A stretch of DNA of 64,000 nt from Bacteroidota bacterium (GTDB taxonomy: Bacteria > Bacteroidota > Bacteroidia > Flavobacteriales > Schleiferiaceae): contig JANSYJ010000004.1 of the NCBI GenBank assembly GCA_024742495.1, forward strand, positions 62,001 to 126,000. Direction: 5' to 3'. The first letter of the stretch is position 1. Every line of letters starts with the position of its first letter. Below, piece by piece: positions 1 through 64,000 of the stretch. A model generated the notes under the pieces. The model saw only the letters and a program-made list of their open reading frames with translations, was not told the DNA's origin and did no database searches. A program made the translations under genes and the position numbers.

Positions 1-848
1 GAAATTACGCCGGCGTAGAAGGAAGCTGGAATAGCTATGAAAAAGCCCAGATTCTTCTGCAATCCATTCCCTATGACGGAACCAGCACTTGGGGCAAGGG
101 CGCAGACAAAGGCTTTGAGGCCTTTATGGACGCTACCGACAATATGGAGCTTTACGATATTGAAACCCAATCTGAAGTTTATCGGAGAGGGGTACATATT
201 CTCGATTCCATTACTGAGAGCGCTAGCCCCGAAGCTTTGTTTAAAGCGGTATATGATAGCACCAAGTTTTTACTGAACACGGATAAGTTTTTAAGCTATT
301 TTGGTGGAGAACACAGCATTAGCATCGGCGTGATTAAGGCCTTTTACGAGAAGTACTCCAATTTAACCGTACTTCAGTTAGACGCTCATGCTGATTTGCG
401 ACCAAGCTATCACGGCAGCCCTTACAATCATGCCTGCGCTTTATACGACGCTAGTCGAAATTGCAATTTGGTACAAGTTGGCATCCGCAGTATGGATATT
501 GAGGAAAAGCAATATATACAAAGTGGAAATTGCTTTTTTGCCCACGAGATGTATGGCCACAATCGTTGGATGCAGGAGTCAATAGAGAGAATGACCGAAG
601 ATGTTTACCTCACTATAGATTTGGATGCATTTGACCCATCAATTCTTGCTGCGACCGGAACCCCTGAACCGGGAGGCTTGAGCTGGTACGATACTTTGAA
701 CTATTTGAGGCAGGTATTTAAATCGAAAAATGTGGTGGGCTTTGATATAGTAGAGCTTGCTCCTGAAGTTGGACAGAAGGCTTCCAGCTTTTTGGCCGCC
801 AAACTGTATTACAAACTTTTAAGTTACAAATTTGAGGATGGACAATAG
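1..848 (+). CDS. speB: Agmatinase, 5'-truncated by the window edge
   Basis: The frame is open from base 3, with about 281 codons visible and no start codon, so the N terminus lies outside the window. The product belongs to the ureohydrolase (arginase/agmatinase) family, which hydrolyses agmatine to putrescine and urea. The binuclear Mn ligands are all visible: GGEHS (His), DAHADLR (Asp-His-Asp) and DLDAFDPS (Asp, Asp). The GTPEPGG substrate loop and the final glutamate region (DIVELAP) follow. Its stop overlaps the next gene by 11 bases, so the two are probably translated together. In Bacteroidota an arginine decarboxylase gene often lies just upstream, but that is outside this window. Agmatinase rather than arginase is inferred from overall resemblance and the polyamine context; guanidinobutyrase is a less likely alternative. 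Confidence 0.9.
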   Translation, partial: NYAGVEGSWNSYEKAQILLQSIPYDGTSTWGKGADKGFEAFMDATDNMELYDIETQSEVYRRGVHILDSITESASPEALFKAVYDSTKFLLNTDKFLSYFGGEHSISIGVIKAFYEKYSNLTVLQLDAHADLRPSYHGSPYNHACALYDASRNCNLVQVGIRSMDIEEKQYIQSGNCFFAHEMYGHNRWMQESIERMTEDVYLTIDLDAFDPSILAATGTPEPGGLSWYDTLNYLRQVFKSKNVVGFDIVELAPEVGQKASSFLAAKLYYKLLSYKFEDGQ

Positions 849-1815
849 AGGACCAATAGGAAACTTCATGCTAGAGCACTACAAGCATTTTAACGCTGCT
901 GCTTTAGTGGATGCCGCCAAGGGCTATGAAAAACATTTGGCGGAAGGGAAAAGAATGATGATCACTTTGGCTGGAGCAATGTCTACTGCAGAGCTAGGCA
1001 AAAGCTTAGCGGAAATGATTCGAGAAGATAAGGTGCAAATTATCTCTTGTACCGGTGCCAACCTCGAAGAAGATCTTATGAATTTAGTAGCGCACAGTCA
1101 CTACGAAAGGGTACCTCACTACCGAGATTTAACCCCCGATCAAGAGTGGGCCCTTTTAGAACGAGGTTTAAATCGGGTTACCGATACCTGCATTCCCGAA
1201 GAAGAGGCTTTTCGTCGATTACAATCACACATTTTTGAAATTTGGCAAGATGCCGAGGCCAAAGGTGAACGACTATTCCCTCATGAATGCATGTATAAAT
1301 TATTGCTTTCGGGCGTCCTAGAACAGTACTACGAAATAGATCCAAAAAACAGCTGGATGTTGGCGGCGGCAGAAAAAAACCTACCGATCGTTGTCCCAGG
1401 CTGGGAAGACTCTACCATGGGTAACATTTTTGCATCCTATTGTATTAAGGGAGCACTAAAAACTTCCACCATAAAGAGCGGTATTGAATACATGACCTTT
1501 TTGGCCGATTGGTATACTGAAAACTCGCAGGATGCTGGAATTGGATTCTTTCAAATAGGTGGAGGCATTGCAGGTGACTTCCCCATTTGTGTAGTTCCCA
1601 TGCTCTACCAAGATCTTGAGCGAACCGACACGCCATTTTGGTCCTATTTCTGCCAGATAAGTGATAGCACTACAAGCTACGGATCTTACTCCGGAGCGGT
1701 GCCAAATGAAAAAATTACCTGGGGAAAATTAGACACCACCGGACCTAAGTTCATCATTGAATCTGATGCAACCATAGTGGCTCCATTACTATTTGCATAC
1801 CTCTTAGGTTGGTAG
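838..1815 (+). CDS. Deoxyhypusine synthase-like protein (putative polyamine-modifying enzyme)
   Basis: A 325-residue member of the deoxyhypusine synthase (DHS)/homospermidine synthase fold. I chose ATG at 838; TTG at 832 adds two residues. Family marks seen: NAD-site stretches TAELGKSLAEMI and CTGANLEEDL, PGWEDSTMGN (matching the PALTDGSLGD stretch of eukaryotic DHS), and SGAVPNEKITWGK, whose last lysine (about residue 297) aligns with the catalytic lysine of human DHS. The active-site histidine region of DHS (HHIANANLM) is replaced here by IGGGIAGDFPICV. Bacteria lack the eIF5A substrate, so a small-molecule reaction that transfers an aminobutyl group (homospermidine- or spermidine-like product) is the reasonable inference; the true product is not shown by the sequence. 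It overlaps speB and abuts the GNAT-nitrilase gene with no gap. Confidence 0.82.
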   Translation: MDNRGPIGNFMLEHYKHFNAAALVDAAKGYEKHLAEGKRMMITLAGAMSTAELGKSLAEMIREDKVQIISCTGANLEEDLMNLVAHSHYERVPHYRDLTPDQEWALLERGLNRVTDTCIPEEEAFRRLQSHIFEIWQDAEAKGERLFPHECMYKLLLSGVLEQYYEIDPKNSWMLAAAEKNLPIVVPGWEDSTMGNIFASYCIKGALKTSTIKSGIEYMTFLADWYTENSQDAGIGFFQIGGGIAGDFPICVVPMLYQDLERTDTPFWSYFCQISDSTTSYGSYSGAVPNEKITWGKLDTTGPKFIIESDATIVAPLLFAYLLGW

Positions 1816-3336
1816 ATGAAGACCATTGAAAACATAGAATTGGCCTATCTAAACGCCAATGACTACCAGGCTTTAAAAGACCTTATGCAAGTGGCCTATC
1901 CCGACATGAAAGACTTGCATTGGAAAAAACATGAAATAGAAAAGCTAGTAAGTCTTTTCCCTGAAGGTCAAGTAGTTTTAAAAGTAAATGGCGAATTAGC
2001 GGGCTGCGCTTTGGCGGTTCTTCAAGATGATGACATCACCGAGAGGGCCCATACCTATAATGAGATCACCGGAAACGACAGTTTTAAAAGTCATAAAAAA
2101 AACGGCGACCTTCTTTATGGTATCGATGTTTTTATTGCCCCTAAATACCGCGGCATGCGTTTGGCCCGACGGCTTTATGATTTCCGCAAGGAGTTATGCG
2201 AGCAATTAAATTTAAAAGGTATCGCCTTCGGAGCGCGCATGCCAAAGTATCATTTGCATGCTGAAGATTTAAGCACCGCCCAATATTTGGAGAAGGTAAA
2301 GGCTAAGGAAATTCACGATCCGGTTTTAAACTTTCAGTTTAACAATGATTTCCACGTAAAAAAGATTTTAAAAAACTACTTGGAAGGCGATGCTGAATCG
2401 CTGGATCATGCTGTTTTAATGGAATGGAATAATATCCATTACGAGAAGCCAAGTGCCGGTCCTACGGCGCGAACAAAAGTAGTTCGAGTGGGATTAGTAC
2501 AGTGGCAGATGCGTTCGTATAAGGATTTAGACGAACTGATGGATCAGGCGGAATTTTTCCTCGACTCTATTTCGGGCTATCATTCCGATTTTGCGCTCTT
2601 TCCTGAGTTTTTCAACGCCCCTTTAATGGCGGGCAATAATGCGCTATCTGAGGCGGATGCCATTCGAAAACTAGCAGAATTTACCAATGAAATAGTAGAT
2701 CGCTTTGCCCAATTGGCGATGACCTATAATATTAATATCATCACGGGTAGTATGCCTAAAATTGTGAATGATAAACTTCGTAATGTGGGGTTTTTATGCC
2801 ACCGCGATGGGCGTTTAGATCAGTTTGAAAAGCTGCATGTAACTCCAGATGAAGAAAGGGTATGGGGCATGGAAGGCGGCGATTCCTTAAGAAGCTTCGA
2901 TACGGATTGTGGTAAAGTAGGGGTACTGATTTGCTACGATGTAGAATTTCCTGAACTTTCAAGGCTATTGGCTGAAGAGGGGATGGATATACTTTTCGTT
3001 CCCTTTTTAACCGACACCCAAAATGGCTATAGCAGAGTGCGTAATACTGCTCAAGCGAGAGCGATTGAAAATGAGTGCTATGTGGTAATGGCCGGCAGTG
3101 TTGGCAATCTTCCGAAAGTGAGCAATATGGATATTCAGTTTGCTCAGAGCATGGTTTTCACCCCTTGCGATTTTGCTTTTCCCAGCACGGGCATCAAAGC
3201 CGAAGCAACCCCAAATGCAGAAATGATTTTAGTGGTTGATTTGGATATTGACCTATTACGAGAATTAAATGAATTTGGCGCGGTTCGGAATTTAAAAGAC
3301 AGACGCTTAGATCTTTACAATATCATTCGTCGTTAA
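1816..3336 (+). CDS. GNAT acetyltransferase-nitrilase (carbon-nitrogen hydrolase) fusion
   Basis: A 506-residue two-domain protein whose ATG directly follows the stop of the DHS-like gene. Residues 1 to about 205 form a GNAT N-acetyltransferase domain, with the acetyl-CoA loop in APKYRGMRLARRLYDF. Residues about 223-506 form a nitrilase-superfamily amidohydrolase with the full Glu-Lys-Cys triad: FPEFFNAPL (Glu), FEKLHVTPDE (Lys) and LICYDVEFPE (Cys). N-carbamoylputrescine amidase and omega-amidase belong to this superfamily. The operon with agmatinase and the DHS-like gene suggests that a polyamine or its derivative is acetylated or deamidated, but no substrate can be read from sequence. The fusion architecture recurs in annotated genomes as a GNAT/carbon-nitrogen hydrolase protein. 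Confidence 0.88.
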   Translation: MKTIENIELAYLNANDYQALKDLMQVAYPDMKDLHWKKHEIEKLVSLFPEGQVVLKVNGELAGCALAVLQDDDITERAHTYNEITGNDSFKSHKKNGDLLYGIDVFIAPKYRGMRLARRLYDFRKELCEQLNLKGIAFGARMPKYHLHAEDLSTAQYLEKVKAKEIHDPVLNFQFNNDFHVKKILKNYLEGDAESLDHAVLMEWNNIHYEKPSAGPTARTKVVRVGLVQWQMRSYKDLDELMDQAEFFLDSISGYHSDFALFPEFFNAPLMAGNNALSEADAIRKLAEFTNEIVDRFAQLAMTYNINIITGSMPKIVNDKLRNVGFLCHRDGRLDQFEKLHVTPDEERVWGMEGGDSLRSFDTDCGKVGVLICYDVEFPELSRLLAEEGMDILFVPFLTDTQNGYSRVRNTAQARAIENECYVVMAGSVGNLPKVSNMDIQFAQSMVFTPCDFAFPSTGIKAEATPNAEMILVVDLDIDLLRELNEFGAVRNLKDRRLDLYNIIRR

Positions 3337-3373
3337 TTTAAGGGCTGTGGCTTAAAGCCGATTGGACCTTTCA

Positions 3374-3907
3374 CTAGTCCATGACGGGCATTGGTTTAAT
3401 ATCATGAAAATCAATATTGGTCGGTAATCCCGCAGGATAACGGGCATATTGATATATGTCACTTAATTCAATTTCTTTGGAACTGCTACTGGCTCGATCC
3501 TTTAAGTGACCGTGAATAACACCCATAGTAATTAAGTTTACCGGAAAAGTCAGAACCATAAAGAATCCATGGCTTAATGGAATTAAACTTAAAATGCCAT
3601 TAGAAAGTGAAGGATAAGATGGGTTAAAATGATACACTCGGAAGTCTTCGACCTCACTTTTCTTCACCTCAAAATAATTTATTTCCTCTCGCCAAACTTC
3701 AATTATATAGATATTGGAATCATCAACAGCAATAAGCTCTCCTTCAACATCATTGAGTTCTGAGCTGCGACTTAAATCTAATTCGATGTAATCCCCATAG
3801 AGGTGCTTATGAAATTGATCTGATTTAGGCAGCATATCCGAAACCGAGCAAGAGCTCAACCAGAAGATTGCAAAAAAGAGTAGTCCAAAGCTTTTTAAAT
3901 TTCCCAT
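3374..3907 (-). CDS. Small lipoprotein of unknown function
   Basis: A 177-residue protein that I do not recognise. The start is placed at ATG 3907 because it gives a clean lipoprotein signal: MGNLK, a hydrophobic stretch, then lipobox LSSC with Cys about 20. A longer in-frame extension upstream would run into the preceding gene and has no signal-peptide character. After the lipobox there is a mixed alpha/beta region and one hydrophobic segment around residues 105-130 (HGFFMVLTFPVNLITMGV), which could insert in a membrane. It starts ten bases after the stop of the 518-residue lipoprotein gene, so the two form a likely operon and may work together at the outer membrane. Confidence 0.68.
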   Translation of the reverse strand: MGNLKSFGLLFFAIFWLSSCSVSDMLPKSDQFHKHLYGDYIELDLSRSSELNDVEGELIAVDDSNIYIIEVWREEINYFEVKKSEVEDFRVYHFNPSYPSLSNGILSLIPLSHGFFMVLTFPVNLITMGVIHGHLKDRASSSSKEIELSDIYQYARYPAGLPTNIDFHDIKPMPVMD

Positions 3908-3917
3908 GACCCTTATC

Positions 3918-5474
3918 TTATTTCTTACTACTAATTGGTTTTGGAGGCACCTGGGATGACCAAAACACAGACTCCATAGTTTGCTCGTAAATCTTGAAAG
4001 CCTCCGCTTCATCCTTTAAATAGCGGGAAGGCTGGTAAAACATCCTTCGCAATTTGCGTGGATCCTTATCGCCCAGCCACTCATCTCTCATCCATTCCAA
4101 ATAATAGCCTTGCGCACTTAGGAAAAGAGCGTAGGGCTCCGCACTTGGCAAGGAAAAACTAAGCAAAAACTGATCGCCTGGCATCGATAGCATCGGAGAC
4201 TCGGGACTGTTAAGCTGCTTTAAGTGCGAAGGTGACTTTAGGCCATTGTAGTCGACATTATTAGGCTCAATGATTTGGGGTTCTAATTGCCCTTTGATTA
4301 CAGTAAGGTTTGCACGATCAATGCGCCATAGACCCTTATTCATTCTTAACTTCAATTTGAGATTCCTGCTTGAAACATTCGTCAGTTTCAATAGCTGCCT
4401 ATTAACGGCGATGGGGCCTGTTTCGTAAAATGCTCCTTGTAATTCCCAGCTCGAATTCTCTTCGTTCCAAAGCAAAACTTCTAGCTCTCCAAGCTCATTT
4501 TTAAAACCTCCATCCATGGTTTCGTAAAAGTTTCCCTTTCTTTCAAGATCGGAGAGAATTTCAGAATAGGCATCCCCCATATAAGAAATTGCATTGTTGA
4601 TGAAATAGGTGGTCATTAGGCTTTGGCGAAAATCGAGGACCAAGCCAATATCCTGTCCTTCCGGAATTCCTTCAAAGTCTAGTACTAACTCTTCCTTAGT
4701 CGCTAAGTCTTCACTATCTGCCTCGGAATAGTACTCTTCTTGGTCTGCCTCCTTAAATAGCGAGGCGTTTATTGGCTTATACAAACCTTTTCCAGCAAAG
4801 AATTTCCCTGCTCTACTTTGGTATACCTGTTCATCATTTTTAGCCTTGAAGGCATAAAGCTTTATAGATCTTAATACATGTGTTTCTTGTGCCTCATTCT
4901 TCATCAGCAAATCAAAACTTGGCCCTTGGTGTGATGAAATTTGAAGGTCGTCGATATCGGCATATTCTAATGATGGCATTATAGCATTGGAGAAGCCCTC
5001 CGCACGAGCGGAAAAAAGACCTTGATCCTCGTTTGTGTAAAAGGTTGGACAGGAACCAAAGCAGGCTTTCGGGTTAGCGAGGCAAACTATACTGATCGTG
5101 GTATTAACCAATGTTAAGGGCAGCAGCATGGCGTGACCATTGTTTAGTGCTAACTCCTTGTTAACCTCAAAAAAGACAACGCTATCGATGGGTAATAGTA
5201 AATCCTCATTTTTTAGCAAATCGCGATTATAATCGTAAACGTAGGCATAGCCGCTCACGGCCGAAGTATTAGTATCCACAGTCCACTCTCCCGGAAAAAA
5301 ATAAACCGAGCCATTCTTTAGATGCGCCTTTAAAACCGTGGGAGCTTCCGTTTCTGTTTGCTTTTGAGTGGCTGCCTGCGCATCCTTGTAGGTCCATTGA
5401 AATTTATGTTCCTTACAGGATGTGCTTAGGATTAATCCTAAAATGAGGATGGCGAAAAATGAGGAAGTCTTCAT
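3918..5474 (-). CDS. Large lipoprotein of unknown function with a cysteine cluster
   Basis: A 518-residue predicted lipoprotein: MKTSS, hydrophobic core, lipobox LSTSC with Cys20. I do not recognise a named domain. A short conserved-looking cysteine stretch, CLANPKACFGSCPTFY, lies at about residues 130-147 and could form disulfides in the periplasm or bind something. The rest looks like beta-rich extracellular sequence. It is the first gene of a two-gene operon with the smaller lipoprotein downstream. A perfect -7 element (TACCTTTG) lies 22 bases before the ATG, and the gene is divergent from the DUF1684 gene. Function unknown. Confidence 0.75.
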   Translation of the reverse strand: MKTSSFFAILILGLILSTSCKEHKFQWTYKDAQAATQKQTETEAPTVLKAHLKNGSVYFFPGEWTVDTNTSAVSGYAYVYDYNRDLLKNEDLLLPIDSVVFFEVNKELALNNGHAMLLPLTLVNTTISIVCLANPKACFGSCPTFYTNEDQGLFSARAEGFSNAIMPSLEYADIDDLQISSHQGPSFDLLMKNEAQETHVLRSIKLYAFKAKNDEQVYQSRAGKFFAGKGLYKPINASLFKEADQEEYYSEADSEDLATKEELVLDFEGIPEGQDIGLVLDFRQSLMTTYFINNAISYMGDAYSEILSDLERKGNFYETMDGGFKNELGELEVLLWNEENSSWELQGAFYETGPIAVNRQLLKLTNVSSRNLKLKLRMNKGLWRIDRANLTVIKGQLEPQIIEPNNVDYNGLKSPSHLKQLNSPESPMLSMPGDQFLLSFSLPSAEPYALFLSAQGYYLEWMRDEWLGDKDPRKLRRMFYQPSRYLKDEAEAFKIYEQTMESVFWSSQVPPKPISSKK

Positions 5475-5496
5475 TATACTAAATTTTGACCTTTCT

Positions 5497-5504
5497 CAAA
5501 GGTA
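5497..5504 (-). promoter_or_regulatory. -7 promoter element TACCTTTG for the 518-residue lipoprotein gene
   Basis: An exact match to the Bacteroidota -7 consensus TAnnTTTG on the minus strand, 22 bases before the ATG at 5474. It sits just upstream of the -33 region of the opposing DUF1684 promoter, so the two divergent promoters are interleaved within about 40 bases. Confidence 0.55.
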
Positions 5505-5508
5505 GCTT

Positions 5509-5537
5509 TTTGCAAATGGCGAGAAGCGCTACTTTTG
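5509..5537 (+). promoter_or_regulatory. Promoter of the DUF1684 gene: TTTG, 17 bases, TACTTTTG
   Basis: TTTG (5509-5512) and an exact -7 element TACTTTTG (5530-5537) are 17 bases apart. Only four bases (GGAG) separate the -7 element from the ATG at 5542, so transcription would begin at or very near the start codon. Confidence 0.6.
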
Positions 5538-5541
5538 GGAG

Positions 5542-6156
5542 ATGAGAAGTTTTATACCCTTAATATGCTTTTGTTTTTGCACTGGCCTTAGCGCCCAAAG
5601 TTCGCTGATGGACAGCCTGATATGGCAAAACTATCAGTATCGGCATCAGCAAAATTTAGAGTTTTCAGATTCGCTAGAGTCACCATTAGAAGAAAAAGAT
5701 CGCCTTGAGTTTGAAAGCCTAGACTGGTATCCCCTTGACACTAATTTTATTGTTTGGGCCAGAATGGAGCGCAGTCCTGAGGCGGAGGTCTTTGAAATGC
5801 CCACTAGCACGGATCGCAAACCAGAATATCGTCAATATGCAATACTACATTTTACTTTAGGCGATAGCACTTTTGCCGTTCCCATTTATCGGAATATGCG
5901 CCTAAAGCAGATACCCATGTATAAGGACCATCTCTTTTTTCCTTTTAGTGATCTGACCAATAGCTTCGGCACATATGGCGGTGGTCGTTATCTCGATTTA
6001 CAAATCCCAGAGGGAGATTCCGTACTGATTGATTTTAATCGGGCTTATAACCCCTACTGCGCCTATAATGGAAAGTATTCCTGTCCCATTCCTCCTCGGA
6101 AGAATCAAATTAACTTTCACATAAAGGCGGGGGTAAGGTATCGTGTGACGCATTAA
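5542..6156 (+). CDS. DUF1684 family secreted protein
   Basis: A 204-residue protein with an N-terminal signal peptide (MRSFIPLICFCFCTGLSAQ). The C-terminal half carries the DUF1684 hallmark: YGGGRYLDL, DFNRAYNPYCAY, YSCPIPP and a final basic IKAGVRY segment. The family is common in Bacteroidota and Actinobacteria; its biochemical role is unknown. A -7 promoter element ends four bases before the ATG, so the mRNA is predicted to be leaderless or nearly so. It is a single-gene unit, convergent with the large T9SS gene and separated from it by a GC-rich hairpin. Confidence 0.88.
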   Translation: MRSFIPLICFCFCTGLSAQSSLMDSLIWQNYQYRHQQNLEFSDSLESPLEEKDRLEFESLDWYPLDTNFIVWARMERSPEAEVFEMPTSTDRKPEYRQYAILHFTLGDSTFAVPIYRNMRLKQIPMYKDHLFFPFSDLTNSFGTYGGGRYLDLQIPEGDSVLIDFNRAYNPYCAYNGKYSCPIPPRKNQINFHIKAGVRYRVTH

Positions 6157-6168
6157 GAGGGGATTTAA

Positions 6169-6190
6169 GCCGCCCAAGAATTTAGGCGGC
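6169..6190. terminator. GC-rich hairpin between convergent genes
   Basis: GCCGCC (6169-6174) and GGCGGC (6185-6190) form a six-base-pair stem with a ten-base loop, between the stop codons of the DUF1684 gene and the large T9SS gene. There is no clear T run on either side, so this may be a weak bidirectional terminator or an mRNA 3'-end stabiliser. Confidence 0.45.
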
Positions 6191-6207
6191 CCAAACCATT
6201 ATTCAAT

Positions 6208-9200
6208 TTACCTTTTTAACACTTTCAATACCTCGCTGTAATCATTTCCGCTAACACGAACTAGATAAAAACCTGCTAGTAAATCTGACATATCCAGATT
6301 ATAAGTATTATTCGAATTTTTAGCGACCAGTGATTTAATTAGCTTTCCTCCTAAGCTTAGAACTTCAAGTTTCACTTCATCACCTCTGACTCCTGATAAT
6401 TCAATTGTCAAGACGTCCTCAACCGGTTGTGGATATGCCTTAATGTTGCTAATTGCGTCCTTACTAGTCTCTTGTTCAAAGTTATTACGCTTATAAGTAT
6501 AGCCCGCAAAGCTTAAGCGGCATAGATCAAGTTTATAACTAAACTCTTCAGCCGGTATTTCATCGTTAAAATAGGATTGTTCTTGCTCACACACGCAATT
6601 CCAATATCCCGCACGTTGGCTTTGTGTAAAATTGAAAGTCCAATTGGTTCGATTATTTAGTAGGCTCAGACTTTCGCTATAATGTCCAGCTACTCGAAGG
6701 GCGTGCACTTTATCTAAGTTTAATTGAAAGATTTTAGCATGATCGGTGCTATCGGTAAAATTTAATGCAAGCAAGCAGTCATCGACAATTGAAATTAGGT
6801 CTTCCAGCTCCTCTACTGGAGTTTGGGCTTCACCTTCATTATGTTGCAACTGACCTTGCTGGTATGCCTGATTTAAAGCTTGATGCATGGCATTGTAAGC
6901 CAAGTTCAAATAAGCTTGGCTATTTGAATCTAGACTAGAAATATTCCCTTGTAAGATCGCGATTAAGCTCTGTAAAGCACCTTTATCGTTTCGCAAGTCT
7001 TCACCAAAACTCAATTGACCTAAAGCCTGATCTAAGGCTTGGTACAAAGGGGTTTCAATATAAACCTGCCCGTTACTCACTTTCCCACTAGTAGCCTGTA
7101 ATTCACCCAAGGTTGCGTAGCTAGGGTGGAGATCCACCGCCGGTCCGCTATTGCAATTTGGCCCACTGTAATTATCTTCACTTAAATCCACCGCAATACC
7201 TGCCATTAAATTCATTGGATTGGTACAACTCGTTACATTCAGCTCAAAGTAATCGCTGATGCTCGTAAAGCTCGCATTTACCGGTACTTGAAACTTATTA
7301 TAATTGAAGTTTGCAAACTGATAATTAGAGCTATAGTCCAAATACGGCATATAACAATTCCAGGCTCCATCAATATGCCTAAAACTTGATGTAAGGGTGA
7401 GGGGCAAATCAAACTGATTGAAACCTTCGAATAAATAAATACCTCCGCCATTAGACGATCCAGACAGAATAATGTTTGCCGATTCATTCCAACGGAAAGT
7501 ATTGGAAGCATCATTGTTTAAGTAAACAATCGAGTTTTCGGATTTAACACCTACGCTATTGTTTTCTATGGTATTACAATCACCTCTAAGATCAATATCA
7601 TTTACGTGCACCCCGGTCGAAAATCCATTAATACTTGAGTTTTTTAAATTTAGCATACTTCCCTCTTGCCCTTGGAGGTCAATTGCAGAGCCTGTGGACG
7701 AAATGCCCGTGATTGCCGAGAAGCCAAAGTTGGACTTACTTATAGTACTCGAACCATTGAGGTTTAAACCGTAAATGGCATGTCTGGTATTTCCAGTAAA
7801 ATCACAATTCCGAACCACATGAAATCCACCGTTCCATTTAATACCATCATAATTGTTTTGAATAAGGCAATCCCGAAACTCGGTATGACCAATTGCTCCT
7901 GGCCCTGAGACGAGAATTCCTGGCTTACCTTCTTTGATCTTTACTCTACGTAAATAGTTAATGCTGCTATTATTCCATATTCGTAAGCCCCCATGAATTT
8001 GTCCGGGCTTAGTACATCTTATTTCAGCATCAATCACATCTATTGGGCTTGAAACGAATAAAAAAGCATTTGGTGCTATTTCAACAGCACCGTTTTGAAT
8101 AATTACCTCGTCGAAAATATTCTGATCCTTATCCTTTAAGATCGTTTCATTTCGAATTTCCAAGAGGGTTTGATTTTTAAAGGTGGGGTTGTGGCCTATC
8201 AGATGAAGCTTCGCCCCAGCTTCAATGTCCAAATAGGAATCCATATCGCGCATTAGTTGATTATTAACCATGATCCATGGAATTTCTTGATCGAAGATCA
8301 GTACACCATTAGAATTCGCGGGAATTATCGCACCCGCCTTCACGCTTAACTTACCTTGAATTAAAACAGAAGAGCCAAATTGATTAAAGTTGAAATCGGC
8401 CGAGCTTTCATAGATTAATTCACCACCATCTTCCACTACAATTTGCCCCGCTTCGAATTGAACAACATCTCTAAGTCTGAGAACACCACCCTTTTGAACG
8501 ATAAGCTTTGAATTTGGATTAATAACTATACTACCGCCGGGGTTTAGGTTTACCTCTGCACCCGATTGTATATAGAGGTAAGCGGTTTTTTCACTTGGGT
8601 CATTGGCCCCTAACTCAAGCTTGCCCCCTTGATTAATATTGATGGTTTTAGAAAAGCCACAGCCAGATCCTAGGAACACTCGACTAAGACTCCCATCTCT
8701 GGACATTGGCCGCTGAGGTCCCCCTTCATAATAAGGCCTATTTGCGTTTAAAAACAAAGTCCCGCCACTGTTGATATCAACTCCAGGAAGCGCAGCATTT
8801 TCAAGGGGGTTATTCCATTTTTTTGTTAATGTACTGCCAATGTCTTGACCTAAGATATCCTCTCCCCTGAGTACCTCATTGATGAAAAAATTCATGTTGG
8901 CATTGGTTGTTTTAACATGAGGCTCACTATTCTGCAACGCCGCTATGTATGCGTCAAATGGGCTAAGATTCGTGATGAATGGATTGTATTCATTTAAATT
9001 TGATTTTAAGTCTAAATGCCAATTAGCTGTATTTACTCCCAAAGCCGAAATACTTGGTATAAAACCATGACTTGAATGAATAAGATTAACATTTGAGGTG
9101 CCACATCCCCAGCCCTTTAAGCCACCTTTAATTCCACCGGCAACTTCGGTCATGTCATCTCGGAGGGAGGCTGGTGCATTAAAAATTGGAAGCATATTCT

Positions 9201-11130
9201 TTACGTTATAAAAGTGCTTTTTAGCTCCCTTCGGATAATTTAGAATTGCTATTTGTGAGGTGCCGCTTTTACCTGCCCATAGGTCATTTTGAACCTTAAA
9301 CCCCCAACAAAGATCTTTACGATGATCAATGAATTGCTGCCCAGGTGGGAACTCCTGATTACCTGATCCATTGCCATTGACAATTGCCACGTTGCGACAT
9401 TGCCTGGGATAGTCACCCATACTTTTTAATTCTTGAATCAATTGGTCTCGCTCTGGACAGGTTGCCAGCTGATAGTTAAAATCATAGGTTATTGTTTTTT
9501 GATTGTTGCCAGTATTTCTGCTGTTTTGATAGCTATCTTTCGCCTTCCAGATATGGTAATTCAAAAGCTGCTTAGGTGCGGGTCGATGAATATTTTTAAG
9601 ATTAGCTCCCGCGGTCGCGTTTTTTGCATGATGAGTAGAATAATCGAAAAAGCATTGTAGCGCTAAAGGAATATGAGCACCATCCCAAGGGCTATCAAAA
9701 GACACGTTTAACCGCGTACAATGCGGTCTATTATTTTGCTCCATATAGGTCAGAGCATAACGCGCAACTTGGCCTCCCATACTAACACCGACTATGATGT
9801 TGGATTCATCCCCGACTTTATTGGCATTGATTCGTTCAATAAGTTCGACCAATAAATATGCATTTCGCTGTATATAATCTGCGCCGTCCCAAAAATCAAG
9901 CATTATTATATCATAACCGGCGGCGCTTAAGGAATCCAAGTAAGGACTAGCTGCCTTAAACAAATCACCATCGTTGCAACCCCATAACTGTGGCCATCCA
10001 GTACTACCAATTTTTCTGCTGTTCAATGGTGCGTAAACCGGCCAGGAACCATAAGCACTCAAACCCCTGAAAGGCTCCCCACCATCTGGGCCTAAATCTA
10101 ATCCTTCTACAAAAATTATAGGTTTAGCGAAAGTCTTTTGACCAATGATAGCCGCATCCCTGAATTTAATATAAGCCTTCCCCATTGCCTTCTTACCCGC
10201 GAAGGGGATGCTTGCTTCGAATAGGTTATTCACATTTACCGTTGAGGAGGTTTTAACGGTATTTAATCGAGAATTGCTCCAAGTAACTCTTCTGTAGTTA
10301 ATGGTGTAATTAAGGTCAGGCCAGGGAGCGTCATCTGTGGCGGGGACACCAGAACATCCGCCAGCTGTTTTCCAGGAGAGATAGGCATACTTTGGACCTG
10401 AGCTGGTGTTCCATTTAATTGAGATGCTTTTCAGACTTGCTCCTTCGCCCGAATACAAAACATTTATTGGCTGATTATAAGAAACACTTCTGTAACCAAA
10501 ACCATCATCCAGGTCTATTTCTAAACTGAGGATGCCCTTATTTGGTGAAAGTGGGTTTTGAAAAAACAAGGCTCTAGGAATAACAACTTTAAAAGTTTCA
10601 TTTAATGGCACCTGTTTAAACTTGGCACTGGCTTGCCAAAAAGTGTTTGTTACAAAAGGGTTAGTACTTGGGTTGTTTAAAACCAATTGACTATCAACTA
10701 TACCTATAATTCCGCTGTCGATGGCTTCCGGCCTTATGTACTGGTAATCATAAGCAAAGGTCAGTATCGGTAGGGCATCAAAACCTAGAAGTTGACTACG
10801 GTATAAATCTTGGAGACTGTCGTAGGAAATTAAGGAGGAGCTATCCAAAGTAGAATAATACAAATCCATATAGGCCTGAAAGCCATCAAAACCCTCCGAA
10901 GTATCGCTGTCAATAAAGCCTTGATGTCCAAGAAAGTTTACCTGAGATAAAACTTTATCCCATAGAATTTCTTTGTTCAGGAAGGAACTTGTTGATATTG
11001 AATCATAGCCCTGATCATTTAATAAGGAATCGGGAATGGGTAAACGATTGCTATAGCCTTGTGCAAAGACATCGAAGTTTAAGCCCAAAAGAGTAAGGAC
11101 TGATATACCAAAGATTAGAGGCTTTTTCAT
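6208..11130 (-). CDS. T9SS-secreted protein with lipase-like hydrolase and parallel beta-helix domains
   Basis: A 1640-residue secreted protein. It has a signal peptide (MKKPLIFGISVLTLLGLN to FAQG), an N-terminal region of about 320 residues, then an alpha/beta-hydrolase region with nucleophile elbow GVSMGG (Ser about 450) and a following YALTYMEQ helix, as in lipases that act on surface substrates. Residues about 840-1270 are rich in short repeats of the NNYDGIKWNGG or GVHVND type, typical of a right-handed parallel beta-helix. A mostly helical region follows, and the last 75 residues (AYPQPVEDVLTIELSG to LVRVSGNDYSEVLKVLKR) form a type A T9SS sorting domain, so the protein is probably displayed on or released from the cell surface. 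The substrate is unknown. Its first codons are duplicated at 12097-12143. Confidence 0.87.
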   Translation of the reverse strand: MKKPLIFGISVLTLLGLNFDVFAQGYSNRLPIPDSLLNDQGYDSISTSSFLNKEILWDKVLSQVNFLGHQGFIDSDTSEGFDGFQAYMDLYYSTLDSSSLISYDSLQDLYRSQLLGFDALPILTFAYDYQYIRPEAIDSGIIGIVDSQLVLNNPSTNPFVTNTFWQASAKFKQVPLNETFKVVIPRALFFQNPLSPNKGILSLEIDLDDGFGYRSVSYNQPINVLYSGEGASLKSISIKWNTSSGPKYAYLSWKTAGGCSGVPATDDAPWPDLNYTINYRRVTWSNSRLNTVKTSSTVNVNNLFEASIPFAGKKAMGKAYIKFRDAAIIGQKTFAKPIIFVEGLDLGPDGGEPFRGLSAYGSWPVYAPLNSRKIGSTGWPQLWGCNDGDLFKAASPYLDSLSAAGYDIIMLDFWDGADYIQRNAYLLVELIERINANKVGDESNIIVGVSMGGQVARYALTYMEQNNRPHCTRLNVSFDSPWDGAHIPLALQCFFDYSTHHAKNATAGANLKNIHRPAPKQLLNYHIWKAKDSYQNSRNTGNNQKTITYDFNYQLATCPERDQLIQELKSMGDYPRQCRNVAIVNGNGSGNQEFPPGQQFIDHRKDLCWGFKVQNDLWAGKSGTSQIAILNYPKGAKKHFYNVKNMLPIFNAPASLRDDMTEVAGGIKGGLKGWGCGTSNVNLIHSSHGFIPSISALGVNTANWHLDLKSNLNEYNPFITNLSPFDAYIAALQNSEPHVKTTNANMNFFINEVLRGEDILGQDIGSTLTKKWNNPLENAALPGVDINSGGTLFLNANRPYYEGGPQRPMSRDGSLSRVFLGSGCGFSKTININQGGKLELGANDPSEKTAYLYIQSGAEVNLNPGGSIVINPNSKLIVQKGGVLRLRDVVQFEAGQIVVEDGGELIYESSADFNFNQFGSSVLIQGKLSVKAGAIIPANSNGVLIFDQEIPWIMVNNQLMRDMDSYLDIEAGAKLHLIGHNPTFKNQTLLEIRNETILKDKDQNIFDEVIIQNGAVEIAPNAFLFVSSPIDVIDAEIRCTKPGQIHGGLRIWNNSSINYLRRVKIKEGKPGILVSGPGAIGHTEFRDCLIQNNYDGIKWNGGFHVVRNCDFTGNTRHAIYGLNLNGSSTISKSNFGFSAITGISSTGSAIDLQGQEGSMLNLKNSSINGFSTGVHVNDIDLRGDCNTIENNSVGVKSENSIVYLNNDASNTFRWNESANIILSGSSNGGGIYLFEGFNQFDLPLTLTSSFRHIDGAWNCYMPYLDYSSNYQFANFNYNKFQVPVNASFTSISDYFELNVTSCTNPMNLMAGIAVDLSEDNYSGPNCNSGPAVDLHPSYATLGELQATSGKVSNGQVYIETPLYQALDQALGQLSFGEDLRNDKGALQSLIAILQGNISSLDSNSQAYLNLAYNAMHQALNQAYQQGQLQHNEGEAQTPVEELEDLISIVDDCLLALNFTDSTDHAKIFQLNLDKVHALRVAGHYSESLSLLNNRTNWTFNFTQSQRAGYWNCVCEQEQSYFNDEIPAEEFSYKLDLCRLSFAGYTYKRNNFEQETSKDAISNIKAYPQPVEDVLTIELSGVRGDEVKLEVLSLGGKLIKSLVAKNSNNTYNLDMSDLLAGFYLVRVSGNDYSEVLKVLKR

Positions 11131-12032
11131 TGTGAATAGTTAGAATTAGACATAAGATTGGCTGGGAAGGCCTTTTGAAGCATTCCTTATTGAGGTTTAT
11201 ATAAATTTGATTATCAGAAACTTAAATAGACATCCACCGTGTCGTGGCCAATGGTTTGGACCCAAACTTGTTCGGTTTCTTGCAAGTCCCATTTATACTT
11301 AAACATATTTATTTCCACTGCTCTGTTTCCTAAAACAGGCGCCGAGATAAGGCTGGTGTCAGAACCAGCTCGGAATTGATAGTGCCTGCTTGATCCTACT
11401 ATAGAATTAATTGACATTCTGTTATAACTACCTGTGCTGGAAATATGCATTCTAATCCATGCATAGGGAATGAGATCTAAATTGACCTTTTGATTTATTC
11501 CTCTCCTAACATTGGATCGCATGGTTAATTCTCCGCCGCCATAATGATGAAAAGCCGAGGCAAATACATGAAGATTCTGATCTGGCACCTCCGCAGAGAT
11601 GGAAAAACGGCCATTGGCATCAGCGCGGACGGAGTCTATGAAATAAGTTTCTGCGCCATAAGTTTTAGGAATCCGCCATTGAAACTCAACTAGCGCATTA
11701 GGCACCACTTTAGAGTGGCTTGTTCCTGCTTGATACACCGTTCCGTAGACTTCAGTAAAAGCATCTTCCTGCTTACTGCAGGCGAACAAAAGCAGAAATA
11801 GCGTTGAGAAGGCTAAAGCTTTAATAAAGGTTACTTTCATTTTCAGAAAATTTAATGGCGCCTCACAATGAGAGTGGATCCTATAGTGCTGCACAAAAGG
11901 CTTGTTTCCTTTTTGAATCTTGTTTGGATTTATAGCGAAGCGCAACGCTAACTTATACCAAGAAAGAGAGGTCGGAAGTGCGTTTTACGCCCTTCCCCAA
12001 AATTATCATGGCGGAAATTGCAAATCCCTAAT
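11082..12032. repeat. Tandem duplication, copy A
   Basis: This stretch of about 950 bases aligns end to end with 12095-13045. The first ~130 bases (5' end and upstream region of the large T9SS gene), the last ~250 coding bases of the lipoprotein and the far upstream ~130 bases are nearly identical between copies, while the middle of the lipoprotein gene has diverged strongly. The sequence GATGCTCGTAG follows both copies (12086-12096 and 13056-13066), which marks the right-hand edge of the unit. Confidence 0.85.
11214..11840 (-). CDS. Lipoprotein of unknown function, duplicated copy A
   Basis: A 208-residue predicted lipoprotein: MKVTFIKALAFS, hydrophobic core, lipobox LLFACS with Cys about 21. 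ATG 11840 was chosen over an upstream ATG because it gives the signal peptide directly. A carboxypeptidase-regulatory/transthyretin-like beta fold is plausible at residues 30-120 (VYGTVYQAG, then ADANGRFSI), as in many Bacteroidota surface proteins. The last ~80 residues, from AWIRMHISS onward, are nearly identical to copy B at 12227-12853, whereas residues ~35-115 differ widely. Function unknown. It is downstream of copy B on the same strand and upstream of the large T9SS gene. Confidence 0.75.
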   Translation of the reverse strand: MKVTFIKALAFSTLFLLLFACSKQEDAFTEVYGTVYQAGTSHSKVVPNALVEFQWRIPKTYGAETYFIDSVRADANGRFSISAEVPDQNLHVFASAFHHYGGGELTMRSNVRRGINQKVNLDLIPYAWIRMHISSTGSYNRMSINSIVGSSRHYQFRAGSDTSLISAPVLGNRAVEINMFKYKWDLQETEQVWVQTIGHDTVDVYLSF

Positions 12033-12038
12033 TCCTAG

Positions 12039-12075
12039 AAAAGGTCCCGGCATTTGTTTTATGCCGATACCTTTT
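12039..12075. other. Imperfect hairpin present only beside copy A
   Basis: AAAAGGT (12039-12045) pairs with ACCTTTT (12069-12075), and CGGCAT (12048-12053) with ATGCCG (12061-12066), around a TTGTTTT loop. The matching place next to copy B (13046-13055) holds only ten unrelated bases, so this is a gain or loss of about 43 bases since the duplication. It could act as a terminator for the upstream copy B transcript or be a small mobile palindrome. Confidence 0.5.
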
Positions 12076-12096
12076 GGTCCTATCTGATGCTCGTAG

Positions 12097-12143
12097 CCCA
12101 AAAGAGTAAGCACTGATATACCAAAGATTAGAGGCTTTTTCAT
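12097..12143 (-). pseudogene. Duplicated 5' stub of the large T9SS gene
   Basis: Reading from the ATG at 12143, this encodes MKKPLIFGISVLTLLG, identical to the first sixteen residues of the 1640-residue protein that starts at 11130. It then leaves the duplicated unit and the frame becomes unrelated sequence. It is a duplication remnant and not a functional gene. It shows that the duplicated segment reached into the 5' end of the large gene. Confidence 0.85.
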
Positions 12144-12226
12144 TGTGAATAGTTAGAAGTAGACATAAGATTGGCAGGGAAGGCCTTTTGAAGTATTCCT
12201 TATTGAGGTTTATATAAATTTGATTA

Positions 12227-12853
12227 TCAGAAACTTAAATAGACATCCACCGTGTCGTGGCCAATGGTTTGGACCCAAACTTGTTCGGTTTCTTGCAAGC
12301 CCCATTTATACTTAAACATATTTATTTCCACTGCTCTGTTTCCTAAAACAGGCGCCGAGATAAGGCTGGTGTCAGAACCAGCTAGGAACTGATAGTTTCT
12401 ACTTGACCCTACAATAGAATTAATATGCATATTGTTGAAATCCCCTATACTGGAAATATGCATTCTAATCCATGCATAGGGAATGAGGTCCAAATGAACA
12501 GTTTGATTCACCCCTCTTCTCACATTAGTCTTCATAACTTCCGTATGTTCGGTGAGAAAATACTGGGGCGCTTTCGCAATCACGTAGTATTCTTGATCTT
12601 CAGGCACATTCCCAGAAAGCTTATAATTACCTAGAGCGTCACTACGGCCGCTATCAACGTGATGCTTAGTTTCACCGTAAACGGCTGGATCCCACCACTC
12701 AAATCGAACATGGGCATTAGCAATGGGACTATTAGTCCCTATTTCATAGACCTTTCCTTCTATTTCAGTAAAGGAAATATCCCTTCTACTACAGGCACAC
12801 ATAAGCAGACATAGCACGAAAAAGGCTAATGCTTTATTAAAGCTTACTTTCAT
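12227..12853 (-). CDS. Lipoprotein of unknown function, duplicated copy B
   Basis: A 208-residue paralogue of the protein at 11214-11840. Signal peptide MKVSFNKALAFFVLC with lipobox LMCACS; the start at 12853 mirrors copy A. Residues ~30-120 (KVYEIGTNSPIANAHVRFEWW, then SDALGNYKLSGNV) again suggest a carboxypeptidase-regulatory-like beta domain, but differ from copy A in most positions. The C-terminal ~80 residues and the DNA beyond are almost unchanged. The conserved tail with a variable centre could mean gene conversion at the edges or diversification of a binding face. Function unknown. Confidence 0.75.
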   Translation of the reverse strand: MKVSFNKALAFFVLCLLMCACSRRDISFTEIEGKVYEIGTNSPIANAHVRFEWWDPAVYGETKHHVDSGRSDALGNYKLSGNVPEDQEYYVIAKAPQYFLTEHTEVMKTNVRRGVNQTVHLDLIPYAWIRMHISSIGDFNNMHINSIVGSSRNYQFLAGSDTSLISAPVLGNRAVEINMFKYKWGLQETEQVWVQTIGHDTVDVYLSF

Positions 12854-13193
12854 TATTTGAAAATATAATGGCGCCTCGCAATAAGAGCGGATCTTATTGA
12901 CCTGCACAAAAGGCTTGTTTCCTTTTTGAATCTTGTTTCGATTTATAGCGAAACGCAGCGCTAACTTATACCAAGAAAGAGAGGTCGGAAGTGCGTTTTA
13001 CGCCCTTCCCCAAAATTATCATGGCGGAAATTGCAAATCCCTAATGGTTCGATTGGATGCTCGTAGTTTAAAATTTAATCGTCCTGATCCTCAATACTAA
13101 AGTTAAAAAAGCCAAACTGAAGCATTAAAACTTCTTTCTCCCACTAATTCAAATAATTAAGCGACCTTTGCCGCGAATTTTAATTACCATTCT

Positions 13194-14735
13194 TTGACTT
13201 CTTTTTCAGAACTGGGTTTATCCCCAGAGATCCTCCGTGCCCTCGAGGAGATGGGCTTTGAAACACCTTCTCCTATCCAGGCACAAGCCATTCCTGCTTT
13301 AATTGAAGATGCGCGCGACCTTATCGGCTTAGCCCAAACTGGCACTGGTAAAACCGCTGCTTTTGGCATCCCATTATTAGAGCGCATTGACCCTGATTTT
13401 CCGCAAACTCAAGCTTTAATTCTTGCGCCTACCCGTGAATTAGGTCAGCAGATTGGAGAACAACTAAGCCTTTTCAGCAAATACTTAGATAAATTGAATG
13501 TGCTCACTGTTTACGGTGGCGCGAATATTCAAACTCAAATGAAGGCCCTAAAAAAGCCTCAGCATATTGTAATCGCTACGCCCGGACGATTAATTGACTT
13601 AATTAAACGCCGTGCCGTAAACCTGAAATTCCTTGAGATTTTAGTTTTAGATGAAGCGGATGAAATGCTCAATATGGGTTTCAAAGAGGATTTAGATGAA
13701 ATCCTTAGCTATACCCCTAAAGAGAAAATGACCTGGCTATTCTCTGCTACTATGCCGAGAGAAATTCGCCGCATTGTAGACACCTACATGTATGAGCCGT
13801 TTGAGGTCAAAATTGACCAAAAACAAGCTTTAAATCCGAACATCGAACATCAGGTGGTCCACGTAAGGCATCATCAAAAAGGCCAGGCCCTACGCCGCTT
13901 TATTGATCTTGATCCAGAAATTCGTGCGGTAGTATTTTGCCGTACAAAATTGGATACTCAAGGTTTGGCAGAAGAGCTAATGAAGGCAGGCTATGCGGCT
14001 GATGCCTTGCATGGTGATCTTAGTCAGGTACAAAGAGATCGCGTGATGCGTCGCTTTAAAAGTCATGAACTACCCATTTTAGTTGCCACGGATGTAGCAG
14101 CAAGAGGTATTGATGTGAATGACCTGACCCACGTATTTCACTTTGCCTTGCCAGATGATGCAGCTTATTATACCCACCGCTCTGGCCGTACTGCAAGAGC
14201 CGGTAAAAAAGGTATTTCCATGGCCATGATAGGCCCGCGTGATACCGGCAAGCTGCGTGGCCTTGAGCGCGATCTTAAAATTAACTTCGAGAAAGTTGAA
14301 ATTCCAGAAGTAAAGGATATTGCTAACCTTCGACTACAAGCCTGGGGACAACAGATCTTAGATCAAGCCATCAAGAATAAAATTCCAGAAGGCATCTATG
14401 AAGACCTGGCACTAATTTGGGAAAACCTTTCCAAAGAGGAGCTAATGGCCCGAATTATTGCCTTTGAAGCAACTAAATTAAACCTTCAGGACACCGAAAG
14501 CTTAAACGTTCACCACAAAGGTGGCGGCGGCGGAGGCGACCGTGGTCGTGGAGGCCGTGGCGGCGGTGGTCGTGGTTATGGCGGCGGCGGAGGCCGTGGA
14601 GGCTATGGCGGAGGCGGTGGTGGTCGCGGAGGCGATCGAAACCGTGGTGGCGGTGGCCCCTCATTCAAAGGAAAGCGCAAGCCATTTAAGTCGGATGGGC
14701 AAGGACCTGGCGGCGGCAAACGCAAAAGAAAATAA
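13194..14735 (+). CDS. DEAD-box ATP-dependent RNA helicase with glycine-arginine tail
   Basis: A 513-residue DEAD-box helicase that remodels RNA, probably in ribosome assembly or mRNA turnover. Motifs in order: Q motif FETPSPIQ, Walker A AQTGTGKT, APTREL, TPGR, DEAD (VLDEADEML), SAT, then in RecA domain 2 VATDVAARGID and HRSGRTARAGKKG. The last ~75 residues are a glycine/arginine RGG tail followed by a basic end, typical of RNA-binding tails. The start is TTG at 13194, giving MTSFSELGLSPEIL; there is no ATG in frame before the upstream stop at 13158-13160, and this start matches where family members begin. Its terminator seems to be the hairpin at 14788-14827, inside the convergent aroA gene. 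Confidence 0.93.
   Translation: MTSFSELGLSPEILRALEEMGFETPSPIQAQAIPALIEDARDLIGLAQTGTGKTAAFGIPLLERIDPDFPQTQALILAPTRELGQQIGEQLSLFSKYLDKLNVLTVYGGANIQTQMKALKKPQHIVIATPGRLIDLIKRRAVNLKFLEILVLDEADEMLNMGFKEDLDEILSYTPKEKMTWLFSATMPREIRRIVDTYMYEPFEVKIDQKQALNPNIEHQVVHVRHHQKGQALRRFIDLDPEIRAVVFCRTKLDTQGLAEELMKAGYAADALHGDLSQVQRDRVMRRFKSHELPILVATDVAARGIDVNDLTHVFHFALPDDAAYYTHRSGRTARAGKKGISMAMIGPRDTGKLRGLERDLKINFEKVEIPEVKDIANLRLQAWGQQILDQAIKNKIPEGIYEDLALIWENLSKEELMARIIAFEATKLNLQDTESLNVHHKGGGGGGDRGRGGRGGGGRGYGGGGGRGGYGGGGGGRGGDRNRGGGGPSFKGKRKPFKSDGQGPGGGKRKRK
14520..14661 (+). repeat. GGC/GGT/CGT-rich low-complexity repeat coding the RGG tail
   Basis: Degenerate glycine-arginine codon repeats inside the helicase gene. 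They leave the other frames open, which gives false reading frames on both strands. Such tracts are prone to length change by slippage. Confidence 0.8.
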
Positions 14736-14743
14736 GCTTGAAC

Positions 14744-15973
14744 TTAGAGCCACTCTAGCTCAAAACCCAAGCGTTCACAATCTTCCCAAAAACCCGGATA
14801 ACTCTTTTCGACGACTTCCGGGTTTTTTATTTCTATGGGCTGAAGCAAGGCAAGTGGCGCGAATCCCATAGCCATGCGGTGGTCGCCATAGCTTTCTATT
14901 GTTGCCCCTTGTTCCTTAAAGTTTCCGTTAATTTTAATAGATGAATCATCACTACTAAGGTCTACTTGAAATTTTCGCAATTCTACTTTTAAGGCCTCTA
15001 TCCGATCGGTTTCTTTAATTTTTAAAGTCTGCAATCCCTTAAGCTCCATTGCATAACCTTTAGCTGCATAGGCCGGTAAAAGGGTTTGGGCTAAATCGGG
15101 CGTATTTACCAAATTTAGGATAGGGCGATGTGGGAAAGCGGCCGATTTTCGGATGCGAATTCCAGCTCCAATAAACATTTGCTCCACCCCCAAAGGCGCT
15201 ATCAATTTCTGAATAATGGAATCACCCTGGAGGCTATACTCCTTAAAACCTGGTAAAAATAATTCGGCCTTTTTTGCTAAAGCGGCCATAGCGAACCAAT
15301 AAGAGGCCGAAGACCAATCCGGCTCCACCTCCAGTTTTGCGGGAATATGTTTAAGTTGATGAGCGGGAATACGAACTTCTTCACCGAGCATAAAAACGGG
15401 GAATCCCATTCGGCGCATCAAATTGCCTGTTAGTTGAATGTAAGGCGTGGATACTGGAGTCCCCTTAAATTTTAGCTCCAAACCTTGACTGAGTTTGGGG
15501 GCAATCATCATTAAAGCGCTTATATACTGACTGGAAACCGAAGGATCAATGTACAGGGTTCCCCCTTTTAATTTTTGACCTTTAATTCTTAGCGGCGGAT
15601 AGCCCTCCTCATTCTGGTATTCGATATCCGCTCCCATCTGCCTTAAGGCATCCACCAATATTCCAATAGGGCGCTGATGCATTCTCGATGAACCTTCTAA
15701 AATCCAAGTGCCATCAGCCTGAGCTAAAAAAGCGGTTAAAAAACGTATCGCGGTTCCAGCATCTCCTACATTTAGGCTTTCACTTTGCTTGTATTTCTTA
15801 AAAGCTTCAAGTAGCACCTCGGTATCGCTGCTATTAGAAAGTCCTACAACAGTCGCCCCTGGAGCATACAGCTCTTTGAGTACTAAAAGCCGATTACTCT
15901 CACTTTTGGAACCGGCTATTTGAATGCGACCTCTTAAAATGCCTGTAGGGTGACTGAGCTTTATACGACTCAT
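14744..15973 (-). CDS. aroA: 3-phosphoshikimate 1-carboxyvinyltransferase (EPSP synthase)
   Basis: A 409-residue EPSP synthase, the sixth step of the shikimate pathway, joining phosphoenolpyruvate and shikimate-3-phosphate. Visible marks: GSKSESNRLLVLKEL (Lys-Ser-Arg substrate site), GDAGTAIRFLTA, SVSSQYISALMM, KETDRIEALKVEL and GDHRMAMGFAPLAL. The ATG at 15973 overlaps the aroB stop as ATGA, so aroB and aroA are probably translationally coupled. An in-frame ATG nine codons upstream lies inside aroB and is less likely. The 3' coding end contains a perfect 11-bp hairpin with a T run that can serve as terminator for the convergent helicase gene. Confidence 0.93.
   Translation of the reverse strand: MSRIKLSHPTGILRGRIQIAGSKSESNRLLVLKELYAPGATVVGLSNSSDTEVLLEAFKKYKQSESLNVGDAGTAIRFLTAFLAQADGTWILEGSSRMHQRPIGILVDALRQMGADIEYQNEEGYPPLRIKGQKLKGGTLYIDPSVSSQYISALMMIAPKLSQGLELKFKGTPVSTPYIQLTGNLMRRMGFPVFMLGEEVRIPAHQLKHIPAKLEVEPDWSSASYWFAMAALAKKAELFLPGFKEYSLQGDSIIQKLIAPLGVEQMFIGAGIRIRKSAAFPHRPILNLVNTPDLAQTLLPAYAAKGYAMELKGLQTLKIKETDRIEALKVELRKFQVDLSSDDSSIKINGNFKEQGATIESYGDHRMAMGFAPLALLQPIEIKNPEVVEKSYPGFWEDCERLGFELEWL
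14788..14827 (+). terminator. Rho-independent terminator for the helicase, inside aroA coding sequence
   Basis: AAAAACCCGGA (14788-14798) pairs perfectly with TCCGGGTTTTT (14817-14827) across an 18-base loop, and the T run continues to 14828. It begins 52 bases after the helicase stop codon and lies wholly within the last ~30 codons of aroA on the other strand. Confidence 0.72.
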
Positions 15974-17031
15974 AAGCCTTCTCTTTCCATATAAGGCCAA
16001 ATACTTTCTAGGGCTATCTGCTTATCAAATACCGCTTTACCAGCATCAGCCAACAAGCTAAATTGCAATTGACCGGCGCTGTTTTTCTTATCGCCAATCA
16101 CCAAGTTTAAAAAGGTCTCCTTCTCAATTTTTAAAGGCGGAAAGCTAAACTCGGAACGAAGCTGCAACTGGATCGCACTTGCCTTAGCAGCATCTAAATC
16201 GGCATAATCTACCGAAAGTCCTAACTCAACAATCATCCCCAGTCCTACCGCATAACCATGGCTTATAGGCTGTCCCGCCTGATGATAATAGGATTCTAAG
16301 GCATGCCCAATGGTATGACCAAAGTTTAGGATTTTCCGCAGGCCGCCTTCATACTTATCCTGATTAACAACAGCGGCTTTAATGCTTATAGATCGTTTAA
16401 TAATGCCTGCATCAAATGCCTCTGCCTTATAGGCTCTATTAACTAATTCCTGAAAGTGGGCATCATCGGCAATAAGACCATGCTTTAGCATTTCAGCCCA
16501 TCCCGACTTAAGCTCTTCAGGGGCTAAGGTTTTTAAAAAATCTGGAATAATGCCCACTAATTGTGGATCTGAAAACAAGCCAATACGGTTTTTAAAACCC
16601 CCAAAATTAATTCCCGTTTTGCTACCTACTGAAGCATCTACCATAGCCAAGAGGGAACTTGGGAAATTCACAAAGTCGATGCCGCGCATATAGGTGGCCG
16701 CAGCAAAACCGCCGAGATCAGTAATAACCCCGCCGCCAATGTTTATTAAAATTGATTTGCGATCCATCTCCAAAGCACCAAAAGCATCCCAAACCTGAGC
16801 CAAAATTTCAATTGACTTTGTTTCCTCTCCCGGCTCCAATTCTAGGATTTCTAAATTGCTATCTCCAATAAAGGGCGCATTGGCCAAAAAGGGCGGAAGG
16901 CAATGCTCATGCGTATTGGCATCACATAATAGGATCACTTTAGAATAGGACTTCTTACTAAAAAGACTTTCCAAGGCCTGAAAAGCTTCTTCATCGAAAA
17001 ACACGCCCCTTAAATTGGAATGAGAGTTCAT
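15970..17031 (-). CDS. aroB: 3-dehydroquinate synthase
   Basis: A 353-residue 3-dehydroquinate synthase, which turns DAHP into 3-dehydroquinate using NAD and a divalent metal. Visible: the NAD-binding region INIGGGVITDLGGFAAATYM, DASVGSKTGIN, and the metal ligands in SGWAEMLKHGLI (Glu), NFGHTIGHALE (His) and ISHGYAVGLGM (His). The N terminus is short and matches the family. A perfect -7 element TACCTTTG ends four bases before the ATG, so the aroB-aroA mRNA is probably leaderless. The gene is divergent from proline dehydrogenase. Confidence 0.95.
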   Translation of the reverse strand: MNSHSNLRGVFFDEEAFQALESLFSKKSYSKVILLCDANTHEHCLPPFLANAPFIGDSNLEILELEPGEETKSIEILAQVWDAFGALEMDRKSILINIGGGVITDLGGFAAATYMRGIDFVNFPSSLLAMVDASVGSKTGINFGGFKNRIGLFSDPQLVGIIPDFLKTLAPEELKSGWAEMLKHGLIADDAHFQELVNRAYKAEAFDAGIIKRSISIKAAVVNQDKYEGGLRKILNFGHTIGHALESYYHQAGQPISHGYAVGLGMIVELGLSVDYADLDAAKASAIQLQLRSEFSFPPLKIEKETFLNLVIGDKKNSAGQLQFSLLADAGKAVFDKQIALESIWPYMEREGL

Positions 17032-17035
17032 GGAA

Positions 17036-17043
17036 CAAAGGTA
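17036..17043 (-). promoter_or_regulatory. -7 promoter element TACCTTTG for aroB-aroA
   Basis: An exact TAnnTTTG match on the minus strand, followed by TTCC and the aroB ATG at 17031. The four-base distance is the same as at 5538-5541, 21164-21167 and 37992-37995. Confidence 0.6.
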
Positions 17044-17191
17044 ATCAGCAACAAACTATCTGCTTATAAAGCCCAACATTTTGGCTTGCATTTAGTTAAA
17101 AATAGAATTTACTTTGGCCCAATGTGAATGGCAACAGTCTGGATAGGCCCAGAGCCCTTGAGCCGTTTACCCTCCGTCTAAACTTTAGCGC

Positions 17192-18358
17192 ATGCTTGAC
17201 TTTAACGATACAAAAACCGCCTTTATCCTTAAATCGGATAATCAATTGAGAAAAGCCTATTGGCTTTTTCGTTTAGTTGCAAATTCCAGTTTAGTTGGCT
17301 TGGGCCGATGGGCAAGTGATTTAGCTATAAAGCTAGGACTCCCAATTAGAAGCGTGGTTAAGCAGACTGTTTACGATCAATTTGTGGGTGGCGAAACCAT
17401 TGAAGAATGCCAGGCCATTATTGATAAACTGCAGGAACATGGCGTCTCGGCCTTGCTTGATTTTGCGGTGGAAGGTAAAGACACGGAGGCCGATTTTAAC
17501 GCTTGCAAGGATGAGATTGTAGAGACCATTCGCCATGCCGCCAAACACCCTGGAATTCCATTTGGCGTGTTTAAAATGACGGGGGTTGCTTCTTTCGATT
17601 TGATGGAAAAAATAAGCGCGGGCAAAAAACTTACTGAAATTGAGGAAAGAGCTTGGGATAGGGCCAAAACTCGGGTTGATGAGATTTGTTTCACCGCTAA
17701 AAAACATGGACTTCGCATAATGATCGATGCGGAAGAAACCTGGATTCAAAAGGCGATTGATGAGGTAGCTATGGAAATGATGGCCACCTTTAATCAAGAA
17801 AAAGTGGTGGTAATTACGACCATGCAGATGTATCGCAAAGATCGCCTGGCCTTTTTAAAGGAATCAATGCTTCAGGCCAAGGAAGGGAAATATTGCTTTG
17901 GTGCTAAGCTAGTGCGTGGTGCTTATATGGAAAAAGAGCGCGAAAGAGCTATTGCTAAGGGATACGAAGATCCCATCCATAAAACCAAGGCCGATAGCGA
18001 TAGCCACTATAATGCTGGGATGATTTACATGGCGGAAAATTTGGAATCTTGCATGCTTATTGCCGGCAGTCACAATGAAGATAGCGCCCGCATTTTAGCC
18101 GAAAAGGTTGAGGAGTTTTCGATTGAAAGATCTGATGAAAGGGTTTGGTTTAGTCAGCTTTACGGCATGAGCGATAACCTGAGCTTTAACTTGGCCAAGG
18201 AAGGTTATAATGTGGTTAAATATTTACCCTTTGGCCCAGTAACCGAAACCCTTCCCTACCTCATTCGTAGAGCGGAGGAAAATACCAGCGCCTCTGGCCA
18301 AAGTAATCGGGAGCTAGGCTTAATTAAAAAAGAAATGAAACGCCGAGGAATTAGCTAG
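17192..18358 (+). CDS. Proline dehydrogenase (monofunctional, FAD-dependent)
   Basis: A 388-residue proline dehydrogenase, oxidising proline to pyrroline-5-carboxylate. It is the short, monofunctional type without the P5C dehydrogenase domain of PutA. Family marks: KLVRGAYMEKER (FAD/proline site), SQLYGMSDNLSF and the C-terminal YLIRRAEENTS helix whose arginines bind the substrate carboxylate. The start ATG at 17192 is preceded by TAAACTTTA and GCGC, a weaker version of the -7 element placed directly before the start. The gene ends two bases before the stop of the convergent small gene at 18361. Confidence 0.93.
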   Translation: MLDFNDTKTAFILKSDNQLRKAYWLFRLVANSSLVGLGRWASDLAIKLGLPIRSVVKQTVYDQFVGGETIEECQAIIDKLQEHGVSALLDFAVEGKDTEADFNACKDEIVETIRHAAKHPGIPFGVFKMTGVASFDLMEKISAGKKLTEIEERAWDRAKTRVDEICFTAKKHGLRIMIDAEETWIQKAIDEVAMEMMATFNQEKVVVITTMQMYRKDRLAFLKESMLQAKEGKYCFGAKLVRGAYMEKERERAIAKGYEDPIHKTKADSDSHYNAGMIYMAENLESCMLIAGSHNEDSARILAEKVEEFSIERSDERVWFSQLYGMSDNLSFNLAKEGYNVVKYLPFGPVTETLPYLIRRAEENTSASGQSNRELGLIKKEMKRRGIS

Positions 18359-18360
18359 GC

Positions 18361-18702
18361 CTATTCGCTTTCAACCTTGATTAGAAAAGCGGTAGAATCG
18401 CAATTCTCAATCACAAAAGTTTTCTTCTTTTCTTCAAAGTCGAGGTAATAAATGTTGCAATCGCGATCACCTATTTCGCTGCGGGAAAAATCAATCTTCG
18501 CTCTTTCCAAAGCAAATTCTAATCCTAGTGTATCCTCAGGCTGGAGATCTTCTGCAAAGGAAAAATCCTTTTTTCGCAAATCGTAAAGCACACGGTCATT
18601 GGGAAAGTAGCTACATTGGATATCTCGGTCTCCAAAAAAGAAGTAGACCATTACCACTCCTAAACTTACACCCAACATATAATAGATTACTTTTTTTAGC
18701 AT
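18361..18702 (-). CDS. Small membrane-anchored protein, DUF4258-like
   Basis: A 113-residue protein with one N-terminal membrane segment (about residues 4-23, VIYYMLGVSLGVVMVYFFFG) and a small soluble domain with CSYFPNDRVLYDLRKK followed by acidic strands. The layout of an N-terminal anchor and a CSYFPNDRV-like motif resembles small Bacteroidota proteins annotated with DUF4258; I hold this loosely. A perfect -7 element lies 23 bases upstream. Function unknown. Confidence 0.65.
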   Translation of the reverse strand: MLKKVIYYMLGVSLGVVMVYFFFGDRDIQCSYFPNDRVLYDLRKKDFSFAEDLQPEDTLGLEFALERAKIDFSRSEIGDRDCNIYYLDFEEKKKTFVIENCDSTAFLIKVESE

Positions 18703-18725
18703 GCCTCCAGCTTGTATTCAGTTGA

Positions 18726-18733
18726 CAAAGGTA
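18726..18733 (-). promoter_or_regulatory. -7 promoter element TACCTTTG for the small membrane protein
   Basis: An exact TAnnTTTG match on the minus strand, 23 bases before the ATG at 18702, in the divergent gap shared with the methyltransferase gene. Confidence 0.5.
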
Positions 18734-18780
18734 GAGAGGGCATTCATTTTTTTCGACCTTTACCGCAGATATCCTTAAAA

Positions 18781-19542
18781 ATGTCAGATTTAAGTAAACT
18801 CCAAGCCGGTGACCAGCATTACAAGGCCTATGTAGGACCTCCACTGAAATATGATTTGCTCGGTGCCTTGCAGTTTACACTATTAACAGCCGCCGGTTTA
18901 AGGGCGAAGCACAAATTAGTTGATATTGGATGTGGTTCTCTGCGGGCGGGCAAACTGCTTATTCCTTATTTAGACAAGGGCAACTATTATGGCCTCGATC
19001 CTAATCGCTGGCTTATTGATGAAGGCATTGAAAAGGAAGTAGGTCAAAGTTTAATAGACCTCAAGAGTCCTACATTTTCCGAATCCGATAATTTCCAATT
19101 GGCAGCTTTCAATACTTCTTTCGATTATGCCATTGCGCAAAGTATTTTTTCCCATGCTAGTGGCGAACAGATAATAAGCTGCCTCAAGGAAGTTGGTGCA
19201 AACCTTAATGCGGAAGGCTTGTTCCTAGCTACCTTTATCTGGGGTACCGAGGATTATCAAGGTTCGGAATGGGTGTACCCAGGCTGCGTAAGTTTCACCC
19301 AAGAAACAATAGCAAAGTGGGCTTGGAATGAGGCGGGTCTGAAAATGGAAGCCACCAACTGGCCTCATCCTAATGGTCAAAACTGGGCGCTATTTTACAA
19401 GGAAGGTATGGAAAACAAAGTCAAGGCCTTAGCTAAATTTAATATGCAGCATTTTAAGGCCGACACCATTGCTATCCCTGAAGAACACGGCTCAGGCTAT
19501 AGCCAAAAAATTAAAAGAATACTTAAGCGCTTAATCAAATAG
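18781..19542 (+). CDS. Class I SAM-dependent methyltransferase
   Basis: A 253-residue methyltransferase. Motif I is LVDIGCGSLRAGKLL, followed by YYGLDPNRWLIDEG as the acidic strand-2 region and FDYAIAQSIFSHAS as motif II. The GPPLKYDLLGALQF start and DIGCGSLR form resemble methyltransferases found beside surface polysaccharide genes, but no acceptor can be named. The start ATG 18781 gives a family-like N terminus; in-frame codons upstream cover promoter sequence and the divergent gene's control region. Its 3' end overlaps the convergent alanine-dehydrogenase-like gene by 12 bases. Confidence 0.82.
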   Translation: MSDLSKLQAGDQHYKAYVGPPLKYDLLGALQFTLLTAAGLRAKHKLVDIGCGSLRAGKLLIPYLDKGNYYGLDPNRWLIDEGIEKEVGQSLIDLKSPTFSESDNFQLAAFNTSFDYAIAQSIFSHASGEQIISCLKEVGANLNAEGLFLATFIWGTEDYQGSEWVYPGCVSFTQETIAKWAWNEAGLKMEATNWPHPNGQNWALFYKEGMENKVKALAKFNMQHFKADTIAIPEEHGSGYSQKIKRILKRLIK

Positions 19543-20739
19543 CAGGTCTCCTTCTGCATAAGGTAAATCGAACCATTCGCCAATGCCCTTGCGGGTAAGG
19601 TTGCCTTTATAGAGATACAAACCTTTGCGAACATGCTTGTGCAGATGGAGCATCTCATCAATACCACCAGCTTCACCGATGGATAAAAGCACAGGCGCTA
19701 AAACATTGCTTAAAGAAAAGGAAGCCGTCCTACTAACTCTAGAAGCAATATTGGGAACACAGTAGTGGATGATGTCCGATTTTTTGAAGACTGGCTTATC
19801 ATGACTGGTAAGATCGCTTGTTTCAAAACAACCGCCTTGATCAATACTCACATCTACAATTACCGAACCCGCCTTCATGTTTCGCACCATATCCTCAGTA
19901 ACTACGCAAGGGGTACGACCGGTATCGGAACGAATGGCTCCAATGGCCACATCGCATCGCATAAGGGCTTTTTCTAAAATTTTCGGTTGAATCACGCAGG
20001 TATAAATCGGCATATTATTCAACTGGGCTTGGAGTCTTCTTAGTTTTGATATCGACCGATCAAAGACCTTAACGCTGGCTCCTAAGCCCAATGCAGTTCT
20101 TGCCGCAAAAGTTCCTACGGTACCGGCTCCAATAATTACCACTTCTGTAGGTGGAACTCCAGAAACACCACCGAGCATAAATCCCTTGCCATTATTAGCA
20201 TTACTGAGGTATTCAGCCGCAATAAGGATGGATGTATTTCCGGCAATTTCACTCATGCTTCGTACCACCGGTATAATACCGTCTTCATCTTCTATATTCT
20301 CGAAACTAAGCGCTGTTACGCCTTTTTTCATCAAGGACTTGAAATATTCCTTACTTCTTGTTTTAAGCTGCAAGGCCGAAATTAGGGTTTGCCCCTTCTT
20401 CATGTATTCAATTTCCTTTTCGCTGGGCGGCTCAACCTTTATTATCATATCTGCCTCAAAAACCTCTTTAGCACTGTAAACGATTTTTGCGCCAGCTTCA
20501 GAATAGTCTGTATCACTGTAATTCGCATCCTGACCGGCATCGGCCTCTACAATAAGCTCATGACCATGCTCGCATAAAAGCTGCACAGCATCAGGAGTTA
20601 GAGGCATTCGCTTTTCCTGTAAACAGGTTTCACGAGGAATACCAATTTGTAATTGCTGCCTGGATTTTTGCACTTCCAATACCTCCTCTTGAGGCATGAG
20701 CTCGGAGGATGAAAAACTAAGAAATTCGGGTTTACTCAT
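19531..20739 (-). CDS. Alanine dehydrogenase-like NAD(P)-dependent enzyme
   Basis: A 402-residue member of the alanine dehydrogenase/PNT family. The Rossmann motif VVIIGAGTVGTFAARTA (about residues 195-212), the arginine in EKRMPLTPD, the lysine in IIKVEPPSEKE and VDVSIDQGGCFE are conserved. The catalytic histidine region of classical alanine dehydrogenases (YLHLA) reads ISALQLK here, so that histidine appears to be glutamine. Alanine dehydrogenase activity is therefore uncertain. The ATG at 20739 overlaps the tsaE stop by eight bases, so the two genes are co-translated. The order porX-tsaE-ald recurs in Bacteroidota. Confidence 0.8.
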   Translation of the reverse strand: MSKPEFLSFSSSELMPQEEVLEVQKSRQQLQIGIPRETCLQEKRMPLTPDAVQLLCEHGHELIVEADAGQDANYSDTDYSEAGAKIVYSAKEVFEADMIIKVEPPSEKEIEYMKKGQTLISALQLKTRSKEYFKSLMKKGVTALSFENIEDEDGIIPVVRSMSEIAGNTSILIAAEYLSNANNGKGFMLGGVSGVPPTEVVIIGAGTVGTFAARTALGLGASVKVFDRSISKLRRLQAQLNNMPIYTCVIQPKILEKALMRCDVAIGAIRSDTGRTPCVVTEDMVRNMKAGSVIVDVSIDQGGCFETSDLTSHDKPVFKKSDIIHYCVPNIASRVSRTASFSLSNVLAPVLLSIGEAGGIDEMLHLHKHVRKGLYLYKGNLTRKGIGEWFDLPYAEGDLLFD

Positions 20740-21163
20740 GGTAGTGACTTAAGCAAATACTTCTCCGCTCGGGGGTACTAATCTCAATTTCAATCAAAGC
20801 ATATTGATGGGGAAGTAAATTACGAATTTTTTCAGGCCATTCTATAAAGAGATAATCACCGCGTTCCAAGTAATCCTCCCACCCTATATCCCAAGCCTCA
20901 GACTCATCTTCCAAGCGATACCAATCGAAATGAAATATCTGCTCCCCCTTAGCGCCAAGGTATTCATTAACAATGGAAAATGTAGGACTATTTACCTCAT
21001 CTTCAACCCCTAGCTCATCACATAATGCTTTTATTATGCTTGTCTTTCCTGCTCCTAAATCTCCCTTAAATAAAACTACCGTTTCCTTTATTGAGGCCAA
21101 TAATTGGCGTGCCAACTGAGGCAGGGCGGCTATGGAATCCACTTCGAATTGCAGGCTAGACAT
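20732..21163 (-). CDS. tsaE: tRNA threonylcarbamoyladenosine biosynthesis ATPase TsaE
   Basis: A 143-residue P-loop protein that works with TsaB, TsaD and TsaC to make t6A37 in ANN-decoding tRNAs. The Walker A motif is GDLGAGKTSIIKAL; VNSPTFSIVNEY, HFDWYRLED and the late FIEWPEKI tryptophan are family marks. Length is normal. A perfect -7 element (TAAATTTG) ends four bases before the ATG, directly after a terminator hairpin below porX, so tsaE-ald appears to be its own transcription unit. Confidence 0.95.
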   Translation of the reverse strand: MSSLQFEVDSIAALPQLARQLLASIKETVVLFKGDLGAGKTSIIKALCDELGVEDEVNSPTFSIVNEYLGAKGEQIFHFDWYRLEDESEAWDIGWEDYLERGDYLFIEWPEKIRNLLPHQYALIEIEISTPERRSICLSHYHE

Positions 21164-21167
21164 GCTG

Positions 21168-21175
21168 CAAATTTA
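21168..21175 (-). promoter_or_regulatory. -7 promoter element TAAATTTG for tsaE
   Basis: An exact TAnnTTTG match on the minus strand, followed by CAGC and the ATG at 21163. It lies in the T-rich tail of the porX terminator hairpin. Confidence 0.58.
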
Positions 21176-21181
21176 AAACAA

Positions 21182-21213
21182 TGCCCGAGCTTTTCCTTCG
21201 AAAAACTCGGGCA
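21182..21213 (-). terminator. Rho-independent terminator after porX
   Basis: TGCCCGAG (21182-21189) pairs with CTCGGGCA (21206-21213), and the inner TTTT/AAAA extends the stem. On the minus strand it is followed by TTGTTTTAAATTTG, a T-rich tail. It lies 30 bases after the porX stop codon. Confidence 0.7.
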
Positions 21214-21242
21214 GAGAGAAATAAGAATATTTAGGTCAATTA

Positions 21243-22802
21243 CTACTGGCGCGGTTTTAACTGCACAAAAGGAATTATCATTTCTTCGAGCGATACCCCG
21301 CCATGTTGATAGGTATTGCGGTAGTATTTAACGTAGTGATTGAAATTATTGGGATAGGCAAAAAACAGATCTTCCTTGGCAAAGATGTAAGAGGAATTAA
21401 TGTTTTGCTTAGGCAAGTGCACCGACTCTGGATTCTTAAACTCCAGGACATCCTTTCCTTGGTAGGTCATTCCCCTACCACTCTTATAACGAAGATTGGT
21501 ATTTAAGGAGCGGTCTCCGACCACCTTGGTGGGATCCACAACATTTATGGTTCCGTGATCTGTGGTGAGTAAAACCGGAATATCCTTTTCCGCTAATTGA
21601 CGGAGCATATCCAATAATGGTGAATTCTTAAACCAGCTTAGGGTTAATGAACGGTAAGCCTTATCATTATCCGCTAATTCTCGAATTACCTTCATGTCTG
21701 TCTTGGCATGAGAAAGCATATCTACAAAATTGTAAACCAACACATTAACATCATTATTCAAAAGGTTGCTGAGGTTATCCGAAAGCTTTTTACCATAATT
21801 ATGATTGGTTACTTTTTCATAACCCATGTTTAAATTTCCAAAGCCTAAGCGTTGAAGGTTATCAGCAAAAAAGTCCTTCTCAAAGTTATTCTTCCCTTCA
21901 TCCTCCTCATTATCCTCTACCCATTTATCGGGAAAGCGTTTTTTAATTTCGGATGGCATTAATCCGGCAAACAAGGCATTACGTGCGAATTGCGTGGCGG
22001 TAGGTAAAATGCTCCAGTAGGTGCGATCATCCTCAATTCTAAAGTATTTTTCAATTTCCGGCTGAATCATTTTCCACTGATCGTAGCGCAGATTATCCAC
22101 TACTACCAGGAAAAATGGTTTACCATCTTTTAAGCTTGGTCGCACCCATTCCTTAACTAGGGTATGACTCATCACTGGTGCTTCCTCGGGATCGCTAAAC
22201 CAGTCTTCATAATTATTCTGCACAAAGCGAAAGAATTGGGCATTGGCCTCATCCTTTTGAGATTTAAGGATGCCATTTAAACCCTCATCTTCTAATTTAT
22301 CTAATTCGAGTTCCCAATACGTTAATCGTTTAAAAAGTGCTTCCCACCCTTCGATATCCCTTACCATAGAAAGATCCATGGCCAACTGCCGAAACTCCTG
22401 CTGGTAGTTGCTGGTGGTTTTCTCGTTGACCAAACGCCGATTTTCTAAGTGCTTTTTTAGGGTTAGAAGAATTTGATTGGGGTTCACCGGCTTAATGAGG
22501 TAGTCACTAATCTGGGAGCCAATAGCATCCTCCATGATGCTTTCCTCCTCACTTTTGGTAATCATTACCACCGGTAGGGTTGAAAAGAGTTTTTTAATCT
22601 GTTGAAGGGTTTCTAAGCCATCCATACCTGGCATATTCTCGTCGAGAAATACCATTTGATAGCGTTTTTCCTTCACCATATCAATTCCATCCGATCCGTT
22701 GTTGGCAGTATCTACCTGGTATCCCTTGGCTTCTAAAAATAAGATGTGGGGTTTTAAGAGATCTATCTCGTCATCAACCCAAAGTATTTGAATATTGTCC
22801 AT
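21243..22802 (-). CDS. porX: PorX-type response regulator with PglZ domain, regulator of type IX secretion
   Basis: A 519-residue protein: receiver domain (1-120) with acidic pocket VDDE at 9-12, phosphoacceptor Asp54 in FLDENMPG and Lys in LIKPVNP, a helical linker, and a PglZ/alkaline-phosphatase-like domain (about 200-519) with FFLVVVDNLRYDQW, TATQFARNALF and LLTTDHGT metal-site stretches. This is the architecture of PorX, which with the PorY kinase controls T9SS genes and whose PglZ domain is a phosphodiesterase in characterised members. The window also encodes a T9SS cargo at 6208-11130. The gene is divergent from the HD phosphohydrolase and is followed by a terminator. Confidence 0.93.
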   Translation of the reverse strand: MDNIQILWVDDEIDLLKPHILFLEAKGYQVDTANNGSDGIDMVKEKRYQMVFLDENMPGMDGLETLQQIKKLFSTLPVVMITKSEEESIMEDAIGSQISDYLIKPVNPNQILLTLKKHLENRRLVNEKTTSNYQQEFRQLAMDLSMVRDIEGWEALFKRLTYWELELDKLEDEGLNGILKSQKDEANAQFFRFVQNNYEDWFSDPEEAPVMSHTLVKEWVRPSLKDGKPFFLVVVDNLRYDQWKMIQPEIEKYFRIEDDRTYWSILPTATQFARNALFAGLMPSEIKKRFPDKWVEDNEEDEGKNNFEKDFFADNLQRLGFGNLNMGYEKVTNHNYGKKLSDNLSNLLNNDVNVLVYNFVDMLSHAKTDMKVIRELADNDKAYRSLTLSWFKNSPLLDMLRQLAEKDIPVLLTTDHGTINVVDPTKVVGDRSLNTNLRYKSGRGMTYQGKDVLEFKNPESVHLPKQNINSSYIFAKEDLFFAYPNNFNHYVKYYRNTYQHGGVSLEEMIIPFVQLKPRQ

Positions 22803-22843
22803 ATTTTCGTTTTCGATTTACGCAGCCCAACAAGAATACGATT

Positions 22844-24067
22844 TTGAGGCGTACCAATAAGCTTAAGATACTAAACGATCCGATTTACGGGTTCATTACC
22901 ATTCCAAGTCCATTAATTTTCGACTTGATGGAGCACCCTTATTTCCAACGCCTTAGGAGGATTACTCAACTAGGTTTAACCTATTTGGTTTACCCTGGGG
23001 CCTATCATACTCGCTTTCATCATGCCCTAGGCGCCATGCACTTAATGCAAAAAGCGGTTAATCTGCTCCGCAATAAGGGACATGAAATTTCCCCGGAGGA
23101 AGAAGAGGCAGTAAGGATAGCCATTCTTTTACATGATATTGGTCACGGTCCATTTTCACATGCCCTCGAAAATTCTATTATCCCGGGCATTGATCACGAG
23201 TCGCTTTCCTTAGCTTTTATGGAGGAGCTAAACAAGCAGTTTGATGGACAGCTTCAAATGGGTATCGACATATTTATGGATCGTTATCCCAAGCAATTTC
23301 TCCATCAACTAATAAGCTCCCAACTGGATGTTGATCGCTTGGATTATTTAAGACGAGATTGCTTTTACACCGGGGTAACGGAAGGTCAAATTAATGCCGA
23401 ACGTCTCATCACCATGCTAAATGTTGCCAAGGATCAAATAGTGGTAGACTCTAAAGGCATTTACAGTGTAGAGAAATTTATTGTAGCCCGTCGGTTGATG
23501 TATTGGCAGGTTTATTTGCATAAAACGGTTTTAGGTGCCGAGTACCTCTTAATTCAAATTTTAAAGCGGGCCAGAATGATTTATAGCGATGCCATGCAGA
23601 TGCCCAGCGTGCTTCGTCCCTTTTTAAGCGGTGGCTTGCCAGAGGCCCAAAGCGATTTGGTGGCCCTTTATGCCGAACTGGACGATAGCGATATCATGGC
23701 CGCTATTAAAGAGTGGCGGAAAAGCGATGATCCTACCCTAGCGATGCTCTGTAATCGGGTTTTAAATCGCGATTTACTTGGCGTGAGGATGCAAGAAACA
23801 CCTTGGTCGGAAGCCGATCTTCATAAGCTTCGCAAGGCCGCGACAATTAAGTATGGAATTTCCGAAAAGGATGCCCGCTATCTAATTTTTCAACAGGAAA
23901 TAAGCAACAATGCCTACAACCCGGAAAAGGATAGAATCAACTTGCTCTATAAGGATGGAAGCCTTGTGGACATTGCGGAAGCAGCCGATCAATTAAACAT
24001 AAGTGCCCTGGCAAAACCAGTAGTAAAACACTTTCTTTTTAGTCCTAAATCTCTGCTCCATACCTAA
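22844..24067 (+). CDS. HD-domain phosphohydrolase (dGTPase/SAMHD1-like)
   Basis: A 407-residue HD-superfamily protein. The metal-binding residues are visible: RFHHALGAMHL (His), ILLHDIGHGPFSHALE (His-Asp) and a later Asp in LDVDRLDYLRRD. The HDIGHGPFSH and DRLDYLRRD forms are typical of the dNTP triphosphohydrolase/SAMHD1-related group, so hydrolysis of a nucleoside phosphate is likely; the exact substrate is not clear. The start is TTG at 22844 (MRRTNKLKILNDPIYGF), since no ATG fits and homologues usually begin just before NDPIYG. It sits directly before lpxD. Confidence 0.85.
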   Translation: MRRTNKLKILNDPIYGFITIPSPLIFDLMEHPYFQRLRRITQLGLTYLVYPGAYHTRFHHALGAMHLMQKAVNLLRNKGHEISPEEEEAVRIAILLHDIGHGPFSHALENSIIPGIDHESLSLAFMEELNKQFDGQLQMGIDIFMDRYPKQFLHQLISSQLDVDRLDYLRRDCFYTGVTEGQINAERLITMLNVAKDQIVVDSKGIYSVEKFIVARRLMYWQVYLHKTVLGAEYLLIQILKRARMIYSDAMQMPSVLRPFLSGGLPEAQSDLVALYAELDDSDIMAAIKEWRKSDDPTLAMLCNRVLNRDLLGVRMQETPWSEADLHKLRKAATIKYGISEKDARYLIFQQEISNNAYNPEKDRINLLYKDGSLVDIAEAADQLNISALAKPVVKHFLFSPKSLLHT

Positions 24068-24080
24068 GGGGCATTATTTG

Positions 24081-24088
24081 TACTTTTA
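24081..24088 (+). promoter_or_regulatory. Near-consensus -7 element TACTTTTA before lpxD
   Basis: Differs from TAnnTTTG only at the last base and lies five bases (CCGCG) before the lpxD ATG. It would start the lipid A operon with almost no leader. Confidence 0.4.
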
Positions 24089-24093
24089 CCGCG

Positions 24094-25131
24094 ATGGAAT
24101 TTAGTGCGCAACAGATCGCCGATATGCTGCATGGCAGTATAGAAGGCAAGCCTGATATAAAAGTCAATAATCTCAGTAAAATTGACGACGGAAAAGCCGG
24201 GACATTAAGCTTTCTTGCTAATCCGCAATACACCTCCTTTATCTATGAAACCCTAGCCTCGGTGGTAATTGTTGGCGAAGACTTTGTAGCAGAGAAAAAC
24301 ATTGAGGCCACACTTATTCGTGTGGCAGAACCGTACACCGCATTTGCTCAGCTTTTAGAAGCGTATAACAGCACCCAATATCAAGATATCGGGATTCATG
24401 CTACCGCCTCCGTTCACGAAGGCGCCGAATTGGGCGATGAGGTATATATAGGCCCTCATAGTTATGTTGCTAAAGGCGTGAAAATTGGAGCAGGCACAAA
24501 AATATATGGCAACTGCGTGGTGGGTGCGAATTCCCAAATTGGCGCCAATTGTATAATTCACAGTGGTGTTCATTTGTATCGCGATTCTATTTTAGGGAAT
24601 GAAGTAAGCCTGCACAGCGGCGTAATTATTGGCGGCGATGGTTTTGGCTTTGCCCCTAAGGGATCTGAGTTTGCCAAAGTGCCCCAAATTGGAAATGTAA
24701 TTTTAGAAGATGGGGTTGAAATTGGAGCCAATACCACAATAGACCGCGCCACTCTCGGATCGACCATTATCCGTAAAGGGGTTAAACTGGATAACTTAAT
24801 TCAGATTGGCCATAATGTAGAAATTGGTGAAAACACGGTTATTGCCGCCCAATCTGGAGTAGCTGGATCTACCAAGATTGGCGCTAACTGCATGATTGGA
24901 GGGCAAGTAGGTATTATTGGGCATTTAAAAATTGGTGATCGCGTTAAGATTGCCGCTAAAACCGGTGTGGCCAACAACTTCCCAGATGATACTATTCTTC
25001 AGGGTAACCCTGGCTTCCCCGTTTCGGATTTTAAGAAGTCCTACGTATATTTCCGAAAGCTGCCGAAAACTATAAGCGATTTGCAAAAGAAAATCGGCGA
25101 AATCAAAAAAGCATTAGAGGTTAATGATTGA
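24094..25131 (+). CDS. lpxD: UDP-3-O-(3-hydroxyacyl)glucosamine N-acyltransferase
   Basis: A 345-residue LpxD, third step of lipid A synthesis. The N-terminal uridine-binding domain (1-100, [20 protein letters not shown]) is followed by a left-handed beta-helix of hexapeptide repeats from about 105. The catalytic histidine lies in [14 protein letters not shown], and GGDGFGFAP is characteristic. TACTTTTA, a near -7 element, lies five bases before the ATG. The gene overlaps lpxC-fabZ by eight bases; lpxD, lpxC-fabZ and lpxA form one operon in the usual Bacteroidota order. Confidence 0.96.
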
Positions 25132-26527
25132 CCAACAACATACCTTAGCCCAAAGCGTAAAAATCTCTGGAAGTGGTTTGCATACTGGGGCGGAAGTGAG
25201 TTTGCATTTTCATCCAGCGGAAGCTGATTTTGGACTGCGCTTTAAGCGTATTGATTTGGAAAACGAGCCAGAGATACCCGCCTTAGCTAAGTTTGTAACC
25301 CATACCGAACGCGGTACAACCTTAGAGTTGGGCAAGGCCGCAGTGAGTACTGTTGAACATGTATTGGCGGCTTTAACCGGCTTGGGTATTGACAATTGTT
25401 TGATTGAAGTTAATGGTCCAGAGATGCCCATTATGGATGGCAGCAGCCTCCCATTTGTTGAGGTATTAGAACAGGCTGGTGCCAAGGAACAGGATAAAGA
25501 GCGACACTATTTCGAGGTAAAAGAAACCATCCGGTTTTACGATGAAGATGGAGAAGTTGAGCTTATTGCTTTACCTTCGGAAAAGTTTGAGGTTTCTGTA
25601 ATGGTAGACTATGGAACCAAAGTGCTTGGAAGTCAGAATGCCGAATTAAAAGACCTTAAAGATTTTAAAACCGAAATCGCGCCCTGTCGCACTTTTAGCT
25701 TCCTCCATGAACTAGAACTATTGCTAGATCATGGCCTCATAAGAGGTGGCGACCTCAATAATGCCATCGTTTATGTTGATCAGGAGTTATCCGGAGAAAA
25801 ATTAGAGAAGCTGAAAGCGGCATTTGGAAAAGATAAAGTTTCAGTAAAACAGAATGGGATTCTAGATAATCTCGACTTACATTTCTCCAATGAAGCCGCT
25901 CGTCATAAATTATTGGACGTAATTGGTGATCTTCGTTTATTGGGAGCACCAATAAAAGGAAAAATAATTGCTACTAAACCTGGGCATAAAGCCAATACTA
26001 CATTCGCAAAATTGTTAGCCAAAGTCATGAAAGAAGACATGCAAAAAGCAGAAATCCCGACCCTTGATCCAGATCAAACACCGGTGTACAATGTTACTCA
26101 GATCATGCAAATCTTGCCTCATCGCCCACCCTTTTTACTGGTGGATAAGGTGATGGAAATTAGCACTGAACATGTAGTTGCAGTGAAAAGCGTTACCATG
26201 AATGAGCCTTTTTTCGAAGGACACTTTCCTGGGGCGCCGGTAATGCCCGGTGTTTTACAGGTTGAAGCCATGGCTCAAGCTGGAGGTATTTTAGCCCTAA
26301 GTACTGTTCCTGACCCCGAAAACTATCTCACCTATTTTCTCAAGATCGATAATGTTCGCTTCAAGAAACAGGTGGTTCCAGGCGATACCCTCATTTTTAA
26401 ATTAGTGATGAATGAGCCCATCCGCAGAGGTATTGTAAAGATGACCGGTAAGGCCTACGTTGGCAGCACCTTGGTGTGTGAGGCCCTTATGATGGCGCAG
26501 ATTGCTAAAGAAAAAAATAAAGAATGA
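25124..26527 (+). CDS. lpxC-fabZ: Bifunctional LpxC deacetylase-FabZ dehydratase
   Basis: A 467-residue fusion. Residues 1 to ~305 are LpxC, the zinc-dependent deacetylase that commits to lipid A, with zinc ligands in [10 protein letters not shown] (His) and [15 protein letters not shown] (His, Asp). Residues ~318-467 are FabZ, the 3-hydroxyacyl-ACP dehydratase, with [11 protein letters not shown] (His) and [19 protein letters not shown] (Glu). Joining the two enzymes that compete for hydroxyacyl flux is a known Bacteroidota trait. It overlaps lpxD by eight bases and lpxA by four. Confidence 0.97.
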
Positions 26528-27306
26528 ATCAACCCCTCGCCTATGTCCATCCTAGCGCCAAAATAGCTCCTACAGTAGTTATTGAACCCTTCACCACCAT
26601 TCACAAAAATGTGGTTATTGAAGAAGGTACTTGGATTGGATCGAATGTGACCATCATGGAAGGTGCGCGCATCGGTAAAAACTGTCGCATATTTCCGGGA
26701 GCAGTAATTTCGGCCATTCCACAAGATTTAAAATTCGAAGGAGAAGACAGTACCGTTGAAATTGGAAATAATGTAACCATACGCGAATTTGTAACTATCA
26801 ATCGCGGTACTAAGGCCCTCGGCAAAACCATAATCGGTGCCAACAGTTTAATAATGGCTACCGCTCATGTTGCCCACGACTGTATAATCGGTTCCAATTG
26901 CATTATTGTTAATGGCGTTCTTTTAGCCGGCCATGTAGAAGTTAATGATTGGGCCATTGTTGGAGGACTAACTGCGGTTCAGCAGTTTACAAAGATTGGC
27001 ACTCATGCCTTTGTTGGCGGAGGCTCCTTGGTTAGAAAAGACGTTCCCCCTTTCGTGAAGGCGGCAAAAGAACCTCTTTCCTATGCTGGTATTAATTCTA
27101 TTGGCTTGCGCCGAAGAGGATATACCAATGATCAAATTAATGAGGTGCAGAATATTTACCGCATACTCTTCCAGAAAAACTATAATGTAAGCCAAGCGCT
27201 TTCCATAATAGAAGCCGACTTTGAGGCCACCCAAGACCGTGATGATATTTTAACCTTTATCCGGAGTTCGCAAACCGGTATTATGAAAGGCTTCCGATTG
27301 GAATAA
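26524..27306 (+). CDS. lpxA: Acyl-ACP:UDP-N-acetylglucosamine O-acyltransferase
   Basis: A 260-residue LpxA, first step of lipid A synthesis. It has left-handed beta-helix hexapeptide repeats (residues ~1-190), the catalytic histidine in [14 protein letters not shown], and the C-terminal helical domain starting near [15 protein letters not shown], which is typical of LpxA. The ATG overlaps the lpxC-fabZ stop as ATGA. The small ABC ATPase gene starts one base after its stop. Confidence 0.96.
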
Positions 27307-27307
27307 T

Positions 27308-27928
27308 ATGGAAATTCAATTTCGGGAAGCTGGTCGACACTTCCCTGGACAGATTGTTTTTCAGAAGCTCAACCTCCGTATTGAAGCCGGCAGCCGGTGG
27401 GCTATTTTGGGCGGCAATGGAAGTGGGAAATCTACCTTCCTGAAAACGGCCTTTGGCGCCTTAAGCTTAAGCAATGGCAGCGTGCAACACCGCATGATGT
27501 CTCAAGACTTAAGCTTACAAGAAGCAGCCTTGAGGATTGGTTATGCCGCACCCTACTTCGAGTTAATTGAAGAACTACAGGTACTGGATTTTTTAAAAAA
27601 AGCATCCGGCTTTCGAGCTTTCAAAAAATCCACCACTGCCGAAGAAGTGCTGGCTCAAGCCCTGTTAGAATCGGCGGCGAAAAAGAAAATCCGCAATTTA
27701 AGCTCAGGCATGAAACAGCGATTGCGCCTATGCCTAGCGCTATTTAGTGAGGTTGATCTATTGATACTTGATGAACCAAGCTCCAATCTGGACAGAAAGG
27801 GAGCCCAATGGTTTAGAGAGCTTTTAGAGCGGGAACTGGATCAAAGAACCTTGCTAATTGGTACGAACTATAATCAGGATGAAGGTTTTCTTTGCGAGCA
27901 TCATCTCAAGATAACCGATTATCAATAG
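27308..27928 (+). CDS. ABC-type ATPase subunit, short
   Basis: A 206-residue ABC ATPase. Walker A GGNGSGKST, signature LSSGMKQR and Walker B LLILDEPSSNLD are intact. The switch (H-loop) position reads TLLIGTNYNQDE, so the usual histidine appears to be asparagine or tyrosine. No membrane partner is encoded nearby. It starts one base after lpxA, so it is probably in the lipid A operon; a role in envelope transport or as a regulator of another ABC pair is possible but unproven. Confidence 0.85.
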   Translation: MEIQFREAGRHFPGQIVFQKLNLRIEAGSRWAILGGNGSGKSTFLKTAFGALSLSNGSVQHRMMSQDLSLQEAALRIGYAAPYFELIEELQVLDFLKKASGFRAFKKSTTAEEVLAQALLESAAKKKIRNLSSGMKQRLRLCLALFSEVDLLILDEPSSNLDRKGAQWFRELLERELDQRTLLIGTNYNQDEGFLCEHHLKITDYQ

Positions 27929-27935
27929 GCTTTAA

Positions 27936-27943
27936 TACTTTTG
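27936..27943 (+). promoter_or_regulatory. -7 promoter element TACTTTTG for efp
   Basis: An exact TAnnTTTG match, fifteen bases before the efp ATG at 27959. It overlaps a TTG that would otherwise extend efp by six codons, which supports the ATG start. Confidence 0.55.
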
Positions 27944-27958
27944 TTCAAAATCAAAAAG

Positions 27959-28528
27959 ATGGCAGATACTTCAGATATTCGAAACGGACTTTGCATCACC
28001 TGGAACGGTGCACCACATCAAATTACCGAATTCCTTCACGTAAAGCCGGGTAAAGGCCCCGCCTTTGTACGCACCAAATTGCGCAACTTGGATACCGGTC
28101 GGATGATTGATAACACCTTTTCTTCGGGAACTAAACTTGAGATCATTCGCATTGAAAATCGCAACTATCAATTCCTTTATGAAGATCCCAGTGGTTGGCA
28201 TTTCATGAATATGGATGATTTTAATCAGATCACCATTCCCAAGGAATTGATTAATGCACCGCAGTTTTTAAAAGAAGCAATGGAATGCCAAGTATTATTC
28301 CATGCTGATGAAGATCGTCCTTTGGTATGCGAGTTACCGCAAAAAGTAGCTTTAGAGATCACCTATACCGAGCCAGGGATTAAAGGCGATACTGCCACCA
28401 ATACCCTTAAGCCGGCCACGGTAGAAACTGGCGCTGAGATAAGAGTTCCTCTTTTTATTGAGGATGGCGAAAAAGTAGTTATTGAGACCGCCACGGGTAA
28501 TTATAAAGAACGCTATAAAGGGGAATAA
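27959..28528 (+). CDS. efp: Translation elongation factor P
   Basis: A 189-residue EF-P, which relieves ribosome stalling at polyproline. It has the KOW-like N-terminal domain with the loop HVKPGKGPAF, whose lysine matches the modified Lys34 of E. coli EF-P, and two OB-like domains ending with VIETATGNYKERYKGE. The ATG at 27959 was chosen over TTG 27941. Its stop overlaps the next ATG (TAATG), so efp and the second lpxD-like gene are coupled. Confidence 0.95.
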   Translation: MADTSDIRNGLCITWNGAPHQITEFLHVKPGKGPAFVRTKLRNLDTGRMIDNTFSSGTKLEIIRIENRNYQFLYEDPSGWHFMNMDDFNQITIPKELINAPQFLKEAMECQVLFHADEDRPLVCELPQKVALEITYTEPGIKGDTATNTLKPATVETGAEIRVPLFIEDGEKVVIETATGNYKERYKGE

Positions 28529-29469
28529 TGGATTTCCCAAAAGCGCAACGACTAGCAGATATTGCCGAGTTTTTAGGATGTACCTATCGTGGTGATGAGG
28601 AGCATCTCACCTATGGTTTTAATGAAATTCATCGGGTGCGGCCTGGGGATTTAGTTTTTGTAGATCATCCCAAATACTATAAACCAGCTTTGGAGTCCGC
28701 TGCAACAACCATCTTAATAAACTCGGCGGATGTAGATGTCCCTAAAGGCAAAAGCCTTCTGGTATCTGATGATCCTTTTAGGGATTTTAATCGCTTGTGT
28801 GAAAAATTCTTCCCCCATCTTAATAGTGCCAGCAGTATAGCAGCAGATGCTCAAATTGGTGAAGGCAGTATTATTGAAGCAGGCTGTGTAATTGGTCCCG
28901 GCGTGCGCATAGGGAAAAACTGTATCATCCAGGCCAATGTGAGTATTAACCACAATTGTATAATTGGCGATAATGTGAGTATTCAGGCCAATACGGTAAT
29001 TGGATCTCACGCCTTTTATTATAAAAAACGTCCGGAGGGCTACGACCGCCTATTAAGTGGCGGAACGGTAGTTATAGAAGATGATGTTGAATTGGGCTCT
29101 TGTTGCACCATTGATCGTGGTGTAAGTGCGGAAACACGCATTGGTAGAGGGTCCAAGTTTGACAATGGCGTTCACATTGGTCATGACACCATCATTGGTG
29201 AAAAGTGTCTTTTTGCCGCCCAAGTTGGCGTTGCTGGTTGCTGTAATATTGGCAATGAGGTTACCCTTTGGGGTCAAGTAGGTGTAGGCGCCAATATTAA
29301 TATTGGTGATAAGGCCGTTGTGCTCGCCCAATCCGGGGTGGCCAAATCGCTTGAAGGTTCTAAAACATATTTCGGATATCCGGCAGATGATGCCCGCAAA
29401 AGGCATCGTGAGCTCGCCTCACTGCGTTTACTTCCCGAAATCATCAACCATATAGAAATAAACAAATAG
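28528..29469 (+). CDS. Second LpxD-like N-acyltransferase
   Basis: A 313-residue paralogue of LpxD. It has an N-terminal uridine-binding-like domain (RLADIAEFLGCTYRG, then NEIHRVRPGDLVFVDHP), hexapeptide repeats from about 105, and the catalytic-type histidine in VHIGHDTIIGEKC. Compared with lpxD at 24094 it is shorter and its acyl-pocket repeats differ, so a different acyl chain or a related sugar substrate is possible. It is tightly coupled to efp and is followed by a strong terminator. Many Bacteroidota carry such a second copy beside efp. Confidence 0.85.
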   Translation: MDFPKAQRLADIAEFLGCTYRGDEEHLTYGFNEIHRVRPGDLVFVDHPKYYKPALESAATTILINSADVDVPKGKSLLVSDDPFRDFNRLCEKFFPHLNSASSIAADAQIGEGSIIEAGCVIGPGVRIGKNCIIQANVSINHNCIIGDNVSIQANTVIGSHAFYYKKRPEGYDRLLSGGTVVIEDDVELGSCCTIDRGVSAETRIGRGSKFDNGVHIGHDTIIGEKCLFAAQVGVAGCCNIGNEVTLWGQVGVGANINIGDKAVVLAQSGVAKSLEGSKTYFGYPADDARKRHRELASLRLLPEIINHIEINK

Positions 29470-29514
29470 GTGCTTAAAAACGCTTAGGCTTTGCCATCAA
29501 GTGGCTAAAAAAAC

Positions 29515-29546
29515 AAAGCCCTCCCAATTCGCATTGGGAGGGCTTT
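29515..29546. terminator. Strong bidirectional Rho-independent terminator
   Basis: AAAGCCCTCCCAAT (29515-29528) pairs perfectly with ATTGGGAGGGCTTT (29533-29546) around a TCGC loop, with A runs before and T runs after. It sits between the convergent lpxD-like and susD genes. Confidence 0.92.
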
Positions 29547-29568
29547 TTATTGGATTACCAATTATGGC

Positions 29569-31020
29569 CTAGTGGAAAGGACATACATAGTTTGATCCCT
29601 TATTGGCTACAATTAGGGCGGTAATATCATGGGTGATGGTACAAGTACGTGCAACATCATCATAAGTAATAGCATCAATTTCCGTAGAAATACTGGCTAA
29701 GAATGGTGGAATATCTGGCTCAGTGTCGCTAGTGCTCACATTGCTATTTAATAGTTGCTCATTTTGAGAAACTACAAAAGTGATTCCCATATCCATACTA
29801 CGGATACCTTCTGCGATAAATACCTCCTGACGGATATTGTAAATCGCTTCTAGCATAGCATCACCCGTTAGACCGGCAAGCATGGCAGCATCGTAAGAAG
29901 TACCGGATACTGCTGGTACATCAATATTAGCACCTTGACGATACAATACTAATCCCGCTGTTCCATTAACCGTGATGTCAGTACTATCTGGACGTGATTT
30001 TGGTGCACGCTCTGTGCGATCCTCAGCTGCATCGCTAATGCTGCGCACTTCACGTGTTGCAATTAAGGTAAACAAATCTGTAAGGGCCGTAAGCGCACCT
30101 GGGTCATTACCACCGGCATTGGCCGCTTCCGCCTTAATTAGATAAGCTTCTTCAATCTTTAAAAGTGGAATATCCGCATCTGCAGTAGCAGACACCAATG
30201 AATACTTAGGATCTAAGAAATCTAATTTAGGTAAGGGCTGTAAATCGTCAAAACTACCGCGATCGTAAATCGCATCTTGTAATGAATTCACAGTGTAGTT
30301 ATTACTATTACTGTTACCACGACTGTTTTGTGGATCAAATTTGATTACACGTAAATAGTCGGGACCAGAAGCAATAGCCGCATCGGCGGAAGCCACAGCA
30401 TTAGCAGCATCTCCCTTAAGGTAATAAGCTCTGGCTAAAGCTAATGAGGCACCAGTATTATCATTACCAGCGTCATCGTAATTCGCCTTTGCCAACTGGA
30501 AGTAGTTAATCGCAGCATCTAAGTGAGCAGTACGATCTAATACAGGACCAGCAGTTTCTCCCGGTAAAGCGCGATAATACATCGCTGCCCAAAGGTGAGA
30601 AAGCCCGGCGAAAAATTCGAATTCAGCCTGAATTCCAGAATCGTAATTAGGATCATTTGGTCCAATTTCGCTTAATCCGAAAAGGGCCATTTCACGCATA
30701 CGAGCAATGTGGAACTGAGAATCATCCACATCATCATCCTGAAAATCTATGGTTAAACCATCCATAAACTGGTTAAAGAAGGTTTGGGTATTTACATAAT
30801 TGTCAGATACAATTTCTGCTACAAGTAAATTGTTGTTAGCAGCAACCGCAAGCTGACGCTCGATACCGTTCAACCAGCTTTGTGAAGAGTTAGGCTGACC
30901 TACCAATGCACTTTCCGATAAATTCGGGTTTACTACATCGGTTGGATCAATGGCCTCACAACCTACAAATACTAACGCTGAAGCGGCTACGATAGAAATT
31001 TTAGTTAATATCTTTTTCAT
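29569..31020 (-). CDS. SusD/RagB-like outer-membrane substrate-binding lipoprotein
   Basis: A 483-residue lipoprotein: MKKILTKISIVAASALVFVGC with the lipobox cysteine at about 21. Tetratricopeptide-like helices are visible (AELEFFAGLSHLWAAMYYRA, ALARAYYLKGDAANAVASADAAI), with the C-terminal region MLEAIYNIRQEVFIAEGIRS typical of SusD-like proteins. It caps the TonB-dependent SusC partner encoded just upstream and helps import an oligomeric nutrient. No glycoside hydrolase, peptidase or sensor gene is nearby, so the substrate is unknown. Confidence 0.85.
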   Translation of the reverse strand: MKKILTKISIVAASALVFVGCEAIDPTDVVNPNLSESALVGQPNSSQSWLNGIERQLAVAANNNLLVAEIVSDNYVNTQTFFNQFMDGLTIDFQDDDVDDSQFHIARMREMALFGLSEIGPNDPNYDSGIQAEFEFFAGLSHLWAAMYYRALPGETAGPVLDRTAHLDAAINYFQLAKANYDDAGNDNTGASLALARAYYLKGDAANAVASADAAIASGPDYLRVIKFDPQNSRGNSNSNNYTVNSLQDAIYDRGSFDDLQPLPKLDFLDPKYSLVSATADADIPLLKIEEAYLIKAEAANAGGNDPGALTALTDLFTLIATREVRSISDAAEDRTERAPKSRPDSTDITVNGTAGLVLYRQGANIDVPAVSGTSYDAAMLAGLTGDAMLEAIYNIRQEVFIAEGIRSMDMGITFVVSQNEQLLNSNVSTSDTEPDIPPFLASISTEIDAITYDDVARTCTITHDITALIVANKGSNYVCPFH

Positions 31021-31031
31021 CTTGCTTCTAA

Positions 31032-33854
31032 TTATAGGTTAACACGTAAGGTAGCTAAGTAAATGCGAGGTGCAGATTGGGTACCGAAACCGAATCCACC
31101 ACCGGCGAAACCGTTCTGTACAGAGAAACCTGAACCTGATACATCTGGATCAAAACTAGAACTAGCCCAGTTAAATGGATTCTGAACGGTAAGACCGAAA
31201 CGCAATCCTTTGATGCGGCTATCCAATACGCTTCCGAAGTTGTACTCGGCACCAATGGCGCGAACCTTAATGTAATTGGCATCTTCTACCCAGTAACCAG
31301 CAAGGTCAAAGAATGAAGTAATACCAGCATCAAGAACTTCTTGTGGGAAACGATCTTCATCATTAACACCACCGAAATAACGCAACACGTCATCAACATT
31401 TACACCCTGACCACCAAACTGGTAATCACCATTTAAGAATACATTCAACTTATTGTTGAAGGTGTAATCAAGTCCGAAAGTACCGAAGCTTGGAGCGAAA
31501 GTTGTTCCTAAGTAAGCATTGCGCTCTACTTCGTAACCACCGTTTCCATCTTCTACTACTCTAGCACCACGTAGGTAACCTAAAGGCTGACCTTCGTTAA
31601 CCCAAGAACCTAGGAAGGTGAAACCACCTACTACGAATTCTGGAGCACCACCAGTACTTAGTACATTATTCTCGTTGAAGTTATAAGATACACGAGCATT
31701 TAAGTTGTGCTTCTCATTACTAATAAGGTTAGCGCCTAAAGCGATTTCATAACCTTTGTTTTCAATCTCACCCACGTTTTTCTCTTGCGCAGCCTGACCA
31801 GTAGATGGCGCTTGCGGAGGAGTAAACAAGGCACCTTCAGTAATGGTGCGGTAATAGGTAAAGCTTAAGGTTACTCTTTTAAAGAGACCTAAATCAACTC
31901 CAAATTCGGTAGTTTTTGCAATTTCTGATTGTAATTCTGAGTTACCAGGATTAGAAAAAGCAAAAGACTGCATACCGTTATAAGGGTTAAGCGCGAAAGT
32001 AAGGTCATTCGCAAAAGGTGTTGGGAAGATGGTAGCCTCACCATAGTTGGCGCGGATTTTCATCATCGTTACATAATCCTTAGAGATATTATCCTTGAAG
32101 AATGCCTCATCAGAGATCACATAAGAACCTCCAATTTTAATAAGTGGAATTAAACCGATTTCCTCACCAAAGGCAGAGTTACCATCGAAACGAAGACCAA
32201 AGTCTAAGAATAACTTGTCTTTCCAACCTATGTTTTCGGCAAGATAGATACCATAAGAAGTAACAGTATTGTAGAAATCTTGTACGCTTTGATCGGCTGA
32301 GTTGTTAATCGACTCTGATCCATCAGGAACACCTGAGGCGCTAATTAAGGTTTGGTAATCGTTTTCACGGAACATCTGACCACCTACAGTAGTAATGAAG
32401 TTGAAGTCTCCCCAATTATCCTGATGTGCAGCGTTTAAGTTCGAACTAAGCACTAGGAAATTACGTGAGCTCACGTCAATTGAACCTTGATCAGTTGTAC
32501 CATCTGGTAAACTTCCCTTGGTGATCTGAAGTCCATTTGTAAATAATTCCTGTTGCTTAGAAACACGGCTATCTAAACCGAAGTCAAAGGAAAGAACCAC
32601 TTTGTCACTAAGATCATAAGTGAAGTTATTAGCAACATTAAAACGGTTTACTCTTTCGGTAATGTTTGTAACATCGGCCTCATCTTGAAGCTGTGTTTTA
32701 AGATCATCGAATTCCTCCGCTGATAAAGAATCTAAGTTTCCAAAAGATCCACCCTCGAGGTTACCGAAACGAGCATAGCTAGTATTCGCATTGTAGTCAC
32801 GAGTAAACTCACTATTAGAGTAGGCTAAGGAAGCCGAGTAACGCAAGCGGTTTGTTACCCTTGCCGAAACTGTAGTACGGAAGTTTCTGCGCACTTGCTC
32901 ATTGATGGAGTTAAAACCATCATCCTGATAAAGTGAACCAGAGAAGCTGTAGTTAAAGGCATCCGTTCCGCCAGAAAAACCTAAGCGGTAGTTCTGCACT
33001 AAACCTGGCTCCCAAAGGAGATCTGCGGTTTGCTCCCAACGAAGGAAGTCGCGAGTACCGTGCATTTGACCAATTTGAGTTTCGAAGAATACCGTAGAAC
33101 GGCCTCCTTTTCCTCTTTTGGTGAAAATCTGTAGTACACCATTGGCCGCATCAGCACCATATAAGGTTGTTGCTGCACCACCGGGAATGTACTCAATACG
33201 GTCGATATCCTCCATTGGAATATCCGCAATGGCCGAAGATTGAGCACCACCAGTATTCAAGCTCAGTTGGGCATTCGAGTTAAGGTTATCCACACGTACA
33301 CCATCGATCATAATAACCGGAGTGGTGTTGGTGTTGGCCGAAACTGGTCCACGAGAGCGAATTACAGAAGCAGTACCTGGCTGGCCAGAACTCAATTTAA
33401 TTTGAGCGTTCGGTAATTTCGACTGAATTAATTGATCCAACTGCATGGCTGGCGACTTCTTCAACTCCTTAGCGTCGATAGAAGACACGGTAGTCGAAAT
33501 CCTTTTTCGACTCATCCCTACACCCTGACCAGTAACAACTACCTCATCCAATTGCTCATTGGACTCCTTGAGGAAAATGTTGATGGTTGAGTTAGATCCT
33601 ACTTCACGTTCCTGGGTAGCGAAGCCCAGTGAAGTAATTACAAGAACAGATTTAGGTCCAGAAACTGTGATTGAGTACTTACCGGAAGCATCCGATGCGG
33701 TTCCATTTTTGGTTCCTTTCTCGATCACCGAAGCACCCGGTATGGGTTCTCCCCCGGGTCCTTTAACAGTTCCCTTAACAGTGCGTGACTGGGCAAAACC
33801 CAACTGCACACATAGTGCTAACAAGAGCGTTAGCACCGCTTTGGTTGTTCGCAT
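31032..33854 (-). CDS. SusC/RagA-like TonB-dependent outer-membrane transporter
   Basis: A 940-residue receptor. It has a signal peptide (MRTTKAVLTLLLALCVQLGFAQ), a carboxypeptidase-regulatory-like domain (~25-100, GTVKGPGGEPIPGASV), a TonB-box-like EQLDEVVVTG, a plug domain (VIMIDGVRVDN, IEYIPGGAATTLYGADAANGV) and a 22-strand barrel ending in IYLATLRVNL. It forms the pair with the SusD-like lipoprotein eleven bases downstream. A TTG-N18-TATTTTTA promoter lies 27 bases before the ATG. The substrate is unknown. Confidence 0.93.
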   Translation of the reverse strand: MRTTKAVLTLLLALCVQLGFAQSRTVKGTVKGPGGEPIPGASVIEKGTKNGTASDASGKYSITVSGPKSVLVITSLGFATQEREVGSNSTINIFLKESNEQLDEVVVTGQGVGMSRKRISTTVSSIDAKELKKSPAMQLDQLIQSKLPNAQIKLSSGQPGTASVIRSRGPVSANTNTTPVIMIDGVRVDNLNSNAQLSLNTGGAQSSAIADIPMEDIDRIEYIPGGAATTLYGADAANGVLQIFTKRGKGGRSTVFFETQIGQMHGTRDFLRWEQTADLLWEPGLVQNYRLGFSGGTDAFNYSFSGSLYQDDGFNSINEQVRRNFRTTVSARVTNRLRYSASLAYSNSEFTRDYNANTSYARFGNLEGGSFGNLDSLSAEEFDDLKTQLQDEADVTNITERVNRFNVANNFTYDLSDKVVLSFDFGLDSRVSKQQELFTNGLQITKGSLPDGTTDQGSIDVSSRNFLVLSSNLNAAHQDNWGDFNFITTVGGQMFRENDYQTLISASGVPDGSESINNSADQSVQDFYNTVTSYGIYLAENIGWKDKLFLDFGLRFDGNSAFGEEIGLIPLIKIGGSYVISDEAFFKDNISKDYVTMMKIRANYGEATIFPTPFANDLTFALNPYNGMQSFAFSNPGNSELQSEIAKTTEFGVDLGLFKRVTLSFTYYRTITEGALFTPPQAPSTGQAAQEKNVGEIENKGYEIALGANLISNEKHNLNARVSYNFNENNVLSTGGAPEFVVGGFTFLGSWVNEGQPLGYLRGARVVEDGNGGYEVERNAYLGTTFAPSFGTFGLDYTFNNKLNVFLNGDYQFGGQGVNVDDVLRYFGGVNDEDRFPQEVLDAGITSFFDLAGYWVEDANYIKVRAIGAEYNFGSVLDSRIKGLRFGLTVQNPFNWASSSFDPDVSGSGFSVQNGFAGGGFGFGTQSAPRIYLATLRVNL

Positions 33855-33881
33855 AGCTTAAATTTATTGGTTATCCGACAG

Positions 33882-33910
33882 TAAAAATATTAAAAAAGTT
33901 TAATTGACAA
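33882..33910 (-). promoter_or_regulatory. Candidate promoter of the susC-susD operon
   Basis: On the minus strand, TTG (33910-33908) and TATTTTTA (33889-33882) are 18 bases apart; the second differs from TAnnTTTG only at its last base. It lies 27 bases before the susC ATG. Confidence 0.4.
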
Positions 33911-33996
33911 GCCCTCAAGCTTAACACAGACTTAATTTAACACCTACAATAATCAGCAAAAAAGGATAAGTGACTCTAAACTAAAGGCCTATAGCT

Positions 33997-35421
33997 TTAA
34001 GAATCTTTAGCATAAACATCCAAATAAACTAGGAAGGCCGTAAAACCCCAAACCGGAAGGGTGGCTTTGTCCATATCGAGGAAGTTATTTAGGAATCCAT
34101 GGGTCCAATAAGTCATTAAACCGATGAGCGAAGCAAGGGCCAAAATCTTTAAAGTATGGTCGGTCTGTTTATAATAGGCGCGCATCCCGGTTCTAACGGT
34201 GAGGTAAACTAAAAGCAAGACCAAAAGTAATCCGAGGGTTCCGCTTTCCGCGAGAGGGCCGATGTATTCACTGTGCGCATTACCCATATCGCCAGCATTG
34301 GTAGATATAATGGTTTTTTCATACGGCTTTTGATAGGGAGCATATAAAAACATATATGTCCCCGGACCATGCCCAAATACTGGTCGCTCCTTGTACATTC
34401 TAAAAGCAGATTTCCATCGATTGATACGTTCCATATTGGAGGCATCAGTGGAAATATTTGAAATGGATTCTACATGCTCGCTAAGATTATCGCTACTAGT
34501 GGTATCGTTTTTCTCAAAACGCTGCATGATATCGTTCTGAAAATAAAAGAGGGTTCCAATAAAAGCGGCCACCATTAAAAAGAAAATCTCACGACGTAGT
34601 TTGATCCATATTAGGAAGCCGGCAAATCCCGCTGCCACTAAACTTACCCATGCAGCCCGAGTGTAGGAAAGAACTACGCCCGCTAATAAGATCAATAATA
34701 TAGTTCCGGCTAAAAATTTTCGATTAAGATCCCAGCGAACAAAAAAGGTAAATGCAATGGCTATTGGTATGTATAAAGCCAAAACCGCCCCATAGGAGGT
34801 ATGCTCCTTAAAAAAGGGAAACATCACCCAAACCGAAGCATCCTTAGTAAATCCCCATTGTGCATGCACGGTAACGGTATAAATAACCACCAGGGCTAAG
34901 GGAATTAAATAGAGCCAAAAAAACAGGTAGGTTCTCTTTCGTTGATGAAACAACTTGGTCATTAAATAAAAGAAGACCGACACAAACCAAATGCGTGCTA
35001 TTAAATACTTAGCACTTACCAGCGGTAGTTCGGAGGTAAGTGTTGTAACAAACATCCAAAATACCATCGCGAGGATGGCCAAAGAAACGGGATGCTTTAC
35101 AATTTTTAGGTCGAAGTTTCCACGGTAAAAGATCTTAGCAAAAAAGATGAGCATTATCCCAAACAGAAGGGGCTCTGTAGGCAAGGTAAAGCCAATCTTT
35201 AATGTGGGATGTAAATAAAAGATGCTTAAGGGTGTACTGAATATCACAAAGTAGAGCACCTTATCTAAGGCCAAAAAGGTCATCGTAATCACAAGCAAGC
35301 CCACAGGTATAAGTAATGCCCAATATTGCTCAGATATAATAAGAGCAACATTAATCAAGGCCACTAAAAGGCCCGTAATATATACCGGTCGGTCTTTTTT
35401 ATGAATACGAATCGCGCTCAA
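33997..35421 (-). CDS. O-antigen ligase/polymerase family membrane protein
   Basis: A 474-residue protein with about eleven or twelve membrane segments. The periplasmic loop has RINRWKSAFRMYKERPVFGHGPGTY followed by NAHSEYIGPLAESG, the signature of the Wzy_C/O-antigen ligase family. It either polymerises glycan repeats or transfers them to a carrier. It begins two bases after the wzz-like gene stop, within a wzx-wzz-ligase operon on the minus strand. Confidence 0.87.
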   Translation of the reverse strand: MSAIRIHKKDRPVYITGLLVALINVALIISEQYWALLIPVGLLVITMTFLALDKVLYFVIFSTPLSIFYLHPTLKIGFTLPTEPLLFGIMLIFFAKIFYRGNFDLKIVKHPVSLAILAMVFWMFVTTLTSELPLVSAKYLIARIWFVSVFFYLMTKLFHQRKRTYLFFWLYLIPLALVVIYTVTVHAQWGFTKDASVWVMFPFFKEHTSYGAVLALYIPIAIAFTFFVRWDLNRKFLAGTILLILLAGVVLSYTRAAWVSLVAAGFAGFLIWIKLRREIFFLMVAAFIGTLFYFQNDIMQRFEKNDTTSSDNLSEHVESISNISTDASNMERINRWKSAFRMYKERPVFGHGPGTYMFLYAPYQKPYEKTIISTNAGDMGNAHSEYIGPLAESGTLGLLLVLLLVYLTVRTGMRAYYKQTDHTLKILALASLIGLMTYWTHGFLNNFLDMDKATLPVWGFTAFLVYLDVYAKDS

Positions 35422-35423
35422 GC

Positions 35424-36461
35424 CTAGGCTTTTTTGCGAGAGCTACGGATGGTATCCCAAATAAGTATGGAAATTAAGGTGGCGGTAAAAGCACCTAGCA
35501 TACTTAAGGCAACAATTAGCCAACGAATAGGATACTTCTTCTTCTCCGCAGCATAAGCGTTGTTTACTCTAAATGTAGCCGGTAAACTTTGGGATACATC
35601 TACTTTAGATTGATCAAAGGCAGTCTTTAACTTCACTACCTCTTCTTTCATATAAGTAAGGTCATCACGAAGAGAAACGTAGGTACCACCATATTTGGCA
35701 AGAGTATCCAATTTTCGTTCAATAGAACGCACAACGGCAGAATTAGCTCCCGTCTCAATCATTGCGGTTGCCAATTGCTCATTTAAAACCGAGGATTGTG
35801 ATTCATAATCATGCACTCCCTTATAACGCAGCTCCGTTAATGAGTCCTCTAAAATCTGCACCTCCTCGCGCAGGCCAGTGTATTCTCCTTCAATAATTTT
35901 TAGGCCCTGCATAGCACGTTGTCTTTGGATGCGGTTTTTCACCATATCCAAAAGCTCAACAATATCATTGGCCATTAAAGCTGCAGTGTCCGGGTCTGTA
36001 TCTAAAACATTAATCTCAACACTCATAAATTCGGTACGACGAAAGGAGATATTGCTCGAGAAGGTTTTGTATAATTCCGTTTTAGCATACTTCCCGTCAG
36101 TATCGATATTATAGTGATCCATCAGGTTATACTTCTGGATTATGCTATCGCGAATCTCATCAGTATTCAAGATTTGCAGTAATTGCTCCGCTTCTTCCTC
36201 TTTACCAAATTCCAAAATATCTTGACCCCGAGAGGCAAACTTTTGAGGTAAGAGTGCTTTGGAAAGTGAGTTGGTGGTTGAAGGGAAAACCGTTACCGTT
36301 GATTCATAGAGGGGATCAATAAATGAGGGTCCGCTAAACACCGCTGCTAAAATTGCAGCCACCATTGAAACGATGATCAAAGGCAAACGCCAGTTATAGA
36401 GGTATACAATTAAGTTGGTCGAATCGAACACGCGATCCTGATCAGCTTTGGAATCTTCCAT
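35424..36461 (-). CDS. Wzz/GumC-like polysaccharide chain-length or co-polymerase protein
   Basis: A 345-residue protein with two membrane segments near the ends (about 27-45 and 311-333) and a large periplasmic domain with long coiled-coil regions (about 190-285). The N-terminal RDxx...PLYESTVTVFPS stretch and the proline-rich end of the second membrane segment (KKKYPIRWLIV) fit the Wzz/PCP family. There is no cytoplasmic tyrosine kinase domain. It probably sets glycan chain length together with the Wzx and ligase gene products beside it. Confidence 0.87.
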   Translation of the reverse strand: MEDSKADQDRVFDSTNLIVYLYNWRLPLIIVSMVAAILAAVFSGPSFIDPLYESTVTVFPSTTNSLSKALLPQKFASRGQDILEFGKEEEAEQLLQILNTDEIRDSIIQKYNLMDHYNIDTDGKYAKTELYKTFSSNISFRRTEFMSVEINVLDTDPDTAALMANDIVELLDMVKNRIQRQRAMQGLKIIEGEYTGLREEVQILEDSLTELRYKGVHDYESQSSVLNEQLATAMIETGANSAVVRSIERKLDTLAKYGGTYVSLRDDLTYMKEEVVKLKTAFDQSKVDVSQSLPATFRVNNAYAAEKKKYPIRWLIVALSMLGAFTATLISILIWDTIRSSRKKA

Positions 36462-36496
36462 GGAATTAAGCTTTTAGGCGCGCAAAAATAGAAATA

Positions 36497-37945
36497 TTAC
36501 ACGCGATTTCGATCCTTTAAACGCGCCAGTATCAATTCCCTTGCCTCCCGCCAAGGAAGAAGCTTCCAAAGAAGGGCGGAAAGTGCCACGGAAATAATGA
36601 TGAGCACCAAGCTCCAATACCAAGGTATGACTAGAAATTGCAAGAGCCAGGCTAGTAGAAATGACTGAAGTGTATAGGCAATAAATCGCAGTAAAAAAGA
36701 AGGCCGCCAAGCTAACTTCGCTTGCTTAAAAGCGACCCGAAATTGCAAAAAGGCACTGAGTGATTGCGTAGTTAGGGTTGCTATTGCCGCACCCTTGGCT
36801 CCATGGGCCGGAATTAAAATAGCATTTAGCAAAACATTAAGTAGAAATCCGCCGAGGGCAATTTGATTGAGACTCCTCAAATTTCCTTGTGCCGTAAGCA
36901 TGGTACCAAAAACATAGGTTGCGCCAAAGGCCAAAGAAGAGAATAAGAGTATTTGCAGCAAACCACTGCTTACCGCCGAATGCTCCACATATAAAAAGGC
37001 CATCAAATCTTCAGCCTCAAAAAAGGCTGCTAGGGTGATGCTCAAACTCATGATATAAATAAGAACAAAGGCCAGCTTCGCTAAATCAGAAACCGACTCC
37101 TTACGGGAAAAGAGGGTTGCGAACATCGGCAGCAATAAAACGGAAAAGAGGTAGGCCGGTTGATTTAAGGTATCCAATAAACGAAAGGCCTGCGCATATA
37201 TACCCGTTTCCACATTGCTCACTAATTGCTGAAGCATTACCGTATCTACCCGCGTATAAAGCGACATTAAGAAAATCATTAAGGCATAAGGGAAGCTCTT
37301 GCTTAAGCGAGCTTTAAACTTATACCATTTAAAATGAGGTTTAAAATAGGGAACTCGAATAAGTATGATAAGCAAAGCCATAGCAGCGGTAATGCCATAG
37401 GCCAAAGCCTGCATGGCCGCGAAAGCTTCGATATTAATTTTGCTTCCCGAAAAGTTAAGGAGATAGCCTACTAGAAGAATCAGCAAGCCTTTATCTAAAA
37501 CACTAAATAGGGCATCCCACTTAAAGAGGTGAAGGCCGGCTAAATGAGATCGCAAAAAATAAAGGGCAGAAGCGAATACTTGTGATAAGCTTAACCAGAG
37601 AAGAATGCTCGGTCCTTTATTCCAATAACCCAAAAATGACCCTAAGCCAATGGCTATTAAAAAATACAAGACTGCTAAACTGATTTTAATCCAGAAGAGT
37701 TCCGAAAAATGACGGGCTAGTAAATCTTGATCGCTCGCTATTTCCCGATTACTGTAATGCGCCAATCCCATATCCAGAAGGATGTTTAGGATCATGGCAA
37801 AACTGAGTACCGCCGCATAAAGACCATAGGCATCTGCTCCGACCTGATTTTGAACTTCCAGGTCGATACCAAATATCCAGATCGGCTTGATCAAAAAATT
37901 TACAAACAGCAATAGGGCTAGGCTGCCGACGAATTTCTTTTGCAT
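36497..37945 (-). CDS. Lipid-linked oligosaccharide flippase (Wzx-like)
   Basis: A 482-residue MATE/MVF-type membrane protein with about twelve to fourteen transmembrane segments. The N-terminal helix with LINFLIKPIWIFGIDLEVQNQVGADAYGLY and the later ALGGFLLNVLLNAILIPAHGAKGAAIATL segment are typical of polysaccharide flippases. It would move lipid-linked repeat units across the inner membrane for the ligase and Wzz next to it. TATCTTCG, a near -7 element, lies fifteen bases before the ATG, and the gene is divergent from the glycosyltransferase. Confidence 0.9.
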   Translation of the reverse strand: MQKKFVGSLALLLFVNFLIKPIWIFGIDLEVQNQVGADAYGLYAAVLSFAMILNILLDMGLAHYSNREIASDQDLLARHFSELFWIKISLAVLYFLIAIGLGSFLGYWNKGPSILLWLSLSQVFASALYFLRSHLAGLHLFKWDALFSVLDKGLLILLVGYLLNFSGSKINIEAFAAMQALAYGITAAMALLIILIRVPYFKPHFKWYKFKARLSKSFPYALMIFLMSLYTRVDTVMLQQLVSNVETGIYAQAFRLLDTLNQPAYLFSVLLLPMFATLFSRKESVSDLAKLAFVLIYIMSLSITLAAFFEAEDLMAFLYVEHSAVSSGLLQILLFSSLAFGATYVFGTMLTAQGNLRSLNQIALGGFLLNVLLNAILIPAHGAKGAAIATLTTQSLSAFLQFRVAFKQAKLAWRPSFLLRFIAYTLQSFLLAWLLQFLVIPWYWSLVLIIISVALSALLWKLLPWREARELILARLKDRNRV

Positions 37946-37960
37946 AAGCTTTGCGCTCGG

Positions 37961-37968
37961 CGAAGATA
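37961..37968 (-). promoter_or_regulatory. Near-consensus -7 element TATCTTCG for the wzx-wzz-ligase operon
   Basis: On the minus strand, one base off TAnnTTTG and fifteen bases before the wzx ATG at 37945. The opposing glycosyltransferase promoter starts 16 bases away. Confidence 0.4.
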
Positions 37969-37983
37969 ATCAATCGCGCCCTC

Positions 37984-37991
37984 TATCTTTG
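37984..37991 (+). promoter_or_regulatory. -7 promoter element TATCTTTG for the glycosyltransferase gene
   Basis: An exact TAnnTTTG match followed by TCGC and the GTG start at 37996. The four-base gap supports GTG as the start and predicts a leaderless transcript. Confidence 0.6.
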
Positions 37992-37995
37992 TCGC

Positions 37996-39120
37996 GTGAA
38001 GATTGCGGTAAATACCCGTTTATTACTCAAAGACCGTTTGGAAGGAATTGGCCATTTTACGGCAGAAATTTTCAAAGGCCTAGTTCTAGAGCATCCGGAA
38101 GTGGAATGGTATTTCATTTTCGATAGAGCCTATGATGAGACTTTTGTTTTTTCGGAAAATGTGAAGCCAATAGTGCTCTTCCCACCCACCCGGCACCCTG
38201 TACTTTGGCATATTTGGTTTCAATGGTCCCTGCCGCGTTTTTTAAGAAAGGAGAAAATCGACCTATTCATTTCCCCTGATGGAATGATTCCGTTGTGGGG
38301 GAAAACGGCCAACCTTAGTGTTATTCATGATCTAAATTATGAGCATCAACCCAAAAACTTAGATCCCGTGGCTGGGGGCTATATGCGATACTTCTATCCA
38401 AAATTCGCAAACAAGTCTAAACGACTAGCTACCGTATCCAAGTTCTGTAAAGATGATCTTGCGAAAACTTATGCTATTGATGAAGCCAAGATCGACGTAA
38501 TTCCCAATGGATATGGCGAGCATTTTAAGCCTTTAGCAAGTTTTGAGAAGAAGCAAGTTCGAGAGGGCATTGCCCATGGAAAGCCCTATTTTATTTACTT
38601 AGGTGCCCTTAACCCTCGCAAAAACCTCGAAGGTCTAATGGAGGCCTTTGAGCTTTATCGAAATGAGGGTGGAATTTGCAAACTGCTTATCGTGGGGGAA
38701 AAAATGCGTTGGACCAATCAAATTGAAAAGGCCTATCAAAACAATGCCTTTCAGGATGAAATACATTTTACCGGACGCCTAAGTGATGTTGATTTAGCGC
38801 GGGTTCTGGCTTCGGCCGAGGCCCTTTGTTTAGTGTCGCATTTTGAAGGTTTTGGCATCCCCATCTTAGAGGCCTTTGCTGCAGAAACTCCTGTAATTTG
38901 CTCCGATAATACCGCCATGCCCGAGGTAGCAGGAGATGCCGCCTTGTTGGTTGATTCTAATTCTGCTATAAGTATAAAAGAGGCTATGCTTCAAATTGAG
39001 TCGCAAGATCTGCAAGCCGTATTAATTAGAAAAGGAAAAGTCCAGCTTCAAAAATATTCTTGGGAACAGTCTTGGAATTGCATGTGGGAGAGTATTCAAA
39101 AATGCCTGCCCAATGGCTAG
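37996..39120 (+). CDS. GT-B glycosyltransferase (GT4-like)
   Basis: A 374-residue glycosyltransferase. The GTG at 37996 gives [19 protein letters not shown], the expected beginning for GT4 enzymes, and it follows a perfect -7 element by four bases. The donor-binding C-terminal half contains [18 protein letters not shown] and [18 protein letters not shown] (EX7E motif). It probably adds a sugar to the surface glycan that Wzx, Wzz and the ligase next door handle. It overlaps rnhB by eight bases. Confidence 0.92.
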
Positions 39121-39721
39121 ACTTAGAAATTTTAAAAACAAAGGACTCATTGAAGCGGGTTGCGATGAGGCGGGTCGAGGATGCTTAGCCGGTCCCGTTT
39201 ATGCAGCTGCGGTAATTCTAAAAGCCAATTTCAGGCATCCCGGTTTAGATGATTCTAAAAAACTTAGCGAGAAGCAGCGCAATGAGCTGCGCTATATAAT
39301 TGAAGAAAAGGCTCTAGATTGGGCGGTGGCTTCTGTATCAGCAAAGGAAATTGACGAGATAAATATTTTAAACGCCTCCTTCCTTGCCATGCACCGCGCG
39401 CTTGATCAATTAAAAAGCCGTCCGAACTTTCTCCTAATTGACGGAAATCGCTTTAAGCCCTATCAAAATATTGATTTCAGTTGCGAAATAAAGGGCGATG
39501 GTCGATTTAAATCTATTGCAGCCGCTTCCATATTAGCCAAAACACATCGCGACGAAGCGATGGAAAAATTAGCAATGGAATACCCTGTTTACCAATGGGA
39601 AAAAAATAAAGGCTATCCAACTAAAGCGCATCGATTAGCGCTAAAAGAGTATGGATCATGCCCTTGGCATCGCCAAAGCTTTAGCCTTCTTCCCCCACAG
39701 CTTAAACTAAAGCTGGATTAG
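39113..39721 (+). CDS. rnhB: Ribonuclease HII
   Basis: A 202-residue RNase HII, cutting RNA in RNA-DNA hybrids and at single ribonucleotides in DNA. The active-site residues lie in [14 protein letters not shown] (Asp, Glu), LLIDGNRF (Asp) and [12 protein letters not shown] (Asp), with YPTKAH after. The ATG overlaps the glycosyltransferase by eight bases. Co-transcription of rnhB with the lipoprotein gene downstream is common in Bacteroidota, though here the lipoprotein also has its own -7 element. Confidence 0.96.
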
Positions 39722-39727
39722 AAGCCC

Positions 39728-39735
39728 TATTTTTG
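39728..39735 (+). promoter_or_regulatory. -7 promoter element TATTTTTG for the beta-propeller lipoprotein
   Basis: An exact TAnnTTTG match eighteen bases before the ATG at 39754. It overlaps a TTG at 39733 that would otherwise be a longer start. Confidence 0.5.
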
Positions 39736-39753
39736 CCGAAACTTTTGGGATTT

Positions 39754-42357
39754 ATGTTCCGGAAACTCGGATTACTCATCTTTCTTATTAGCGCCATTTT
39801 CGCTTGCGACGATAAGCCGACAAGTGCCACCCAAATTGAAGATTTGCTGCCCGCAAATACGCTTTGGTTGGCGGAGTTAAACGATTGGGAAGAACTTAAA
39901 AGCAAAAAGGAAGATTCACGAGTTCTTGCAATCTTATCTCAATTTGAGACCCTTGGCGATTTCGAAGCCAGCTTAAACAGTCTGGCCGCTCCTTTAGCCG
40001 AAGATAGCCTTGAGGCCCTTATTTCCAATTCCGAAATATACCTAAGCGCCGTGTTAGCAGGAGCCAACCGCTACCATTGGGTGGGGATAATTATCAGTCC
40101 CAAATTTGCATCCAAATCGCTTTTCAAAGCTTATCCAAATCTGGAAGAAATTGAATATGCCGGGGAAAAAATCTATCGCTTCCTAGCTGATGATAAGGAA
40201 TTCTTTCTGCACCAAAAAGACGATTACCTCCTCTTTAGCCCCCAAGGCATAAGCTTAGAAGCATTGATCCGCCAAAAGGCAAGTGCTACAAAACTACCCG
40301 AATTCGCAGGCTTAATCCAAAGTCGGAAAAGCCGCAATGTAAAAGCACCGGTGAATGTTTATTTAAAATTGGATCAATGGTCGGATTATGTCACCTCCTT
40401 TAGCAGCAGCTCCCATAGCTTTATTGGTAAAATGGGCGACTGGCTGTTACTGGATGTTGAAAGTGAAAAGCACGACCTCATTGCTACTGGCCTATTAAGC
40501 CATCCCCCAGAAAAGCCGTTTTTCCCACAATGCCTTGCGGATTTACGCAGTGATCAAATGGAGGCTCCTAAGATTGTTCCGATTAATGTGGCTTATTGGC
40601 TGCATATGAGCCTTGGCAATGCCGGACAAATGCAGCGCTCCTACCGAAAATATTTAGAGAAAGATGGACGCCTGGATGAATACCAAGATATTTTAGCCAA
40701 GCTGCCCCCGAACGCTTCAGAGCTCATGGCGGGCATTATGGATGCAGAGCTCGGCACCTTCCAAGCGGGTAGAACTCAAAGTCATGCCTTTGATTTTGCC
40801 TATTTCAGCATTAGAGACATTGAATTAAGTGAACAAAGTTTGGAGAGCTTGGCCGATAGCAATTTTATAGAAGGCTATCGTGGGCATGTGATCCGCAAAT
40901 TGGCCGCGATGAACCTTCTGCCGCGCATCTACGGGGCGGCTTTCGAAAGCTTTCACCAACCCTATTACCTCATTCATAACAACTTCGTTTTACTAGCCAA
41001 TGAATTAGCGCCCCTGAAGGTTTTACTTAATGATATTCTGGATCAAAAAACGCTAGATCGCTCGGATAGCTACCTATCACTAAGTAGTCAGCTTAGCGGC
41101 AAAGCGCAAGTTCAGGTGGTTTATGGTATTCCAGAGTGGTTACCCAATCAAAAAAGCCATTTTAAAAAGGACTTAAGCACCGAAATAGAGGATAAACAAG
41201 ATAGCCTTCAAAATCTTCGTTGGGGCATCCTTCAGCTGCGGGCTGGCAATGATCGAAGCTTTGTATCGGCCATGCTGCGGGAGGAAAAACCTATTGAGGA
41301 AAAAATAGTGCGACAATGGAGCATTCAACTAGAAGGCCAGCCTAGTAATACGCCGCAGTTTCTTAAAAACCATAACAATCAAAAGCTCGATATCGCCTTA
41401 CAGGATGATAATCATAAACTCTATCTCATCTCCCGAAAGGGGGAGCTTTATTGGAGTCAGCAATTGGATGGCCCAATAATGGGGGATATTCGGCAAATTG
41501 ATATTTACCGAAACAATAAATTACAGATGGTTTTTAACACCCAAAACAAACTTTGGGTAATGGATCGCTTAGGCAGAAATGTAGAAGGCTTTCCCATCGA
41601 CTTGCCAAGCAAAGCCACTGCGCCGCTTGGGGTTTTCAACTATGATCAAGCTAGGAATTATCGTTTGGTTGTTCCTTGTGCCAATATGCTCTATAACTAC
41701 GATGTTGAGGGCAAAGCGGTTAAGGGCTGGTCTTTTAAAAAGGCTAATAGTGCCATTGTAAGCGAGCCACAATTCTTCAGCGTAAGCGGAAAAGATATAA
41801 TTGTTTGCCTAAGTGAAGATGGCAAGTTGTTTCAGCTAAATCGCAGAGGTGAGGAGCGATTTGTAGTAGATCAAAAAATTGAGGAGCTTAAAACAAGCTT
41901 TTACCTCAAGGCCGGTGAAAGCTTAAAAAAATCTGAATTGCTAGCAGGCTCCAACTCCGGTAAAATGTACGTTATAAACCCCGAGGGCAAGGTAGATGCG
42001 GTTTATCTCGACCAAAGTCATCCCGCCGATCATCTCATTTACTTTGAAGATCGCTACATTTTTAGCGATGGTCCGGACCTATTCGTTAAGGATGATCGAC
42101 ATCCTTTTAAGGCTTCTCTGGAAGATGATATCAGCGTAAAACCCAAGGCGATGATTTTAAACAATCGCTTTTATGCTGCTGCCTTTTCGGCTAAAGCCGA
42201 AGAAATACGTCTCTTTAACCAGGATGGAAAATTGGTTGATGGATTTCCCGTTTTTGCCCAAGGCCCCTTCGATATGGGTTCCTTAAATCGAGATAAAAGC
42301 TTAAACATTGTTACTTATAGCAGCGATGGTACGGTAATTTGTTATCGCTTACGCTGA
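39754..42357 (+). CDS. Large lipoprotein with DUF3352-like and beta-propeller regions
   Basis: An 867-residue lipoprotein: MFRKLGLLIFLISAIFAC, with Cys about 18 as the lipobox cysteine. Residues ~30-530 resemble the DUF3352-type proteins often found after rnhB in Bacteroidota. Residues ~540-867 have PQQ/WD-like repeats (LYLISRKGELYWSQQLDG, KLWVMDRLGRNVEGFPIDL, LVDGFPVFAQGPFDM), consistent with a beta-propeller. Function unknown; an outer-membrane scaffold or sensor is plausible. The start at 39754 is favoured because it begins with the signal peptide and follows a -7 element. Its 3' end overlaps the convergent gene by nine bases. Confidence 0.8.
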   Translation: MFRKLGLLIFLISAIFACDDKPTSATQIEDLLPANTLWLAELNDWEELKSKKEDSRVLAILSQFETLGDFEASLNSLAAPLAEDSLEALISNSEIYLSAVLAGANRYHWVGIIISPKFASKSLFKAYPNLEEIEYAGEKIYRFLADDKEFFLHQKDDYLLFSPQGISLEALIRQKASATKLPEFAGLIQSRKSRNVKAPVNVYLKLDQWSDYVTSFSSSSHSFIGKMGDWLLLDVESEKHDLIATGLLSHPPEKPFFPQCLADLRSDQMEAPKIVPINVAYWLHMSLGNAGQMQRSYRKYLEKDGRLDEYQDILAKLPPNASELMAGIMDAELGTFQAGRTQSHAFDFAYFSIRDIELSEQSLESLADSNFIEGYRGHVIRKLAAMNLLPRIYGAAFESFHQPYYLIHNNFVLLANELAPLKVLLNDILDQKTLDRSDSYLSLSSQLSGKAQVQVVYGIPEWLPNQKSHFKKDLSTEIEDKQDSLQNLRWGILQLRAGNDRSFVSAMLREEKPIEEKIVRQWSIQLEGQPSNTPQFLKNHNNQKLDIALQDDNHKLYLISRKGELYWSQQLDGPIMGDIRQIDIYRNNKLQMVFNTQNKLWVMDRLGRNVEGFPIDLPSKATAPLGVFNYDQARNYRLVVPCANMLYNYDVEGKAVKGWSFKKANSAIVSEPQFFSVSGKDIIVCLSEDGKLFQLNRRGEERFVVDQKIEELKTSFYLKAGESLKKSELLAGSNSGKMYVINPEGKVDAVYLDQSHPADHLIYFEDRYIFSDGPDLFVKDDRHPFKASLEDDISVKPKAMILNNRFYAAAFSAKAEEIRLFNQDGKLVDGFPVFAQGPFDMGSLNRDKSLNIVTYSSDGTVICYRLR

Positions 42358-43083
42358 TGGGCTCAATAGTAAAGCCTGAAGCTCTTCGAAACTAAATGCC
42401 AATTCTTGGCCACTGGCTGGAGTATAAAATATCACTGGGCCAGATTTAGGTACGATCATCAAAATCGGGCGCTCCGCAGAATTAATAAGCAATCGAATGC
42501 GTTCGCCACTTTCCGTTTTATAATAGCCCTTTTTAATCCTGCCGGTAGAAAAGCCATTGATGCGAATACTTAGGGCCGGTAATTCCTCAATAAGCTCTAA
42601 AGATTCAATCTGATCTCCCTCCATCTCCAATCCATACATACCCGAAATCACGAGGCGATCCTCTTCCACTCTAATTTGATTTTCCTGATAGCCGTAAAAA
42701 AATAAGCCTCCAACTCCGAGGAGGGTAAGGCCTAATACGATGGCTGCAATATTGTTTTTCCTAGCCTTTTGTGGATCGAGGTAATATTTCCTGCTTTCCA
42801 ATATGAGCCAGATATAGGCAATTATGGGATATAGCCCCAGGAAAATCCCTGCCGCATCTGCGCCAAGCATATAGAGAATGGCTAAGCCTAAAACCATAAA
42901 ACTTGCGCCCAGGAAAATGTGAAAACGCTTGAAAGTTTTAAGATAATTCAGCAGATCAAAGTTCGCCTTTTCCTCTTCAGACATGGTATTGTAACCCGAT
43001 AATAAATAGGAGGCATTCTTTTCGTTCAGCAAGAAGGCCATTAGTAAGAAGAAGATTCCTATACCAAAGATTAAATAGAGCAT
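42349..43083 (-). CDS. Membrane protein with DUF3784 and C-terminal PH-like region
   Basis: A 244-residue protein with four to five membrane segments. The first half has LLSGYNTMSEEEKANFDLLNY, the hallmark of DUF3784. After the last helix (AAIVLGLTLLGVGGLFFYGY) comes a beta-rich domain of about 100 residues, possibly PH-like. Function unknown. Downstream of, and four bases from, the DUF2809 gene on the same strand. Confidence 0.8.
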   Translation of the reverse strand: MLYLIFGIGIFFLLMAFLLNEKNASYLLSGYNTMSEEEKANFDLLNYLKTFKRFHIFLGASFMVLGLAILYMLGADAAGIFLGLYPIIAYIWLILESRKYYLDPQKARKNNIAAIVLGLTLLGVGGLFFYGYQENQIRVEEDRLVISGMYGLEMEGDQIESLELIEELPALSIRINGFSTGRIKKGYYKTESGERIRLLINSAERPILMIVPKSGPVIFYTPASGQELAFSFEELQALLLSPSA

Positions 43084-43087
43084 AAGC

Positions 43088-43489
43088 TTATGTTTTATGG
43101 CCTCCTAGTCGCTTCAGGCTTTTTGAAAGCCAAAGACCATCAGCAAGGCTGCCTAAAATTACAGCAAAAGTATAGGCGAATATATCCGCCCAAGAAAATC
43201 CGCTGCCGAAAATCAAAGCGCCCAGTCGCTTGCTTCTAATCTCCAAAATCCAAGGGGCTTTATAAAGCTGAAAAGCTTCAATGAAATAGCAGAACAGCAA
43301 AGCTGCAAAAAGCCTTCTCAGTAATTTCTGATTAGGGAAGAGGAAAGAATAAAACCAAAAAACCATGAGGGCATAAAGGAAATCTCCCAACCATGGTCCG
43401 CAAAAACTAAGACCAATAGAGGTCCGGGAGACCAAACCCAGTCCGATGGTGCCCGCCGTTAACAGTAAATAAAGCCATGCTTTTCTCAT
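43088..43489 (-). CDS. DUF2809 membrane protein
   Basis: A 133-residue protein with four predicted membrane helices. DFLYALMVFWFYSF, CYFIEAFQLYKAPWILEIR and LIFGSGFSWADIFAYTFA match the DUF2809 pattern. Its role is unknown. The ATG overlaps the YdeI-like gene stop by four bases, so these small genes form one unit. Confidence 0.87.
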   Translation of the reverse strand: MRKAWLYLLLTAGTIGLGLVSRTSIGLSFCGPWLGDFLYALMVFWFYSFLFPNQKLLRRLFAALLFCYFIEAFQLYKAPWILEIRSKRLGALIFGSGFSWADIFAYTFAVILGSLADGLWLSKSLKRLGGHKT

Positions 43490-44109
43490 CGATCATGAAT
43501 TCCTTTGCCATCAAAAACATGAGGCTTCCATCGTTCAATTCGAGCCCAACGGGTTTTACTTTGCTTTGCTCCCGTAAAATTTATAATGTAGCCGCGCTGC
43601 CGACCTGGGCTTAAGGCTTCAAAAGCGGTTTTAAATTTTGGATCCTGCTCAAAGGCTTCCTCCAATTCACCTGGAATTGAAGCAGACGAATTTGGTGAAG
43701 GCTCTACTTTATCCCCCCTTTTTTCTACCGCTATAGCCTCGGTGATTAGGAGCCTAATTTCGGCGCTATGCTCTTGTAGCCAATTGTAATCAGCAACCTT
43801 AACTATTTTTGCCACTCTACTATTTGGTCCGGCAAACTCTAATATTTTCGTCGGGTCTTTAAGTATTGAGCCTTTTAAGAAACTTAGAGAAACATAGTTT
43901 TTTAGGGCACTTAAAATTACCACATTGGCACCGTTCAAAGTATAGGTCGGTACACTCCATTTTACTTCTTCTTTTAAATCAGTTTCCAGAAGTAGGCTTC
44001 GTAAATAGTTGAGTTCCTTTTGCCAGGGATGCACTTTACAGGCTTCGGTTTGGTATAAATTGCAGCGCCCACAACCCTCTGCTAAATAATGATCTACCAG
44101 TGAATTCAT
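43486..44109 (-). CDS. YdeI/DUF1801 family protein with N-terminal cysteine motif
   Basis: A 207-residue protein. Residues ~30-135 form a DUF1801 (YdhG/Fra-like) domain with EEVKWSVPTYTLNG, and residues ~145-205 are the YdeI C-terminal helical domain (ELEEAFEQDPKFKTAFEALSPGRQRGYIINF, ending KTRWARIERW). A cysteine motif precedes it: C13, C16, C24 and H27 (CGRCNLYQTEACKVH), spaced as a small metal-binding knuckle. Related proteins have been linked to iron handling or stress, but no reaction is established. Confidence 0.85.
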   Translation of the reverse strand: MNSLVDHYLAEGCGRCNLYQTEACKVHPWQKELNYLRSLLLETDLKEEVKWSVPTYTLNGANVVILSALKNYVSLSFLKGSILKDPTKILEFAGPNSRVAKIVKVADYNWLQEHSAEIRLLITEAIAVEKRGDKVEPSPNSSASIPGELEEAFEQDPKFKTAFEALSPGRQRGYIINFTGAKQSKTRWARIERWKPHVFDGKGIHDR

Positions 44110-44144
44110 AAGGACTAATACTTAAGCGAATTGGCAATTTTCAT

Positions 44145-45029
44145 TTACCGGAGTTCCAGTCTAGTACCCGGTTTGGGCTGCGTACCAGCCGGTATTTTAT
44201 TTCGCTTATAGAGTTTCTCTAGTTTAATGGCAAAGCGCTGCGATACTAGATACATATCATCTCCTTCTACAACCGTATAATAACGATGGTCCCGTGCGGC
44301 ACGACGCTTTTTGGGTTGTAAGTAAATGATTTGTCCAACTTCAATTTTGGCATCATACCGAAGTTCATTGTAATGGATAAGGTCTTCCGGCCGCTTATCA
44401 AAAAGCTTGGCTAAATTCTCGTAAGTATCTCCTTCCCTGGCAATAATAAAATCTACTTTATTGGCACTTTCCAAAACAATAAGTTCATCCGGACCCGGTA
44501 ATGGATTGCTGGGATTCCGCCGAATTACACCCCGTACATCGTAGGTGTATAAATCATAGCGTTCGATAAGGTCTATCAACAAATCCGCATATTTCGGATT
44601 GGTAGCATAGCCCGCTTTTTTTAGCCCCTTAGCCCAGCCTTTATAGTCGGTTGGTTTAAGCTCAAAAAGCTCAGCATAACGGCTACGGCTCTTTAAAAAG
44701 AGCGAATGATCCCTAAAGCTTTCCTTGGCATCATCATACTTTCTAAAACATTCATTATCCGCATCATCATCATAGTAAACCCGATCTCCATCCCAATCTT
44801 GATGGCATTTAATACCAAAGTGATTATTGGATTTTTTAGCCAATTCACTCTGGCCATTGCCCGATTCCAAAATACCCTGGGCTAGCGTAATACTGGCAGG
44901 AATGCCATGTTCTAACATTTCTGCTTGCGCCACCGCAAACCAGGCTTCAACATAATCCTCGGTAGCTGTTTGAGCTTTTGCGCTTGCCACCAAGACTAAG
45001 AGAACTAGGGTGTATCCAATTCTATTCAT
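44145..45029 (-). CDS. Secreted N-acetylglucosaminidase with LysM domains
   Basis: A 294-residue peptidoglycan hydrolase. ATG 45029 gives a signal peptide (MNRIGYTLVLLVLVASAKAQ); a longer form would lack one. The glucosaminidase (LytG/FlgJ-type) domain spans ~25-160: SITLAQGILESGNGQSELA with the catalytic-type glutamate, NNHFGIKCH and YATNPKYADLLIDLI. Two LysM-like repeats (~185-235 and ~245-294, each with YENLAKLF or MYLVSQRFAI) bind peptidoglycan. The start overlaps the ACC-deaminase-like gene by eight bases. Confidence 0.93.
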   Translation of the reverse strand: MNRIGYTLVLLVLVASAKAQTATEDYVEAWFAVAQAEMLEHGIPASITLAQGILESGNGQSELAKKSNNHFGIKCHQDWDGDRVYYDDDADNECFRKYDDAKESFRDHSLFLKSRSRYAELFELKPTDYKGWAKGLKKAGYATNPKYADLLIDLIERYDLYTYDVRGVIRRNPSNPLPGPDELIVLESANKVDFIIAREGDTYENLAKLFDKRPEDLIHYNELRYDAKIEVGQIIYLQPKKRRAARDHRYYTVVEGDDMYLVSQRFAIKLEKLYKRNKIPAGTQPKPGTRLELR

Positions 45030-45984
45030 AAGAAATAAGTTGCTGTGATTTACGAGCAAGCCTTCGGTTCATTCCAGCAATGCCTTGCAATCCACCACTG
45101 TGTAAAACTAAAATTCGCGTTCCAGCTTTAAACCGACCACCCTCAATATCTTTTAACAATCCAAACAACAATTTAGAGGTATATACGGGATCCAGCTTTA
45201 GCTGATGCTGAGCGTAGATCATGTTCATAAACTGCACTAGACTGTCATTTATTTTGGCGTAACCTCCAAAATGATAATCTTCCCTAAGCTCTAATTTCTC
45301 CGCCAATAGTGCCGGCGAAAAAGGTTTTAGGGCATAAAAGGTGCGGTACTCATCTAAATAAGTTGCTATTGCCCGCTTTAAGAAGGCGCCTCCTTTTAAA
45401 GCCGGATAAACCAATATTTTAGGTGCTTTGGGATTGGCCAATACTCCTGCCGCTGTTGTTGCAGTTCCGGCCGACAGGGCCAGGTAGTCATAGTTGCCTT
45501 TTAGCTCATCAACTATTTCAGCGCAACCCTTTAAGGCCGGGGCACCTTTACCCCCTTCTGGAATTATATACAAACCCGACTTTAGGAGACGCAGACTATC
45601 CATAAAACCTGCTTCTTCCTTTAAACTATAATCCTTCCGCGAAATGCCTTGCCATTGCATGCCTTGTTCCGAGCAAAATTTAAGGCTGGGACTATCTCCT
45701 GCCTCTTCCCCTCTAACTAGAGCGCTGGTGGGGATTTTAGCTAAATTACCCAGAGCAGCTGTTGCCGTTAAATGATTACTAAAAGCTCCACCAAATGTTA
45801 GTATCTCTGAATAGGATCCTTTGTAAAACTCTTCTAGGTGATACTTAAGCTTGCGCCATTTGTTCCCACTTATTTGAGGATGGATTAAATCATCGCGCTT
45901 TAAGGAAATAGAGACCCCGTTTTTTTCCAAAAGAAACTCCTCTCTACTCTGCTCAGTATGTATTCCAAGTTCTATCAGGCCCAA
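45022..45984 (-). CDS. ACC deaminase/D-cysteine desulfhydrase-like PLP enzyme
   Basis: A 320-residue fold-type II PLP enzyme of the ACC deaminase/D-cysteine desulfhydrase family. The PLP lysine is in SGNKWRKLKYHL, followed by TFGGAFSNHLTATA and the phosphate-binding LSAGTATTAAG; HSGGLQG follows near the end. It could cleave a D-amino acid or ACC; the sequence does not decide. The start is uncertain: the TTG at 45984 lies inside a perfect -7 element, so a start at the CTG at 45978 or the TTG at 45930 is possible. Confidence 0.82.
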   Translation of the reverse strand: MGLIELGIHTEQSREEFLLEKNGVSISLKRDDLIHPQISGNKWRKLKYHLEEFYKGSYSEILTFGGAFSNHLTATAALGNLAKIPTSALVRGEEAGDSPSLKFCSEQGMQWQGISRKDYSLKEEAGFMDSLRLLKSGLYIIPEGGKGAPALKGCAEIVDELKGNYDYLALSAGTATTAAGVLANPKAPKILVYPALKGGAFLKRAIATYLDEYRTFYALKPFSPALLAEKLELREDYHFGGYAKINDSLVQFMNMIYAQHQLKLDPVYTSKLLFGLLKDIEGGRFKAGTRILVLHSGGLQGIAGMNRRLARKSQQLISYE

Positions 45985-45989
45985 AAATA
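45982..45989 (-). promoter_or_regulatory. -7 promoter element TATTTTTG at the ACC-deaminase-like gene start
   Basis: An exact TAnnTTTG match on the minus strand that overlaps the most upstream possible start codon (TTG 45984). If it is used, transcription begins downstream of that TTG. Confidence 0.4.
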
Positions 45990-46150
45990 TTTAGTGGTTT
46001 TAATCAAGTTTCCTTTCTATTGCTTCCAAAGAAGCATCTTAAATGATGTGTGAAAACGCTCGCTGAGTTCCGCGCAAAGCCTAAATAATGAGCGTAATAA
46101 GAATTTCAAAATTAATCAATGTTCTATTGGAGCACCAAATTGCGAGATTG

Positions 46151-46158
46151 TAATTTTG
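46151..46158 (+). promoter_or_regulatory. -7 promoter element TAATTTTG for the DUF5522-hutU unit
   Basis: An exact TAnnTTTG match fourteen bases before the ATG of the 53-residue gene at 46173. Confidence 0.5.
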
Positions 46159-46172
46159 TCAAAATTTAATTC

Positions 46173-46334
46173 ATGCCTAATCTCGATCCTGGCGATTACT
46201 ACTATTCTGATGAAGGTTTTATAGTTTTCACCAAACAGTATCACCTTAAACGAGGTTATTGTTGTCAAAGCGGTTGCAAGCATTGTCCTTACGGCTACGA
46301 TAAAGCAAGGGGAACTTTTAAAAGCAAGAAATGA
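46173..46334 (+). CDS. DUF5522 mini-protein with cysteine motif
   Basis: A 53-residue protein: a start region MPNLDPGDYYYSDEG, then YCCQSGCKHCPYGY (C-C-x3-C-x2-C) and a basic tail, matching the small DUF5522 family of Bacteroidota. The cysteines suggest metal binding, possibly zinc or an iron-sulfur centre. Its stop overlaps the hutU ATG (ATGA), so hutU is translationally coupled to it. A perfect -7 element lies fourteen bases upstream. Function unknown. Confidence 0.82.
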   Translation: MPNLDPGDYYYSDEGFIVFTKQYHLKRGYCCQSGCKHCPYGYDKARGTFKSKK

Positions 46335-48343
46335 TCGATACTATGAGTCAATTTCAAGAAGCAATAAGAGCGGGAATTCCGACGAACTTACCTGCGCCAA
46401 GAGCACTAAACCCAGACTTTAGTCATGCTCCCAAACGAAAAGAAATCCTAAATGAAGAAGAGCGCATTTTAGCTCTAAAAAATGCCTTGCGCTACTTCCC
46501 GAAGAAATGGCATGCGGAGCTTGCTCCTGAATTTGCTCAGGAATTAAAGGACTATGGCCGTATTTACATGTATCGCTTTCGCCCCAACTATGATATGTAT
46601 GCCCGTCCAATTGAGGAGTATCCGGCCAAGACCCCTCAGGCCGCAGCCATCATGTTAATGATTCAAAACAATTTGGATCCTGCTGTGGCTCAACATCCAG
46701 AAGAGCTTATTACCTATGGTGGTAATGGGGCTGTATTTCAAAACTGGGCGCAGTATTTATTAACCATGGCCTATCTCGCAGAAATGGACGAGCATCAAAG
46801 TTTGCACATGTACAGCGGGCATCCCATGGGTCTTTTCCCATCCCATCCTGATGCACCAAGAGTTGTAGTGAGCAATGGAATGGTAATACCTAATTATTCC
46901 AAGCCTGATGACTGGGAACGCTTTAATGCTTTAGGTGTTAGTCAGTATGGACAGATGACCGCAGGCTCCTACATGTATATAGGCCCACAAGGAATTGTAC
47001 ATGGCACTACTATAACGGTGCTAAATGCCCTGCGCAAGGTAGGTGCTAAACCTAATGATGGTGCTCTTTTCGTAACTGCTGGTTTAGGTGGTATGAGTGG
47101 AGCCCAGCCCAAAGCAGGGAATATTGCTGGCTGCGTAAGTGTAACCGCAGAGGTAAACCCAGCTGCTAGCCGAAAGCGACACGCCCAGGGATGGGTAGAT
47201 GAGCTTATTGATGATATTGACGAATTAGTAAGCCGAGTTCAAAAGGCTAAGGCCAACAAGGAAACAGTTTCGATTGCTTATGAAGGCAATGTGGTTGATG
47301 TTTGGGATGCTTTTGACAAAGCCGGAGTTTATGTTGATTTGGGCTCTGATCAAACTTCCTTGCACAATCCTTGGGCCGGTGGTTATTACCCCGTACAACT
47401 AGGCTTTGAAGAAGCCAATGAGATGATGGCTCAGGATCCGAGTCAATTTCATGATTTGGTGCAAGAGAGTCTTCGTTTGCATACCGAAGCGGTAAATAAA
47501 CATACCGCAAAGGGAACCTACTTTTTCGACTATGGCAATGCCTTTCTATTAGAGGCTAGTCGAGCTGGCGCAGATATTATGAGCTCTAATCCTAGCATTG
47601 GTCGCGAATTTAAATACCCGAGCTATGTGCAAGACATAATGGGCCCTATGTGCTTTGATTATGGATTTGGTCCCTTCCGTTGGGTTTGTGCTAGCGGCAA
47701 GGCCGAAGATTTGGCGGCCACCGATCAAATAGCCTCGGAGGTACTAAGCGAAATGGCCAAAAATGCGCCGGCTGAAATTCGCCAGCAAATGGAAGATAAT
47801 ATTCGCTGGATTAAGGCTGCTGGTGAAAACAAGATGGTTGTAGGCTCGCAAGCCCGCATCTTATATGCCGATAGTGAAGGACGGATAAAAATTGCCCAAG
47901 CTTTTAACAAGGCCATTAAAGAAGGAAAAATTGGACCGGTAGTATTGGGTCGCGATCATCATGATGTAAGCGGTACCGATTCACCCTATCGCGAGACTTC
48001 GAATATTTACGATGGTTCTCAATTTACGGCCGACATGGCCATACAAAATGTGATTGGTGATGGCTTTAGAGGCGCCACCTGGGTAAGCATTCATAATGGC
48101 GGCGGCGTAGGCTGGGGAGAAGTTATAAATGGCGGATTTGGCATGCTCCTCGATGGCAGTGATGCGGCCAATCGACGCTTGGAGAATATGCTTTTATTTG
48201 ATGTGAATAATGGTATTGCCCGTCGCAGTTGGGCCCGAAATGAGGGTGCTCAATTTGCCATTAAGCGTGAGATGGAGCGCAGTCCAGGTTTAAAGATTAC
48301 CCTAGCAGAGGATACCGATTTAGATATTGAAAGTTTGATTTAA
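46331..48343 (+). CDS. hutU: Urocanate hydratase
   Basis: A 670-residue urocanase, converting urocanate to imidazolone propionate in histidine breakdown. Its length is that of the longer Bacteroidota form, versus about 555 in Proteobacteria. Marks: ITYGGNGAVFQNW, LHMYSGHPMGLFPSHPDAPRV, YGQMTAGSYMYIGPQGIVHG (NAD site) and the active-site cysteine region GFGPFRWVCASGKAEDL. No hutH, hutI or hutG is within the window, so the rest of the pathway lies elsewhere. It is coupled to the DUF5522 gene and its end overlaps a convergent gene by four bases. Confidence 0.94.
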   Translation: MIDTMSQFQEAIRAGIPTNLPAPRALNPDFSHAPKRKEILNEEERILALKNALRYFPKKWHAELAPEFAQELKDYGRIYMYRFRPNYDMYARPIEEYPAKTPQAAAIMLMIQNNLDPAVAQHPEELITYGGNGAVFQNWAQYLLTMAYLAEMDEHQSLHMYSGHPMGLFPSHPDAPRVVVSNGMVIPNYSKPDDWERFNALGVSQYGQMTAGSYMYIGPQGIVHGTTITVLNALRKVGAKPNDGALFVTAGLGGMSGAQPKAGNIAGCVSVTAEVNPAASRKRHAQGWVDELIDDIDELVSRVQKAKANKETVSIAYEGNVVDVWDAFDKAGVYVDLGSDQTSLHNPWAGGYYPVQLGFEEANEMMAQDPSQFHDLVQESLRLHTEAVNKHTAKGTYFFDYGNAFLLEASRAGADIMSSNPSIGREFKYPSYVQDIMGPMCFDYGFGPFRWVCASGKAEDLAATDQIASEVLSEMAKNAPAEIRQQMEDNIRWIKAAGENKMVVGSQARILYADSEGRIKIAQAFNKAIKEGKIGPVVLGRDHHDVSGTDSPYRETSNIYDGSQFTADMAIQNVIGDGFRGATWVSIHNGGGVGWGEVINGGFGMLLDGSDAANRRLENMLLFDVNNGIARRSWARNEGAQFAIKREMERSPGLKITLAEDTDLDIESLI

Positions 48344-49704
48344 AACTCAAAACACGCCAGCCACATTTTAGCCCGGCCTTTTTTGAGACTCTGATTGCCA
48401 AATTCAATCGCCGGACCGCCTAGGTCGTGACCTAAAGCATAGAGCTTACCCTTATGCCATTTTACCGCTGTGATATAATCGGTACCCATTCCACCATTAA
48501 AGGCGGCCTGCTTTAACTTCCCGCGCCGTCCCTCTCTGAGGATGAAGAAATCGGTGCTGGCCTTAGCTTGATAACTATAGCTTGGGGCGCTCTTTAAACT
48601 GGTAAAAGTACTTCCATAGCCGTGACCATAAACCAATAAATCGCCCTCGATACGCTCCATCCCAAAGGCAAAAGAAGAGCGACCAGTACTGGTCTTCATC
48701 CAATCCAACTCACCATCCCTATCCAGTTTCCCAATAAAATAGGTCCATAACTGACCGGTAAAATAAACGCGATGCCAAAAATCAACATGTAGGTCATTAA
48801 TCACTCCATGACTGCCATTTTCATTGGGATCAACTATGGCGGTATTACACCAAATTAAGTCACCCTCCGGATTGAGTTTAGCCAGCATTGGTTTTTGACT
48901 TTGATGCTCCAAATCCATCTTTACAGACATAAAGGAAAGATGCTCGGCATACCAAGCCCCTAAATAAAGCTGATCACGGCCATCAATAGCAATGGAGCTT
49001 AAACCTGAACGACCAGAAGAATCGCCTGCCATGATCTTAGAAAGGGATAAGTCGGGATTAAAGCTCAAGAGTAGCCAACTCCGCTTAAGCTCACTTTCCT
49101 CTCGGTAAAAGTAATTACCGGCTAACCAGATTTGGCCCTTTGAATTTTGCGCCAAAGCCACTCCATTTGCCGAAGGCAGGTCACTAAAAAACACCGCATC
49201 TTTTAATAGACCATCAGGACTAAATTGCGCCAAATACAAACCTCTTTCATATTCCTTATGCGGCTTTTTAAGGCTATCTCGCCTACCGTTACTCGAAACA
49301 AAAAGGAGGTCTTCACTCCACACTTCACCGGTAATAAAAATATCTCCATCAATACCAATGACTAGATCATTTAAGCGGGCCTGCCCATCCGCATAAGCGG
49401 TCCATTGTAAATCTCCATTTTGATTGTGTTTCTGGACAAAGAGTTGATTTGGGGAAGTTTCCCGGAATCGCTTGGGAGCCATTTCATAGACCGTATCCGG
49501 ACAGATTAAATAAGACTGGAAACTTCCTCCCGTATAGAGGTTAAGTTCCTCATCTATATCCATGCTGCTGCTAAGGAAACCACTAGAAATATAGGATTTC
49601 AACCAAATAGGATCAGGCCTTTTATTAGGCGTTTCCGGCTCGAGGTCCTGAGCCCTTAAGGATTCGAAAGAAAAGATAAAGACTAAAAGAAGTATTAATT
49701 TCAT
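48340..49704 (-). CDS. Secreted beta-propeller-like protein of unknown function
   Basis: A 454-residue protein with a signal peptide (MKLILLLVFIFSFESLRAQ) and no sorting domain. It contains several repeats of the form GDIFITGEVWSEDLLF, GQIWLAGNYF, DQLYLGAWYAEHLSF and GELDWMKTSTG, about 45-55 residues apart, which suggests an SBBP-type beta-propeller. Function unknown. Its start is divergent from the reductase gene by 58 bases, and its stop overlaps the convergent hutU. Confidence 0.75.
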   Translation of the reverse strand: MKLILLLVFIFSFESLRAQDLEPETPNKRPDPIWLKSYISSGFLSSSMDIDEELNLYTGGSFQSYLICPDTVYEMAPKRFRETSPNQLFVQKHNQNGDLQWTAYADGQARLNDLVIGIDGDIFITGEVWSEDLLFVSSNGRRDSLKKPHKEYERGLYLAQFSPDGLLKDAVFFSDLPSANGVALAQNSKGQIWLAGNYFYREESELKRSWLLLSFNPDLSLSKIMAGDSSGRSGLSSIAIDGRDQLYLGAWYAEHLSFMSVKMDLEHQSQKPMLAKLNPEGDLIWCNTAIVDPNENGSHGVINDLHVDFWHRVYFTGQLWTYFIGKLDRDGELDWMKTSTGRSSFAFGMERIEGDLLVYGHGYGSTFTSLKSAPSYSYQAKASTDFFILREGRRGKLKQAAFNGGMGTDYITAVKWHKGKLYALGHDLGGPAIEFGNQSLKKGRAKMWLACFEF

Positions 49705-49762
49705 AAGGAGGAAAATCTATCACCAAGGTAGTTTAGATTAGCGAAAGACAACAGCACCAAGG

Positions 49763-50302
49763 ATGAGCAGCAAGAATAAAGTTTTCATAGCCACCAGTCT
49801 TGATGGCTACATTGCCGATAAACAAGGAGGAATATCTTGGTTAGATGATATTCCCGACTTAGGCAATGAGGATATGGGCTACGCCGCGATGATGGCTAGC
49901 ACCGACGCCCTTATTATGGGACGGAATAGTTTTGAAACCGTCTTGAGTTTTGATATTGACTGGCCTTATGACAAAGCCGTTTTTGTTTTAAGCAATACTT
50001 TAAAATCTATTCCTCCAGCTCTTGCTGATCGCGTTTTTCTAGAAAAAGGTCCCTTGAAGGAAGTTCTAAAACGGCTCCATAGCCAAGGTTTTAAGGAGCT
50101 CTATATAGATGGTGGGAAAACCATTCAAAACTTTCTTCGAGAAGATTTAATTGAGGAAATGATCATTACTACTATCCCCGTTCTTCTTGGGGCCGGAATT
50201 CCACTATTTGGGCTTTTGGATAAACCTTTAAAGTTTAAGTGTGTGGAGAGCAAAATTTACGCGGGCGAAATTCTACAATCTCGGTTTTTACGCAAAAAAT
50301 AA
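49763..50302 (+). CDS. Dihydrofolate reductase/RibD-like family reductase
   Basis: A 179-residue NADPH-dependent reductase of the RibD C-terminal/DHFR fold. Visible: FIATSLDGYIADKQGGISWL, ALIMGRNSFETVL, KELYIDGGKTIQNFL and TTIPVLLGAGIPLFG, the usual series for this family (YyaP/YqjY-type). The substrate is not known; classical DHFR activity is unlikely. AAGG six bases before the ATG may be a weak ribosome-binding site. A terminator follows. Confidence 0.9.
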   Translation: MSSKNKVFIATSLDGYIADKQGGISWLDDIPDLGNEDMGYAAMMASTDALIMGRNSFETVLSFDIDWPYDKAVFVLSNTLKSIPPALADRVFLEKGPLKEVLKRLHSQGFKELYIDGGKTIQNFLREDLIEEMIITTIPVLLGAGIPLFGLLDKPLKFKCVESKIYAGEILQSRFLRKK

Positions 50303-50310
50303 TATCAAAA

Positions 50311-50336
50311 AAAGGAGACCCCCTTTGGTCTCCTTT
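50311..50336. terminator. Bidirectional Rho-independent terminator
   Basis: AAAGGAGACC (50311-50320) pairs perfectly with GGTCTCCTTT (50327-50336) over a six-base loop, with A and T runs outside. It lies between the convergent reductase and rtcB genes and can serve both. Confidence 0.9.
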
Positions 50337-50341
50337 CCTTT

Positions 50342-51718
50342 TCACTTTTTTGATTTTCGATTTTTCCGACGCCAAGGCGCATCGATCTGCCAGTCCCCAG
50401 CCATAATTGAACCATAGGGAATGATTTCATCGACAATGGTGCCCAGTTCAAATTCCTTCATCTGCTCACGCACGGAATCTGCCTTCTTATAAGCTGATGG
50501 CAATTCAGATATATCGATCTGATTAGAATAAAAACGAATATCAAGACCCTTGGTTTCTTCGGCAAAAATTGCATCAATAGAACGATCTGCATTTAGTCTT
50601 TTATGTTTAGATCGGCTCATGTTACGACCCGCGCCATGCGGAGCAAAACCTAAATTGCTATCGGTGGTTTCCCCTTTAACGATAAGCACGGGCTCCGACA
50701 TATTAAGCGGGATTAATCGCAATTGCTGATAACTATCGGGAACAAATGCATCACTTAAAGGCGTGGCCCCTTTAGCGTGATAAAAAAGATCGCCCTCCTT
50801 AAAAACAAAGTTGTGTTCATTCCAAAAACGTTCTTTCATATCCACCTTTAACAAGGCTAGGGTTGCATCGTGGATACTTTCGTGATTGGTTTTTGTCCAA
50901 GCGCGCACCAATTGCAATGCTTCCCAGTAGAACTTACCTTTTTCGGAGTCGTAGGGTATCCAGCCATTACCTTTAGAAGTTTGGGGCGATATTTCTTGTC
51001 GAAGTGATTCTGCCAAACGCATTCCATTTTTATAAAGATTAGCTCCTAATCCTCTGCTGCCGTGATGGGTAACCATAATGGTTTCTCCTGTTTTTGCCGA
51101 CTGCCCCACGAATAGAAAGTGGTTACCATCACCTTGGGTACCCATATGACCTTTGGCTACCGACATGCTCGCCTGATTGTTAAGGAAGAAATTCCCTTTC
51201 ATACGATCTTCTAAAGCCACTGGTAAATCGAAGGGGTCCTTTCTTGGACCACCGCCAAAATGCGTAATCGAATGTGCGGCATTCATTACTTTTTTAGGCT
51301 CCACATAGCCAAAGGAGGTCATCATTACGGAACAGCAAATATCGGCCGAGTGCATGGCTGGATGAATGGCATTCTGTGTCGCCACAATGCCACCAACAGG
51401 TATCTGTCCGATGGGCCCAGCTGGACAGGCATCTGGCATTACCGCTCCCTTTACAGCTGTAGGGGTTAGCATTACGGCATCCATGGTTTCAAAAACACGC
51501 TTTACGTTTTCGCGCTCCTCTTCCTGCTCGGGCCTTATATTCTTACTATAAAATGGTGGCTGCACATGCGGGTCTATAATTTTTGGTGCCGCATCATCCA
51601 GAAAGGACCTTAAGCGGTCGCCCTCCAGTTGTTTTGCATTTACTTCGGCAATGGCTTTCTTAAACCACTTTCCCGGGCGATAGCCCATCTCAACTAATTC
51701 TTTTCCTGTAATTTCCAT
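50342..51718 (-). CDS. rtcB: RtcB-family RNA ligase
   Basis: A 458-residue RtcB-type ligase, which joins RNA 2',3'-cyclic phosphate and 5'-hydroxyl ends using GTP and Mn. Metal/active-site motifs: AMHSADICCSV (Asp, Cys), GTQGDGNHFLFVGQ, VTHHGSRGLG and APHGAGRNMSR, whose histidine corresponds to the guanylylated one. ATG 51718 (MEITGKELVEMGY) was chosen; a longer in-frame form covers the promoter. TACTTTCG, a near -7 element, lies 21 bases upstream. It is divergent from a WYL-domain regulator and shares a dyad operator with it. The motif context (SADICC in place of GFDIGC) places it in a divergent RtcB subgroup. Confidence 0.93.
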   Translation of the reverse strand: MEITGKELVEMGYRPGKWFKKAIAEVNAKQLEGDRLRSFLDDAAPKIIDPHVQPPFYSKNIRPEQEEERENVKRVFETMDAVMLTPTAVKGAVMPDACPAGPIGQIPVGGIVATQNAIHPAMHSADICCSVMMTSFGYVEPKKVMNAAHSITHFGGGPRKDPFDLPVALEDRMKGNFFLNNQASMSVAKGHMGTQGDGNHFLFVGQSAKTGETIMVTHHGSRGLGANLYKNGMRLAESLRQEISPQTSKGNGWIPYDSEKGKFYWEALQLVRAWTKTNHESIHDATLALLKVDMKERFWNEHNFVFKEGDLFYHAKGATPLSDAFVPDSYQQLRLIPLNMSEPVLIVKGETTDSNLGFAPHGAGRNMSRSKHKRLNADRSIDAIFAEETKGLDIRFYSNQIDISELPSAYKKADSVREQMKEFELGTIVDEIIPYGSIMAGDWQIDAPWRRKNRKSKK

Positions 51719-51739
51719 CGTTCCTAAATGAATCTGAAG

Positions 51740-51747
51740 CGAAAGTA
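51740..51747 (-). promoter_or_regulatory. Near-consensus -7 element TACTTTCG for rtcB
   Basis: On the minus strand, one base off TAnnTTTG, 21 bases before the rtcB ATG. The dyad at 51757-51775 lies ten bases upstream of it. Confidence 0.45.
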
Positions 51748-51756
51748 TCACACTTC

Positions 51757-51775
51757 TGCGCAAGCATTTTGCGCA
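51757..51775. promoter_or_regulatory. 19-bp dyad operator between rtcB and the WYL regulator
   Basis: TGCGCAA (51757-51763), GCATT, TTGCGCA (51769-51775): a perfect 7-bp inverted repeat with a five-base spacer. Its right half contains the -33 TTTG (51768-51771) of the WYL gene promoter. Likely the binding site of the WYL-domain regulator. Confidence 0.62.
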
Positions 51776-51798
51776 CATTATTAATTGATTTACTTTCG
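51768..51798 (+). promoter_or_regulatory. Promoter of the WYL regulator: TTTG, 19 bases, TACTTTCG
   Basis: TTTG (51768-51771) and TACTTTCG (51791-51798) are 19 bases apart, the favoured spacing for Bacteroidota promoters. The -7 element ends three bases before the ATG at 51802. The -33 half overlaps the dyad, which suggests autoregulation. Confidence 0.55.
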
Positions 51799-51801
51799 GG
51801 C

Positions 51802-52848
51802 ATGGCTTGGACAAAAAAAGCACTTATTAGATACCGTACGATTGATCGTTGTCTTCAAAACCATCAACGAAAGTGGAGCCTAAATGATTTGCGTGAAGCA
51901 TGTAGCGATGCTCTGCACGAGCTTGAGGGCAGACCGGTAGATATAAGCAAACGCACTACGCAGTTGGATTTGCAGATAATGCGAAGCGAAAAACTTGGCT
52001 ATGAAGCGCCCATTGAAGTTTACCAAAAAAAGTATTATCGCTACGCTGATCCGGATTATAAGATAAGTGACATTCCCTTAAATGAAGGAGACCTTAACGT
52101 GATAACTGAGTCTATAGAAATACTGAAGCAGTTCAAGGACTTCTCTTTATTCCGAGATCTAAATGGGGTCTTTCAAAAATTAGAGGATCAAATACATCAA
52201 AATGAACAAAGGGCTTCGCTTATTCATTTTGACAAAAACGAGCGCTTAAGAGGCTTAAACTATTTAGATGAAATTTATCAAGCGATACTAAAAGGTATTG
52301 TGCTAGACATACGCTATCAGTCTTACAGAAATTCTAATGTGCAGCGCTTTAAGTTTCATGCCATCTTTTTAAAGGAGTACAATAATCGCTGGTTTGTAAT
52401 AGGACATAAAAATGACTCTAAGCGGGTATTCAATTTCGCGCTTGATCGAATTCAAGGTATGGAAGCCGATTTAAAAAGCACTTATCAAAGGCTAAACCTG
52501 GACCCAGATGAATTTTATAAAGACACCTTTGGGGTAACCGTTTTAAGTCCCAAAGACCTTATTGAAATTGAGCTTTGGGTTAATCCGAGCAATGCACCTT
52601 ATGTAATTTCGAAACGCATTCATGCCAGTCAGAAGACCATCCAAGAGTACCCAGATGGTTCAGTAATTATAAGCATCAGGGTACATCATAATTTTGAAAT
52701 TGAACGGCATCTGTTTGGCTTTGCCGATAATATCAGAGTCCTAAAACCGGAACGCCTGGTGAAGCGCATCAAACACAAATTAGAGATGGCGGCCAAGCAA
52801 TATGATAAAGAATTTCACCTGTACCGAGAAAAGCAATCGATCACTTAA
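51802..52848 (+). CDS. WYL-domain transcriptional regulator
   Basis: A 348-residue regulator. The N terminus (1-75) is a winged helix-turn-helix: ALIRYRTIDRCLQNHQRKWS with recognition-helix region SKRTTQLDLQIMR. The middle region holds a WYL domain (about 160-225; IVLDIRYQSYRN, NNRWFVIGHKND, in which the WYL triplet reads WFV), and the last ~90 residues form a WCX-like C-terminal extension. WYL domains commonly sense nucleic-acid or nucleotide ligands. It is divergent from rtcB with a shared dyad, so it probably controls RNA repair in response to RNA damage; this is inference. Confidence 0.88.
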   Translation: MAWTKKALIRYRTIDRCLQNHQRKWSLNDLREACSDALHELEGRPVDISKRTTQLDLQIMRSEKLGYEAPIEVYQKKYYRYADPDYKISDIPLNEGDLNVITESIEILKQFKDFSLFRDLNGVFQKLEDQIHQNEQRASLIHFDKNERLRGLNYLDEIYQAILKGIVLDIRYQSYRNSNVQRFKFHAIFLKEYNNRWFVIGHKNDSKRVFNFALDRIQGMEADLKSTYQRLNLDPDEFYKDTFGVTVLSPKDLIEIELWVNPSNAPYVISKRIHASQKTIQEYPDGSVIISIRVHHNFEIERHLFGFADNIRVLKPERLVKRIKHKLEMAAKQYDKEFHLYREKQSIT

Positions 52849-53233
52849 ATCAAATTCCGCCTTATTAATCCTCCCTCCTAGCCCTAAATTGAGCTTGTAA
52901 AGCTCGACCCATTTAGCCCCTTTCCTAAAAAGCTGGCAGCATTTTACTTTTCCGCTCTCACCCGAATAGACTATCTGAAAATCGCAACTTGAAGCTGGGC
53001 CACTATTTTCTTAATGCCTCATTTCCAAGCCATCGGAATCTTTTAAAGAACATTCCATCAAGGGCCAATATCGCCAAGGATATCAACAATTGAGTTTAGT
53101 TGATAAACCACATACCACTTTTCCCCACCTACCAACACCCACCTTTAAATACTATAAAACAGTACTTTAGAACAATTTACCTAAAGCAATATTCGTTATT
53201 TGCGGGGAAACTTATCCACATTAGACCAACAAG
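52849..53233. other. Intergenic region without genes
   Basis: About 385 bases between the WYL gene and the mraZ control region. No reading frame of note. The plus strand of the right half is rich in A and C. A 15-bp dyad, GAGCTT-GTA-AAGCTC (52891-52905), may be part of the WYL gene 3' end. I see no tRNA, small RNA terminator or riboswitch-like fold. Confidence 0.6.
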
Positions 53234-53248
53234 TGGGAAATTGTGGGG
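53234..53248 (+). promoter_or_regulatory. MraZ operator: two TGGGN repeats
   Basis: TGGGA (53234-53238) and TGGGG (53244-53248) are exactly ten bases apart, the repeat form bound by MraZ in E. coli and other bacteria. They lie ten bases before the -7 element of mraZ, over the -33 region, a position that fits autorepression of the dcw operon. Confidence 0.72.
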
Positions 53249-53257
53249 TAATCTTTC

Positions 53258-53265
53258 TATTTTTG
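53258..53265 (+). promoter_or_regulatory. -7 promoter element TATTTTTG of the dcw cluster
   Basis: An exact TAnnTTTG match 25 bases before the mraZ ATG at 53291. Confidence 0.6.
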
Positions 53266-53290
53266 GAACAAGAAGTGGTGAAAAGCTAAA

Positions 53291-53764
53291 ATGCTGAATC
53301 TGATAGGAGTACATGAGTGTAAAATGGATGCGAAGGGTCGCGTGGGGATTCCCAGTGGCCTAAAAAAGCAGCTATTGCCCTTACTCGAGCAGGGATTTGT
53401 TTTAAAGCGCAGTGTTTTCCAAAATTGCTTGGAGCTCTTCCCCATGCAAGAGTGGGAGCAAACCATGAGCAAGGTGAACAAGCTCAACCGCTTTGTAAAG
53501 AAGAATAATGACTTCATCCGTCGTTTCACGGCAGGCGTAAAACTAGTTGAAGTAGATAGCAACGGCCGCATTAACATCCCCAATGACCTTATTGGCTTTG
53601 CCGGACTGGAAAGCGAAATTGTTTTATCGGCTTCAGTAGGAACCATCGAAGTATGGAATAAATCGGCCTATGAGGCGAACATCAATGATCCAGAAATTGA
53701 CTTTAGCGATTTAGCGGAGGATGTTATGGGTGGCCTTAATGAGGAGGCAGATGGATTATCATAA
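53291..53764 (+). CDS. mraZ: Transcriptional regulator MraZ
   Basis: A 157-residue MraZ, first gene of the division and cell-wall cluster. Two AbrB-like half-domains are visible, each with the DxxGR box: CKMDAKGRVGIPSGLKKQL and VEVDSNGRINIPNDLIGF. It binds TGGGN repeats, present just upstream, and represses its own operon in studied bacteria. Its 3' end overlaps rsmH by 14 bases. Confidence 0.94.
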   Translation: MLNLIGVHECKMDAKGRVGIPSGLKKQLLPLLEQGFVLKRSVFQNCLELFPMQEWEQTMSKVNKLNRFVKKNNDFIRRFTAGVKLVEVDSNGRINIPNDLIGFAGLESEIVLSASVGTIEVWNKSAYEANINDPEIDFSDLAEDVMGGLNEEADGLS

Positions 53765-54653
53765 ACCCGTTCTTTTAGATGAAAGTGTCGACCTGATGTC
53801 GATTCGAGAAAACGGCTGCTATGTGGACCTCACCTTTGGTGGCGGCGGACACAGTAGAGAAATTCTTAATCGACTGGGTCCCGAAGGAAAGCTTTTTGGC
53901 TTTGACCAAGATCCGGATGCCCGCCAAAATATTTTGGATGATAAGCGCTTCACGCTGATCGAATCCAATTTCAGGCATCTAAAGCGCATGCTGCGTTTTC
54001 AAGGCGTAGGCAAGGTAGATGGCATTCTTGGTGATTTTGGCATTTCATCACATCAGGTAGATGAAGGAAGCAGGGGCTTTAGCCTTCGCTATGATGCTCC
54101 GCTCGACATGCGTATGAATACCGAAAAGCCCTTTAGCGCTAAGGAAGTTTTAAATCGTTACAGCGAGAACCAATTAAAAGATCTCTTTTGGCGCTATGGT
54201 GAAATACGAGCGGCCCTGCCCCTTAGTAGAGCCATTCTAAAAGCTAGACCCCTGGAAACAACCTTCGATCTCGTAGCGGTGGCAGAGAAATTTGCCCCTC
54301 GAAACAAACACGGTCAGTTTATCGCCCAAGTATTTCAGGCGATTCGCATTGAGGTAAACGAGGAGCTTAAAGTAATTGAAGAAATGCTAGAGCAATGCCC
54401 CGATAGCTTAAAGCCTGGAGGTCGCATCGTTTGCATTAGCTACCACAGCCTGGAAGATCGACTCGTGAAAAACTTCTTTCGCAGCGGCAACTTCGATGGC
54501 AAAGCCGAAAAAGACTTTTACGGAAACCTGATTAGACCACTGGAACCAGTGACCCGAAAACCCATCGCCCCAGAGGCGACAGAAATAAATGAAAACCCGC
54601 GGGCGCGAAGCGCAAAACTGCGTGCCGCGGAACTTTTAACTAAAGATGACTGA
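53751..54653 (+). CDS. rsmH: 16S rRNA (cytosine1402-N4)-methyltransferase
   Basis: A 300-residue RsmH (MraW), methylating C1402 of 16S rRNA. Marks: HKPVLLDESVDLM at the start, SAM site CYVDLTFGGGGHS, GILGDFGISSHQVDEGSRGFSL and SYHSLEDRLVKNFF. ATG 53751 gives the normal MxYHxPVLL start and an overlap of 14 bases with mraZ. It overlaps ftsL by eight bases. Confidence 0.95.
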   Translation: MDYHKPVLLDESVDLMSIRENGCYVDLTFGGGGHSREILNRLGPEGKLFGFDQDPDARQNILDDKRFTLIESNFRHLKRMLRFQGVGKVDGILGDFGISSHQVDEGSRGFSLRYDAPLDMRMNTEKPFSAKEVLNRYSENQLKDLFWRYGEIRAALPLSRAILKARPLETTFDLVAVAEKFAPRNKHGQFIAQVFQAIRIEVNEELKVIEEMLEQCPDSLKPGGRIVCISYHSLEDRLVKNFFRSGNFDGKAEKDFYGNLIRPLEPVTRKPIAPEATEINENPRARSAKLRAAELLTKDD

Positions 54654-54990
54654 GCCTAAGCTAAATACAGGCAAGCGCCTGAGCACATTGCTTACCGGAC
54701 GATTTTTACTAAGTCCTCGGGTGCTAAAGCATTGGCCTTTCATTGTATTCCTCTGTGCGCTGGCTTTAATAATGACCGCCAGCAGCCACAGCGCCGAACG
54801 CAAAGTGCATCGCATTGCGACCCTTAGAACGGAAATGAAAGAACTGCATTCCCAGTTCATCGATACTCGCTCGAGCTTAATGAAGCAGAGCATGCAAAGT
54901 AAAGTGCTAACCAGAGTTGAAGAGGCGGGCTTAAAACTGAGGAAAAATGAGCTACCGCCATTGATTATCAAAAAGCAGGAGGACGAATAA
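54646..54990 (+). CDS. ftsL: FtsL-like cell division protein
   Basis: A 114-residue bitopic protein: a short basic cytoplasmic end, one membrane segment (about 29-47, HWPFIVFLCALALIMTASS) and a coiled-coil-like periplasmic region (ERKVHRIATLRTEMKELHS). FtsL is poorly conserved in sequence, so the call rests on layout and on its place between rsmH and the penicillin-binding protein gene. It links the FtsQBL and FtsWI complexes at the septum. Confidence 0.83.
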   Translation: MTEPKLNTGKRLSTLLTGRFLLSPRVLKHWPFIVFLCALALIMTASSHSAERKVHRIATLRTEMKELHSQFIDTRSSLMKQSMQSKVLTRVEEAGLKLRKNELPPLIIKKQEDE

Positions 54991-56952
54991 TTGCAAGAGC
55001 AAAAATCCATATTAAGCAGGGCATTTGTGGTCTTTATACCGCTGGGGCTCCTGACCTTTGCTATTTTCTTTAAACTGATTAGTATACAGTTTATTGAAGG
55101 TCCCGAGCTGCGCGAAAGAGCCGAAAAAGAGGTGATAAAGGAAATGCGGATTGAAGCCGAGCGCGGTAATATTTACAGTGCCGACGGGAAGCTTCTAGCG
55201 ACCTCAATGCCGGTTTACGATTTGCACTTCGATCCAATTTCAGTAGCAGAGGATTTATTTTATGATGAGCTGGATGACCTTTGCGAACAACTGGCCAAAT
55301 TCCCAGGAGAACGCAGTGCTGCGGGCTGGCGCACCTATTTAGTTCAAGGTCGAAATAAGGGTAAGCGCTACCTGGCCTTAGGCGAAAAGCTCAGCTACAA
55401 TCAACTTCAAATCGTAAAAGCCTATCCCATTTTTAAGGAAGGCAAATACAGTGGTGGACTGGTAATCGAACAGGAAAACCACCGCAAAATGCCCCTCGGA
55501 AAAATTGCCGAACGCACCATTGGACGGGAGCGTGAGAACTTTGCCACAGGCCTCGAAGGCGCTTATGCCAGCTACCTCCAAGGTAAGGATGGCCAACGCC
55601 TAAAACAAAAGATTAGTCAAGGCAACTGGAAACCACTTTACGACCTCAACGAAATTGAGCCGGTTGACGGCTACGATCTGGTAAGCACCATTGATACCCG
55701 CATGCAGGACATTGCGCATCATGCTTTGCTAGAGATGCTCGAGTATCAAGAGGCGGATCATGGTTGCGCCGTTGTGATGGATGTAAAAACGGGCGCCATC
55801 AAAGCAATTGCAAATTTGGGAAGGACTGATGTGGGCACCTATTTCGAAAAACGCAATTATGCCGTTTGGGAAAGCACCGAACCTGGCTCCACTTTTAAAC
55901 TAGCCTCGGTATTGGCACTTTTTGAAGATGGCTATGCGGATTTAAACACCCCGGTTGATACCGAGAACGGAATCTTCGAATATCAGGGTGAGAAAATTAA
56001 AGACAGTAATGGTAAAGGTTATGGTAAAACCAGCCTACAAGTGGCTTTTGAGAAATCGAGTAATGTAGGGATTGCCAAAACGGTGATCGATCACTATGCG
56101 GAAAATCCCCAGCGCTTTATTGATCGCTTATACAGCATTGGCTTAGACCGAGAATTAGATCTACCCATAAAAGGTGAAGGCAAGGCCCGTATCCCAACCG
56201 TTGACGACCCGGATTGGAGTGGCATTTCCCTACCGTGGATTTCATTTGGCTATGAAACAAGTTTTACGCCCCTTCAAATTTTAAGTCTTTACAATGCCGT
56301 TGCTAACGATGGCGCTATGGTGAAGCCTCGCTTTTTAGAAAGTGTGCAAGAACACGGGCGCACGATTAAAAGCCTGGAAACAGAAATCATCAACCCCTCC
56401 ATCTGCTCGCCGGAGACTTTGCAAAAACTACAGGTCTTGTTGCAAGGAGTGGTACAAAATGGAACCGCACGCACCGGAGCTAATTCAGTTTGCACTATGG
56501 CAGGTAAAACAGGTACTTGTCAGTTAAACTATTGGAAAGGCGGTCCTCGCGAATACCAAGCCTCTTTTGCAGGCTACTTTCCGGCCGACAAGCCACGTTA
56601 CTCCTGCATTGTAGTGGTGAATAAACCACTTAAAGATTACTACGGATCAAACGTAGCCTTTCCGGTTTTCCAAAAAATAGCAGAAGGCATTTATCGCAAT
56701 ACCCCGCAAGAGGTAGAGCCTAAAAACAAAACATTACTGGCCCTCCTCGATCCTAGCAACGAAGGACCTAAAAAGCTAGATGAGAGCAATATGCCCAATT
56801 TAATGGGTGAGAATGGCGCGGCTTGGATAAGCATATTTGAGAATGCCGGTTACACCGTTCGCGTGACGGGTGCCGGCCGTGTCTTCTGGCAATATCCCAG
56901 TCCCGAGGCCAAGCTTTCCAAAAATCAACTTATCGAACTCAAACTGCAATGA
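54991..56952 (+). CDS. ftsI: Septal penicillin-binding protein (FtsI/PBP3-like) with PASTA domain
   Basis: A 653-residue class B penicillin-binding protein, the septal peptidoglycan transpeptidase. One N-terminal membrane segment, a dimerisation domain, then SxxK (STFK, Ser about 300), SxN in EKSSNVGIAK and KTG in AGKTGTCQ (about 506). The last ~65 residues form one PASTA repeat (MPNLMGENGAAWISIFE). The start is TTG 54991, immediately after the ftsL stop. It overlaps murE by four bases. Confidence 0.93.
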   Translation: MQEQKSILSRAFVVFIPLGLLTFAIFFKLISIQFIEGPELRERAEKEVIKEMRIEAERGNIYSADGKLLATSMPVYDLHFDPISVAEDLFYDELDDLCEQLAKFPGERSAAGWRTYLVQGRNKGKRYLALGEKLSYNQLQIVKAYPIFKEGKYSGGLVIEQENHRKMPLGKIAERTIGRERENFATGLEGAYASYLQGKDGQRLKQKISQGNWKPLYDLNEIEPVDGYDLVSTIDTRMQDIAHHALLEMLEYQEADHGCAVVMDVKTGAIKAIANLGRTDVGTYFEKRNYAVWESTEPGSTFKLASVLALFEDGYADLNTPVDTENGIFEYQGEKIKDSNGKGYGKTSLQVAFEKSSNVGIAKTVIDHYAENPQRFIDRLYSIGLDRELDLPIKGEGKARIPTVDDPDWSGISLPWISFGYETSFTPLQILSLYNAVANDGAMVKPRFLESVQEHGRTIKSLETEIINPSICSPETLQKLQVLLQGVVQNGTARTGANSVCTMAGKTGTCQLNYWKGGPREYQASFAGYFPADKPRYSCIVVVNKPLKDYYGSNVAFPVFQKIAEGIYRNTPQEVEPKNKTLLALLDPSNEGPKKLDESNMPNLMGENGAAWISIFENAGYTVRVTGAGRVFWQYPSPEAKLSKNQLIELKLQ

Positions 56953-58412
56953 AGCTACTAAAAGACCTTTTATACGGTGTTCCACTTTTGGAACGAGCGG
57001 GAAGCACACAGGTGGCGATATCTAAAATTTGCTTCGACTCCCGTGAGGTGCGAAAAGACAGTCTCTTTGTAGCCGTTAAAGGCACCCAAGTGGATGGTCA
57101 CGACTACATTGACAAGGCCATTGAGTTAGGGGCTATTGCCATCGTTTGCCACGAATTGCCATCGAAGCAAAAAGATGGAATAAGCTATATCGGTGTAAAG
57201 GACAGCAGCTTGGCTTTGGCACTTATTGCCGCTAATTTCTATGATAATCCATCCGAAAAGCTTTCGCTGATTGGCATTACCGGTACCAATGGCAAAACAA
57301 CTACCGCCACCCTACTCTACGATCTTTTTAGCCTTTTAGGTTCTCGCTCCGGGCTCTTATCTACAGTTAAAGTTTGTGTGGCTAAAGAGATTCATCCGGC
57401 CACGCATACCACGCCAGATCCGGTACAAATTAATTACTACCTCCATCAAATGGTGGAAGCGGGCTGTCGCTACTGTTTTATGGAGGCCAGCAGCCACGGC
57501 ATTGTGCAAAACCGCACCGCCGGCCTGAGCTTTACCGCAGCGGTATTTACCAATATCTCCCATGATCATTTAGATTATCACGGGAACTTTGAAAATTACA
57601 TCAAAGCGAAGAAGAAGCTATTTGATGATTTACCCCGATCGGCCTTTATGCTTACCAATGCCGACGACCGCCATGGCAATACCATGACCCTTAACACCAA
57701 GGCTAAGGTTTACAGTTATGCCCTAAAAAATGACGCGGATTACAAAGGGAGAATCCTAGAACACCAGCTGAATGGAATGCTAGTGCGCTTAGGTCAACAA
57801 GAAGTATGGTCCACCCTTATTGGTGATTTTAACGCCTATAATTTGCTCGCTATTTACAGTCTCGCACTTTGCCTCGAAAAGGATCCCCTTCAAGTGGCTA
57901 CGGCCATCAGTAGCTTGAAGTCGGTAGCGGGTCGCTTTCAATATCTGCAAAAGCAAGAGCTCACAACCATAGTAGATTACGCACATACGCCGGATGCCTT
58001 GCAAAATGTGCTTAAGACCATTGATAGCATTCGCAGCAAAAACGAAAAGCTAATTACCGTGGTAGGATGCGGTGGTAATCGCGATGCCACAAAACGACCG
58101 GAAATGGCGCGCATCGCTGCGGAAATGAGTGATCAGGTGATTCTAACTGCCGACAATCCTCGCTTTGAAGACCCCGATGCCATTATTGAAGAAATGGAGG
58201 CCGGAATTGAAATGCATTTGAGTCATAAAGTACTGAAGATAACCGATCGCAAACAAGCTATTCGCACCGCTATTCAGCTTGGACAAAGCAAAGACCTCAT
58301 ACTAATCGCTGGTAAGGGACATGAAACTTATCAAGAGATAAAAGGAGAACGCTTTCCCTTTGATGATCTCGCTATCGCTCAAGAAACCCTCGATCAAAAA
58401 TTTCCAGACTAA
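56949..58412 (+). CDS. murE: UDP-N-acetylmuramoyl-tripeptide synthetase, meso-diaminopimelate-adding
   Basis: A 487-residue Mur ligase. The ATP site is [18 protein letters not shown], and [10 protein letters not shown] (DNPR) marks the meso-diaminopimelate-specific form, so the organism has DAP-type peptidoglycan. The carbamylated-lysine region and YAHTPDAL follow the family order. The ATG overlaps the ftsI stop (ATGA), and its stop overlaps mraY (TAATG). Confidence 0.95.
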
Positions 58413-59650
58413 TGTTGTACTACCTTTTTGATTTTTTAAATGAAACTTATAACCTGCCTGGAGCGGGGGTGTTTCAATACATTACGTTTAGAGCGGCGGC
58501 AGCCTTAATTACCTCACTTATTATTTGTCTGCTTTTTGGCAAAAGCCTTATCAAGCTGCTCCAGAAAAAACAGGTAGGGGAAAGCATTCGCGATTTAGGA
58601 TTAGAAGGACAGGCGGAAAAAGCGGGAACGCCAACTATGGGCGGACTTATCATCCTTTTTGGCATCCTGGTGCCCACCCTGCTTTTTGCGCGATTGGATA
58701 ATATCTACATCCTCATGCTCATCATTACCACCTTATGGATGGGCACGGTTGGTTTTCTCGACGACTATATCAAGGTATTTAGAAAGAACAAAAAAGGCCT
58801 TCCCGGTAAATTTAAAGTTGTTGGTCAGATTGGCCTCGGTATTATCGTGGGAGGCATGCTCTATTTTAATGAGGGTGTTACTATTAAAAACCGAATTGCA
58901 TCAGCGGAAGCTTATGTAACCGAAGAAGGCAGCCGTGTACAAACACTGCCCGTTTATGAAGCGGAAGAACACTCCATAAAAACCACCATCCCCTTTGTAA
59001 AGAATAATGAATTCGACTATCAAAGTCTTATTTCATGGATGGGAGATTGGACCAAAGACTACGGTTGGATCATCTTTATACCGATTGTAATTTTCATTAT
59101 CACCGCGGTTTCCAATGGCGCCAATCTAACTGATGGTATTGATGGCCTGGCCACGGGAACTTCTGCTATAATTGGGATTACCCTGGGCATCTTCGCCTAC
59201 GTTTCAGGTAGCATCATTTTCGCCGATTACCTCAATATCATGTACATCCCCCATACGGGTGAACTGGTAGTGTTTATTGCGGCCTTCGTGGGAGCCTGCA
59301 TTGGCTTTTTGTGGTATAATACTTTTCCCGCTCAGGTATTTATGGGCGATACGGGTAGCCTTACCCTTGGCGGAATTATCGCTGTATTCGCCATTGCCAT
59401 CCGCAAGGAACTCCTAATCCCCATCATTTGTGGAATCTTCCTAGTGGAGAATTTATCCGTGATCATTCAGGTTAGCTATTTTAAGAGAACCAAGAAGAAA
59501 TATGGGGAAGGGCGCAGGATCTTCCTGATGTCTCCCCTCCACCATCACTATCAAAAGAAAGGCTTTCACGAAAGTAAAATTGTAACCCGTTTTTGGATCG
59601 TAGGAATCTTTTTAGCGGTGCTATCCTTTGTAACCCTCAAACTTCGCTAA
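58412..59650 (+). CDS. mraY: Phospho-MurNAc-pentapeptide transferase
   Basis: A 412-residue MraY making lipid I, with about ten membrane segments. Active-site aspartates in [16 protein letters not shown] and [14 protein letters not shown], and the [20 protein letters not shown] end are visible. About fifty extra residues (~160-215, including a [19 protein letters not shown] loop) lie between two membrane segments, as seen in Bacteroidota forms, against about 360 residues in E. coli. It is followed directly by murD. Confidence 0.95.
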
Positions 59651-60991
59651 TTGGCTAATCCTCTAAAAATATGCGTTTTAGGAGGCGGAGAAAGTGGCCT
59701 CGGTGCAGCTAAACTAGCTCAAAAGCTTGGGCATGAGGTGTGGCTGAGTGATGGCGGTGCTTTGGCTAGCAAATGGATTGAGGCGCTTAATGATCTCAAA
59801 ATCTCTTTTGAAGAAGGACAGCATTCCATGCCGCGCATCCTAGCCTCAGACTTAGTAATTAAGTCCCCAGGAATACCTGAAGGAGCGGCGGTAATAAAAG
59901 CCATTCGTGAGGCGGGGATTGAGATAATTTCTGAAATCGAATGGGGCTATCGCCATTGTAGGGGTAAACTAATTGCCATTACTGGTACCAATGGTAAAAC
60001 CACCGTTACCACTATGGTCCATCATCTGCTTTCCAAAGCGGGTAAAGAAGTGGCCTTGGTGGGTAATGTGGGTCATAGCTTTGCGGGCGCTGTTGCTGAT
60101 GGACGGCACGATTACTATGCCCTTGAAGTAAGCAGCTTTCAGCTGGATGACATAGTCCACTTCAAACCCCACATCGCAATTCTCACCAATATTAGCCCCG
60201 ATCACTTGGATCGCTACAATAATAGCGTTGATGCCTATGCAGCCGCTAAGATGCGCATTTTCGAAAACCAGGATGCAAATGATCATTTCATCTACTGCGC
60301 CGATGATGCCCTCAGTGTAAAATACCTCGCGCTTTATCCCATTAAAGCCCAAAGCTGGAGCCTTTCTCAGGAAAGCTCAGTAAAACAGGGCGCTCACATC
60401 AATAAAGGAATAATAGAAATAATAATAAACCAGCAAAAAGATATGGACATCAACGAACTCGCCTTACAAGGCAAGCACAATGCTTATAATAGCATGGCCT
60501 CAGGAGTAGCCGGACGCCTCTTAAACATTCGCAAAGAAACTATCCGGGAGAGTCTTTCCTCTTTCGATAGTATTGAACATCGCCTCGAATCGGTACTTCA
60601 GATTTACGGCATTGAATTTATAAACGACTCGAAAGCGACTAATGTAAACTCTACTTGGTACGCCATGGAGAGCATGCAAAAACCAACCATTTGGATTGCC
60701 GGTGGTGTGGATAAGGGCAATGATTATAGTCAGCTTCAAAAATTAGCCAAGCAAAAGGTTAAGGCATTAATCTGCCTGGGTGTGGACAACAGTAAACTGC
60801 ATGCAGCTTTTGAGGGTGATATTCCTTTAGTGATTGACGCAGCTGATATGGATGAAGCGGTGCGCATGGCCTATAAAATGGGCGACAAAGGCGATGCTGT
60901 TTTATTGAGTCCTGCTTGTGCAAGTTTCGATCTATTTGAGAATTACGAGGACCGTGGTCGTCAGTTTAAACTAGCGGTGCGCCAATTATAA
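59651..60991 (+). CDS. murD: UDP-N-acetylmuramoylalanine--D-glutamate ligase
   Basis: A 446-residue Mur ligase adding D-glutamate. ATP site [14 protein letters not shown], substrate region EVSSFQLDDIVHFKPHIAILTNISPDHLDRY, and FINDSKATNVNSTWYAM. The start is TTG at 59651, directly after the mraY stop, giving MANPLKICVLGGGESGLG, a normal N terminus for the family. ftsW begins one base after its stop. Confidence 0.95.
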   Translation: MANPLKICVLGGGESGLGAAKLAQKLGHEVWLSDGGALASKWIEALNDLKISFEEGQHSMPRILASDLVIKSPGIPEGAAVIKAIREAGIEIISEIEWGYRHCRGKLIAITGTNGKTTVTTMVHHLLSKAGKEVALVGNVGHSFAGAVADGRHDYYALEVSSFQLDDIVHFKPHIAILTNISPDHLDRYNNSVDAYAAAKMRIFENQDANDHFIYCADDALSVKYLALYPIKAQSWSLSQESSVKQGAHINKGIIEIIINQQKDMDINELALQGKHNAYNSMASGVAGRLLNIRKETIRESLSSFDSIEHRLESVLQIYGIEFINDSKATNVNSTWYAMESMQKPTIWIAGGVDKGNDYSQLQKLAKQKVKALICLGVDNSKLHAAFEGDIPLVIDAADMDEAVRMAYKMGDKGDAVLLSPACASFDLFENYEDRGRQFKLAVRQL

Positions 60992-60992
60992 T

Positions 60993-62210
60993 TTGAAGTT
61001 ACTGGGAAAAGATATTGTAGTAGAAGGCGATCGAGGGCTTTGGCTCCTGAGCGGTTTACTAGCGGTTATTGGCACTTTAACGGTGTACAGCGCTAGCAGC
61101 AACCTAGCCTTTAATCAAGGGGGAAGTACCATTACGGACCTCCTGAAACACAGTGCCTTTTTGTTTAGTGGCTTTCTGATAGCCGTTTTTGTGCATCGCA
61201 TGAATTACCGCTTGTTTGGAACCTTTGCCAAGCTGCTGATTATCCCAGTGATTCTCCTGTTAATATACACCCTCGTAAATGGGGTTAATATATCCAATGC
61301 CGCGCGTTGGATCCGCCTTCCTTTTGGTCAAACTTTTCAACCTTCGGCCCTTGCCGCAATAGTACTCATTGCCTATGTGGCCAGATACTTAGCTGTGCAC
61401 AGCAAGGAAGAACTACGAGGTTTCCGCAAACATTTTATCGGTTTAATTTTACCCATCCTGCTGGTGGTGGGTTTTATTTTACCGGCAAACTTTAGCACTG
61501 CCGCCTTAATATTTGGAGTGAGTTATCTCCTGTTATTTATTGGCGGCTACCCCCTTCGTAATCTTCTCATATTAGCCGTTTCAGGCATTATAGCCTTAAG
61601 TCTATTTATAGCCTTGGTTTTCACCTTTCCCGAAATTAGCAATCGGGTAGAAACCTGGAAGGTTAGAATGGAGTCTTTTTGGGGTGGCGAAAGCGCTGAG
61701 AATTATCAAGTAACTAAAGCCAAAATGGCTATTGCTGAAGGCCAAATATTCGGAAAAGGCCCCGGCAAAGCGGTCTTAAAAAACTTTTTACCCCAGTCCA
61801 ATTCCGACTTCATCTTTGCGGTTATTGCGGAGGAGCTTGGCACTTTTGGGGCCGGATTGGTAATCGTAATCTACATCTGGATCATATTTAGGATACTCAC
61901 AATTGCCAATCGAGCGCGCTCCTCTTTTGGAAGCATGCTAAGCTTGGGTTTAGGATTAATTATTCTCGCTCAGGCCTTGGTAAACTTAAGCGTTGCTGTA
62001 AACCTGATACCGGTAACCGGACAAACTTTACCCTTGGTAAGTAAAGGAGGTACATCGGTTTGGATGACCTCCTTATCCTTAGGGATGATTTTGAGTGTTA
62101 GCCGTTCCGAAAGAAGCGAGGTTGAGGACGCATCGGACAGCGCAGAAGATACAAGCGGAGCGATAGAAAATGAAGAACCCTTAATATTAGATGCCGATGC
62201 CACCAATTAA
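60993..62210 (+). CDS. ftsW: SEDS-family septal peptidoglycan polymerase FtsW
   Basis: A 405-residue SEDS protein with ten predicted membrane helices, the glycosyltransferase partner of FtsI. Marks: RWIRLPFGQTFQPSALA, ESFWGGESAENYQVTKAKMAIAEGQIFGKGPG, NSDFIFAVIAEELG and PVTGQTLPLVSKGGTS. The start is TTG 60993 (MKLLGKDIVVEGDRG), one base after the murD stop; no better ATG is in frame. It ends with an acidic tail, and the last 20 bases overlap murG. Confidence 0.92.
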   Translation: MKLLGKDIVVEGDRGLWLLSGLLAVIGTLTVYSASSNLAFNQGGSTITDLLKHSAFLFSGFLIAVFVHRMNYRLFGTFAKLLIIPVILLLIYTLVNGVNISNAARWIRLPFGQTFQPSALAAIVLIAYVARYLAVHSKEELRGFRKHFIGLILPILLVVGFILPANFSTAALIFGVSYLLLFIGGYPLRNLLILAVSGIIALSLFIALVFTFPEISNRVETWKVRMESFWGGESAENYQVTKAKMAIAEGQIFGKGPGKAVLKNFLPQSNSDFIFAVIAEELGTFGAGLVIVIYIWIIFRILTIANRARSSFGSMLSLGLGLIILAQALVNLSVAVNLIPVTGQTLPLVSKGGTSVWMTSLSLGMILSVSRSERSEVEDASDSAEDTSGAIENEEPLILDADATN

Positions 62211-63303
62211 AGTAATGCTTAGCGGTGGCGGTACTGGGGGGCATATTTTCCCAGCTGTTGCTATTGCAGATGAAATTAAAGCGCGTTATCCCGATGCCGA
62301 ATTTCTTTTTGTAGGTGCCAAGGATAAAATGGAAATGGAGAAAGTTCCCAAGGCGGGCTATGCCATCGAGGGACTTTGGATAAGCGGAATACAGCGAAAA
62401 CTTACTTTGGATAATTTGAGTTTCCCCTTTAAGCTCCTCAGCAGCATTTTTAAAAGTAGAAAACTATTAATGGGCTTTAAGCCCGATGTGGTTATTGGAA
62501 CCGGTGGTTTTGCCAGTGGTCCTTTAGTTTGGGCTGCCGCCCAAAAAGGAATTCCAAGCTTAATCCAAGAGCAGAACTCCTTCCCCGGAATTACCAATAA
62601 ATTATTAGCTTCTAAGGCCCAACGTATTTGTGTGGCCTATGAAGGTATGGAGCGCTTTTTCCCCAGCGAAAAGCTAATATTAAGTGGTAACCCGCTGCGC
62701 AAAGGCTTAGACCGCAGTCTCCCTTCCAATCCAGAAGCAAAATCAAAATTTGGCTTAAATCCAGAATGGCCAAGCTTATTAATACTTGGTGGTAGCTTAG
62801 GTGCTCGACGGATAAATGAGATGATTAGCGAACAAATGGAAAGCTTCCAAAAATGGGAGCTTAATATCATTTGGCAATGCGGAAAGCTTTACAGTGAGGC
62901 GCTAAAAACGAAACATGGCGATCTACCCAATCACATCCATCTAGAGGCCTTTATTAGTGATATGCCACAGGCTTATGCCGCTAGTGACATTGTGATAAGT
63001 AGAGCCGGTGCCAATACCCTGAGCGAATTAGCGGTGGTTGGCAAAGCAGCTATATTAATTCCTTCCCCGAATGTCGCCGAGGATCATCAAACAAAAAATG
63101 CTGAAGCCCTAAGCTCTAAAGGAGCGGCTATTCTTTTTAAAGAGCAGCGCAATTCAAAAGAGCTAAGTGATTGTCTTCAAAACTTACTAAGCAATCCGGC
63201 TGAGGCCGAGAACCTGCAAAACAATATTAAAGCCTTAGCTCTCCCACAAGCAGCTAAGACTATTGTAGACGAAATTGAAAAAATAAGCAGCCATGCTAGA
63301 TAA
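62191..63303 (+). CDS. murG: UDP-GlcNAc:lipid I GlcNAc transferase MurG
   Basis: A 370-residue MurG making lipid II. SGGGTGGHIFPAVAIADEI is the N-terminal glycine-rich loop, and LGGSLGARRINEMI, SRAGANTLSELAVVGKAAILIPSPNVAEDHQ are in the C-terminal donor domain. Two near starts exist: ATG 62191 and ATG 62197 (which gives MPPIKVMLSGGG); the choice alters two residues. It overlaps ftsW by 20 bases and murC by 11. Confidence 0.95.
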   Translation: MPMPPIKVMLSGGGTGGHIFPAVAIADEIKARYPDAEFLFVGAKDKMEMEKVPKAGYAIEGLWISGIQRKLTLDNLSFPFKLLSSIFKSRKLLMGFKPDVVIGTGGFASGPLVWAAAQKGIPSLIQEQNSFPGITNKLLASKAQRICVAYEGMERFFPSEKLILSGNPLRKGLDRSLPSNPEAKSKFGLNPEWPSLLILGGSLGARRINEMISEQMESFQKWELNIIWQCGKLYSEALKTKHGDLPNHIHLEAFISDMPQAYAASDIVISRAGANTLSELAVVGKAAILIPSPNVAEDHQTKNAEALSSKGAAILFKEQRNSKELSDCLQNLLSNPAEAENLQNNIKALALPQAAKTIVDEIEKISSHAR

Positions 63304-64000
63304 GCCCAATATATACCTCATAGGAATTGGCGGAATTGGCATGAGCGCCTTAGCACGCTATTTTAAGCAGTCGGGTCGCAAAGTAGCAGGCTATGATCGT
63401 TACCGTTCCCCGCTTTGCGAAACCTTGGAAGCTGAGGGCATGAAGATTCATTATGAAGACAACATCAGCCTGATTCCCAAAAAATTCAGTCCGGAGGAAA
63501 GTCTTATAATTTACACCCCCGCCATTCCCGAAGACCACCAGGAGTTAAACTACTTTAAGGCAAATAGCTACAGTCTCATTAAGCGCGCCAAAGTACTTGG
63601 GGAAATTGCCCAGAACCACCGTTGCCTGGCCATCGCCGGTACCCACGGTAAAACAACTACCTCTACCCTGCTTGCGCATCTATTCCGGCAAGCAGATATT
63701 GAAGTAAGCGCATTTTTAGGAGGCATAAGCACCAACTACCAATCTAACTTTTGGGGAAGCAAGGACACTGATTTGGTAATCGTTGAAGCCGATGAATACG
63801 ATCGAAGTTTTTTAAACCTTAAACCCAATGCTGCGGCAATTACCTCTACCGATGCGGACCACCTTGATATATACGGTGAAGCCGAATCTTTAACCGCCAC
63901 TTTTAAAGACTTTGCCGATAGCGTTCAGGATTTCCTTCTCCTAAATGAAGATGCCGGATTAGAGGGTGCTCTAAAATATGGCTTTGCTAATCAGAATTCA
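63293..64000 (+). CDS. murC: UDP-N-acetylmuramate--L-alanine ligase, 3'-truncated by the window edge
   Basis: 236 codons of an open frame that begins at ATG 63293 and runs off the window. N-terminal GIGGIGMSALARYF (Rossmann-type), ATP site AGTHGKTTTSTLLAHL and VIVEADEYDRSFLNLKPN identify MurC, which adds L-alanine. The start overlaps murG by 11 bases. ftsQ, ftsA and ftsZ usually follow in this order, beyond the window. Confidence 0.95.
   Translation, partial: MLDKPNIYLIGIGGIGMSALARYFKQSGRKVAGYDRYRSPLCETLEAEGMKIHYEDNISLIPKKFSPEESLIIYTPAIPEDHQELNYFKANSYSLIKRAKVLGEIAQNHRCLAIAGTHGKTTTSTLLAHLFRQADIEVSAFLGGISTNYQSNFWGSKDTDLVIVEADEYDRSFLNLKPNAAAITSTDADHLDIYGEAESLTATFKDFADSVQDFLLLNEDAGLEGALKYGFANQNS

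Follow-up and report, generated by a model that had tools for sequence, protein, structure and literature searches.

RNA-repair systems, among them RtcB, RlaP, Band-7, TROVE and Rnl/PNKP modules, were reportedly surveyed by Burroughs and Aravind in 2016, a work that may mention WYL neighbours and that lies outside the titles and abstract openings in which we recognised no description of a WYL operator regulon of RNA repair. RlaP, TROVE and RNA ligases are partly echoed in the available part of PMC7824862. Control of rtcB is understood for two unrelated regulators: RtcR in enterobacteria, the dedicated regulator of rtcBA in Proteobacteria, whose reported signal is tRNA fragments (PMC7790460), and TrcR in the cyanobacterium Anabaena, which acts over rtcB, slipin, rimK and a tRNA array (PMC10272220). 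In general terms, PMC9503650 raises the possibility that cyclic-phosphate RNAs are sensed by CARF or WYL factors and notes that RNA repair is regulated by some of them (see also PMC4012209). Within the WYL factors, DriD of Caulobacter crescentus is described, in the accessible part of a preprint (PMC12340889), as acting at a pseudopalindrome that covers the -35/-33 region and keeps a fixed spacing to the -10/-7 box, with a weak or missing -35/-33 box and a bidirectional promoter common to its own gene.

The rtcB gene described here belongs to a Bacteroidota bacterium (Schleiferiaceae; GCA_024742495.1, contig JANSYJ010000004.1, 62,001-126,000), and the whole stretch of 64,000 nt that was analysed is referred to as the window. 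It contains the following features:

50342..51718, minus strand: rtcB, 458 aa, RtcB-type RNA ligase of a Bacteroidota sub-family (PF01139, E 2.2e-34)
51740..51747, minus strand: rtcB -7-like element, TACTTTCG for TAnnTTTG, read from the sequence, spacing as in relatives
51757..51775, no strand: candidate 19-bp operator, TGCGCAA-N5-TTGCGCA, a perfect dyad kept in relatives
51768..51771, plus strand: regulator -33 TTTG, inside the operator, 19 nt before the regulator -7 element
51791..51798, plus strand: regulator -7-like element, TACTTTCG, TTTG position 29 nt from the operator centre
51802..52848, plus strand: WYL-domain regulator, 348 aa, wHTH-WYL-WCX, DriD-like (PF13280 WYL and PF25583 WCX)

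The original prediction of a divergent gene pair agrees with both the coordinates and the Pfam domains, with 83 nt separating the two ATG codons (51718 on the minus strand and 51802 on the plus strand), which aligned relatives favour as starts over the longer GTG/TTG starts of the ORF list. Likewise, TGCGCAA-GCATT-TTGCGCA at 51757-51775 is indeed a perfect dyad between both -7 elements, and it covers the -33 TTTG of the regulator as had been claimed, given that this TTTG (51768-51771) extends into the right arm. The -33 TTTG position (+2..+5 from the operator centre) is conserved in 41 aligned intergenic regions. Both -7-like octamers (51747-51740 on the minus strand, 51791-51798 on the plus strand) carry TTCG where the consensus has TTTG. 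On the rtcB side, the -7 TTTG position begins 23 nt from the operator centre, and a search of the window's rtcB promoter for TTTG 18-21 nt upstream of the -7 element found none.

The ligase has the PF01139 domain and keeps the residues aligned to the metal ligands and nucleophile, as expected of an RtcB protein. Residues D126, C129, N199, H200, H218, H314 and H361 are invariant in 16 aligned sub-family members, which we take to be the metal-binding Asp/Cys/His residues and the nucleophile His; in the alignment to 4dwr/1uc2 the stretch with D126 and C129 aligns weakly (1.1 bits). The SADICC and GTQGDGNHF forms singled out by the original prediction are real, but they mark a whole sub-family, with the catalytic positions kept: S124, D126, C128, C129 and G193-F201 are invariant in the same alignment, and position 127 is I or V. 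Other RtcBs of the sub-family show 56-78% identity to that of the window, and the named NCBIfam RtcB sub-families were not matched (NF007153, 77.4 bits against a cut-off of 407; TIGR03073, 52.9 against 271.8), which places the protein, as judged by profile scores, in the same superfamily and outside those sub-families.

The regulator combines an N-terminal wHTH with WYL and WCX domains, both above the Pfam cut-offs, as in WYL-domain transcription factors. The N-terminal part of its predicted structure aligned with wHTH proteins and with DriD and BrxR chains, and the closest solved fold was DriD (C-domain Z 16.5, rmsd 3.1 over 191 residues, 18% identity), with lower scores for BrxR (Z 12.3), CapW (11.5) and PafBC (11.3). 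Whole-chain matches gave rmsd values of 13-16, because domain placement in the prediction is uncertain (pTM 0.45). Pfam gave WYL and WCX only, so that the CARF and sigma-54 AAA+ domains of an RtcR-type regulator are absent; nor is the protein of the ribbon-helix-helix (TrcR) type, having these domains and a WYL-factor fold. PADLOC matched it to generic CRISPR-associated WYL models, and a single-sequence query of viral_contigs gave no pattern match to a viral homolog. In long WYL proteins, a C-terminal extension considered as a candidate c2 protein proved to be PhyH.

Inside the window, a relaxed dyad pattern with up to two mismatches has one match against 0.58 expected, and 42 of 100 shuffles hold at least one; the match alone is therefore not striking, and the relaxed pattern was rejected as stand-alone evidence. 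In the 3.6-Mb genome the exact dyad occurs once and no site differs from it by a single mismatch; at up to three mismatches there are 138 sites against 64 for a reversed control pattern. Since no second site has fewer than two mismatches, the idea that this genome holds a wider regulon was rejected. The relatives are far more informative. With a matrix cut-off of at least 18, the dyad was found at 72 of 80 named ortholog loci, compared with 0.9% of shuffled loci, and at 14 of 16 ortholog loci outside the order, one of the two others reaching 17.0; its conservation at related rtcB-WYL pairs had been set beforehand as the test on which the original prediction would stand or fall, and the prediction passes it. 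WYL paralogs (29-35% identity, against 40-70% for orthologs) had no score-18 site at any of 21 loci, two of which (L157 and L283) are the same gene, and RtcB was missing from all of them; the best paralog locus (L159) reached 17.9, just below the cut-off. Spacing is also linked to the regulator, given that among 75 sites listed, those with a 5-nt spacer occur in WYL genomes in 47 of 49 cases and those with spacers of 4, 6 or 7 nt in 6 of 26.

Gene content follows the same trend. The window's RtcB sub-family is present in 24 of 196 genomes of the order (Flavobacteriales), the window genome counted, and all 24 have a WYL ortholog, while RtcB is present in 41/41 genomes with the ortholog; the ortholog is missing from 6 of 47 RtcB genomes. 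Co-occurrence is strong among the 196 genomes (Fisher 3e-36, related genomes not being independent) and when counted by genus (11/11 among 72, 4.5e-10). Outside the order, 4 of 16 ortholog loci lack RtcB within about 10 kb, and at 5 of the 80 named loci the listed RNA-repair families are absent nearby. Comparative genomics strongly supports a shared regulatory module with the dyad as the regulator's probable site, and links the dyad to this WYL ortholog group. It is conservation in relatives, not chance statistics in the window, that settles whether the dyad is more than a chance match.

The box is also found up to 350 nt upstream of other genes, which include RtcB of both kinds (canonical ones among them), RlaP, TROVE/Ro60 and T4-type RNA ligase (Rnl). 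Neither this wider gene set nor the promoter-type-dependent position and orientation of the site was part of the original prediction. The Bacteroidota loci also contain rtcB, Band-7 and tRNA arrays, and L131 encodes a protein whose match to RimK is weak and lies far below cut-off. Five of 18 stretches around distal sites had no recognised RNA-repair gene (L135, L136, L144, L145, L146), and in L144 and L146 the site falls inside an ORF. The RtcB-PrfH-TPR stretches L148 and L151-L154 had no operator at a matrix score of at least 13; therefore not every RtcB is under this control. Proteins c2, c5, c20 and c21 had no Pfam match, and with NCBIfam c21 alone was matched, far below cut-off. PADLOC matched none of RtcB, c2, RlaP, Band-7, TROVE, RNA ligase and c21, and an Rfam search of the window and six loci gave tRNAs, RNase P and two minor matches, with nothing in the window. 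The recurrence of regulator and site before RNA-repair genes in many Bacteroidota suggests a shared RNA-repair switch.

Promoter geometry differs between the two sides of the operator. At effector promoters the TTTG lies 23-24 nt from the site in 88 of 91 with a clear -7 element (94 examined), the operator has one orientation and a -33 TTTG was found in none of the 94. On the regulator side the TTTG lies at 29-31 nt in 56 of 74 (87 examined), and a -33 TTTG is present in 54 of 87, often inside the operator; under a strict rule, 21 of 44 WYL promoters lack TTTG at 18-21 nt. Lone sites, with no recognised regulator-type gene opposite, keep the effector spacing in 47 of 51 and the orientation in 50 of 51, and -7-like matches at 27-31 nt occur on the mirror side of 15 of 51, where there may be opposing genes that went unrecognised. 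The window's own pair is not among these counts, and its spacings (23 and 29) agree with them. As for DriD, the site lies over the -35/-33 region at a constant distance from the -10/-7 element, and the -35/-33 box is poor.

The best reading, to which we give reasonable though far from full credence, is that the WYL protein acts in the manner of DriD, activating an RNA-repair regulon and repressing its own gene. We infer that its binding site is the 19-bp dyad, probably occupied by a homodimer. At promoters of rtcB and other effectors the operator, at constant spacing from the -7 box, would stand in for the absent -33 box, and binding there, or a ligand-triggered rearrangement, would recruit RNA polymerase and activate RNA repair. 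At its own promoter the bound regulator would cover the -33 box and limit its own expression. The signal sensed by the WYL/WCX part would most likely be an RNA cleavage product (for instance tRNA halves or 2',3'-cyclic-phosphate ends), giving induction by RNA damage. This is the single strong site of the window genome; in relatives the box also precedes other RNA-repair genes.

Repression could also put a site near both promoters, and the operator does overlap the regulator's -33 box; BrxR, according to PMC9122601, is a repressor of the WYL type whose binding sites are inverted repeats with a 5-bp spacer, and CapW is another WYL repressor. That a WYL dimer blocks both promoters until a ligand releases it nevertheless seems unlikely to us, given that the absence of the -33 TTTG from every effector promoter, with nearly all sites within 1 nt and in one orientation, is what activation predicts, and that DriD is a better fold match than BrxR or CapW. 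The effector geometry favours activation over repression, and on it we infer the direction of control. We also think it rather improbable that the same regulator and operator respond to DNA damage and that RNA repair is just one of their outputs. Single-stranded DNA, not RNA, is what DriD and PafBC sense; the closest fold, DriD, was solved with it and PafBC is activated by it (PMC11804915). But the box-linked genes identified by Pfam are RNA-repair genes, although most other neighbours are outside the annotated set and may include DNA-repair genes, and tRNA fragments are what RtcR responds to. Autoregulation of the WYL gene alone, with rtcB as a passenger, is disfavoured as very improbable. 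Regulators often adjoin genes to which they have no relation, and the WYL -33 box is overlapped by the site; yet TROVE, RlaP, Rnl and RtcB promoters show the same geometry even where the opposite side has no recognised regulator-type gene, and the rtcB of genome G105 has the box with its WYL gene 0.68 Mb away.

Taking the activator reading further, we tentatively propose, as a possibility short of an even chance, an "SOS response for RNA" across Bacteroidota, in which one WYL activator would sense RNA breaks directly and switch on several repair systems (RtcB, RlaP, Ro60, slipin, T4-type ligase, PNKP/Hen1) together with reserve tRNA arrays. If so, these arrays would replace tRNAs lost to anticodon nucleases, and the regulator would be, to our knowledge, the first WYL transcription factor shown to detect damaged RNA. 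An operator that can be recognised in sequence opens a direct way into the RNA-damage responses of Bacteroidota, with a regulon that can be listed by box search. It also hints at RNA repair as the field of action of unknown genes (c2, c5, c20, c21 and HopJ-family proteins), and a single reporter would be enough to test what WYL domains sense.

Compared with the described systems, the regulator shares with DriD the WYL-factor fold, as its best structural match, and the operator position, box weakness and bidirectional promoter outlined above, whereas DriD controls DNA-damage genes and senses ssDNA, and here the linked genes are for RNA repair. BrxR and CapW are likewise WYL regulators of related predicted fold, BrxR also binding inverted repeats, but they are repressors linked to phage-defence operons. 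Like RtcR, the WYL protein would be a dedicated rtcB regulator, although RtcR is a sigma-54-dependent AAA+ protein with a CARF domain. The likeness to TrcR lies in the gene set (rtcB, Band-7, tRNA arrays and, weakly, RimK), while TrcR, in the accessible text of PMC10272220, is a repressor acting at the -10, unrelated to the WYL system in protein and site. The WYL system is best read as a third solution to rtcB control, the Bacteroidota counterpart of RtcR and of cyanobacterial TrcR.

In the window, rtcB and the gene for the WYL-domain regulator are divergent, with 83 nt separating their start codons and a perfect dyad lying between them; coordinates and Pfam domains agree here with the original prediction, which read the pair as a damage-induced RNA repair switch. 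The features are as follows.

51718-50342, minus strand: rtcB (Pfam RtcB)
51747-51740, minus strand: TACTTTCG, -7-like element of rtcB
51757-51775: perfect dyad TGCGCAA-GCATT-TTGCGCA, between rtcB and the WYL gene
51791-51798, plus strand: TACTTTCG, -7-like element of the WYL gene
51802-52848, plus strand: WYL-domain regulator (Pfam WYL and WCX)

Bacteroidota promoters take the form -33 TTTG / -7 TAnnTTTG. Measured from the dyad centre (51766), the TTTG position of the -7-like element is 23 nt away on the rtcB side and 29 nt away on the WYL side. A TTTG at 51768-51771, 19 nt ahead of the WYL -7, extends into the right arm, bearing out the earlier claim that the dyad covers the -33 box of the regulator, and TTTG is absent 18-21 nt upstream of the rtcB -7 element. 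Taken alone, the window sequence is weak evidence, because 0.58 matches to the relaxed pattern with two mismatches are expected by chance; the 3.6-Mb whole genome holds one exact dyad and none with a single mismatch. A WYL paralog of this genome (L156, on contig C29 of G000; 33-35% identity) has different neighbours and lacks the operator.

Conservation is the more telling test. A recognisable copy of the dyad was found in all 21 distinct intergenic regions of related rtcB-WYL pairs, with the consensus TGCGCAATnnTTTTGCG(C/T)A, which sustains the proposal of a shared site. Searching 196 genomes of the order, counting the one that contains the window, with arms fixed and spacers of 3-7 allowed, gave 84 forward sites versus 11 for the reversed control pattern. 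Among the 75 listed of these 84, 49 have a spacer of 5 (47 in WYL genomes) and 26 have spacers of 4, 6 or 7 (six in WYL genomes). A symmetric matrix built on the 21 rtcB-WYL sites was then applied to 80 named loci, the best 80 of 585 confirmed relatives from a genome_contigs scan (Flavobacteriia, Saprospiraceae, Crocinitomix, Fluviicola and others). It scored at least 18 in 72 of the 80, versus 0.9% of first-order Markov shuffles; the remaining eight reach top scores of 13.8-17.4. RtcB is encoded in 60 of these 80 loci and some RNA-repair family in 75. Of 16 ortholog loci from outside the order, 14 contain the site and 12 contain RtcB, and the 21 paralog loci (29-35% identity) contain neither RtcB nor a site of score 18 (top score 17.9). 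Because related species appear among both the training and the test loci, these counts are non-independent.

An RtcB match occurs in 47 of the 196 genomes, 24 of which carry the Bacteroidota sub-family of the window's protein (other members, 56-78% identity to it). A WYL ortholog at 40% identity or more occurs in 41 genomes, with 8 further genomes matching only at 30-35%. All 24 sub-family genomes have the ortholog and all 41 ortholog genomes have RtcB; six RtcB genomes are without the ortholog. Beyond the window, a divergent WYL ortholog lies within the 1.5-kb flank at 19 sub-family rtcB loci (L005, L007-L016, L018-L024, L026), and at L028 one stands beside a canonical RtcB. It is absent from the fetched 1.5-kb flank at L006, L017, L025 and L027; three of these genomes carry the WYL gene at a distance of 4-5 kb from rtcB (L036, L037, L038). 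In genome G105 the distance is 0.68 Mb, yet the site precedes rtcB. By eye, the 189-nt rtcB-WYL region of L028 has a long inverted repeat (AATGTCC...GGACATT) between operator and rtcB start, perhaps a 5'-UTR hairpin.

Other RNA-repair genes are linked to the operator. Pfam identified RlaP, Band-7, TROVE, T4-type RNA ligase, PNKP, RF-1-type (PrfH-like) and HopJ-family proteins among the neighbours, and RLIG1, RNase T-type exonuclease, metallophosphoesterase, Hen1_N and PNKP ligase in operator-bearing clusters. A recognised RNA-repair gene is present in 11 of 18 stretches fetched around distal sites: TROVE follows the site immediately in L137-L140, L142 and L143, Band-7 is found in L128, L131, L134 and L141, and Rnl with PNKP in L129. 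Unreferenced genes are common to L130, L131 and L133; no recognised RNA-repair gene is present in L135, L136, L144, L145 or L146. Five RtcB-PrfH-TPR stretches lack the site.

Several neighbours deserve separate mention. Three WYL regulators of 576-579 aa (L036:3353-5083, L039:10798-12534, L078:6296-8023) carry C-terminal extensions that resemble one another (48-53% identity); Pfam, run on those of L039 and L078, assigns both to PhyH (PF05721, Fe(II)/2-oxoglutarate dioxygenase-like). A HopJ-family-query match of ~110 aa lies between operator and WYL gene in L037, L038, L040, L041 and L043 (PF08888 tested in L038). The unannotated protein c2 (~205 aa, HD-like by eye; L073:9338-9952) is encoded in 35 of the 80 named loci, mainly Flavobacterium-type, directly ahead of the WYL gene or nearby. 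An AAA_13 ATPase (L037:5161-7413) between rlaP and the RlaP-type gene adjoining rtcB, with PDC-S06 as top PADLOC model and a weak PrrC match, may be an anticodon nuclease that neighbours repair genes.

Forty-two regions are directly divergent rtcB-WYL; in the 41 used (score at least 17), the strongest conserved blocks beyond the operator are CAAA at -26 to -23 (rtcB -7) and a T run at +29 to +31 (WYL -7). We surveyed target genes with a site at most 350 nt upstream, excluding the window's own pair. A clear -7 is present in 91 of 94 effector (RNA-repair) promoters and sits 23-24 nt away from the operator centre in 88 of these; none of the 94 has a -33 TTTG at 18-21 nt, and 93 have an A-rich operator core. 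Among 87 regulator-side promoters (WYL, c2, HopJ), 74 have a clear -7 (56 at 29-31 nt), 54 have the -33 TTTG and 85 a T-rich core, orientations being non-independent in divergent pairs because each pair shares a single operator. Fifty-one sites face no recognised regulator-type gene; 47 of them lie at 23-24 nt and 50 are A-rich. On their mirror side, 22 are without a clear -7 and 29 spread across 13 distances; 15 of these fall at 27-31, and therefore unrecognised genes may face some of the sites.

A single orientation, a single distance and a replaced -33 box are what an activator needs of its site and a repressor does not. The model of the WYL protein (mean pLDDT 79, pTM 0.45) has DriD as its top structural match on re-examination of Foldseek's matches (C-domain Z 16.5, rmsd 3.1, 191 residues; whole-chain matches, Z 13-15, rmsd 13-16), ahead of BrxR (12.3), CapW (11.5) and PafBC (11.3), in agreement with the profile search (8tp8, E 1.3e-6). 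DriD, a homodimer (PMC11804915), is described as a WYL activator whose 20-bp pseudopalindrome overlies the -35 at a constant distance from the -10 across targets, which have poor -35 boxes and include a bidirectional promoter adjoining its own gene (preprint PMC12340889). PafBC is described as using sigma adaptation, its promoters having a -26 motif (PMC11804915). Given the site geometry, the DriD layout and the DriD-like model, we read the WYL protein as a putative activator of effectors and autorepressor: bound in place of the -33 box it would activate the effectors, and at its own promoter the same site would serve repression. RNA ends, from the regulon, or ssDNA, from the nearest relatives, are the natural guesses for a ligand.

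Arrays of 3-18 tRNA genes are present in 15 of the 96 ortholog loci (including L175, L176, L183, L194, L198, L200, L206, L213, L217, L218 and L231) and in 6 of the 7 operator-selected loci that were examined; the window has none. These 21 arrays hold 153 tRNAs (sum of table), with Ala, Gly and Thr tRNAs absent. The 96 ortholog loci carry 77 tRNAs per Mb, versus 23 per Mb in 15 paralog loci (6 tRNAs there), and 144 tRNAs of the former lie within 2 kb of a site, with 54 elsewhere. The arrays may form a spare stock from which tRNAs cleaved by anticodon nucleases are replaced. Between TROVE and rtcB, tRNA-like genes whose four-base anticodon could not be assigned (L285:12913-12999, L286:12909-12995, L287:7857-7943) are perhaps a Y-RNA-like partner of Ro60. 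A lone tRNA-Tyr-like gene between operator and Band-7 gene (L036:6980-7064, L078:8158-8241, L175:5111-5194) resembles the Band-7-associated tRNA-like RNA reportedly described in a 2016 RNA-repair survey.

Residues aligned to the catalytic positions D95, C98, N202, H203, H234, H329 and H404 of PhRtcB are retained in the RtcB sub-family; the D95/C98 stretch aligns only weakly. In the window's protein (50345-51718), F203 aligns to PhRtcB E206 and LIPLNMS to LIPGSMG; across the sub-family, position 203 is outside the invariant columns and N339 and M340 are invariant. Speculatively, F203 and LNMS in place of GSMG could affect nucleotide use or contact.

Our literature search, which had the 2016 survey outside its scope, found no account of the operator or regulon. 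In general terms, published work raises the possibility of WYL factors sensing cyclic-phosphate RNA and places RNA repair under the control of some factors (PMC9503650). In Salmonella and other bacteria, rtcBA is described as governed by RtcR, a CARF, sigma-54 regulator (PMC7790460). TrcR is described as a ribbon-helix-helix repressor with rtcB, slipin, rimK and a tRNA array as Anabaena targets (PMC10272220). A similar gene set goes with the Bacteroidota system, whose regulator is an unrelated, DriD-like WYL protein.
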